A model generated the notes under the pieces. It made no database searches. It saw only the letters and a list, made by a program, of their open reading frames with translations, and was not told where the DNA came from. Made by a program: the position numbers and the translations under genes. A DNA stretch of 36,269 nt. Origin: Bacteroidota bacterium. Lineage in GTDB: Bacteria; Bacteroidota; Bacteroidia; Bacteroidales; WCHB1-69. The DNA lies in the NCBI GenBank assembly GCA_019135895.1, contig JAGVVH010000168.1, positions 1 to 36,269 of the forward strand, in the 5' to 3' direction. Shown here piece by piece: positions 1 through 36,269 of this stretch (position 1 is the first letter of the stretch; each line of letters starts with the position of its first letter).

Positions 1-2
1 AA

Positions 3-86
3 ATGGCTCTTCAAATGAATAGAAGAGCATGGATTAGAAAACTTTGGGAAAAATCTGTTTATTTTGAGTTTGACATTTCTTCTTGA
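3..86 (+). CDS. Possible 3' end of a gene entering from outside the window
   Basis: The frame is open from the window edge to a TGA at 84-86 and encodes about 27 residues rich in Arg, Trp and Lys. It could be the tail of an upstream gene or a chance open frame. No family is recognisable from so short a piece. Confidence 0.2.
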   Translation: MALQMNRRAWIRKLWEKSVYFEFDISS

Positions 87-226
87 TGATTCTAATGGAA
101 AATTTGGGATTATTTCTTTTTTATATAATTTTTTTATTCGTTTCAATAAAGCTCACAAAATTAAGAATTATTCTTTTCGATAAACATCATTTTCTTCTTT
201 TATGTATTTTTTTTCAAAAAACGAGT

Positions 227-497
227 CGTTCCCTTCGACAGGGGACGTTCCCTTCGACAAGCTCAGGGAACGAAGGCGCCTTCGACAAGCTCAGGCGCCG
301 AAGGGTTTTCGGGGCAACAAAGTGCTTTCAGGGAACGTCGACAGGCTCAGGGAACGACATGTCCATTATTCAGACAGGTCGCTGAGCTTGTCGAAGCGAC
401 GCTATTCTGACCGCTCGCTGAGCCTGCCGAAGCGAGCTATTTGTAGCCTGTCGAAGCGAGCTATCTGCTTCGGTACCTGAGCCTGTCGAAGGTACCG
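227..497. repeat. Array of REP-like hairpins with constant core and covarying arms
   Basis: Five clear units share the 11-nt core TCGACAAGCTC or its reverse complement GAGCYTGYCGA, each flanked by 6-8 nt arms complementary to each other but different from unit to unit. They are 246-272 (CGTTCCCT/AGGGAACG), 275-299 (GGCGCCT/AGGCGCC), 378-400 (GTCGCT/AGCGAC), 413-437 (GCTCGCT/AGCGAGC) and 471-497 (CGGTACCT/AGGTACCG). Degraded or half copies lie at 227-247, 329-356 and 444-463. The first units carry the core in one orientation and the later ones in the other. The open frames across this stretch are low-complexity by-products of the repeats, so I do not call genes here. The core resembles short palindromic repeats I know from several bacterial phyla; no mobilising gene is next to it. 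Confidence 0.85.
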
Positions 498-676
498 TTT
501 GGCGGAATGAATAATTTCCGATTGCGATACTGTTTTCTGTCAAGTTACCACTACTTTCAACACGGGCTATAACATTGAGTGTTTTTAGTTTTGTGTTTGG
601 TCAGGTATCTGAGCTGAAAGCTTCAAATTCATACATCTGAACGGCTGGAAAATCACTCTTGAATCGTTGATTTTTC
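498..676. other. Intergenic stretch without a recognisable gene
   Basis: No convincing coding frame is present. On the minus strand, about 500-580 stays open and translates to plausible protein-like sequence (TLNVIARVESSGNLTENS), but stops interrupt it upstream. It may be a worn gene fragment that the repeat array has entered. Confidence 0.3.
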
Positions 677-1327
677 TCACTTTTTCAATATTTTTGAGGT
701 GTATTCTGTATAATAACTTCTTATAAATGAATCAATAAATTCGTCCGAATCTCCCTCTTTTTGTAATTCCTTCTTTATTTTTTTATATTCATCAGTTTTC
801 TTGAAGGCTATAAATTGTTTTTCCTTAAACATTTCATACTCTTTATAATCATAGCGTTTTTCATTTTTTAAAAAACCTTCTTCAATTTCTAACAAAATAT
901 AATTTTTGTATGTAGAACCATAACCCATGTGAACATAATTAACTAAATCTCCATATGGCAACACAAGAATTCCTGTCAGCCAATCAACCTTAATCTCCTT
1001 TTTTTCAGGAAAAACTTCATTAATTACACTTTTCCATTGTTTATCGTGATTATTATCGGTTGTATCATAATAGGATATTTGAATATCTTTGACATACAGC
1101 ACGCTGTCCCTAATCTCAAAAGTAGCCACATACCCTCTCCAAAGTGATGTTGACATAATTCCACCCTTAGGTCTTTTGTCCGGATTTTTCTCAAAATATG
1201 ATTCTAATGGATTGCTATGTAAATTATATTCAATACCATTGTAAATTAATTTGTCAGGTTGTTGAGCTGTAGCAAAAACATTCAGTCCGAATAAAACAGC
1301 AAAAATAATTGTCAAAATTGTTTTCAT
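677..1327 (-). CDS. Secreted protein of unknown function
   Basis: A 216-residue protein with a clear signal peptide: a short basic start, a hydrophobic core and a probable cut after FATAQ near residue 22. The rest is hydrophilic, rich in Lys, Glu and Tyr, with no membrane segment and no motif I recognise. The C-terminal third is strongly charged and probably helical. The ATG at 1325-1327 fits the signal peptide and no SD-like sequence precedes it. The gene stands alone between the repeat array and a RhuM remnant, in a region that looks accessory. A periplasmic or surface location is inferred from the signal peptide only. Confidence 0.7.
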   Translation of the reverse strand: MKTILTIIFAVLFGLNVFATAQQPDKLIYNGIEYNLHSNPLESYFEKNPDKRPKGGIMSTSLWRGYVATFEIRDSVLYVKDIQISYYDTTDNNHDKQWKSVINEVFPEKKEIKVDWLTGILVLPYGDLVNYVHMGYGSTYKNYILLEIEEGFLKNEKRYDYKEYEMFKEKQFIAFKKTDEYKKIKKELQKEGDSDEFIDSFIRSYYTEYTSKILKK

Positions 1328-1362
1328 ATAATAATATTTAGATTTTTAAAAAAAACTTAATT

Positions 1363-1625
1363 TCATAATCTATGTTTACAATAAAAAGGTGCTTTTTGCT
1401 GAAATTCGGAAATTCCGAATTTCTTCATTGTTGTAGCTTCCTCCAATTCATTTTCTTCATAAACATTTTTAATATGCTCGTTGATGGTAGATTTTGCTTT
1501 TTCGAACAATGTCGCCATTTGCTCTTGCTTAAGCCAAACGGTTTCGTTTTCAAACCAAACATCTATTTTTATTTTTCATCATCAGTTTTGAATATGACAA
1601 TATCGCTTTGTTTTGTTTTCTTCAT
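1363..1625 (-). pseudogene. RhuM/virulence-protein family N-terminal remnant (frameshifted)
   Basis: The minus strand starts with an ATG at 1625 and reads MKKTKQSDIVIFKTDDEK before hitting a stop. In the neighbouring frame it continues at once as KIDVWFENETVWLKQEQMAT, then LFEKAKSTINEHIKNVYEENE and MKKFGNSEFQQKA, ending at a TGA (1363-1365). This is the N-terminal pattern of RhuM-family proteins, which carry an N-terminal helix-turn-helix. Loss of one A in an A-run near 1570 would explain the shift, since the span of 263 nt is one short of a multiple of three. The domain then breaks off, lacking the usual YNLD...VGYRV part and all that follows. It is therefore both frameshifted and 3'-truncated. 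The plus-strand frame over the same interval is a shadow. Confidence 0.75.
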
Positions 1626-1782
1626 GACTACTCGTTAAGTACTTTCTTAATTCTGATCATTTTGTCAGCATAATTAAGCCGCTAAATTAATTATAAATTT
1701 TCAATATTTCGTTTTTCAATATTAAAAATGTGTGAATAATCAAGAGTCTTTCTGTGGATCGGAAAAAGGAAGGCTCTTTTGA

Positions 1783-1845
1783 TTGTTGCCGGCTGCCACC
1801 GCTTCCGCAAGAGAAAGAGAAATCTCCCCTGTCGGCAATAATCTT
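1783..1845. repeat. Degraded copy of the hairpin element seen at 3741-3890
   Basis: It shares GCCGGCTGCCA, GAAATCTC and GTCGG-AAT, in the same order, with the element at 3741-3890, but lacks most of the internal hairpins. This suggests two copies of one intergenic repeat family flanking the KilA-N gene. Confidence 0.45.
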
Positions 1846-1858
1846 GCAAATATTACCA

Positions 1859-1892
1859 ACACTCAAAACTCAAAACTCAAAACTAAAAACTC
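1859..1892. repeat. Short tandem AAAACTC run
   Basis: Four to five imperfect 7-bp units of AAAACTC follow each other. This is a simple sequence repeat of unknown role. Confidence 0.6.
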
Positions 1893-2222
1893 AGCATCCT
1901 CTTCATTTCTGATTGAGCCATGATATAGTTTTGTTTGAGTTATGGCAGCAAATAAAAAAAACAGTGCTGCTGACCTGTTGAATTCTTTTGCAAAGGTCTT
2001 ACACATTGACGTTCCGGACAGGAAAAAAAATTATCTTTGGGGCGTTAAATTTTAAAATGAGATATAATATGAAGAAGATAGATAAGGAATTAATATACGA
2101 TGAATCATTCATTATAACTCCAATTTTAAAAAATATCAATTGGATAATTTCTATTTGAAACCCGATTATTAGTGTCGATTTAAATACTCTTTATTTGGTA
2201 TAATTAATAACATACAAATCAT

Positions 2223-3041
2223 ATGATAAATAAAAAATCAACAATTGAGGTTAAAGGCAATGAAATTGCAGTTTTTAAATATGAACAAAACGATTATATT
2301 TCACTTACCGATATTGCGAAATATAAAACTGATGATACAAGTGCAGTTATTGGAAATTGGATGAGAAACCGTAATACTATTGAGTTTTTAGGGCTTTGGG
2401 AAATGCTTTATAATCCCGCTTTTAAACCCCTCGAATTCGAGGGGTTTAAAAAGGAAGCAGGATTAAATGCTTTTACCATGTCCCCCAATAAATGGGTAAA
2501 TGGAACTAATGCCATCGGCTTTATTGTCAAATCAGGACGTTATGGGGGAACGTATGCTCATAAAGATATTGCATTCAAATTTGCCAACTGGATTTCTGTT
2601 GAATTTGAATTATATGTAGTTAAAGAATTTCAACGACTCAAAGAAAATGAAAACAAAGAATTAGATTGGAATGTGAGCCGAATTTTGTCAAAAATAAATT
2701 ATCGTATTCACACTGATGCCATTAAAGAGAACTTAATTCCCGAAAAACTCCCCTCTGCTAAAATTCAACAAGTTTATGCCTCTGAAGCTGATGTGCTGAA
2801 TGTTGCTTTATTCAATTGTACTGCAATGGAATGGCGTAATGAAAATCCTGATAAAGAGGGAAATATACGAGATTATGCCACAATTGAACAATTAGTGGTC
2901 TTGGCAAATTTAGAAAGCATGAATGCTCTTTTTATTCGTCAGCAAATACCACAATCTCAACGTCTAGTTTTACTTAACGAGCAAGCAATTCAACAAATGA
3001 AAAGCATTTTATCTGTTCCGGTGTTAAAAAAATTACCATAA
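2223..3041 (+). CDS. KilA-N domain protein
   Basis: A 272-residue protein. The first ~140 residues match the KilA-N DNA-binding domain common in phage, large DNA viruses and bacterial accessory regions: YISLTDIAKYK near the start, a W-M-R-N-R-N-T-I-E-FLG stretch, a KW...TNAIGFIVKSGRYGG segment, then GTYAHKDIAFKFANWIS and a KEFQRLKE end. The C-terminal half resembles that of Bacteroidetes KilA-N proteins of this size. The biological role of the stand-alone bacterial form is not settled, though DNA binding is likely. The gene is intact and stands alone among repeats with a RhuM remnant upstream, consistent with an accessory or formerly phage-borne origin. Codons 67-76 coincide with a perfect palindrome. 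No Bacteroidetes -7 element is obvious upstream; TTGGTATAAT at about 2195 is an alternative. Confidence 0.85.
   Translation: MINKKSTIEVKGNEIAVFKYEQNDYISLTDIAKYKTDDTSAVIGNWMRNRNTIEFLGLWEMLYNPAFKPLEFEGFKKEAGLNAFTMSPNKWVNGTNAIGFIVKSGRYGGTYAHKDIAFKFANWISVEFELYVVKEFQRLKENENKELDWNVSRILSKINYRIHTDAIKENLIPEKLPSAKIQQVYASEADVLNVALFNCTAMEWRNENPDKEGNIRDYATIEQLVVLANLESMNALFIRQQIPQSQRLVLLNEQAIQQMKSILSVPVLKKLP
2420..2451. repeat. Perfect 32-bp palindrome inside the KilA-N gene
   Basis: The 32 bases from 2420 to 2451 are fully self-complementary around AATT at 2434-2437; each arm contains AAACCCCTCGAA. It is translated in frame as FKPLEFEGFK. No terminator T-run follows. Confidence 0.95.
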
Positions 3042-3058
3042 TAGGAAACTATCCTATT
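3040..3058 (+). terminator. Weak hairpin after the KilA-N gene
   Basis: AATAGGA (3040-3046) pairs with TCCTATT (3052-3058) across a 5-nt loop, overlapping the stop codon. An AT-rich but not pure T stretch follows, so termination would be weak. Confidence 0.35.
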
Positions 3059-3204
3059 TCAAAAATATTTCTTTTTACTCATTTACACAAATTATTGTAC
3101 ACTCCAAAAAATTAGAATCAACGTCATTGTATAGGGAAATTTTCCTGCCGTCCCGATTCCTTTTCCTATTGTTTGTAGTCTCTTCCGCCCTCTGCTTCAA
3201 GTTC

Positions 3205-3546
3205 GCAAACTTGCAAAGTATGGTTTTTTCTGTCAGAATTATATTTACAAATCTGCATGGTGTAATTTTACATGTTAGAATTATATTTGCAAATCTGCGT
3301 GGTGTAATTTTACATGTCGGAAATATATTTGCAAGTCTGCAAAGTGTAATTTTACATGTTGGAAATACCCCCGCAAGTCTGCAAAGTGTAATCCCGACCT
3401 CGAGAAATGCCCCTGCAAGTCTGCATGGAGTAATCCCGAACTCGAGAATTATATTTGCAAATCTGCAAAGTGTAATCCCGACCTCGAGAAATGCCCCTGC
3501 AAGTCTGCATGATAAAATCCCGACCTCGGGAAGAGTCTCAGCAAAT
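3205..3546. repeat. Tandem 42-bp minisatellite, eight units plus a partial ninth
   Basis: Units begin at 3205, 3247, 3289, 3331, 3373, 3415, 3457 and 3499, exactly 42 bp apart, with a partial ninth from 3541. Each starts with GCAARTCTGCAWRGTGTAAT or a variant. The second half falls into types, TTTTACATGT...ATATTT and CCCGACCTCGAGAAATGCCCCT, so units differ in a patterned way. Because 42 is a multiple of three, one plus-strand frame (TTG at 3127 to TGA-containing 3567) stays open and would encode 14-residue repeats such as FANLQSVIPTSRNA. That frame starts only with TTG and lacks a promoter. I treat the stretch as non-coding repeat DNA, with a repeat protein as the less likely alternative. Confidence 0.9.
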
Positions 3547-3588
3547 TTACCGGACAGAATTTCATGATTAAAATTTAGTTGTAAAGTA

Positions 3589-3653
3589 ATGTCAGGATTT
3601 AAGAATTTGTCTCGTCCTAAAATAGGTTTACAGGTTAATATTTAAATCCTGAC
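3589..3653. repeat. 13-bp inverted repeat enclosing about 40 bp
   Basis: TGTCAGGATTTAA (from about 3589) is perfectly complementary to TTAAATCCTGACA (ending about 3653). The loop contains CCTAAAATAGG, itself nearly palindromic. The layout resembles a very short transposon-like remnant, but there is no coding capacity and no clear target-site duplication. Confidence 0.6.
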
Positions 3654-3740
3654 AATAATTTACAATTAAATTATAATCCTAAAATTGATTTACCAAAGGA
3701 GGATTTTTCTTATAATAATTTTTCAATGGTTTTTTGATTT

Positions 3741-3890
3741 CTGTCGCCGGCTGCCATACCGATGGGCGCATTCCTTCCGGAATGCGAGGATTTATAGGAA
3801 ATCTCTTTGCTACCAAGCTGTATTCCCTTACGGGAATAAACTTCCAATTATGTCGGTAATTGTTGGTTCGGTGCTACGCACCTTGGTTGG
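3741..3890. repeat. Intergenic element with three short-loop hairpins
   Basis: Three hairpins follow at roughly 50-bp steps: CGCATTCC-TTCC-GGAATGCG (3767-3786), TATTCCC-TTAC-GGGAATA (3821-3838) and GGTGC-TAC-GCACC (3870-3882). ACCGA near 3758 could pair with TCGGT near 3853 as an outer stem. Similar hairpin strings occur between genes in Bacteroidetes; their role is unknown. The open frame through 3685-3927 has no family features. Confidence 0.65.
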
Positions 3891-3927
3891 CGTGTTGTTG
3901 CTGTTTTTCTACAATAAAATTCTTTAA

Positions 3928-4914
3928 TCAAAGGAATTTTTCCTTAATCAGTTCCAAAATCTGAATGGCATTGGTGGCAGCACCTTTTCGTAGATTATCA
4001 CTCACCACCCACATATTCAAGGAATTGGGCTGAGAGTCATCGCGACGGATTCTTCCCACAAAGACATCATCCTTTCCTTGGGCAATGATCGGCATTGGAT
4101 ATTCGTTTGCAATAGGATTGTCAACAATAGTGACACCCGGCATATCATGTAAAAGACGAAAAACCTCCTCAAGTTCAAAATCCTGGAAAAATTCAACATT
4201 TACTGATTCGGAATGTCCGCCGACAACCGGAACCCGAACAACCGTAGCAGTCACCGCAATAGAATCAGCTCTCAAAATCTTCCGGGTTTCGTTTACCAAT
4301 TTAATCTCTTCAGTAGTATAGCCGTCAGCCGTAAAAGTTCCCCCGTGTGGAAGCACATTCATATCTATTTGGTGAGGATAAGCCTTGTCGCAATTCTCAC
4401 AGGCACGTTCAGACATCAGTTGTTTAAGGGCCTTCATGCCGGTTCCGGTAACAGACTGATAGGTAGAAACGACCACTCTTTTGATTTTGTATTTATTATG
4501 CAACGGAGCCAGGGCCATCACCATTTGAATAGTCGAGCAATTAGGATTTGCTATAATTTTGTCTTCAATTCCGATAATATCGCCGTTAATTTCAGGTACT
4601 ACCAAAGGAATATGTTCATAACTACGCCAAGCAGAAGAATTATCAATAACATACGTTCCATTGGCAGCAAACTGGGGAGCATAAAGCAAAGAGGGAGCAC
4701 TTCCCGCAGAAAAAATAGCAAACTGAGGTTTCGCTGCAATAGCATCTTCTACTGATACTATTTTATAACTCTTGCCTCCAAAAAGGATCTCCTTACCAAT
4801 CGACCTTACAGAAGCAGTCGGAATTAACTCACAGCCGGAAAAGCCTCTTTCTTCCAACACTTTAAGCATAACTCCTCCAACTAAACCTGTTACCCCTACA
4901 ATTGCAATTTTCAT
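3928..4914 (-). CDS. asd: Aspartate-semialdehyde dehydrogenase
   Basis: Reduces L-aspartyl-4-phosphate to aspartate semialdehyde with NADPH, feeding lysine/diaminopimelate, threonine and methionine synthesis in the cytoplasm. The 328-residue product has the N-terminal nucleotide loop GVTGLVG (residues 7-13), the catalytic Cys126 in NPNCST and the acid/base His234 in GGHSESVNVEF. Length is normal for the family. I start at 4914 (MKIAIVG), since that is where the family begins. A longer version from 4947 adds eleven residues without homology. A -7 element at 4965-4972 places the transcript start just upstream. It is transcribed away from the lamin-tail gene. Confidence 0.96.
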   Translation of the reverse strand: MKIAIVGVTGLVGGVMLKVLEERGFSGCELIPTASVRSIGKEILFGGKSYKIVSVEDAIAAKPQFAIFSAGSAPSLLYAPQFAANGTYVIDNSSAWRSYEHIPLVVPEINGDIIGIEDKIIANPNCSTIQMVMALAPLHNKYKIKRVVVSTYQSVTGTGMKALKQLMSERACENCDKAYPHQIDMNVLPHGGTFTADGYTTEEIKLVNETRKILRADSIAVTATVVRVPVVGGHSESVNVEFFQDFELEEVFRLLHDMPGVTIVDNPIANEYPMPIIAQGKDDVFVGRIRRDDSQPNSLNMWVVSDNLRKGAATNAIQILELIKEKFL

Positions 4915-4964
4915 TTTATTAACTATTTTATCATATTTTATTAACAACTCTTGATTTTCGTCTG

Positions 4965-4972
4965 CAAATATA
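4965..4972 (-). promoter_or_regulatory. -7 element for asd
   Basis: Minus strand reads TATATTTG followed by C, matching TAnnTTTG. It lies about 50 nt ahead of the asd start and one base from the oppositely directed element of the neighbouring gene. Confidence 0.65.
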
Positions 4973-4973
4973 A

Positions 4974-4981
4974 TATTTTTG
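4974..4981 (+). promoter_or_regulatory. -7 element for the lamin-tail gene
   Basis: TATTTTTG followed by CC, about 50 nt before the ATG at 5030. It is back-to-back with the asd -7 element. Confidence 0.65.
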
Positions 4982-5029
4982 CCAGCTCATTGATAATTCA
5001 ATGCTACTTTTAACCTAACTGAAACTCAA

Positions 5030-7630
5030 ATGCTACACAAAAGTCTTCTCCTAACTTTCTTCTCTATTTTGTTTTATTCAACTCTGCATGCTCAAATAAG
5101 TGATACTTTTTCCGATGGCGACTTTACTCAAAATCCCTCCTGGGCAGGTGACACCTCTTCATTTAAAGTAAATCCGGAGTTTGAGTTACAATTGAATGCG
5201 ACTACTGCCGGTGATGCTCAACTCTATGTTTTGAATTCATTTTACAACAATAAGATGGAGTGGAACTTCAAAATCCGACTGGGGTTTTCTCCTTCTGCCA
5301 ATAACTATGCGAAAGTATATCTGTGCTCTGATATCCCCGACTTAAGAAATGCTTCCTTAAGAGGTTATTATCTTAAGTTTGGGGAGAACGGGGCAAATGA
5401 TGCCGTTGAACTATACTACCAGCATGACGGCACTCATGAGCTGATTTGTCGGGGAACAGATGGACTGTTCCCAACTTCTTTCTGCATGAAACTTAAAGTA
5501 GAATATGATGATAGCATCGGAGAGTGGAAAGTTTATATAGATAAGCTATTAAACGGCAATTACCAACTAGATGCCGAGGGATTCTCTCCATTGCAATGTA
5601 ACACTATGGCCATGGGAGTTTACTGTACTTTCACTTCAAGTAACAAAGAGAAATTTTTCTTTGATGATTTTTATTTGGGACCTCCCCTTGTAGATACAAT
5701 TCCCCCCGAATTAGTCTCTATCAAGGGAGAAGGAGACTTAAAAACAATTGTCCTCAGGTTTTCAGAAAACATCTCCTCAACGACAGCTTTATCTTCAGCT
5801 AACTATTCAATTTCAGAAATAGATGAATCACCGGTAAGTTGTTCTTATTCCGAAAACCGTTTTGATGAAATTAGACTCACTTTTGGGGAATTATTCAAAG
5901 AGGAAACGCCCTATCATTTGGCCATCGAAAACATTTCTGATTATGCGGGAAATAGCATGACAAATATGGTGGAAGAACTTAATTTTTACAAGATAAAAAG
6001 AAACGACATCCTAATCAGCGAAATAATGGCAGATCCCCTCCCTGCAGTCTCCTTACCCCCTTATGAATACCTTGAATTGCATAATCGTAAGAATTTTCCG
6101 GTTGAATTATCCGGGTGGAAAATCAGGATAGGGTCAACTCTTAAATCATTACCGGATATTGTGTTGCAAGCGGGAGGCTCCTGTATACTCGTTGACGAGG
6201 ATGAGGCGGCAAGTTTCACATCCTGGCAAGATGTATATCAACTTTCATCCCTAAGCATAACGGATTCAGGACAGGAACTCACACTTTACAACAGATATGG
6301 CGAAATCATCCATTATGTTGCTTTTAAAAATTGGTGGCACAGTAGTGACATAAAGCGCGAGGGCGGGTGGTCGCTTGAAATGATTGATGTTGACAACCCT
6401 TGCTCCGAAGCATCAAACTGGAACTCTTCCGTTTCAGAATCGGGAGGAACGCCCGGGGAGGCAAATTCCATTTCTGAGGTAAACCCTGACAACATCTTAC
6501 CGAAAATAGAGAAGGTTACCTTACAGGATTCGCTCACCCTGATTATCTTTTTTGATGAGACCATCCTTTCCGACAGCACTAATTATGCCACTCTTTTTGA
6601 AATCGACAGAGGAATTCACATCAGCTCGGTGGAAGAAATTCCTCCCGGCAACAAAGCACTGAAGATAACCTTCTCAGAAGCAATTCAGCCTTTTACCATT
6701 TACACCATCACCATAACCGATACTCTTTGTGATTGTGTAGGCAATATGATATTGGAAGGCAGTTGGATTCGATTTGGAATTCCACAAAAAGCACAATTCA
6801 ACGACCTTATAATCAACGAAATCATGACAGCTCCGGCAAATGGTGAAAATGCCGATTACATTGAAATTTACAATCGATCTGATAAAATTATTGACCTAAA
6901 GACTGTAAAAATCGGCTCCGGAGGCAATGAGATCCCCGACAAGGCAGTCATTATGATTAGTAGCGGCTACCAATTATTTCCGCAATCATATCTTGTCCTG
7001 TGTAAAAATCCGGCTATTACCCAAAAGCAATATTATGTCCCATATCCCGAGAGATTACTATTCTGCGACTCCCTTCCTTCCTACCCCAACAGCTCCGGAA
7101 CAGTTCATCTCACAGATCCCGGATTTATTACAATTGACAAGCTTATTTACGACGAATCCATGCATTACGAAATGCTTACCTCAACAGAAGGAGTCTCCCT
7201 GGAACGAATCCATTTTGATGCAGAGACTCAGAATTCCGACAACTGGAAGTCGGCAGCGGCAAGTGTTGGATATGGAACACCGGGGTATCAAAACTCACAA
7301 TATTCTGACATAAAACCCACAGAAGATATTTTCACGGTCCTCCCTGAAGTATTTTCTCCGGATAATGACGGATTTGACGACTATTGTGAATTTTACTTTC
7401 AATTCAGGGACAGCGAGAACAGGTTATCGCTGACCATTTATGACAGAGATGGGAATCTTATCAAAACTATTGCCAACAATCAGTTATGCGGCATTGAAGA
7501 GCATTACATCTGGGATGGAATTTCAAACAGAGGAAATATTGTTCCACCGGATTTATACCTTGTTAAGATGGAATACTGGAATGCCAACGGGAAGAAAAAA
7601 GTATTACGCAAAACAGTAGGAATAAGATAG
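5030..7630 (+). CDS. Secreted lamin-tail domain protein with gliding-type C-terminal domain
   Basis: An 866-residue secreted protein. A signal peptide (residues 1-21, ending LHA) leads into a lectin/jelly-roll-like region, then an Ig-like segment around 225-320 with the ELVSIKG...LRFSENI pattern. A first lamin-tail domain follows at about 325-445 (ISEIMADPLP...YLELHN), a second Ig-like segment at about 485-585, and a second lamin-tail domain from about 590 (INEIMTAPANGENADYIEIYN). The end (about 767-866) has VFSPDNDGFDDYCEF and WDG...PPDLYLVKMEY, as in the C-terminal domains of Bacteroidetes surface or gliding-associated proteins (FlgD-like Ig fold). It is probably outer-membrane anchored or secreted and may bind polymer or cell surface. 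Substrate is unknown. Confidence 0.85.
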   Translation: MLHKSLLLTFFSILFYSTLHAQISDTFSDGDFTQNPSWAGDTSSFKVNPEFELQLNATTAGDAQLYVLNSFYNNKMEWNFKIRLGFSPSANNYAKVYLCSDIPDLRNASLRGYYLKFGENGANDAVELYYQHDGTHELICRGTDGLFPTSFCMKLKVEYDDSIGEWKVYIDKLLNGNYQLDAEGFSPLQCNTMAMGVYCTFTSSNKEKFFFDDFYLGPPLVDTIPPELVSIKGEGDLKTIVLRFSENISSTTALSSANYSISEIDESPVSCSYSENRFDEIRLTFGELFKEETPYHLAIENISDYAGNSMTNMVEELNFYKIKRNDILISEIMADPLPAVSLPPYEYLELHNRKNFPVELSGWKIRIGSTLKSLPDIVLQAGGSCILVDEDEAASFTSWQDVYQLSSLSITDSGQELTLYNRYGEIIHYVAFKNWWHSSDIKREGGWSLEMIDVDNPCSEASNWNSSVSESGGTPGEANSISEVNPDNILPKIEKVTLQDSLTLIIFFDETILSDSTNYATLFEIDRGIHISSVEEIPPGNKALKITFSEAIQPFTIYTITITDTLCDCVGNMILEGSWIRFGIPQKAQFNDLIINEIMTAPANGENADYIEIYNRSDKIIDLKTVKIGSGGNEIPDKAVIMISSGYQLFPQSYLVLCKNPAITQKQYYVPYPERLLFCDSLPSYPNSSGTVHLTDPGFITIDKLIYDESMHYEMLTSTEGVSLERIHFDAETQNSDNWKSAAASVGYGTPGYQNSQYSDIKPTEDIFTVLPEVFSPDNDGFDDYCEFYFQFRDSENRLSLTIYDRDGNLIKTIANNQLCGIEEHYIWDGISNRGNIVPPDLYLVKMEYWNANGKKKVLRKTVGIR

Positions 7631-7702
7631 ATTTCTGGTAATAATAGATAAAAAGCAAAAAAAAGAGAAAACAGAAAAGTAGTTTTTTTGTAATATTTTT
7701 TG

Positions 7703-7710
7703 TACTTTTG
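7703..7710 (+). promoter_or_regulatory. -7 element for tRNA-Lys
   Basis: TACTTTTG followed by CCGCC, 12 nt ahead of the tRNA 5' end. Confidence 0.7.
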
Positions 7711-7721
7711 CCGCCCTAAAA

Positions 7722-7794
7722 GTCTTCGTAGCTCAGTAGGTAGAGCAATTGACTCTTAATCAATGGGTCCGGGGTTCGAGCCCCCGCGAGGACA
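7722..7794 (+). tRNA. tRNA-Lys (anticodon CTT)
   Basis: The acceptor arm GTCTTCG pairs with CGAGGAC (one G-T pair). The D arm is GCTC...GAGC, the anticodon stem ATTGA/TCAAT encloses the loop CTCTTAA with anticodon CTT, and the T arm is CGGGG-TTCGAGC-CCCCG. The discriminator is A at 7794 and the full CCA is not encoded. No integrase gene or repeat of the tRNA end is seen nearby. Confidence 0.97.
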
Positions 7795-7802
7795 CAAAAG
7801 CT

Positions 7803-7843
7803 AACAGGCACTTATAAATTATATATAATCTGCCTGTTTTTTT
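7803..7843 (+). terminator. Terminator after tRNA-Lys
   Basis: AACAGGCA (7803-7810) pairs with TGCCTGTT (7831-7838), followed by a run of T to 7843. The AT-rich loop is 20 nt. Confidence 0.75.
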
Positions 7844-7976
7844 GTAAATTTATGTCAAACCTATTTAGAATTATTATTTGAAAAGATAATATCCGCTGAA
7901 GAAACTTTTAATTGGTTTTATTTCAATTTCCTCCGTGTTGATAACATCGTCCATTTGGACTGTTGGTCATATTCTT

Positions 7977-8906
7977 TCATCTTGCCCCTTTCTTTGTTAT
8001 TCCACTGCATTGAACAGATGAGTCGGCTTTATTTGGAGCTTTATTTAAAGTATTACTATGTATCCATGTCCAGCATTCTATACAACATTTTTCTTCAATC
8101 TTTCCCTCTTCGTCATCCGGCAATAAGGGGAAGAAATCAATTCCGGTAAACTTCTCAACACTATCAATAGTGACTGCATAATTTTGCAAGGGGCTGTCAG
8201 ATCCAATATTAGCCATAATAAAACCAATCCCTTTAATGACAGGCTTTGAATAATCAAGAATAACTTTAAAAAAATAGTCGGGCACCGCAACTTGATTGGG
8301 ACCGATTGTAACCAAATTATACGTCAGAACGGGACCTGTTACCACATAAAGAGTATCATTTTCAATCGCCCAATTCCTCACCAAGCCTTCCAACTGTTTC
8401 CAAATACCCCTGTTAAAAGTTGGATTTTGAGGGCTCATATTGCTATAATAAAAAGATTCTGACATAGAAATTGATGACCAGCCCATGTCTGCTGCAGGTG
8501 CCAGATGTCCTCTGTCAAATCCTGAACCGGCATAATCCTGATTACTTGCTGTCATTGTTTTGACCTCCGGGTCCTCCTTAAAAGCATTCCCGCGCTCCCA
8601 GGATTTTACTGTTTCCTCTTTCGTTAATTGATAGGCCACCCATTTTGCCTGTTCATATTGCTCATTATAGACCAGTGAATACCCCACATGAGTAATAATG
8701 ATCTCATTCGGATTAGTTTTAGGGATTTCCAATTTGGGAATATCTTGTATACTGCATTTATTTGGTGAAACGCTTGTATCTTTTGCACTTACAAATTTCC
8801 CCTGACATAACAGTAATATGTCATTATTAATTACATTACTATCCCGACTAAAAATAAATAATTGAATGACACATAATAGTAGTATTATCAAAGGAAATTT
8901 TTTCAT
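7977..8906 (-). CDS. Secreted DNA/RNA non-specific endonuclease (NucA/Serratia type)
   Basis: A 309-residue nuclease that would cut DNA and RNA outside the cytoplasm. A hydrophobic N-terminus (residues 4-20) serves as signal peptide or anchor. The beta-beta-alpha metal core has DRGHLAPAADM (catalytic His134) and NMSPQNPTFNRGIW, in which Asn165 is the expected Mg ligand. The preceding WVAYQLTKEE strand and the later YVVTGPVL strand are also typical. After the domain, a C-terminal tail from about 270 carries CCIECWTW, which could bind metal or form disulfides and is not part of the core. The likely role is nutrient scavenging or degradation of extracellular nucleic acid. No inhibitor gene is adjacent, which argues against an intracellular toxin. 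Confidence 0.9.
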   Translation of the reverse strand: MKKFPLIILLLCVIQLFIFSRDSNVINNDILLLCQGKFVSAKDTSVSPNKCSIQDIPKLEIPKTNPNEIIITHVGYSLVYNEQYEQAKWVAYQLTKEETVKSWERGNAFKEDPEVKTMTASNQDYAGSGFDRGHLAPAADMGWSSISMSESFYYSNMSPQNPTFNRGIWKQLEGLVRNWAIENDTLYVVTGPVLTYNLVTIGPNQVAVPDYFFKVILDYSKPVIKGIGFIMANIGSDSPLQNYAVTIDSVEKFTGIDFFPLLPDDEEGKIEEKCCIECWTWIHSNTLNKAPNKADSSVQCSGITKKGAR

Positions 8907-8941
8907 AAATTCATTAACTCAGCAATCGTTAGCAAAGTAAC

Positions 8942-8965
8942 AAAAAAAATCCCGGTTTCCCGGGA
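8942..8965 (-). terminator. Terminator of the HMA-like gene
   Basis: Read on the minus strand, TCCCGG-GAAA-CCGGGA is followed by eight T. It lies 25 nt past the stop of the gene ending at 8990. It is one of the strongest intrinsic terminators in the window. Confidence 0.85.
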
Positions 8966-8989
8966 CATAAAATTAACTAAAAAAACTAA

Positions 8990-9343
8990 CTATTTCTTTT
9001 TACTTTCTTCCTTACTGGGGTCATCATGTGAACATGCCTTTTGGATAACAGCATCTTTTTTGGTAAACTCCGTTGTATAGCCAATCTTTTCAATTGCTGC
9101 AACAAGTTTATCCTTGTTTTGTTTTTGAGGATTATAGTTGATAGTTACAACTTTAGTTTCAACATCAGCAAAAACTTTAACAACGCCATCTTCCTTGGCC
9201 AATTCTTTTTCAATCAAGGCTTTTCCGTTTGGACAATGAAACCCGACTTTAATCTTAATTTCATCTGTTTTAGTAGTTTGCGCATAACTGCCCGCAACAA
9301 AAAGGAGCATCAGGGACAATAATAATAATCTAATCTTTTTCAT
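8990..9343 (-). CDS. Periplasmic HMA-like protein lacking the CxxC motif
   Basis: A 117-residue protein: a signal peptide (MKKIRLLLLSLMLLFVAGSYA) then one heavy-metal-associated fold (KIKVGFHCPNGKALIEKEL ... GVVKVFADVETKVVTINYNP ... LVAAIEKIGY). The family normally binds copper or another soft metal through CxxC after the first strand. Here only one Cys remains (HCPNGK). The tail after the domain has ACSHDD and a Lys-rich end, so metal could be held by Cys/His differently. The start at 9343 is preferred because the -7 element at 9361-9368 lies downstream of the alternative start at 9403. Role in metal handling is inferred only from the fold. Confidence 0.8.
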   Translation of the reverse strand: MKKIRLLLLSLMLLFVAGSYAQTTKTDEIKIKVGFHCPNGKALIEKELAKEDGVVKVFADVETKVVTINYNPQKQNKDKLVAAIEKIGYTTEFTKKDAVIQKACSHDDPSKEESKKK

Positions 9344-9360
9344 ATCTATATTTTTTTTTG

Positions 9361-9368
9361 CAAAAGTA
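9361..9368 (-). promoter_or_regulatory. -7 element for the HMA-like gene
   Basis: Minus strand TACTTTTG followed by C, 17 nt from the ATG at 9343. It sets the start by excluding the longer frame. Confidence 0.7.
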
Positions 9369-9416
9369 ATAAAATAATCGCACGTAGGAATCTTCTTCAA
9401 CACTTGGAGTCAAAAA

Positions 9417-9902
9417 TTACGCAATCTCTCCAATAATAACAACATGGTTTTTCCCATATTTTTTAGCACATTTGGGACAAACAGTGTACCACATATACCA
9501 TTTAGTAATTTTAAGACCTTTTGCAGCAACAACTTCTTCATAGTCCTTACACCATTCTCGTGTATTCTTAAAAGGCCCCTCATACACCTTGCTAAAATAC
9601 TTACCTGTCAGCTCAATATTTTCCATACTGGGAATAATCCTGTCAGTTTCCATATAAATATTCATATTCCACTTAGAAGTATGTTCTGATAAACAGATAT
9701 AATTCTCCATTACTGCTCCGACCTCATCAAACTTCTTCATAAGTTTTGTCATCACACCGCCAAAATTTAAAGGCATAAATAAGAAAGTAAAGACACTGGT
9801 CTTCACAAATTTCTTATGATCCCACTCAATTATTTTATCTTCCCAAGGAATCGAGTCAAACTCAGGACAGCATTTTGCTTCCTCAACTGAATCATTTGTC
9901 AT
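9417..9902 (-). CDS. GyrI-like / 'hydrolase'-annotated small protein
   Basis: A 161-residue cytoplasmic protein of a family often labelled 'hydrolase' without proof. Typical traits are the opening CCPEFDSIPWEDK, the central ELTGKYFSKVYEGPFK strand and the closing YTVCPKCAKKYGKNH with a CxxC pair. The fold I expect is the SOUL/GyrI-like ligand-binding type; the CPKC and CC pairs could hold metal. No catalytic residue can be named. The start at 9902 (MTNDSVEE) is favoured over 9980 because AAGGAGG lies 5 nt before it and the -7 element at 9978-9985 would leave the longer frame without leader. The gene appears monocistronic. Confidence 0.7.
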   Translation of the reverse strand: MTNDSVEEAKCCPEFDSIPWEDKIIEWDHKKFVKTSVFTFLFMPLNFGGVMTKLMKKFDEVGAVMENYICLSEHTSKWNMNIYMETDRIIPSMENIELTGKYFSKVYEGPFKNTREWCKDYEEVVAAKGLKITKWYMWYTVCPKCAKKYGKNHVVIIGEIA

Positions 9903-9906
9903 AATA

Positions 9907-9915
9907 ACCTCCTTT
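9907..9915 (-). promoter_or_regulatory. Shine-Dalgarno-like site
   Basis: The minus strand reads AAAAGGAGGTTATT just before the ATG at 9902. A near-perfect SD is rare among the genes of this window and decides the start. Confidence 0.6.
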
Positions 9916-9977
9916 TGTTGATTGATAATAACGTTTAAATTTGAAATAATAAAAACAAATTTGTTGCATAATATTTG

Positions 9978-9985
9978 CAAAGATA
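9978..9985 (-). promoter_or_regulatory. -7 element for the gene at 9417-9902
   Basis: Minus strand TATCTTTG followed by C, giving a leader of roughly 70 nt. Confidence 0.6.
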
Positions 9986-10147
9986 TACAATAAAAAATAT
10001 ACCTAAATACACATCAATAATAAAAATGAAAATTTCTTCCAAAAAAATTGGCATAAAAAAGATCACAAAACACAACTTCATTGTAATTGCCTGAAAATAA
10101 AACCAATAAAATTTTACATCAGTAGTTAAATATCAAAAACAGAAGTG

Positions 10148-10155
10148 TATTTTTG
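10148..10155 (+). promoter_or_regulatory. -7 element for the SPFH operon
   Basis: TATTTTTG followed by C, 30 nt before the ATG at 10186. Confidence 0.65.
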
Positions 10156-10185
10156 CGATTAAAATAATATCAATTTAATATCATT

Positions 10186-11124
10186 ATGAACACAAATGAA
10201 TTTACAAAAAAAATGAAAGGGTCAAATGGTTTTATTCATTTAATCTTAAACATCCTTCTATTTGCCGTTAGCATAATATCGGTAATTTACTATAATGGGG
10301 ATCCAACTAAGAACTGGGCAATAGTCATATTTGTCATTTTATTTATAGTATGGGTAATTCATCTTATCGGCTTCACTATCATTCAACCCAATAAATCTGT
10401 TGTATTGACATTTTTCGGTAAATATTCGGGAACTGTCAAGGAGAACGGGTTTTTCTGGTTTAATCCATTTTATGGACGGAAGAAGCTATCATTAAGAGCC
10501 CGAAATATGGATGTAGAACCCATTAAAGTTAACGACAAAAATGGAAATCCGATCATGATCGGGCTTGTATTAGTATGGAAAATTGACGACACTTATAAAG
10601 CAAGCTTTGACATTGACTCAGAAGTTTTATCTGTCGCAACAAACAACACTCTCCAGGTCAATTCATTGAATAAGTACGACAAATTTGTAAAAGTACAAAG
10701 TGATGCTGCTTTAAGGAAAGTTGCCGGACTTTATGCTTATGATCACATTGACCACGCTTCAAATGAGCTAACATTACGTTCCGGAGGTGAGGAAATCAAT
10801 GATCGGCTAGAGTTGGAATTAGGTGAAAGACTTCACATTGCAGGAATTAAAATTGTAGAAGCCCGAATTAATTATCTTGCTTATGCTGCAGAAATTGCCA
10901 GTGTAATGTTGCGTCGTCAGCAGGCTGAGGCTATCATAGCAGCCCGTGAAAAGATTGTCGAAGGTGCTGTGTCAATGGTCGAACTTGCCCTTAATAAATT
11001 AAGTGAGAAAAAAGTAGTAGATCTGGATGAAGAGAAAAAAGCAACCATGGTTAGTAATCTGATGGTTGTTCTTTGCGCCGATGAGGCAGCTTCACCGGTA
11101 ATTAACACAGGAACATTATACTAG
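10186..11124 (+). CDS. SPFH/Band 7 (stomatin-like) membrane protein
   Basis: A 312-residue protein with two hydrophobic segments near the N-terminus (about 18-38 and 45-67), followed by an SPFH domain from about 70 (IQPNKSVVLTFFGKYSGTV... FWFNPF, then LRARNMDVEPIKVNDKNGNPI). A helical region rich in Ala and Arg (AAEIASVMLRRQQAEAIIAA) closes the domain, as in stomatins and prohibitins, which assemble into membrane-bound oligomers. A short tail ends at 312. The next gene starts 3 nt after the stop, so the two are surely co-transcribed. The pairing of an SPFH protein with a small Arc-like protein is one I know from Bacteroidetes, but its task is unknown. Confidence 0.88.
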   Translation: MNTNEFTKKMKGSNGFIHLILNILLFAVSIISVIYYNGDPTKNWAIVIFVILFIVWVIHLIGFTIIQPNKSVVLTFFGKYSGTVKENGFFWFNPFYGRKKLSLRARNMDVEPIKVNDKNGNPIMIGLVLVWKIDDTYKASFDIDSEVLSVATNNTLQVNSLNKYDKFVKVQSDAALRKVAGLYAYDHIDHASNELTLRSGGEEINDRLELELGERLHIAGIKIVEARINYLAYAAEIASVMLRRQQAEAIIAAREKIVEGAVSMVELALNKLSEKKVVDLDEEKKATMVSNLMVVLCADEAASPVINTGTLY

Positions 11125-11127
11125 GCC

Positions 11128-11313
11128 ATGGCTCAAAAGAAATCCTTTATTCTAAGAATTGACCCCGAATTGCTAAAGAAGGTCGAAAAATGGGCTGCGG
11201 ATGAATTTCGCAGCACCAACGGCCAATTAGAATGGATTATTCAGCAGGCCATCAACAAGGAAAAAAGGAATAGTAAAAAAAGAGACGAAAATGAAGATAA
11301 CAAAAATGAATAA
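11128..11313 (+). CDS. Small Arc-like (ribbon-helix-helix) protein
   Basis: A 61-residue protein. MAQKKSFILRIDPELLKKVEKWA reads as a ribbon-helix-helix: a short beta strand (SFILRID) then two helices, the second starting at STNGQLEWIIQQAINK. The tail is a charged Lys/Glu/Asn string. RHH proteins dimerise and bind DNA through the strand. It lies 3 nt after the SPFH gene and 17 nt before the nitroreductase gene. It could be an autoregulator of this operon or act as a partner of the SPFH protein. No toxin is adjacent, so an antitoxin role is not supported. Confidence 0.8.
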   Translation: MAQKKSFILRIDPELLKKVEKWAADEFRSTNGQLEWIIQQAINKEKRNSKKRDENEDNKNE

Positions 11314-11330
11314 TCTAAATCCAAAATAAA

Positions 11331-12239
11331 ATGGCAATTCCAACAACAAGAACAAATCAAAATGCAGAAATTCTCATTCATGAAGAAATATGCAGTGGCT
11401 GCGGATTGTGCGTTTCAGTATGCAAAAATTTCAGCCTTGAGATCAAAAACAACAAGGCAGTTATGAGTAGTTCTTCAGTTTTCGGGTGCATAGGCTGTGG
11501 ACACTGTATGGCAATCTGTCCCACAGGTGCCATAGAAATTAATGGCAGAACATTGTCTCCCAAGGACTTATTTCCTATTCCTTCAAAAGAAGAAAGTTCA
11601 AATTATGAATCATTACTAAACCTCTTTAAAAGAAGGAGAAGCATAAGAGAATTTAAAGAAAAGGCTGTTGAACAAGAAATAATAGATAAAATCATAGAAG
11701 CCGCCCGATATGCCCCGATGGGATTGCCTCCAACTGACGTTCATATTATGGTTCTCAATTCTAAAGAGAAATCAAACGCCTTTGCCAAAGACTTTGTCGA
11801 TCATCTTGACACAATGAAATGGTTAACTTCCAACTGGTTTTTAACACTCATGCGTCCTTTTTGGGGAAAATCAAACGATCAGTTGTTCCGGGAATTTATT
11901 AAACCGGCAATTAATTTTTTCAAAGAGGAGATGAAACAAAATCACAACTATCTCACTTATGATGCTCCTTTGACTATCTATTTTTACGGTTCTCCTTTCT
12001 CTGATCCTGCCGATCCGATTATAGCCGCCACTTATGCTATGATGGCTGCAGAATCTTTGGGATTGGGTAGTTGCATGCTTGGAACGATTCACCCACTGAT
12101 CCAAAATGGCAAAAATGCTAAACAACTAAGAGAAAAATATGGAATAAAATATACAAGCCGCGAAGGTCTTGTTGTCGTTTTTGGCTATCCCGCAGTAAAA
12201 TATCTTAAAGGTATTCAACGAACTTTTGCATCTGATTAA
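11331..12239 (+). CDS. Ferredoxin-fused nitroreductase family protein
   Basis: A 302-residue FMN-dependent oxidoreductase with two N-terminal 4Fe-4S sites, Cys21/24/27/31 (CSGCGLCVSVC) and Cys53/56/59/63 (CIGCGHCMAIC, followed by PTGAIEI). A nitroreductase domain begins at about residue 100 (RRRSIREFKEKAVE), with ARYAPMGLPPTDVHIMVL as the flavin-side segment and ESLGLGSCMLGTI later. This layout is usual in anaerobes, where electrons pass from reduced ferredoxin to FMN. The true substrate of such proteins is mostly unknown. It is third in the operon with SPFH and Arc-like genes; the link to them is by position only. Confidence 0.88.
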   Translation: MAIPTTRTNQNAEILIHEEICSGCGLCVSVCKNFSLEIKNNKAVMSSSSVFGCIGCGHCMAICPTGAIEINGRTLSPKDLFPIPSKEESSNYESLLNLFKRRRSIREFKEKAVEQEIIDKIIEAARYAPMGLPPTDVHIMVLNSKEKSNAFAKDFVDHLDTMKWLTSNWFLTLMRPFWGKSNDQLFREFIKPAINFFKEEMKQNHNYLTYDAPLTIYFYGSPFSDPADPIIAATYAMMAAESLGLGSCMLGTIHPLIQNGKNAKQLREKYGIKYTSREGLVVVFGYPAVKYLKGIQRTFASD

Positions 12240-12291
12240 AATTAATATCTTTTACATTGCTAATTTTCCAGTCCATCAACTAATTGATTAT

Positions 12292-12339
12292 ATATTCCCA
12301 TAAAGCGTCACGGCGAGCCGTGACGCTTTATGGGAATAT
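12292..12339. repeat. Perfect 22-bp inverted repeat with 4-nt loop
   Basis: Bases 12292-12313 are fully complementary to 12318-12339 around the loop CGAG. The centre reads GTCACGGCGAGCCGTGAC. It starts 52 nt after the nitroreductase stop. There is no T-run on either side, so an ordinary intrinsic terminator is unlikely, although the stem would halt or protect transcripts. Its GC-rich tip against AT-rich surroundings suggests an inserted repeat element. Confidence 0.9.
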
Positions 12340-12655
12340 CATTAATTGCAATAAGCTTCTTATCTTATAATACCCGAAAATTGAAATATGACGTCAAGAT
12401 CTTTTTAAATCTTTTGTCTTGTAGTAATATAGTTTTGAACTCATTAAAATTAATATGATCAAGCAAATCATCAGACTTTTAGAATAACATTACAAAAAAA
12501 ACATAATTATTACCTTAAAAAAAATTATAATTTTTTGTTATTACTAAGTTTAAAAGCCTTCAATAATCATTTAGTTAATATTGCAATCAAAAAATTATAT
12601 AAAGAAATTTTAAAAAAAAAATTGATTACCATGTTGTAATTTAATATTTATATGT
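12340..12655. other. AT-rich intergenic stretch without a gene
   Basis: Strongly AT-rich with A and T runs and no open frame worth calling. It leads into the promoter at 12634-12663. No RNA fold is evident by eye. Confidence 0.4.
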
Positions 12656-12663
12656 TATATTTG
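12634..12663 (+). promoter_or_regulatory. Bacteroidetes -33/-7 promoter
   Basis: TTG at 12634-12636 and TATATTTG at 12656-12663, 19 nt apart, followed by C. This is the best-spaced -33/-7 pair in the window. It precedes the small membrane protein gene by about 45 nt. Confidence 0.7.
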
Positions 12664-12708
12664 CAGCATTAAACAGTTAAAATTAAAATTAAATTATAAA
12701 TTTTCATT

Positions 12709-13038
12709 ATGAAAAGAATTATTATTGGAATAATTATCGGCTTACTCGCCGGGATTATTGACATCATTCCCATGTTATTGCAATCAATGGAATGGCAGGC
12801 AATAATTGCTGCTTTCTTCATGTGGATTATCATTGGTTTTTTTATTTCTACTTCTGATTTAAAAATAAAATCTATTCCTAAAGGTATCATAATTTCTTTA
12901 TTAGTATTACTTCCATCATCTATAATTATAGGATGGAAAGAACCTCTTGATTTAATTCCAATTTACATCTTAACTATTTTACTCGGCGGAGGAGCCGGAT
13001 ATTGTATTAAATTTTTCACCTCTTTAAAAGATAATTGA
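12709..13038 (+). CDS. Small integral membrane protein of unknown function
   Basis: A 109-residue protein with about four hydrophobic segments (roughly 3-21, 30-46, 60-76 and 84-102). These are rich in Ile and Gly and separated by short polar links such as STSDLKIKSIPKG and GWKEPLDLIP. There is no signal cleavage site and no recognisable catalytic motif. Gly-rich GLLAGIIDIIPM and LGGGAGYC may mediate helix packing. It has its own promoter and an AT-rich leader and is not tightly linked to the next gene (177-nt gap). Confidence 0.7.
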   Translation: MKRIIIGIIIGLLAGIIDIIPMLLQSMEWQAIIAAFFMWIIIGFFISTSDLKIKSIPKGIIISLLVLLPSSIIIGWKEPLDLIPIYILTILLGGGAGYCIKFFTSLKDN

Positions 13039-13215
13039 TCATAACTTCATTTTATCAACTGATTATCTTCAAAACCAGACTCTCGAACCGAAAAAGAATT
13101 CCATAGCATCAATCTTTCTATCCTTTTTTGCATCTAATGCAATATTTCTTATTTATTAATGTTATTTTTGTTGCTTACACTTTAATAGTGTCATTAATAA
13201 TCTAATAAACTAAAA

Positions 13216-13887
13216 ATGAACATTTTAAAAACATCTTTATATATCAGCGCTTTGCTATTGTTAACAACAAGTTGTACAAAGACCAAAGAGGAATATTATC
13301 CTAATGGGAGAATTAAATCCCAAATTGAGTATAGATTTGGAAAAGAAAATGGCAAAATGATCTACTATGATGAGAATTATGGCACGAAAACTCTAGAAAT
13401 AACCATGAAAAAAGGTAAAAAAGAGGGAAAACTGACTCGTTATTTTGCAAACGGAAATATTGAAACTGAAGCTACTTATAAAAATGATATCTTGGAAGGG
13501 AAAGAGATTGTGTATGATATTAGAGGAAATAAAATTGTTGAAACGACCTACCTTCATGGAGTCAAAAACGGGCCCTATATTTCATGGCACGAAAAAGAGA
13601 TGATTCGCGAAAAAGGGAATTTTTTAAATGACAAATTTGATTCCCAATGGCTTTATTATGATGAACGGGGTGTTTTAGTCGGTGAGGGTAATTTTTCCAA
13701 AGGAAACGGCACTCTGATATCTTATGATAGTAATGGAAATTTATCCAGACAGTCAAATTATAAAAACAATCTTAAAAATGGACCGGAAATATATTTTGCC
13801 GCCAACGGTGATACCATTAAAATAGTATATTTTCAGAATGACAGGATTATAAGAGTAGATAATAAAAAAGAGCAAATTGAAAAATAG
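13216..13887 (+). CDS. MORN-variant (YwqK-type) repeat lipoprotein
   Basis: A 223-residue lipoprotein: signal peptide with lipobox LTTSC (Cys20), then about eight MORN-variant repeats of the form YYPNGRIKSQIEYRFGKENG, YFANGNIETEATYKNDILEG and WHEKEMIREKGNFLNDKF. Such proteins are often labelled 'toxin-antitoxin system YwqK family antitoxin', which is not supported here: it is exported and has no toxin beside it. The product likely sits in the outer or inner membrane facing the periplasm. The 3' end overlaps the next gene by 11 nt, implying translational coupling with the OstA-like protein. Confidence 0.82.
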   Translation: MNILKTSLYISALLLLTTSCTKTKEEYYPNGRIKSQIEYRFGKENGKMIYYDENYGTKTLEITMKKGKKEGKLTRYFANGNIETEATYKNDILEGKEIVYDIRGNKIVETTYLHGVKNGPYISWHEKEMIREKGNFLNDKFDSQWLYYDERGVLVGEGNFSKGNGTLISYDSNGNLSRQSNYKNNLKNGPEIYFAANGDTIKIVYFQNDRIIRVDNKKEQIEK

Positions 13888-15466
13888 ACGATATTACATT
13901 TCATTTTTAAAATACTTCATATTCTTGCTTGTCTCCTTTTGTTTCATTCAGGGATTGAAGGCTCAACCCAAGAAAATTGGTTTCAGTGCTGCATGGGCTT
14001 ATCACGATGAAGAGGTCCTTCCCGGAATTACCCGCTATGTTGGGAATGTTGTCTTTTCTCAGGACAAAATAATCGGATATTGCGATAGTGCTTATCATTA
14101 TGAAAAAGAAAACTATTTGGAAGCTTTTGGAGAATCTGTCAGGGTCCACATCAACGATTCTGTCACTCTATATGGCAAATTTGTGGTCTATGACGGGAAT
14201 GAAAAAACCGCTTCTATTTCCAGAGATGTAATATTGATGGATAATACCTCTGCTCTTTACACTGATAGTCTGATCTATGATATAAAAAATGATGTCGGGT
14301 ACTATCTGACCGGGGGAAAAATGATTAATAAAGACAATACTCTGACAAGTATTATTGGTCGTTATCATACAAAAAATCACAAGGTTGTGCTTAACAAAGA
14401 TGTTTTACTTGTGAATAAAACATACACCATGGATTGTGATTCACTGGCATTCAATACTGAGTCAGAAATTGTTTATTTCATTTCACGAACACATTTAGTT
14501 TCTGATGAGAATACCATCTATACAAATTCCGGTTGGTATGATACTAAAAAGGATATTTCGCTGCTTATTGACGATGTAAAATTAGAAAACAAAAACCAAC
14601 GAATTGTTGGAGACAGCCTATACTATGATAAGAATTTAGGTTACGGACTGGGATGGAATAACATAATCATATCCGATTCAATAAAAAATTATATTGTTAA
14701 AGGTAATTTTGCAGAATATTTTGAGCATGGCGGACTCTCAACTGTAACTGACAGTACTTTACTCATATTGATTGATCAGGGTGATTCTCTCTATCTGCAT
14801 TCCGACACTTTAAAAATCATGATTGACTCCCTGCAAGATCCTCAATTGATTATTGCATTCAACAAAGTAAAATTTTACAGGGGGGATTTACAAGGGGCCT
14901 GCGATTCGCTTGCCTATCTTGTCCCTGACTCAATCCTTAATATGTATTATAATCCGGTAATTTGGTCTGGCGGTTATCAGTTGACTGCAGATACTATTCG
15001 TTTTACTATTTTAGATTCTGCCAATTTAATCCTTAAGCTATGCAAAGCTGCTTTTATTGTTTCTTCACTCTATGACAATACAGAATTCAATCAAATCAAA
15101 GGAGCTAATATTTTTGGCTATTTTCACAATAAAGAATTAATAAAAGTGGATGTAATAAACAATGCCGAATGTCTTTATTATATTCAGGAAGAAGACAGCT
15201 CATTGATTGGGATTAATTCTTCAGCAACTAGTGAAATGACTATTTTTTTTAAAGAGGGTGAAATTGATGGGATTGCTTTTTACAATTCTCCGGACGGCAA
15301 AATAAATCCCGATGAATCAATGGAAAAGAAAGATAAATTTTTAAAAGAATTCAGATGGCTTGACAAATACCGTCCAAATAATTTCAGAGCAATATATCAC
15401 ACCCCGATGCCACGTTTTAATTTGAAGGAGCCAGATGCTGAGCAATCTTCAGATAAAGATCGCTAA
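13877..15466 (+). CDS. OstA/LptA-like envelope protein
   Basis: A 529-residue exported protein with signal peptide (residues 5-30, ending LKAQ). The body has repeated short beta-strand units typical of OstA-like proteins: YVGNVVFSQDKIIGYCDSAYHY, GESVRVHINDSVTLYGKFVVYDG and the recurring DSLIYD, DSLAFN, DSLYYD pattern. In LptA such units form a beta-jellyroll that holds lipid A during LPS transport. Bacteroidetes have longer forms like this one, so an LPS-transport role is likely but not shown. The start is TTG at 13877, inside the end of the MORN gene; the signal peptide supports it and no later Met fits. The 3' end overlaps convergent holB by 50 nt. Confidence 0.8.
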   Translation: MKNRRYYISFLKYFIFLLVSFCFIQGLKAQPKKIGFSAAWAYHDEEVLPGITRYVGNVVFSQDKIIGYCDSAYHYEKENYLEAFGESVRVHINDSVTLYGKFVVYDGNEKTASISRDVILMDNTSALYTDSLIYDIKNDVGYYLTGGKMINKDNTLTSIIGRYHTKNHKVVLNKDVLLVNKTYTMDCDSLAFNTESEIVYFISRTHLVSDENTIYTNSGWYDTKKDISLLIDDVKLENKNQRIVGDSLYYDKNLGYGLGWNNIIISDSIKNYIVKGNFAEYFEHGGLSTVTDSTLLILIDQGDSLYLHSDTLKIMIDSLQDPQLIIAFNKVKFYRGDLQGACDSLAYLVPDSILNMYYNPVIWSGGYQLTADTIRFTILDSANLILKLCKAAFIVSSLYDNTEFNQIKGANIFGYFHNKELIKVDVINNAECLYYIQEEDSSLIGINSSATSEMTIFFKEGEIDGIAFYNSPDGKINPDESMEKKDKFLKEFRWLDKYRPNNFRAIYHTPMPRFNLKEPDAEQSSDKDR

Positions 15467-16583
15467 ATATTAGAGCTGAATTACCATTCCTTTCAATATG
15501 ATATATGGCAAGATTGCATTCATTCAATATAAAATAGGCATTTTTTAAGGTAATAAAACTTTTAAAATAAGCTATCAATCTCGATTCAGTTTCAGTAGCT
15601 TTTACCAACACATCATTATTAGCATGCATCATCAGGATATTTCTAACCATTCTGAGTATAAAACTGATGAAAAACTTTTGAGATTCACGCCCTTTTGAAA
15701 TAATCTCAGAAAACATTGACTGTACTTCAAGAAATTTAATTTGAGCATAATTATTCGGGGTTCGATTATAATCAATCATGCTCCTGAACATAAGTTCAAA
15801 GTAATTCAACATCAAATCAAGTTCTCCTTTTTCAAGAAACAGGTCGACAGCCCTAATATAATTTCCTTCACTAATGGCTGCAATGTCTTCAGCAACTTCT
15901 TCCGGTGAATTATACTCAGCCATAAGTTGTTTCTTAACATTTTCTTCTGAAACAGGGGGTATTTTAATCAATTGTGTTCTTGAAAGAATCGTCGCTAAAA
16001 TTTTATCAGAATTTTCGGAAATCAAGATAAAGAGCGTTTTATTTTCAGGTTCCTCGAGGGTTTTCAATAATTTTGGAGCAGCAGCATGATATAATCTCTC
16101 AACCATCCATACAAGATAAATTTTGTAACCACCCTCAAATGAACGGATATTATTCTGATTAATAATATTTGAACAATCCCTGATATTGATTGATGCCTGC
16201 TTGTTTTCACCACCCAATTCTTTCAACCATTCTTCAAGTGAAATATGATAACTCTTTCTAAAGACAAAATCTTTAAATTCCTGAGCAAACTGATTTGAGT
16301 CAGGATCTTTTTTCACATTTTTTGTAATACAATTCGGAAATATTAGATGGAAATCAGGATGTGACAATTTAGAGAATTTTACACAAGAAGGACAAACACC
16401 ACAGGAATCATCCTCTTTAGGATTTTCGCAACAAATATATTGAGCATAAGCCACTGCCAATGCAAAAACATGACTTCCCTCCTGCCCCAGAAAAAGTTGA
16501 GCATGACTAATTCGATTATTTTTTACCAGACTAATCAATTGCCTTTTCAGGTTTTCATCTACCAAAACATTTTTAAAAAGCAT
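15417..16583 (-). CDS. holB: DNA polymerase III delta' subunit
   Basis: Part of the clamp loader that opens the sliding clamp onto primed DNA. The 388-residue product has the DnaX/HolB-like layout: N-terminal FKNVLVDENLKRQLISLVKNNRISHAQLFLGQEG, where the Walker A region is degenerate as expected for delta', then the zinc module Cys52/61/64/67 and LVWMVERLYHAAAPKLLKTLEEP. The SRTQLIKIPP segment corresponds to the SRC motif with Cys replaced by Thr. It is the last gene of a minus-strand run (MORN, LysM, holB), 15 nt after the LysM stop. Its end runs 50 nt into the OstA-like gene. Confidence 0.9.
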   Translation of the reverse strand: MLFKNVLVDENLKRQLISLVKNNRISHAQLFLGQEGSHVFALAVAYAQYICCENPKEDDSCGVCPSCVKFSKLSHPDFHLIFPNCITKNVKKDPDSNQFAQEFKDFVFRKSYHISLEEWLKELGGENKQASINIRDCSNIINQNNIRSFEGGYKIYLVWMVERLYHAAAPKLLKTLEEPENKTLFILISENSDKILATILSRTQLIKIPPVSEENVKKQLMAEYNSPEEVAEDIAAISEGNYIRAVDLFLEKGELDLMLNYFELMFRSMIDYNRTPNNYAQIKFLEVQSMFSEIISKGRESQKFFISFILRMVRNILMMHANNDVLVKATETESRLIAYFKSFITLKNAYFILNECNLAIYHIERNGNSALIFSDLYLKIAQHLAPSN

Positions 16584-16598
16584 AATAGCGAAGTTATG

Positions 16599-18131
16599 TT
16601 ATCTAGGGATTTTCAGTTTCTGTCCAACGCTGATCTGGTTCATATTCTTAATTCCGTTGTAAGCAGCCAGTTTTTTTGCATCAACTTTAAATTTGGAAGC
16701 AATGGCATAGAGGCTATCACCTTTTTTCACAATGTAATATGTTGGATTTTCTACTGGTGAATCATTTTCATTAATTACAGGGGATTTAACAAAAGTAGAA
16801 TCTGTTGGGGTTATTTTCGGAGTTTCTGAAGAAGTATTGGGAACTACAATTTGTTTATACCCCACCAAAAGTCTTTGTTTTGGCTTAATATAATTACTCT
16901 TAAGTCTATTCATCTTTTTCAACTCATAAAGTGAAAGATGGTATTTTGATGCAATTTTTGATAGCGATTCCCCTTTCTTCACAGTATGATATATTTTTTT
17001 TGTTTGAACAGTTGCATCTTCCTTCCCGGTAAAAATATTCTGATACACTTTCATTTCAGCAAAATAGGTGTCATATTGAAAAGCATGAACAGAATCTTTC
17101 ATATCAAGATAACGAATAATATCTTGCATCCTAAGTCTGAGAGGATATGGCTTTTCGTATGCAGGAATTACCATTCTTTTATATTGCGGATTGAGCGTTT
17201 TAATTTCTTCAATATCAATGTTAAGAACATGAGCTAATTGTTCAAGATGGAGCTCTTTGTTAATCATCACGGTATCAACATTTGAAGGAATTGCAATATC
17301 GGCAGCCATAATACCATATTGATTATGATATTTCATCAGATAAAGCGCAGCTATATATGCAGGGAAATAACTTTGAGTTTCTTTAGGTAAATATTTACAT
17401 ACGCCCCAGAAATCCTGTTTCCCTCCCGAACGTTGAATTGCCTTTCTAACATTTGCAGGCCCACAATTATAGGCAGCAATAGCTAACCCCCAATCATTAA
17501 ACATCTCATGTAAATCTCGCAAATGACGGGCAGCAGCATCTGTAGCTTTATAAGGATCACGACGATCGTCTATAAAGGTATTGACATCCAGTCCATACAT
17601 TTTCCCTGTTGTATACATAAACTGCCATATCCCTGTTGCTCCCGCAGGAGAAACAGCAATAGGATTCAAACTGGATTCAATTATAGTCAGATATATTAAC
17701 TCTTCGGGAACTCCATATTTATCGAAAACCTCCTGCATCCAAGGAAAGTAATATTGAGCAAGACCTAACATTGCAGAAGAACTCCTTTTTCTTTTATCAA
17801 CATAAAGTGCAATCCACCTTTTCACCTGTTCATTATAACCAAGCGGAATAACAGTAGAAATTTTGGAGAGTCGGGCAACTACAATTGAATCATTATTTTC
17901 AATGGCAGTAGTGTCATCTTTTAATTTTGACAAAATGCTGTGAGAATTGGATACCTCACGTTTAACATACCAAAGATCAAGCATCTTGTCCATATTTGTA
18001 TTCAGCTCCTGTTGAAAATAGACCTCTTCAACAGGATCACTACACGAATCTTTAATAAACGAATCATCTTGAGCAACAAGAAATTGACTAAAAGCAAAAG
18101 TTGCAAGAAGTACTAAAACAGTTTTTTTCAT
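16599..18131 (-). CDS. LysM-containing lytic transglycosylase (MltD-like)
   Basis: Cleaves the glycan strands of peptidoglycan. A 510-residue exported protein: signal peptide (residues 1-20), a helical lead-in, then an SLT domain at about 138-250 with catalytic Glu152 in IIESSLNP, followed by SPAGATGIWQFM and AIAAYNCGPANV. Two LysM modules follow near 380-423 (HTVKKGESLSKIASKYHLSL) and 465-510 (IVKKGDSLYAIASKFKVDAK), which bind peptidoglycan. I start at 18131 (MKKTVLVLL), where the signal peptide begins; 18155 would add eight polar residues. It lies between a MORN protein and holB on the same strand, so these genes are probably one transcript. Confidence 0.92.
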   Translation of the reverse strand: MKKTVLVLLATFAFSQFLVAQDDSFIKDSCSDPVEEVYFQQELNTNMDKMLDLWYVKREVSNSHSILSKLKDDTTAIENNDSIVVARLSKISTVIPLGYNEQVKRWIALYVDKRKRSSSAMLGLAQYYFPWMQEVFDKYGVPEELIYLTIIESSLNPIAVSPAGATGIWQFMYTTGKMYGLDVNTFIDDRRDPYKATDAAARHLRDLHEMFNDWGLAIAAYNCGPANVRKAIQRSGGKQDFWGVCKYLPKETQSYFPAYIAALYLMKYHNQYGIMAADIAIPSNVDTVMINKELHLEQLAHVLNIDIEEIKTLNPQYKRMVIPAYEKPYPLRLRMQDIIRYLDMKDSVHAFQYDTYFAEMKVYQNIFTGKEDATVQTKKIYHTVKKGESLSKIASKYHLSLYELKKMNRLKSNYIKPKQRLLVGYKQIVVPNTSSETPKITPTDSTFVKSPVINENDSPVENPTYYIVKKGDSLYAIASKFKVDAKKLAAYNGIKNMNQISVGQKLKIPR

Positions 18132-18183
18132 AGTCTCATTTTTCCACTTTTTCAATAAACAAGAGAATTAACGAAAAAGATTA

Positions 18184-19680
18184 TTATTTATTATCAATTT
18201 TATAGGCATTCCACTGAATCTCTTTTCCATCTTTGTAAACAGTTGTCAAAAAGAGTATTCCATCTTCGTCATACTTATACCAGACTCCATTTCGAAGACC
18301 GGTAACATATTTTCCAGTAAGTTTGGCAGTTCCATTTTCCCAATAAGAAATGAATTTTCCATTAGGCAAATCTTGTTCATACTCAATTTCAGAAGAAACT
18401 TTTCCATTGTTGAACCATGTTTTCCACAATCCTTGACGCATTCCGTCAAAATAGCTCCCTTTTTCAGTACTGTTACCATGCACATATATCCATTCCCCTT
18501 CTTCAGCATCATTCAAATATTCTCCCTTAGATATTTCATTCCCCATATTATCATACTCAACAAAAAGGCCTTCTAATTTTCCCTCTTCATAGTTTTCAAT
18601 CATCAAAGGCTTTCCATCAGGATAATACCATCTCCACTCTCCTATTTTCTCTCCTTTCCTATTGTAACTCCCAACAATTTCAATAGTTTTATCTTGAAAG
18701 TAGAATTTCCACTCACCAACAGGTGAAGAATTGAGGTATTCTCCTTCAGAACGTATCTCACCGGTTTCATAATATTCTATCCAACGTCCTTGTCTTTTGC
18801 CATTTAAATCAGTAATTCCTTCATAACGCAACATCCCGTTTTCAAACAAATAACCTTTCACAACAACTCCGTTTGTATCAAACTCTCTTCTTATCCCTTC
18901 GGGCTTATTTTTATAATAAGTGGCTGTAATAGAAGGTTTCCCATTTGGATAATAAGAGATTTTCTTCTCCAAAACTTTTGTTTCAGGAGCATCTTCAATA
19001 AGTTTGTCATTTTCAAATTTATCCACAGAAATAAAATTTCCGTTCTTGTCATAATATTTAAAAAAGCCATTTTTCTTATCATTTTGGTATGAACCTTCCA
19101 TTTTAAGATTGCCATTATCCCAGAAATATTTCCAGTTACCCTGTTTATAGCCAAAATTATCAGTTCTGTTAATAAATTCCTTACGAGTCATCACCCCACG
19201 ATAAAAATTAGTAACTGAAATAACCACTCCATCATACGAATATTCTTTTTCAAGTCCATGAGGTTTCCCTTCAATATAAGGAGTAGATTTTTTTATTTTC
19301 CCATCCGAAAAATAGGTATTGACCATTCCGTATAGTGTATCGTTCCTCCAATTTTCTACTATATACTCATTTTCAGAGTATTGTATTCTTTGACCGAACT
19401 TTTTTCCCTCTTTATAATTAATTTCCAGAGTTTTACTACCTTTTTCGTTATAGAATATCCAAAGGCTATCAAGCAAAAAATTTTTTCTATTTCCTTCAGA
19501 AATTAGAACACCCTTTTCACTATAGGATTTCCACCATCCCTCAGGTTTTCCGTCAACCAAAAGACCTTCACTGGATTTAATCCCATTGGGATAATAAAAA
19601 ACTTTAAAACTAGTAGTATCCTGGGCGTATGAAAACCAAAAGACCTGAAACAAGATAAAAAGAAAAATCCATTTACGCAT
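18184..19680 (-). CDS. Secreted multi-MORN repeat protein
   Basis: A 498-residue exported protein with a signal peptide (ending SYAQ, about residue 20) and roughly twenty MORN-variant repeats filling the rest, e.g. YYPNGIKSSEGLLVDGKPEG, YFSDGKIKKSTPYIEGKPHG and WYYPDGKPLMIENYEEGKLEG. The repeats form an extended beta sheet and may bind protein or membrane. No other domain is present. It is about twice as long as the related lipoprotein at 13216-13887. First gene of the minus-strand run, with its own -7 element at 19712-19719. Function unknown; the cell-wall enzyme next to it suggests an envelope role. Confidence 0.82.
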   Translation of the reverse strand: MRKWIFLFILFQVFWFSYAQDTTSFKVFYYPNGIKSSEGLLVDGKPEGWWKSYSEKGVLISEGNRKNFLLDSLWIFYNEKGSKTLEINYKEGKKFGQRIQYSENEYIVENWRNDTLYGMVNTYFSDGKIKKSTPYIEGKPHGLEKEYSYDGVVISVTNFYRGVMTRKEFINRTDNFGYKQGNWKYFWDNGNLKMEGSYQNDKKNGFFKYYDKNGNFISVDKFENDKLIEDAPETKVLEKKISYYPNGKPSITATYYKNKPEGIRREFDTNGVVVKGYLFENGMLRYEGITDLNGKRQGRWIEYYETGEIRSEGEYLNSSPVGEWKFYFQDKTIEIVGSYNRKGEKIGEWRWYYPDGKPLMIENYEEGKLEGLFVEYDNMGNEISKGEYLNDAEEGEWIYVHGNSTEKGSYFDGMRQGLWKTWFNNGKVSSEIEYEQDLPNGKFISYWENGTAKLTGKYVTGLRNGVWYKYDEDGILFLTTVYKDGKEIQWNAYKIDNK

Positions 19681-19711
19681 AAATCCTGATTAAGATACCT
19701 ATAAACGGCTG

Positions 19712-19719
19712 CAAAGATA
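19712..19719 (-). promoter_or_regulatory. -7 element for the MORN-LysM-holB run
   Basis: Minus strand TATCTTTG followed by CAGCC, 32 nt before the ATG at 19680. Confidence 0.65.
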
Positions 19720-19765
19720 ACAAAAAAGTGAATAAGAGGACTTACAATTCATACATTATTTATTG

Positions 19766-19773
19766 TATCTTTG
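19766..19773 (+). promoter_or_regulatory. -7 element for dsbD
   Basis: TATCTTTG followed by CCCCC, 20 nt before the ATG at 19794. It excludes a start at 19728, which would be upstream of the promoter. Confidence 0.7.
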
Positions 19774-19793
19774 CCCCCAAAATAATCAAAAAT

Positions 19794-21824
19794 ATGAAAA
19801 AAGCGATTCTTCTATTTTTCTTTTTAACAGCCACAAGTTTTCTTTATTTTACAAGTGCACAGGAAAATCCTGTCAATTGGACATTCAAGAGTGTCAAAGT
19901 TAATGATTCAGTTGCTGAACTACAGTTAACAGCCTCTATTCAAGAAAAATGGCATCTATATGCACAATCACACAATAACGGGATTGAACTTCCTATTGAA
20001 TTCACTTTCAACCCGGGGAAAGATTATTCTTTGTTGGGAAAAGTCTGGGAACCAAAGCCAACTGCACAGTACGATCCTGTTTTTGATGACACTTCCAGAT
20101 TTTTCACTAAAAAGGTTACTTTTAAACAAAAAATCAAAGTTAAAAATCCGAACCCCTTTGTTGTAAAGGGAAAGCTGAGCGGACAAGCTTGTATTGATGG
20201 CCGGTGTGTTGCCATTGAGCGCAAATATTCATTTGCCATTGAGGGATTTGACAAAGTTGCCATGATAAGTGGAGTAGATGAAAGTTTGAGTCAAGCAGAC
20301 TCAAACTCCAAAGAACAGCTACTCAAATCTGATGTTACAGAAGAAAAATCTACAGAAAATGTTAAAGCTGAAGAATCTCTGTTTATGTTTTTTATTTTTT
20401 CATTTTTAGGTGGATTGGTGGGATTGCTTATGCCCTGTGTATTCCCTATGATTCCGATGACCATCTCATTTTTCATGAAATCCAAAAAACATCCCAAACT
20501 GGATGCTCTCATATACGGAATATCTATAGTTATTATTTACGTAGTTATTGGTATAATATTATCTGTCATTTTCGGGGCTGATTTTGCAAACATTATCAGT
20601 ACTCATTGGATTCCCAATATATTATTTGCAGCAATTTTTGTGGTTTTTGCAATCTCTCTTTTCGGATATTTTGAAATTGCCCTACCAAGCAAATGGGTCA
20701 ATAAATCGTCAAAAATGGAAAGTACCGGAGGATTTTTAGGTATTTTCTTCATGGCACTAACCTTAGTTTTGGTTTCCTTTTCTTGTACTTTACCAATTGC
20801 CGGTGCTGTTGCACTAAATTCTGCCGGAGGCTCACTTTTTAAGCCAATTATTGGCATGCTTGGTTTCTCATTAGGGATTGCGATTCCTTTTACCTTATTT
20901 GCCTTTTTCCCCGGAATGCTCAAAAATTTGCCAAAATCCGGCGGTTGGATGAATACCCTGAAAGTTGTTTTGGCTTTCGTAGAGTTGGCATTTGCCTTGA
21001 AATTTCTCAACGTACCTGACCAAACTTATCATTGGGGAATCCTTGACAGAGAAGTATATCTCTCATTTTGGATCGTAATTTTCAGCATGTTAGGATTCTA
21101 TCTTATAGGAAAAATCAGATTCCCATTAGACAATGAAATGCCTGTTCAGAAAAGCTGGTTTCGCTTTATATTGTCAATATTTGTATTCACTTTTGTCATA
21201 TACATGATTCCCGGCATGTTTGGAGCTCCGTTAAAAGCCATTTCAGGATGGTTGCCTCCCATGACAACACAGGATTTTGATGTAAACAAAATTGTCCGAG
21301 AAGAATCCGGTAACGCACAAGTAAATACAATTCAATTACAGGATAATATTAAATATGGCGACCGGCTTGAGATTCCCCATGGAATAAAAGGTTATTTTGA
21401 TTATGACCAGGCTCTCCGAGTTGCCAAGGAGCAAAATAAACCACTTTTCATAGACTTCACAGGACATGGATGTGTAAATTGCAGAAATGTTGAAAATGCT
21501 GTATGGATTGATAAAAAAGTGAGAGATAAATTTGCCGAAAATTTTATTGTTGCAGCACTATATGTTGATGACAAAAATATTAAACTAGCAACTGAAGATC
21601 AGATTCTTGACCTGGATGGAGAGAAAATCACCACATTAGGAAGCAAAAATATGTTTATACAGAATACCAAGTATAAAGAAAATTCTCAGCCTTGTTATTT
21701 CATCGTGGACGTTGATGGTTCAGTATTGGCAGGGCCTATCCATTATGAGTTGAATGTTGAAAAATACTTAGAATTTTTAGATTCAGGTATTAAAGCTTTT
21801 AAAGAGAAACACTCAAATCAATAA
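19794..21824 (+). CDS. dsbD: Thiol:disulfide interchange protein DsbD
   Basis: Carries reducing power from cytoplasmic thioredoxin across the inner membrane to periplasmic partners. The 676-residue protein has all three parts. A signal peptide and N-terminal immunoglobulin-like domain carry Cys133 and Cys138 (GQACIDGRC). An eight-helix membrane domain has the paired cysteines Cys215 (LLMPCVFPM) and Cys331 (SFSCTLP). A C-terminal thioredoxin domain has Cys560-Val-Asn-Cys563. All redox cysteines are present. The start at 19794 begins at the signal peptide and follows the promoter closely. A glycosyltransferase gene follows 10 nt later, so dsbD heads an envelope operon. Confidence 0.95.
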   Translation: MKKAILLFFFLTATSFLYFTSAQENPVNWTFKSVKVNDSVAELQLTASIQEKWHLYAQSHNNGIELPIEFTFNPGKDYSLLGKVWEPKPTAQYDPVFDDTSRFFTKKVTFKQKIKVKNPNPFVVKGKLSGQACIDGRCVAIERKYSFAIEGFDKVAMISGVDESLSQADSNSKEQLLKSDVTEEKSTENVKAEESLFMFFIFSFLGGLVGLLMPCVFPMIPMTISFFMKSKKHPKLDALIYGISIVIIYVVIGIILSVIFGADFANIISTHWIPNILFAAIFVVFAISLFGYFEIALPSKWVNKSSKMESTGGFLGIFFMALTLVLVSFSCTLPIAGAVALNSAGGSLFKPIIGMLGFSLGIAIPFTLFAFFPGMLKNLPKSGGWMNTLKVVLAFVELAFALKFLNVPDQTYHWGILDREVYLSFWIVIFSMLGFYLIGKIRFPLDNEMPVQKSWFRFILSIFVFTFVIYMIPGMFGAPLKAISGWLPPMTTQDFDVNKIVREESGNAQVNTIQLQDNIKYGDRLEIPHGIKGYFDYDQALRVAKEQNKPLFIDFTGHGCVNCRNVENAVWIDKKVRDKFAENFIVAALYVDDKNIKLATEDQILDLDGEKITTLGSKNMFIQNTKYKENSQPCYFIVDVDGSVLAGPIHYELNVEKYLEFLDSGIKAFKEKHSNQ

Positions 21825-21834
21825 TTAATTTGTT

Positions 21835-23475
21835 TTGACTGATTTGTTTAATTTTAGCGGATTTAAGGATTACCATTATGCATGGTTAATTCTTGGTTTT
21901 GCTCTTTTTTTTATTTCATTATCTTTTCATATTAAATCAAAAAACAACTGGGCGCTCTTTTTTTTGGTGTTAAGTGCAGCTTCCTTATATGTTTTTAGTG
22001 CTCTTTTGGATCCATTCGTAAATATTTGGGATGAGAGATACCATGCCTTGGCAGCCAGAAATTGTATGGATAACTTTTTAGAACCCAGATTATACAAAGA
22101 GATATTGATCCCTGAATACGATTATCTTAACTGGACAAGCTCTCATATTTGGCTTCACAAACAACCTCTTTTTTTATGGCAGATTGCGATTATTTTCAAA
22201 CTTTTCGGAATTTCTGAACTCACTCTCAGATTGCCCTCAATTATCATGAGTACCTTGCTGGTATTAATTGGTTACAGGGTTGCCATGTTATTGGTTGACA
22301 AAAAATTTGCATATTATACTGCCATCTCAATCACTTTTTCCTGGTTTTTGCTTAATCTTGTCAGTGGTTATCAATCTGTTGAAGTTAACGATGTTTGTTT
22401 TATTTTTTATGTATCAGCTTCCATTTGGAGCTGGATTGAATATATTAAAAGCAATCGTAAATGGAAATGGGTTCCCTTAATTGGTTTGTTTGCAGGGTGT
22501 GCAATATTAACCAAATGGCTTCCCGGCATTTTGATTTTCTTCGTTTGGGGTCTGTATCTTATTGCAGAATATAAATTCAAAATTCAGTTATGGAAAATAA
22601 AGCACATTTTGGTTGCACTTTTATTTAGTGTGATTGTTGCACTTCCATGGCAGTTATACACTTTTAAAAATTATAGAGAAGCCGCTGTAATAGAGTATCA
22701 GTACAATTCAAGACATTTTTTTGAACCTATTGAAGGACATTCCTCAAAATTTGAGTATCACTTCAAAAACCTTGCCTTCTTATATATCGGGGATGATAAA
22801 TGGGTTCCGGATAATCCAATAAAAGCAACGCAAGTTATCATTTATATAATATTGGGAGCAGGATTTCTTCTATTCCTCTTCTATTTAAAGAAAAATTCAT
22901 TCAGAATTACTTTTCTCGGTACATTTATCGGGGTCTATCTATTTTATTCTTTTGCCCAAACCAAAATGCCCACCTACCCGTTTCTTATTTGTTTGCTTGG
23001 TTTTATGAGTTTGGGGGCTATTATTTATTTTATTGATAATCTTCTTACAAATTATATTTCTAATAAAGTGATAAAATGGCTTATTTTGATTCCAATTATC
23101 ATATTGTTTTCTTTCCGTCAAATGAACTTCACAAAAATCAGAAATCTCCATACAGAAAACAAAGAGACTTGGTGGAGAGCCGACTTGATTTATAACAAAA
23201 ATGTATATAAACAAATAGAAAAAGATCTTCCCGAAAACTGTGTAATTTTTAATGTTAGAGGAGATGAACACAACAATGCCAATAGCATGTTTATTGAAGG
23301 CATGTTTTACACAGGTCACGATTGTTACCCATTTCCACCCTCTCAAGAAGTAGTAAAAATCCTAAAAGCAAAAGACTATCCGATAGCTATTTTCACACAT
23401 CATCCAATACCTGATTATATTAAAAATGACACCTCCATCATTAAAATTGACAGAATATTAAAAAATGACATGTAA
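21835..23475 (+). CDS. GT-C family glycosyltransferase (ArnT/PMT-like)
   Basis: A 546-residue inner-membrane enzyme expected to transfer a sugar from a lipid carrier to an acceptor on the periplasmic side. About ten membrane helices are visible. The first outside loop has WDERYHALAARN (Asp66-Glu67), the acidic pair typical of ArnT and protein-mannosyltransferase relatives. A soluble C-terminal domain ends the protein. Acceptor and sugar cannot be told from the sequence. Start is TTG at 21835, 10 nt after dsbD; no ATG lies near. It is followed by lnt after 29 nt, in the same operon. Confidence 0.85.
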   Translation: MTDLFNFSGFKDYHYAWLILGFALFFISLSFHIKSKNNWALFFLVLSAASLYVFSALLDPFVNIWDERYHALAARNCMDNFLEPRLYKEILIPEYDYLNWTSSHIWLHKQPLFLWQIAIIFKLFGISELTLRLPSIIMSTLLVLIGYRVAMLLVDKKFAYYTAISITFSWFLLNLVSGYQSVEVNDVCFIFYVSASIWSWIEYIKSNRKWKWVPLIGLFAGCAILTKWLPGILIFFVWGLYLIAEYKFKIQLWKIKHILVALLFSVIVALPWQLYTFKNYREAAVIEYQYNSRHFFEPIEGHSSKFEYHFKNLAFLYIGDDKWVPDNPIKATQVIIYIILGAGFLLFLFYLKKNSFRITFLGTFIGVYLFYSFAQTKMPTYPFLICLLGFMSLGAIIYFIDNLLTNYISNKVIKWLILIPIIILFSFRQMNFTKIRNLHTENKETWWRADLIYNKNVYKQIEKDLPENCVIFNVRGDEHNNANSMFIEGMFYTGHDCYPFPPSQEVVKILKAKDYPIAIFTHHPIPDYIKNDTSIIKIDRILKNDM

Positions 23476-23504
23476 TAATTCTACTAAACCATAATAAATC
23501 CAAC

Positions 23505-25151
23505 ATGAAAAGTTACAAATTACTCCTATTAAGCATACTATCCGGAGCGTTGCTTTGGTTATCCTGGAATCCGATAAATATTTCATTTTTGGCATTAATT
23601 GCCTTTGTTCCGCTATTCTTTATCAGCGATAATTTGCTCTCAAAGAAAAGTCGTGTGCCTTTTTGGCAGGGGATGCTCTATTCTTTTCCAGCCTTTGTTA
23701 TTTGGAATGCCTCCACCACCTGGTGGATTTGGAACAGCACTCCTCCCGGCTCCATTGGCGCCATTTTCTTAAATTCGCTAATAATGTCAATTACTTTTGG
23801 ATTATGGCATTGTTTCAAAAGTCAAAAACCCTCTAAACTTGCGATTCCCATCACATTCATAGGATTTTGGCTCTCTTTTGAGTATATCCATTTACATTGG
23901 GATTTATCATGGCCATGGTTAAATTTAGGAAATGTTTTCGCACCCCACACTCAATTTGTGCAATGGTATGAATATACCGGCACCTTTGGCGGGTCATTAT
24001 GGATATTAGCCACAAACTTTCTTATTTACTACCTCCTTATTAATCTCAAAAATAACAGAAGAAAGAGCATTATTTATGGTTCAGTTCTTGCTGTAATTAT
24101 CATACTTCCAATCACAATATCCTTAATTAAATATTATTCTTATAAGTTACCCACAAAGGATCCTATTGAAGCAATAATAGTTCAACAGAATACCGACCCT
24201 TGGACTGAAGAATATGAATTGAGCAATGCAGATCAAGTAATGCGCATCCTCAAAGTTGCGTTTCCTAAGATAACTGATACAACTGCCTTAATGATTTGTC
24301 CTGAGTCTGCGATTCCTCACAACATTTCATCCGAAAAACTACTCAATAAAACATTTCCACAGCGGACCTCCAGATATTGGGGATTTGTCGTAATTGATTC
24401 TTTTATATATCATTACCCAAATATCAACATGATATTTGGTCTATCTACCTTACAAAGTTTTGATTTCAAGGCTACTCCGACAGTAAGGGAAGAATTTCCC
24501 AATCATTTTGTAGAATATTACAATACTTCAGCATGTATAAACTCAAATTGGGTATCAGGAATTTATTACAAAAGCAGATTAGTACCGGGTGTAGAAAAAA
24601 TGCCTTACCCTAAACTTTTCGGCTTTTTAGAAAAATTTGTCATAGATCTAGGTGGAACAAGTGGTTCTCTTGGGATTGACACCCTCCAAAGGGCATTTCC
24701 AACTACTATTCAAGGGGGAAAAATTAAGATTGGGGCTCCTATTTGCTATGAATCCATTTATGGGGAACTATTTACCCAATTTGTTAAAGATGGGGCGCAA
24801 ATTATGAGTGTAATCACCAATGACGGATGGTGGAAAAACACACCCGGACACAAACAACATTTTGCCATGTCCAAATTAAGAGCAGTAGAGACACGGCGAA
24901 CCATTTTACGTGCTGCCAATACAGGCATTTCAGCCTTTATCGATGAAAAAGGAGATGTACATCAAGCGACTAAATATAATGAACGTATTGCCATTAAGCA
25001 AGTTGTATATCCAAATGACACTATTACTTTTTATGTAAAACATGGTGATTATTTGGCTCATATTGCCAATGTACTATCCATTATCATGCTAATTTACGGT
25101 ACATTCCAATGGATATTCAGAAAATTGGGATATCAAAAGTTAGAAAAGTAA
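23505..25151 (+). CDS. lnt: Apolipoprotein N-acyltransferase
   Basis: Adds the third acyl chain to the N-terminal Cys of lipoproteins in the inner membrane. The 548-residue protein has about six N-terminal membrane helices, then a nitrilase-like domain from about 215. The catalytic triad is complete: Glu267 in CPESAIP, Lys365 in GVEKMPYPKLF and Cys414 in GAPICYESIYGE. A final membrane helix anchors the C-terminus. ITNDGWW and LRAVETRRTILRAANTGIS are characteristic. It serves the lipoproteins of this window, among others. Confidence 0.96.
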   Translation: MKSYKLLLLSILSGALLWLSWNPINISFLALIAFVPLFFISDNLLSKKSRVPFWQGMLYSFPAFVIWNASTTWWIWNSTPPGSIGAIFLNSLIMSITFGLWHCFKSQKPSKLAIPITFIGFWLSFEYIHLHWDLSWPWLNLGNVFAPHTQFVQWYEYTGTFGGSLWILATNFLIYYLLINLKNNRRKSIIYGSVLAVIIILPITISLIKYYSYKLPTKDPIEAIIVQQNTDPWTEEYELSNADQVMRILKVAFPKITDTTALMICPESAIPHNISSEKLLNKTFPQRTSRYWGFVVIDSFIYHYPNINMIFGLSTLQSFDFKATPTVREEFPNHFVEYYNTSACINSNWVSGIYYKSRLVPGVEKMPYPKLFGFLEKFVIDLGGTSGSLGIDTLQRAFPTTIQGGKIKIGAPICYESIYGELFTQFVKDGAQIMSVITNDGWWKNTPGHKQHFAMSKLRAVETRRTILRAANTGISAFIDEKGDVHQATKYNERIAIKQVVYPNDTITFYVKHGDYLAHIANVLSIIMLIYGTFQWIFRKLGYQKLEK

Positions 25152-25162
25152 AATATTTTCAA

Positions 25163-25576
25163 TTATATTTTCTCAAAAGCTACAATTTTTTCCTTATAAA
25201 TCTCCTTTATTTTCACTGACTGATTTAATGATCTGTCATATCCCGCTAAAATGCTTTTGCACAAAGTCTTGACTGTGTTAGTATTAGTATCAATAAGTTG
25301 TTGAATCATCTTCAGGCTTTTATTACCAATTTCATAAATTTTAGATTCACAAACCAATGAATCATGATAAAGAATTGGCAACATAAAATCGAGTTCAACA
25401 TGTACCAACACCAAGTCTAATTGTTTCCAATCGATCTCGCCACCAAAAACAGTTTCAAAATAGCATGACCTGCCATAGTCAAACAAATTACACTGAGCGC
25501 CATTATTCACATGAATAAAAGGGTCTAAATCACTCATTCTAATTTGAACAGGCACAGAAAATATATATTTATCCAT
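25163..25576 (-). CDS. Hotdog-fold acyl-CoA thioesterase
   Basis: A 137-residue protein of the 4-hydroxybenzoyl-CoA/YbgC-like thioesterase group, hydrolysing some acyl-CoA in the cytoplasm. RMSDLDPFIHVNNGAQ holds the expected catalytic Asp (Asp16 or Asp18) and the HVNNG turn. The long central helix and the closing sheet (SLVCESKIYEIGNKSLKMIQQL) fit the hotdog fold. Length is normal. Convergent with lnt, 11 nt apart. Substrate unknown. Confidence 0.85.
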   Translation of the reverse strand: MDKYIFSVPVQIRMSDLDPFIHVNNGAQCNLFDYGRSCYFETVFGGEIDWKQLDLVLVHVELDFMLPILYHDSLVCESKIYEIGNKSLKMIQQLIDTNTNTVKTLCKSILAGYDRSLNQSVKIKEIYKEKIVAFEKI

Positions 25577-25607
25577 AATAAAAAAATAGAAATTTAATAA
25601 TCTCTGA

Positions 25608-25615
25608 CAAAATTA
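25608..25615 (-). promoter_or_regulatory. -7 element for the thioesterase gene
   Basis: Minus strand TAATTTTG, 31 nt before the ATG. It is followed by T rather than the usual C. Confidence 0.5.
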
Positions 25616-25741
25616 GAAAAATATGGGGATTTAAAAACAAAAAAGTGTAAATAATGATTAAATCTTACCAATTTCTATAAAAAAGCAAATAAAAAAATAT
25701 TTTACTATAAACAAACCGTCAGTTTTAACGTTGAATAATAT

Positions 25742-25749
25742 TATTTTTG
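25742..25749 (+). promoter_or_regulatory. -7 element for the flavodiiron gene
   Basis: TATTTTTG, 21 nt before the ATG at 25771; followed by T. Confidence 0.55.
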
Positions 25750-25770
25750 TAACTCTAAAATTAAACAAAT

Positions 25771-26979
25771 ATGGATAATAAGATTTTAAAAATTAGCGAC
25801 TCAGTAGAATGGATAGGAGTTTTAGACAAAGATTTAAGGACCTTTGACATCATCATGGAGACTAAATATGGAACAACCTATAATTCATATTTTATTAAAG
25901 CTAAAAAGATAGCAATCGTAGAAACGGTAAAAGAAAAATTCTTTGACATATTTGAATCAAAACTGAGACAATTATGTGATCCCAAAGATATTGAATATAT
26001 TATTATCAATCATACAGAACCCGATCATGCAGGATCACTAAGAAAGATGCTTGCAATAGCTCCCAATGCAACCGTTTTGGGTTCATCATCCGCTTTAAAA
26101 TTTCTCAAAGACCAGATTGGATATGATTTTCCGCAGCAGATTCTTAAAGATAATGACATCATTGATTTGGGGGACAAAAAAATACGTGCTATTTCTGCAC
26201 CCAATCTGCACTGGCCGGATAGTATTTATACCTATTTGGAAGAAGAAAAAGTTCTTTTTACATGTGATTCTTTCGGGGCACATTTCTGCCACGAAGCCAT
26301 GTATGATAATTTAGTTGGGAATTATGATGATGCTTTTCAATATTATTTTGATGTAATATTAAAACCTTTCAGTAAATTTTTCCTGAAAGCAATTGAAAAG
26401 ATTAGACCATTGGAAATTGAGGCAATTTGTACAGGTCATGGACCATTGCTGATTAGTCAGTGGAAAAAAATTGTTGACAAAACTGAATTATTGTGCAAAG
26501 AATATCTTGCCGGATATCCGGTAAAGAACAGAGTATTAATTGCCTATGTCTCAGCCTATGGATTTACCAAAAGCATAGCTGAAAAAATAAGTGAAGGGTT
26601 GGCTGAAGTTGACGGCATAGAAGTTGACTTATGTGATCTAGAAAAAACAGATCCAGCAGTTGTTAGTGATAAAATTGCAAAAGCTTCCGGTTATCTTCTT
26701 GGAAGTCCCACCATCAATCAGAACATGTTACCTCAATTGTATAATGTTTTTGCCATGATGAGTCCAATCAGAGATAAAGACAAGTTGGCAGGATGCTTTG
26801 GCTCTTATGGATGGAGTGGTGAAGCTGAAAAAGATTTGATTAGCAATATTGAAAACATGAAACTCAATTACTGCGGAGAATCAATATTCATAAAATTCAG
26901 ACCTCAGGAAAATGATGATGAAAGAATAAAAAACTACGGAAAAAAATTTGGCCTTTTATTAAAAGGCCAAGAATCGTAA
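25771..26979 (+). CDS. FprA-type flavodiiron protein
   Basis: A 402-residue A-type flavoprotein that reduces O2 to water or NO to N2O, protecting anaerobes. The N-terminal metallo-beta-lactamase-like domain has the full diiron ligand set: His81, Glu83, Asp85, His86 (HTEPDHAG), His147 (HWPDS), Asp166 (DSFGAHF) and His223 (GHGPLL). A flavodoxin domain starts near 255 (VLIAYVSAYGFTKSIAEKI) and binds FMN. It ends without a rubredoxin domain, so an outside electron donor is needed. The gene stands alone with its own promoter. Its last codons contain a hairpin that seems to serve rpsT. It indicates an anaerobic or microaerobic lifestyle. Confidence 0.94.
   Translation: MDNKILKISDSVEWIGVLDKDLRTFDIIMETKYGTTYNSYFIKAKKIAIVETVKEKFFDIFESKLRQLCDPKDIEYIIINHTEPDHAGSLRKMLAIAPNATVLGSSSALKFLKDQIGYDFPQQILKDNDIIDLGDKKIRAISAPNLHWPDSIYTYLEEEKVLFTCDSFGAHFCHEAMYDNLVGNYDDAFQYYFDVILKPFSKFFLKAIEKIRPLEIEAICTGHGPLLISQWKKIVDKTELLCKEYLAGYPVKNRVLIAYVSAYGFTKSIAEKISEGLAEVDGIEVDLCDLEKTDPAVVSDKIAKASGYLLGSPTINQNMLPQLYNVFAMMSPIRDKDKLAGCFGSYGWSGEAEKDLISNIENMKLNYCGESIFIKFRPQENDDERIKNYGKKFGLLLKGQES
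26940..26970 (-). terminator. rpsT terminator inside the end of the flavodiiron gene
   Basis: TTGGCCTTTTA (26948-26958) pairs with TAAAAGGCCAA (26960-26970) around one base. On the minus strand the stem is followed by AAATTTTTTT, so it terminates rpsT; the plus strand has no T-run. It begins about 30 nt beyond the rpsT stop and lies within coding sequence of the convergent gene. Confidence 0.75.
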
Positions 26980-26998
26980 AAAATAAACTGAAAGAAAA

Positions 26999-27250
26999 TT
27001 ATAACTTATTAATTTTCTTCATTAATCCTGATTTCAAGTTAGCAGCTTTATTTTTATGAATAATGCCTTTTTTTGCCAATTTATCAATAATTGAAGTAAC
27101 AGCGGGAAGTTTCTTGGTAGCTTCTTCTTTATTTTCAGTAAGTCTAATTTCTTTTAAAGAATTACGCATAGTTTTAGCATAATATCTATTTTCCAGCCTT
27201 TTTTTGTTGTTTGCTCTGATTCTTTTAAGCGCAGATTTATGATTTGCCAT
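26999..27250 (-). CDS. rpsT: 30S ribosomal protein S20
   Basis: An 83-residue basic helical protein of the small subunit that binds 16S rRNA. MANHKSALKRIRANNKKRLENR is the family start, followed by YAKTMRNSLKEI and HKNKAANLKSGLMKKINKL at the end. Length is normal. Its own -7 element is at 27291-27298 and its terminator is likely inside the convergent gene. Confidence 0.97.
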   Translation of the reverse strand: MANHKSALKRIRANNKKRLENRYYAKTMRNSLKEIRLTENKEEATKKLPAVTSIIDKLAKKGIIHKNKAANLKSGLMKKINKL

Positions 27251-27290
27251 TGTTCAAATATTTTTATTTTCTTATATTAAAATCGGGGTG

Positions 27291-27298
27291 CAAAGATA
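27291..27298 (-). promoter_or_regulatory. -7 element for rpsT
   Basis: Minus strand TATCTTTG followed by CACCCCG, about 40 nt before the start codon. Confidence 0.65.
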
Positions 27299-27336
27299 CA
27301 TAATTAATTTAAAAATACAATCACTTAAATAAAGAT

Positions 27337-28455
27337 TTATTTTATCATTCTTGGAAAATTAGTTTCAACAAATTTATTTATCTCTTGAGTATTCATATTA
27401 TATACTGTTTGAGCCAATTTCAGGGAATTATCAAAATTTGTTTTATCGTTCAATTTTGCATAACATTCAAGTTTGCCATACCACAAATCCCAAATCATGG
27501 GCATGCCTTTCTCAGCCTCATTATAGCAAAATAATGCATCTTGATAATTGGCTGCATAAAAATTAGCTTTCCCAAAGAAAAGCAAATATATAGGATCATC
27601 GCCGGTTTCTTCAATAAGCTGATTAACAACATTTTCAACCTCAGCCACCATCCCGGAATTTGAATAATAGAGTAATTTATGTAATCTAATTGACCTTTCA
27701 TCGAACCCATCGGCTCTTAACTGTTCCAATTCAGAAACGAAATTAGGTTTATCACTTTCATAAATAGATTGAATAAAAAGTTGCCAGTAATAAGGATATT
27801 CTTTCAGTAGCTCTTTACTTTCTGACAGCAACAATTTTGCCTCTTTGCTTTTCCCACTTTTAAGAAGATTATTGGCATCAAGGATAATTTTTGTTGTACC
27901 TTCGGGATTGGTTTTATTCATCACTTCAAACAGTACATTATATAAAACCTGATTAGAAAACGAAGTAGATAAATTATAGATAAATCCATCTTTTATTTTC
28001 AATTCCCCCTTAACCGTATCAACCCAGAAATCATTAATTATCATCCCAAAATCCTGATATATTCTAAAAATGACATGGTGTTCCCCATTTTTTTGATAAT
28101 AGCGAACAAATCTGAAATCACCCCCATTTTCGATTGCTGAAACAGAAAAATCTCCTGTTTTAAAATTATTTTCGAAATATCCCCTCCCAAAATCACTGTC
28201 CAAACTACTGTAAACAATTGAATTACGAGAGATAACACTTTTAATATAGGCCTTGTCAAATGAAGTATTATAAAAATCCGAGGTTCCTTCATTAACTGAA
28301 GACTGAATTTGGCGGGCAAACAGAGAGACCGATACACTATCCAAAATTGGCTTATCCAAATTTTTATTCTCCTTATTTTTATCCTTACATCCTAAAAAGA
28401 AAAATAACAACAAGAAAGAGAAAAAGATCCCTTTTTTTAAATATAAAAGTTTCAT
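27337..28455 (-). CDS. TPR-like lipoprotein of unknown function
   Basis: A 372-residue lipoprotein. The signal peptide ends in the lipobox FFFLGC (Cys23), so I start at 28455 rather than at 28560. The first part (about 30-190) is a mixed region with no family I can name (QIQSSVNEGTSDFYNTSFD). The second half (about 200-360) is all-helical with TPR-like units, e.g. ANNLLKSGKSKEAKLLLSES and GKANFYAANYQDALFCYNEAEKG. It begins 31 nt after the M16 peptidase gene, so it may be co-expressed with it. A periplasmic scaffold or peptide-handling role is possible, not shown. Confidence 0.8.
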   Translation of the reverse strand: MKLLYLKKGIFFSFLLLFFFLGCKDKNKENKNLDKPILDSVSVSLFARQIQSSVNEGTSDFYNTSFDKAYIKSVISRNSIVYSSLDSDFGRGYFENNFKTGDFSVSAIENGGDFRFVRYYQKNGEHHVIFRIYQDFGMIINDFWVDTVKGELKIKDGFIYNLSTSFSNQVLYNVLFEVMNKTNPEGTTKIILDANNLLKSGKSKEAKLLLSESKELLKEYPYYWQLFIQSIYESDKPNFVSELEQLRADGFDERSIRLHKLLYYSNSGMVAEVENVVNQLIEETGDDPIYLLFFGKANFYAANYQDALFCYNEAEKGMPMIWDLWYGKLECYAKLNDKTNFDNSLKLAQTVYNMNTQEINKFVETNFPRMIK

Positions 28456-28486
28456 ATACAAATGATTAATAACATAAAAAATTCTA

Positions 28487-29635
28487 TTAGTTTTTAGAAA
28501 AAATAAGTATTGAAAATTTATTTTTATCAAAAATCTCATTCGCCACTTCCAAAATATCATCGGCAGTAACGGATAAAAATTTTTGTATCACTTCTTCCAT
28601 AGTATCCACTTCATCAAAGAAGAGGGCACTTCTTCCAATTGAAAGCATCTCGTTCAGTTTAGACTCATTAGAAATGGCAAGCTGCCCGATAAATTGTTTT
28701 TTAGCATATTGGAGTTGCATTGTACCAAGCTTTTTGCCCTTAAGTTTATCCAATTCTTTATAAGTCAAATCAATACATTTTTCCCACATGCCATTATCAC
28801 AACCGATATAGACATTAAAAAGCCCCGAATCAGAAAAAGGCGAATAATTAGCTTCAACAGAATAAGCCAATCCCATTTTTTCACGGATTGCCATATTAAG
28901 TCTTGTATTCATTCCTTGTCCCCCAAGCAAGTTTGTAAGAAGCATAAAAGCATTTTTTTGATCTTCTTTTAATGAATAGGCTATATTCCCAATCATTACA
29001 TGTGTTTGATTGGTTTTTTTACGAAGTTTGAGAAATTCAGGTTTATAAGAGGTAAAAGGCTGTCTCGAATGGGATCCGACATGTAATGGATTACTTCCAA
29101 AATATTTCTCACAAAATTTCAACAACTTATGCAATGAGATATTCCCAACAGAAGCGAGAACTATATTTTCAACTGTATAGTTTTCCTTGATAAATTTAAT
29201 AATATCATCTCTTTTGAAAGAAGATACGGTTTTCTTAGTTCCAAGAATATTTCTGCCGAGAGGATGACCGGCAAAAACCAGATCTTCAAAATCATCTATT
29301 ATCAATTCTGAAGGTGAATCTTTATAATAATTTATTTCTTCTAAAATAACATCTTTTTCTTTTTCAATTTCTTTATCAGGGAAAGTGGCATTAAAAAAGA
29401 TATCTGACAAAAGTTCAATGGCTCTTTCATAATCTTGAGAAAGAAAAGAGGCGTGAAAATAGGTTTCTTCTTTTGAAGTACTGGCATTCAAATCCCCCCC
29501 AACATCTTCCATTCTTTTGATTATCTGATAGCCTTTTCTTTTATCAGTAGCTTTAAAAATGGTATGTTCTACAAAGTGAGCCAAACCCATATGATGACTA
29601 TTCTCGTCACGCGAACCTGCATTTAATCGAAACAA
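28487..29635 (-). CDS. M16 family metallopeptidase, N-terminus shortened
   Basis: A 382-residue zinc peptidase of the insulinase/PqqL group. The zinc site HFVEH (His20, Glu23, His24) and the distal Glu in DVILEEINYY are intact, as is the C-terminal half (GGQGMNTRLNMAIREKMGLAYS). The first ~30 residues of the family, a strand with LxNGLRVV, are missing: the frame opens only at SLFRLNAGSRDE after a TGA (29642-29644). The only usable start is TTG at 29633-29635, overlapping the mtaB end by 13 nt. A deletion across the gene junction explains this best. Activity is doubtful without the first strand, although the core is unmutated. The TPR lipoprotein gene follows. Confidence 0.8.
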   Translation of the reverse strand: MFRLNAGSRDENSHHMGLAHFVEHTIFKATDKRKGYQIIKRMEDVGGDLNASTSKEETYFHASFLSQDYERAIELLSDIFFNATFPDKEIEKEKDVILEEINYYKDSPSELIIDDFEDLVFAGHPLGRNILGTKKTVSSFKRDDIIKFIKENYTVENIVLASVGNISLHKLLKFCEKYFGSNPLHVGSHSRQPFTSYKPEFLKLRKKTNQTHVMIGNIAYSLKEDQKNAFMLLTNLLGGQGMNTRLNMAIREKMGLAYSVEANYSPFSDSGLFNVYIGCDNGMWEKCIDLTYKELDKLKGKKLGTMQLQYAKKQFIGQLAISNESKLNEMLSIGRSALFFDEVDTMEEVIQKFLSVTADDILEVANEIFDKNKFSILIFSKN

Positions 29636-30858
29636 AGAATTTCATCGGTCAACTCCATCATCACAATTTGATTGAGCCAATCGCGGCGATAAGGTGCTTT
29701 AACCTTTATATAATTATCGGTAAAACCGAACATCAAACCGTTTTTGTTATCCGTTTCAAATAAAACAGGACGAACAGTAGCAAGATGCTCTGAATAAAAC
29801 TGCCTTAATTTACAATCCGAAACAGTCAACAATCTATTTGTTCGAACTCTTTTTACAGGCTCAGGAACCTGATCAACCATAACGGCAGCAGGCGTACCCG
29901 GTCTTTTTGAATAGGTAAAAACATGTAAATAACTTATTGGCAATTCATTTATAAAATTCAAAGAATCTTCAAAATCAAAATCCGACTCACCCGGAAATCC
30001 TGAAATTAGATCAATTGCAATACATGCATGCGGAATAAGTTTCTTAATCAGAAAGATTTTATCTGCAAAAAGTTGGCGAACATAACGTCGTCGCATTAGT
30101 GAAAGAATTCTATCAGAGCCTGACTGAAGAGGAATATGGAAATGAGGCATAATCACTTTTGAATCAGAAACGATCCGGATTATTTCATCTTTCAAAAGAT
30201 TGGGCTCAATGGAAGAAATTCTAATTCTCATTTCAGGCTTATGGGCTTCAATAGCTTGAATAAGCTGTAAAAAACTTTCATTATTATTTCCAAAATCGCC
30301 GATATTGACACCGGTAAGGTTCACCTCTTTAATACCAAGTTTAGCAATATTATCAATATTTTCAAGGACGTTAGCGATAGAATCGCTTCTGCTTTCGCCT
30401 CTTGCTTTTGCAACAGTACAATAAGAACAATAGTAGTCACATCCATCCTGAATTTTTAGAAAAGATCGGGTTCTGTCATTGGAAGAATAGGCTGACTGAA
30501 AAGCAGAATCAGTAGAGACTGACTTATTCAACAAATAGTCAATAACTTTATTTTTATCACGGTTCCCGAAAACAGCGGATACTCCCGGCCACTGAAGAAG
30601 AGTTTCCGATTTAAGAGCACCCATGCAGCCGATCAGTATAATCTCGGAATCAGGATGTTCACGATGAAGTTTGGAGGTGAGATTTCGCACTTTTTTTTCG
30701 GCAGAAGAAGTAACCGCACAACTATTTACAATAAGAGAATCCGGAGAATCAGAAACGGATAGTCCATTTTCCGTTAATCGACGCATAATATCGGAAGATT
30801 CGCTATAATTAAGCTTACAACCAAGGGTGAATATTGAAAATGTGGTACATTTTTTCAT
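29623..30858 (-). CDS. mtaB: tRNA t6A37 methylthiotransferase MtaB
   Basis: Converts t6A to ms2t6A at position 37 of tRNAs reading ANN codons. The 411-residue radical-SAM protein has the N-terminal MiaB-like site Cys14 (LGCKLN), Cys47 (NSCAVT) and Cys78 (IGCMG), the radical-SAM cluster Cys140/144/147 (CDYYCSYC) and a TRAM-like end (GLMFGFTDNYIKV). It ends ELTDEILCFD, shorter than I expect for the family, next to the shortened M16 gene. The start at 30858 (MKKCTTFSIF) is set by the first Cys and by the -7 element at 30864-30871; the longer frame from 30912 would begin upstream of that promoter. Confidence 0.9.
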   Translation of the reverse strand: MKKCTTFSIFTLGCKLNYSESSDIMRRLTENGLSVSDSPDSLIVNSCAVTSSAEKKVRNLTSKLHREHPDSEIILIGCMGALKSETLLQWPGVSAVFGNRDKNKVIDYLLNKSVSTDSAFQSAYSSNDRTRSFLKIQDGCDYYCSYCTVAKARGESRSDSIANVLENIDNIAKLGIKEVNLTGVNIGDFGNNNESFLQLIQAIEAHKPEMRIRISSIEPNLLKDEIIRIVSDSKVIMPHFHIPLQSGSDRILSLMRRRYVRQLFADKIFLIKKLIPHACIAIDLISGFPGESDFDFEDSLNFINELPISYLHVFTYSKRPGTPAAVMVDQVPEPVKRVRTNRLLTVSDCKLRQFYSEHLATVRPVLFETDNKNGLMFGFTDNYIKVKAPYRRDWLNQIVMMELTDEILCFD

Positions 30859-30863
30859 GGCTG

Positions 30864-30871
30864 CAAAAGTA
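30864..30871 (-). promoter_or_regulatory. -7 element for mtaB
   Basis: Minus strand TACTTTTG followed by CAGCC, only 5 nt from the ATG. Transcription would start at or next to the start codon. Confidence 0.6.
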
Positions 30872-31031
30872 AGAAAGAAATTAATGCGGTATCGTGAAGA
30901 ATTAAAAAACATAGAAAATTATAAGCGAATTGAAACAATAAAATAAATCCGACTCAATCGGATTAGTAAAAAAAAATCAATCCAACTTAGTTAAATATAT
31001 TTAATTATATAGATCTAAATAAATTTTATAT

Positions 31032-31039
31032 TACTTTTG
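31032..31039 (+). promoter_or_regulatory. -7 element for arginine decarboxylase
   Basis: TACTTTTG followed by CAGCC, 29 nt before the ATG at 31069. Confidence 0.65.
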
Positions 31040-31068
31040 CAGCCTTAAAAATAAATAAATATTAAAAG

Positions 31069-32520
31069 ATGAGGACTAAATATTTTGATTTAATATCACA
31101 GACTTATGAATTTCCACAGGAAGAATTTAAAGTAGAAGATAATGAACTTTACTTCCACAATGTTCCTTTGATGGACATCATCAAGCAATATGGAACTCCA
31201 CTTAAAATCACTTATCTACCAAAAATTTCACAAAATATACAACGGGCAAGACGTTGGTTTAATGTCGCAATAGCAAAATCAGATTATCAGGGAGATTACC
31301 ATTATTGTTACTGTACAAAGAGTTCTCATTTTGAATTTGTCATGAGCGAAGTGCTCAAAAATGATGTTCATATTGAAACTTCTTCAGCCTTTGACCTTAA
31401 CATTCTTGAAGTTCTAACTGAAAATGGTCAGTTTGACAAAGAAAATTATATTATCTGTAACGGATTTAAGAAGCAACAATATATTGACAATATATGCAAC
31501 TCACTTGGAGCAGGTTTTATAAATACCATACCGGTATTAGACAGTAAACATGAGCTGGAATTACTGGACAAAAACATTAACAGCAAGTGTAAGTTAGGCA
31601 TTCGGATTGCTTCAGAAGAGGAGCCCCGATTTGAATTTTATACTTCGAGATTAGGGATCCGCTACAACGACATCATCCCATTTTATGAAAACAAAATCAA
31701 AAACAATTCCAAATTTGAGTTGAAGATGTTGCATTTCTTCATCAATACAGGTATAAAAGATACTTCTTACTATTGGAATGAACTTTCAAAATGTGTCAGT
31801 TTGTATTGTGATTTAAAGAAAATTTGTCCGGAATTGGATTCTCTCAATATCGGAGGCGGATTCCCGATTAAGAACTCTTTGTCATTTGAATATGACTATG
31901 AATACATGAGCGAAGAAATCGTTTCTCAAATTAAACAGATTTGCGACCGTGAAGGAGTCAGAGAACCGGATATATTTACCGAATTCGGCTCTTTTACTGT
32001 CGGAGAAGCCAGTGCAGTACTTTACTCTATTGCACAACAGAAACGTCAAAACGATAGAGAGTTATGGAACATGATTGATAGTTCATTTATGACAACGGTG
32101 CCTGACAGTTGGGCTATAAATCAACAATTCATTATTTTGGCAGTGAACAACTGGGACAGGGAGTATGAAAGAGTCTTTTTGGGCGGAGTTACTTGCGACA
32201 GTCAGGACTACTATAACTCGGAAGCACATTTAAATGCAGTTTTCCTCCCTAAAATTTACAAAACTGAAGACAGTAAGGATGACGAAGAAGCTTATCATTC
32301 AGTAAATGCAAATGATGAAGAAGGAGATCCTCAATATATCGGATTATTCCATACCGGGGCTTATCAGGAATCAATAGGCGGATATGGTGGAATTCAACAT
32401 TGCCTCACTCCCGCCCCAAAACACATCATCATTTATCTGGATGAAGACAATGAAATTTGCACCAAACTTTTTGCTAAAGAGCAGAGTTACAAATCGATGC
32501 TTAAAAATTTAGGATATTAA
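31069..32520 (+). CDS. speA: Arginine decarboxylase (Bacteroidetes alanine-racemase-fold type)
   Basis: Makes agmatine from arginine for polyamine synthesis. The 483-residue PLP enzyme is of the fold III decarboxylase group (DAPDC/ODC-like), in the short form annotated as arginine decarboxylase in Bacteroidetes. PLP would bind Lys84 in CYCTKSSHFEFV. SLNIGGGFPI is the phosphate-binding Gly turn, and TCDSQDYY provides the catalytic Cys/Asp across the dimer. An acidic insert (EDSKDDEEAYHSVNANDEEG) lies near 400. Diaminopimelate or carboxynorspermidine decarboxylase is possible but less like the overall pattern. Gene stands alone with its own promoter; the SRP RNA follows. Confidence 0.82.
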   Translation: MRTKYFDLISQTYEFPQEEFKVEDNELYFHNVPLMDIIKQYGTPLKITYLPKISQNIQRARRWFNVAIAKSDYQGDYHYCYCTKSSHFEFVMSEVLKNDVHIETSSAFDLNILEVLTENGQFDKENYIICNGFKKQQYIDNICNSLGAGFINTIPVLDSKHELELLDKNINSKCKLGIRIASEEEPRFEFYTSRLGIRYNDIIPFYENKIKNNSKFELKMLHFFINTGIKDTSYYWNELSKCVSLYCDLKKICPELDSLNIGGGFPIKNSLSFEYDYEYMSEEIVSQIKQICDREGVREPDIFTEFGSFTVGEASAVLYSIAQQKRQNDRELWNMIDSSFMTTVPDSWAINQQFIILAVNNWDREYERVFLGGVTCDSQDYYNSEAHLNAVFLPKIYKTEDSKDDEEAYHSVNANDEEGDPQYIGLFHTGAYQESIGGYGGIQHCLTPAPKHIIIYLDEDNEICTKLFAKEQSYKSMLKNLGY

Positions 32521-32542
32521 TCAATACTAAACAAAATTTTTA

Positions 32543-32550
32543 TACTTTTG
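32543..32550 (+). promoter_or_regulatory. -7 element for SRP RNA
   Basis: TACTTTTG followed by CAGC, 4 nt before the RNA 5' end. Confidence 0.7.
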
Positions 32551-32554
32551 CAGC

Positions 32555-32651
32555 GGGTAAGTCTTGTACGATCTGCTCCCTTTCAACTCCCCCAGGACAG
32601 GAATGTAGCAAGGGTACATTGGTTGAGCGATGCGATACAAGTAGCTTACCC
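32555..32651 (+). ncRNA. ffs: Signal recognition particle RNA (4.5S type)
   Basis: The ends GGGTAAG and CTTACCC pair, as do inner segments such as CTTGTA/TACAAG. The tip has the conserved CCCCCAGGACAGGAATG / AGCAAGGGTACA pattern of the Ffh-binding hairpin with the usual GGAA-type loop. At about 97 nt it is the small bacterial type without Alu domain. A T-run at 32654-32659 follows the stem and may end transcription before the YciO-like gene 19 nt downstream. Confidence 0.93.
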
Positions 32652-32670
32652 ATTTTTTAGTTAAAGGGTC

Positions 32671-33291
32671 ATGCTTCTAAAAATTTATCCTGAAAATCCC
32701 AATCCCCGTGCAATAAGGCAAATTGTTGAATGTCTGGAAGATGGTGGTGTCATTATTTATCCCACAGATACTATTTATGGAATCGGCTGTGACATCTTTA
32801 AACAAAAATCCATTGAAAAAGTAGTTAATCTAGTTGGGAAAAACAAGAAAAAATCATCGCTGTCATTCATCTGCTACGACCTTAGTCATTTATCTGACTT
32901 TTCAAGACCAATTGAAAATAATATCTTCAAGGTGATGAAAAAAGTACTACCCGGCCCCTATACTTTTATTTTGGGAGCTAATAACAATGTTCCCAAATTA
33001 TTACAAAGCAATAAAAAGACTATCGGAATCCGTATTCCCGACAATAATATTATCCGCGAAATTGTTAAAGAACTGGGACACCCAATTCTATCCACTTCTA
33101 TTAAAGATGATGATGAAATAATTGAATATACTACCGACCCTGAACTAATTTATGAAAAATATGGCGATTTGGTCGATATTGTTATTGATGGGGGATTTGG
33201 AGACAATATACCATCTACAGTGGTTAACTGTACTTCCGGAACAATTGAAATATTGAGAGAGGGAAAAGGAGATGTAGATTTATTATTTTAA
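32671..33291 (+). CDS. YciO-like member of the Sua5/YrdC family
   Basis: A 206-residue protein of the dsRNA-binding YrdC fold. The family makes threonylcarbamoyl-AMP for t6A in tRNA (TsaC/Sua5), but this member looks closest to YciO: the opening IYPENPNPRAIRQIVECLEDG, the region KKSSLSFICYDLSHLSDFS, then YTFILGANNNVPKLL and the closing REGKGDVDLLF. YciO proteins show the same length and may not be the main t6A enzyme. GGVIIYPTDTIYGIGCD is the nucleotide-binding start. It begins 19 nt after SRP RNA and is followed closely by a glycosyltransferase. Confidence 0.85.
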   Translation: MLLKIYPENPNPRAIRQIVECLEDGGVIIYPTDTIYGIGCDIFKQKSIEKVVNLVGKNKKKSSLSFICYDLSHLSDFSRPIENNIFKVMKKVLPGPYTFILGANNNVPKLLQSNKKTIGIRIPDNNIIREIVKELGHPILSTSIKDDDEIIEYTTDPELIYEKYGDLVDIVIDGGFGDNIPSTVVNCTSGTIEILREGKGDVDLLF

Positions 33292-33304
33292 CAACCTTTA
33301 TGTT

Positions 33305-34423
33305 ATGAAAGCAGCTTTTGTCCTTACGGCTCATATTCCCACAGATGAAAGAGTTTTCTATCATCAGAAGCTCGCTCTTGAACAAAGAGGATGCGAAGTC
33401 CATATAATCTCTACAAAAACAGAAAGACAAATAGATTCCGGATTTCATTGTTTTAATGATAAAAATTTACCAAAAAAGAAAGTAATTGAACGTATCGGTC
33501 AACTGTTGCTGGAAATTGAGCCTGAAATCATCATTTGCGACACTCCTATTTCGGTTTTGGGAGCTAATTACTACCGTAGAAAATCAAAATCAAAGAGCAG
33601 AATTTTCTACGATATAACAGAATTTTACCCCTCAAAGAAAAATATAGAAGGTCTTTCCCTTTTCATGCGTATTATTAAATATATGGTGTTGTTGCTGCTC
33701 AATTTTTATGCCGATTTAAAAGTTGACGGATTCATTTTCGGAGAGTATTACAAATCGAAACCTTATCGTTATATTTTTCCCTTTAAGCCCTTTGTCTTTC
33801 TCCCCTACTATCCCGATTTGAATTTTCTGAGGCAATATCCTGTAAACAAAATTGAAAAAGAATGCCATTTGCTCTATTGCGGCAATCTAACAAGAGACAA
33901 AGGTTATGATAAAGTCCTTGAGGTAGCACGTCTTGTTGCCATAAAACATCCTGAAGTTCATTTCATTCTGACTATCATAAATTATACAAAATCTACTTTT
34001 ATTCTGGAACGATTTCCGGATAATCTTGAGATCAAATTTTCTCCCTTTAAACCATTTCCGGATTTTTGTAATATAATTGGAAATTATGATATCTATTTGG
34101 ATTTAAGAAAGATAACCAGAGAAAATAACCGCTGTTTACCTATTAAGATTTTTTATTATATGAACTGTGGAAGAGCCATCATTTTTTCGAATCTGAAGGC
34201 TATAAGACATGATCTTCCTGAAGCAACCCAATTTGGATTTCTTGTCAATCCGAAGGATGCAAATAGTATTGTAAATAATATTTCACAATACATTACTAAC
34301 GGTAATCTATATGATAAGCATTGTAAAAGAGCATTGGAATTATCTTCTGATAAATACCATTGGGATAGTATTAAAAACGGATTTGTTGATTTTGTATTAA
34401 AAGATGAGCACCATAAATCTTAA
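33305..34423 (+). CDS. Glycosyltransferase (GT-B type)
   Basis: A 372-residue cytoplasmic transferase. The N-terminal Rossmann part begins KAAFVLTAHIPTDERVFYHQK. The C-terminal part has HLLYCGNLTRDKGYDKVLEVA and the donor-binding stretch with PIKIFYYMNCGRAIIFSNL and GFLVNPKDANSI. These fit family GT4-like enzymes that build surface polysaccharide. A hydrophobic patch near 120-135 may contact the membrane. The donor sugar cannot be told. The end overlaps the flippase gene by 20 nt, so the two are coupled and likely act on one glycan. Confidence 0.85.
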   Translation: MKAAFVLTAHIPTDERVFYHQKLALEQRGCEVHIISTKTERQIDSGFHCFNDKNLPKKKVIERIGQLLLEIEPEIIICDTPISVLGANYYRRKSKSKSRIFYDITEFYPSKKNIEGLSLFMRIIKYMVLLLLNFYADLKVDGFIFGEYYKSKPYRYIFPFKPFVFLPYYPDLNFLRQYPVNKIEKECHLLYCGNLTRDKGYDKVLEVARLVAIKHPEVHFILTIINYTKSTFILERFPDNLEIKFSPFKPFPDFCNIIGNYDIYLDLRKITRENNRCLPIKIFYYMNCGRAIIFSNLKAIRHDLPEATQFGFLVNPKDANSIVNNISQYITNGNLYDKHCKRALELSSDKYHWDSIKNGFVDFVLKDEHHKS

Positions 34424-35621
34424 AAACAATATTTTAGCCACTATTGGCAGCAAAGGTCTAATATTGCTGTTAAATTTCGGGGTTGTTATTTTCACCGCTC
34501 AACTATGGGGAGCTGAAGGGAGAGGCATCATTGCGCTGTTCATTGCCGACCTGAGTCTGATCTCCATTTTCACAAACATTTTCACCGGTAGCAGTGTTTC
34601 TTTTTATTTGTCCAAATTCGGAGCCTCAAAATTGGCAACTCAGGGCTATTTGTGGACATTCATTGTATCTGCAGTTGCCGGAGTAATTGTATTGCTAACA
34701 GGCAATTCTCAGATAGCTTTATACCTATTTATTGGGGCTGCCCTTAGCGGATTCATTGCTTTTCATAACTCACTTTTTCTGGGTGGACAAAAAATATCAT
34801 ACTATAATATTATTACGGTAATTCAACCGGCACTATTGCTTGGCTTTATGGTTGGAGTTCATTTCATTTTCCCTTCTCTTAAGCAAAATGCCTATTTTTT
34901 AGCAGTTATCTTGTCCTATTCTGTTGTACTGATTGTCTGCAGAATGATGACCGGAAAAACAACCGGAAAATTAACGCCATCACTGGATAAAGAGACAATA
35001 AAAAAATCCTTTGCCTTCGGCTGGCAGACTGAGCTGAGCAACCTGCTTCAGTTTTTTAATTACAGGTTAAGTTACTATTTACTGAATTTGTTCATCGGCA
35101 CCACTTCAGTCGGCATATTCTCCATCGGAGTTACTATATCTGAAGCCATTTGGATTATCAGCAAAAGCATCTCTTTGGTGCAATATTCAAACGTAATCAA
35201 ACAGGGTGACACGACCGACTCGCGAAAAGAGACCATAACGGTTTCAAAATACAGTTTCTACATAACAATTTTATGCCTGTTAATTTTATTTTGTCTGCCG
35301 AAAGAACTTTTCGGGTTTATTTTCGGAGCAGAATTTACGGATGTAAAAAAAATATTGATTTTGCTGGCACCCGGAATTTTGACCATTTCCGTTTCTAATG
35401 TTATCGGAAACTACTTTTCAGCTATCGGAAAATTGAAGATATTGATTATTAAGTCAGGAATCGGCCTGCTTGCAACAATCGTTTTATCCTTCTTGCTTAT
35501 ACCGAGATTGGAAATAACCGGAGCTTGTATTGTCAATTCCTCAGCGTATATAATATCCTCCTGTGTATTGTTTATTTGGTTCTACAGAAAAGCAGCATCC
35601 TGCAACAAGGCAATAAACTAA
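34404..35621 (+). CDS. Polysaccharide flippase (Wzx/MATE-like)
   Basis: A 405-residue inner-membrane protein with about 12 hydrophobic segments spread over its whole length. The start (NILATIGSKGLILLLNFGVVIFTAQLWGAEGRGI) is characteristic of oligosaccharide flippases, which move lipid-linked glycans to the periplasmic side. Charged helix ends such as KSFAFGWQTELSNLLQFFNYRL are family-typical. It overlaps the preceding glycosyltransferase gene. No O-antigen polymerase or more transferases follow, so the pair is isolated from a full polysaccharide locus in this window. Confidence 0.87.
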   Translation: MSTINLKNNILATIGSKGLILLLNFGVVIFTAQLWGAEGRGIIALFIADLSLISIFTNIFTGSSVSFYLSKFGASKLATQGYLWTFIVSAVAGVIVLLTGNSQIALYLFIGAALSGFIAFHNSLFLGGQKISYYNIITVIQPALLLGFMVGVHFIFPSLKQNAYFLAVILSYSVVLIVCRMMTGKTTGKLTPSLDKETIKKSFAFGWQTELSNLLQFFNYRLSYYLLNLFIGTTSVGIFSIGVTISEAIWIISKSISLVQYSNVIKQGDTTDSRKETITVSKYSFYITILCLLILFCLPKELFGFIFGAEFTDVKKILILLAPGILTISVSNVIGNYFSAIGKLKILIIKSGIGLLATIVLSFLLIPRLEITGACIVNSSAYIISSCVLFIWFYRKAASCNKAIN

Positions 35622-35667
35622 AAGTAAAAAAATATCCGATATCTATTGGCATAAACAAAAAAAAATG

Positions 35668-35675
35668 TATTTTTG
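35668..35675 (+). promoter_or_regulatory. -7 element for tRNA-His
   Basis: TATTTTTG followed by CCGCC, 13 nt before the tRNA. Confidence 0.65.
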
Positions 35676-35688
35676 CCGCCTGAAACAT

Positions 35689-35763
35689 GGCGATTATAGC
35701 TCAGCTGGTTAGAGTGCCGGATTGTGGTTCCGATGGTCGTGGGTTCGAACCCCACTAATCGCC
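35689..35763 (+). tRNA. tRNA-His (anticodon GTG)
   Basis: The acceptor stem GCGATTA/TAATCGC is extended by the His-specific G(-1) at 35689 facing C73 at 35763. The anticodon loop is TTGTGGT with GTG, and the T arm is GTGGG-TTCGAAC-CCCAC. The first anticodon-stem pair is C-A, a mild mismatch. The complete CCA is not encoded after C73. Confidence 0.95.
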
Positions 35764-35803
35764 CAAAAATTCTTTAAAAATTCCACTTAAAGAAGAAACC
35801 AAT

Positions 35804-35832
35804 AAAAAAGAGGCAAAACCTCTTTTTTTTAT
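35804..35832 (+). terminator. Terminator after tRNA-His
   Basis: AAAAAAGAGG (35804-35813) pairs with CCTCTTTTTT (35819-35828) around CAAAA, running into further T. It is typical and could act on both strands because of the A-run upstream. Confidence 0.8.
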
Positions 35833-35925
35833 TTAATCAGCTTCGATTTCATTTTGATAAAGTTAATACAAGAATTTTGTTTTATAAAAAACTAAAAAAG
35901 TGTAATTTGTCTTTAAAAAATATTG

Positions 35926-35933
35926 TATTTTTG
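35926..35933 (+). promoter_or_regulatory. -7 element upstream of the last gene
   Basis: TATTTTTG followed by C. It would give a leader of about 155 nt before the ATG at 36093. Confidence 0.55.
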
Positions 35934-35939
35934 CTTTCA

Positions 35940-36092
35940 TAAAATAAACATAACCCTGTCCGAAAAACAGGGAATAACCCAAGAATAAATAACTATTCAG
36001 CATAACGTTGTTTGTTTATTTGTTGTTTTTTAAATTTATTATCAACCCTATATCCCCGAAGAACTCAATGGGTAATAACCGAGCAAAAAAAA
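35940..36092 (+). other. Long 5' leader with a small hairpin
   Basis: The leader holds CCCTGT-CCGAAAA-ACAGGG (35953-35971), then AT-rich sequence and CCCCGAAGAACTCAATGGG near 36054. I cannot match it to a known riboswitch class. A short frame over 36008-36190 is a shadow of the real start. Confidence 0.35.
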
Positions 36093-36269
36093 ATGAAAAA
36101 AATATTTTTTACAATTTTAATTTCAATCTGTTTAAGCAGTTATATAAATTTTTCCCACGGACAATCTCCAAAATTGATTTTTGGCAGTGAAAATGAGCTA
36201 TTATCCAACAAAGATAATAATTTTAACCCCATTTCTCAAGTCAACAACAACTATATATCTACTTATCTA
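36093..36269 (+). CDS. N-terminus of a secreted protein (cut by window end)
   Basis: The frame starts at ATG 36093 and is open to the window end (59 codons). MKKIFFTILISICLSSYINF and the following SHGQ form a signal peptide. The mature part begins SPKLIFGSENELLSNKDNN and is rich in Asn and Ser, as many Bacteroidetes surface proteins are. The family cannot be told from this part. Confidence 0.6.
   Translation, partial: MKKIFFTILISICLSSYINFSHGQSPKLIFGSENELLSNKDNNFNPISQVNNNYISTYL

Follow-up and report, generated by a model that had tools for sequence, protein, structure and literature searches.

The window, by which we mean the whole 36,269-nucleotide stretch of contig JAGVVH010000168.1 that was analyzed, comes from a Bacteroidota bacterium and contains an array of short hairpins at positions 227-497. 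The array is intergenic, lies 3' of a 216-aa ORF, and consists of five intact hairpins and three decayed copies. The window also encodes a type IX secretion signal domain. The features in and next to the array are:

227-247, minus strand: decayed copy 1, CGTTCCCTTCGACA-GGGGACG, with most of the core gone by internal deletion
246-272, minus strand: intact hairpin, foot CGTT, stem CCCT/AGGG extended to 8 bp, core at 254-264 (GAGCTTGTCGA); the GAG strand is the minus strand
275-299, minus strand: intact hairpin, foot CGGC, stem GCCT/AGGC extended to 7 bp, core at 282-292 (GAGCTTGTCGA)
328-356, minus strand: two truncated copies, both ending in AACG, TCAGGGAACG (328-337) and TCGACAGGCTCAGGGAACG (338-356, core at 338-348)
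378-400, plus strand: intact hairpin, foot AGGT, stem CGCT/AGCG (6 bp), core at 384-394 (GAGCTTGTCGA)
413-437, plus strand: intact hairpin, foot CGCT, stem CGCT/AGCG (7 bp), core at 420-430 (GAGCCTGCCGA)
445-461, plus strand: decayed copy, AGCCTGTCGA-AGCGAGC, with the 5' arm missing
471-497, plus strand: intact hairpin, foot CGGT, stem ACCT/AGGT (8 bp), core at 479-489 (GAGCCTGTCGA)
677-1327, minus strand: 216-aa ORF with no Pfam family, its 3' end facing the array

The array is a real feature of the DNA. A chance origin is excluded because the window has six core matches (with at most one mismatch), five of them inside the array, compared to 0.21 expected by chance, and because the array folds as single-stranded DNA at z = -6.6. 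An earlier sequence-only reading had described five hairpins here with named complementary arms, and all five are present in the window sequence. That reading had also described the 11-nt core as constant. The loop is indeed the constant part of the hairpins, but it is not strictly fixed, as three core variants occur in the five intact hairpins (TCGACAAGCTC three times, TCGACAGGCTC and TCGGCAGGCTC once each). The core orientation flips within the array, as had been noticed: three copies with the TCGAC strand are followed by four with the GAG strand. None of the three decayed copies, which the earlier reading had not counted, forms a full hairpin; those at 328-356 have retained the foot CGTT and lack the opposite arm. 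NCBIfam gave nothing specific.

The repeat unit is NGNT-[4 bp]-GAGCYTGTCGA-[4 bp]. From other loci in many genomes we collected 166 distinct copies, using the core, and not the arms, to select them; among the loci fetched with the seed 25-mer, copies with the arms of that 25-mer were left out. Pairing at stem positions 1 to 4 was 95, 81, 75 and 75%, compared to 89, 54, 32 and 36% with shuffled partners, and the covariation z at these four pairs next to the 11-nt loop was 10.0, 11.1, 12.7 and 12.3. From stem position 5, pairing dropped to near background, indicating that the maintained stem is 4 bp. Covarying arms and a maintained stem had been proposed from the window alone; this holds for the four pairs, and the rest of the arms is optional. 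The arms also pair in copies from elsewhere, with a perfect stem of at least 4 bp in 103 of the 166.

The unit has a one-sided conserved foot that the earlier reading had missed. On the 5' side, G was found at -7 in 85% of the 166 copies and -5 was mostly T, and the 3' side had no signal. The polarity of the repeat is therefore fixed, and the GAG strand is the meaningful strand. Feet among these copies included CGTT, GGTT, CGCT, AGGT, TGGT, and CGGT, and the five intact copies in the window fit the unit with the feet given above. In Agreia Leaf283 the unit is CGTT-CCCT-GAGCYTGTCGA-AGGG, in which each base of the foot CGTT is 95-99% conserved and the matching positions on the opposite side are free.

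The source genome contains an internal control for the pairing arms. It has 14 GAGCYTGYCGA sites, eight of which are in its two arrays, the one in the window and a second on contig C541 (L009:243-318). Stems of 6-11 bp were present at seven of the eight array sites, the exception being one decayed copy, and the six sites outside the arrays all had stems of 0 bp.

The repeats are widespread and are neither confined to this locus nor an assembly artefact. Searching relatives for the core, we found the 13-mer TTCGACARGCTCA in 164 of 295 genomes of the order, with up to 100 copies, and the reversed control pattern gave near-zero counts in the same genomes. The exact 25-mer of the first intact hairpin was present in 101 reference-genome stretches from many phyla, with hosts that include Agreia, Agromyces, Treponema, Desulfonema, Chloroflexi, Fibrobacter, Caldithrix, Thiomargarita, Methylotenera, Flavobacterium, and Bacteroidales. 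The highest copy number was 603 per genome, in Microbacteriaceae; Agreia Leaf283 has 408 copies, Agromyces mediolanus 140, and genome G261 45. Among the open-access papers searched with the core as 14-mers and 11-mers there was no description of the repeat, the 11-mer matches being in papers with unrelated titles and abstracts.

The set of copies differs between sibling species. In orthologous gaps of sibling Agreia species an inverted pair is either present or absent, and some gaps hold another palindrome instead. The Agreia copies lie shortly 3' of gene ends, mostly in tandem and convergent gaps (the gene calls are rough). Inverted pairs with the feet outward are frequent in Agreia, where many such intergenic palindromes occur, compared to two arrays only in the source genome. 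The foot end is retained in truncated copies, many in Agreia and two in the window. We rejected a replichore-type strand bias in Agreia, as copies are found on both strands.

The repeats are associated with genes for a small standalone GIY-YIG nuclease. We clustered all ORFs near cores across phyla, with no candidate set beforehand, and found a small GIY-YIG protein at distance zero in four unrelated loci. A search of 37 genomes for GIY-YIG proteins found small standalone forms in most of the core-rich genomes; the zero-copy genomes examined among the 37 had only UvrC and a few longer or weak GIY-YIG forms. Cores lie on both sides of the small GIY-YIG gene in several Agreia species, Agromyces, Methylotenera, Bacteroidales, Thiomargarita, and Chloroflexi, a range that spans gamma- and betaproteobacteria as well as genomes of Bacteroidota.

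We then counted GAG..CGA hairpins (stem of at least 4, within 600 bp) at 39 GIY-YIG loci that had been fetched by protein alone. Such hairpins were present at 35 of the 39 loci, on both sides in 22, at a density of 3.45/kb; four loci had none nearby. In the controls, hairpins were found at 1 of 30 Y1 loci and 0 of 8 UvrC loci, and shuffled flanks had 0.011/kb. A hairpin census near the nuclease genes with no preset sequence gave GAGCTTGTCGA, GAGCGGAGTCGA, GAGCGGAGCCGA, GAGCCTGTCGA, GAGCGAAGTCGA, and GAGGYTCTCGA as the top loops. The sequence-only reading had suggested that the core is recognized by a protein, a transposase-like enzyme, or RNA processing, and that a RAYT or other dedicated nuclease be looked for. 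A dedicated enzyme is indeed implied, and the evidence points to the small GIY-YIG nuclease and not to a transposase; the DNA sequences analyzed gave no support for RNA processing.

All eight nucleases that were aligned match PF01541, and the catalytic Tyr, Arg, His, and Glu are invariant in these eight. Plasmid and phage relatives of the nuclease have less than 60% identity, and there is therefore no clear vehicle. In Agreia Leaf283 the gene is at G297:C1:1736953-1737219. At four loci (L063, which is from Chloroflexi, L059, L106, and L375) the tail of the GIY-YIG ORF reads through the hairpins in frame, which yields peptides such as PELVEG and PEPVEG. In addition, the small GIY-YIG gene is duplicated in tandem at G261:C19, G217:C15, G116:C87, and G195:C1, at distances from a few hundred bases to 1.2 kb, and these duplicates look as if they had been formed by recombination between flanking arrays.

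Copy number was associated with the presence of the nuclease gene. In the order, at least 10 copies were found in 16 of 43 genomes with a strong nuclease match versus 19 of 252 others (odds ratio 7.3, p = 1.6e-6, uncorrected for relatedness), and a rank test of copy number against genomes without a match gave p = 1.7e-10, also uncorrected for relatedness. A later replicate in Microbacteriaceae gave at least 10 copies in 14 of 48 genomes with the gene versus 10 of 152 (odds ratio 5.8, p = 1e-4, again with relatedness uncorrected). In genomes with few copies, those copies tended to be at the nuclease gene (3 of 3 in G230, p = 1e-9; 5 of 11 in G169; 3 of 4 in G284), which fits the gene as their source. 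No nuclease match was detected in ten genomes of the order with at least 10 copies, nor in Desulfonema magnum, Anaerolineales HSG25, and a Treponema. Many copies without a detected gene would fit REPs that outlive their enzyme, as can happen.

The array in the window is probably an orphan. The source genome is a draft (5.09 Mb in 579 contigs, 93.9% complete) in which we found no cognate-type GIY-YIG gene, and no GIY-YIG-like motif was present in the first 3 kb of the window or on contig C541. The sole small GIY-YIG gene of this genome belongs to another, distant subfamily (E = 1e-15); it is on contig C452 (L384) and adjoins CGTC-type hairpins, one with the loop GAGCGAAGCGA. Because the draft lacks a cognate nuclease and has only the two arrays, we believe that the window array was probably orphaned through loss, partial transfer, or an assembly gap.

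The repeats that flank related nucleases keep the GAG...CGA platform and have other apices, including GAGCGNAGYCGA and GAGGYTCTCGA. The long-apex forms in Microbacteriaceae are GAGTAG-hairpin-TATCGA and GAGGAG-hairpin-TCTCGA on 4-bp stems such as GGTC/GACC and GGTT/AACC, and nucleases of this family without a CYTGT loop carry [GGTC]GAG-TAG-hairpin-TAT-CGA[GACC]. A long-loop match was found at 26 of 30 Microbacteriaceae loci (2.86/kb versus 0.13 in shuffled sequence), a few of these being two short copies read as one or chance matches; by form, 9 of the 30 nuclease loci have the short loop and the rest the long apex. The common actinobacterial palindrome GGTCGAGTAG...GTATCGAGACC (L452-L478, Microbacteriaceae) also fits NGNT-4bp-GAG...CGA and flanks GIY-YIG genes. 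Loop class clustered weakly on the protein tree, with 14 changes versus 17.7 when shuffled, and a simple code of one loop for one clade is thus weakly supported.

A more distant GIY-YIG group, which includes the gene of the source genome, has CGTCATT-type hairpins beside 8 of 25 loci. On plasmid AZO_p3 of Azospirillum lipoferum (L499), a GIY-YIG gene lies between sufB and sufC and is flanked on both sides by CGTC-ATCCCCGC-GAAG-GCGGGGAT-CCAG hairpins, making its product a candidate for the dedicated enzyme of CGTC repeats. On plasmid p1 of Planktothrix agardhii (L496), a GIY-YIG gene between a gene for an MmeI-type restriction enzyme and a DISARM gene is flanked by TGTC-ATTCT-GAGTGAAACGA-AGAAT hairpins.

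Based on these results, we conclude, with a probability of about 0.75, that the array is a cluster of REP-like palindromes that occur across phyla and that their dedicated partner is a small standalone GIY-YIG nuclease. The features that speak for it, all read from the sequences, are the anatomy of the unit, its covariation and polarity, mobility between siblings, gene nesting, the association with copy number, and loop variation among related nucleases. Weighing against it are the lack of a cognate nuclease in the source genome, the high-copy genomes with no match, the four nuclease loci that have no hairpin nearby, the small share of short loops at the Microbacteriaceae loci, and the weak fit of loop class to the protein tree.

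The causal relationship could run the other way. GIY-YIG domains are typical of homing endonucleases, and the gene might home into hairpins that it does not make, the hairpins being targets or passengers that spread by template-switching or by transfer with neighboring DNA. The tandem gene duplicates, the location of the Azospirillum gene between sufB and sufC, and the several high-copy genomes without the gene speak for this. However, copy number rises with the presence of the gene in two taxa, the few copies of low-copy genomes adjoin the gene, as fits a source, and other apices on the common platform are found beside related nucleases. We therefore consider this alternative unlikely.

It is much less probable that the repeats are classic REPs or REPINs mobilized by a Y1 HUH transposase (RAYT/TnpA-REP) that reads the hairpin and a foot tetranucleotide. 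The layout is that of REPs, with a foot and a hairpin, inverted pairs, an intergenic 3' location, and hundreds of copies, and the source genome carries two Y1 genes, the region upstream of one of which matches window positions 110-219. But Y1_Tnp is missing from the three genomes with the copy numbers given above (Agreia Leaf283, Agromyces mediolanus, and G261), the core was within 1.5 kb of none of 30 Y1 loci in 20 core-holding genomes, with any GAG..CGA hairpin at only the one locus already mentioned, and the foot differs from GT[AG]G. An HMM search for Y1 at the loci around the 25-mer found nothing outside the source genome. Absence from high-copy genomes and failure to flank the repeats led us to reject RAYT/Y1 as the partner.

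One of the Y1 genes of the source genome (L012:2929-3720, contig C273 of G000) encodes the motif YIENQSEHH; after it comes another kind of hairpin array, made of several repeats of GCACCGAAGGTGCGAAATCAATAGCCTTGGGCAACGCCCATGG. The motif fits Y1 subclass 1.2, which is reported as being without REPs (PMC6006769). The region just upstream of this gene (L012:2729-2842) is the one that matches the DNA directly beside our array, with 79% identity over 114 bp on the opposite strand; window positions 110-219 are perhaps the promoter or leader of a lost Y1 gene.

Least credible is that the hairpins are transcription terminators or stabilizers of mRNA 3' ends, shared by descent or convergence: the Agreia copies shortly after stop codons would suit this, but there was no terminator-like site (G+C-rich stem, small loop, T run) in window positions 1-800 and no match to Rfam covariance models (E ≤ 1) in positions 1-2400, the hairpins occur on both strands, a terminator would need a loop far smaller than 11 nt, and the foot and the GAG/CGA platform would have no role.

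Returning to the GIY-YIG nuclease as the partner, we infer that its substrate is single-stranded DNA. The GAG strand would fold into the hairpin when single-stranded, on the lagging-strand template or in DNA that is taken up. GAG and CGA may form a closing G-C pair with two tandem G.A mismatches above it, and this G.A platform would present a fixed shape atop a stem of any sequence. The cognate nuclease would read the foot and the platform and nick the single-stranded hairpin, and repair or recombination would then spread, truncate, and invert copies, such that the nuclease gene would stay nested between arrays of its own target. GIY-YIG enzymes hydrolyze DNA, and we know of no joining activity in them. 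Copying would therefore need host repair, in contrast to the direct strand transfer that is the copying route proposed for RAYT.

We also favor, somewhat more cautiously, a broader interpretation, in which this is a second, RAYT-independent machinery for making REP-like repeats. It would comprise one superfamily of small GIY-YIG nucleases nested in NGNT-[4 bp]-GAG-apex-CGA palindromes and would span at least Bacteroidota, Actinomycetota, Chloroflexota, and Pseudomonadota; CGTC repeats, together with the GIY-YIG proteins that partner them, would form a sister branch. The free stem and fixed platform would be a shape-based code under which the repeat could drift and still keep its enzyme.

REPs are common bacterial repeats, and to our knowledge the RAYT transposase is the only generally known REP maker. 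Gene nesting, the association with copy number, and matching repeat variants tie a GIY-YIG nuclease to a large repeat family that lacks RAYT, and make the question of who makes these REPs directly testable with one small protein and one oligonucleotide. In the suggested recognition scheme, the GAG/CGA shape stays constant and the short stem beneath it varies; if that shape is what is read, this would explain how the arms change freely and yet always pair.

Some relatives of the nuclease are already known. UPF0213 GIY-YIG proteins (PDB 1zg2, 1ywl), for which we know of no association with repeats, are sequence relatives with solved structures. The Ssn proteins, from 2025, are reportedly small GIY-YIG enzymes that cut single-stranded DNA at the NTS repeat in Neisseria. 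Like the system described here, Ssn reportedly combines a small standalone GIY-YIG protein with a hairpin repeat of its own that is present in many genomic copies; the two reportedly differ in loop, foot, and phyla. The work on Ssn may already cover part of the GAG-platform repeats; if so, our results would be a confirmation with added anatomy.

The repeats share several traits with REP/REPIN and RAYT systems (PMC2817692, PMC3116915, PMC6006769): short intergenic palindromes that have a foot on one side only and occur in inverted pairs, a dedicated enzyme whose gene lies among copies of its own repeat, and a patchy taxonomic spread. They differ in that the partner is a GIY-YIG protein and not HUH/Y1, the foot is NGNT and not GT[AG]G, and the sequence is fixed in the loop but free in the stem.

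The CGTC-tagged palindromic repeats are REP-like and occur in several phyla, including Bacteroidetes (Di Nocera et al. 2013, PMC3733652). They have a CGTC, TGTC, or CCTC foot, stems of 8-9 bp that start with AT, loops of 4-5 nt, and a CCA tail, and the paper that defined them found no RAYT partner or dedicated enzyme (PMC3733652). The window copies have an 11-nt loop and none of the foot, stem-start, loop, or tail traits of this class; some copies in G261 and on the Planktothrix plasmid do have CGTC or TGTC feet. CGTC repeats and GAG-platform repeats look like sister systems, since in Azospirillum a related GIY-YIG gene has CGTC repeats on both sides.
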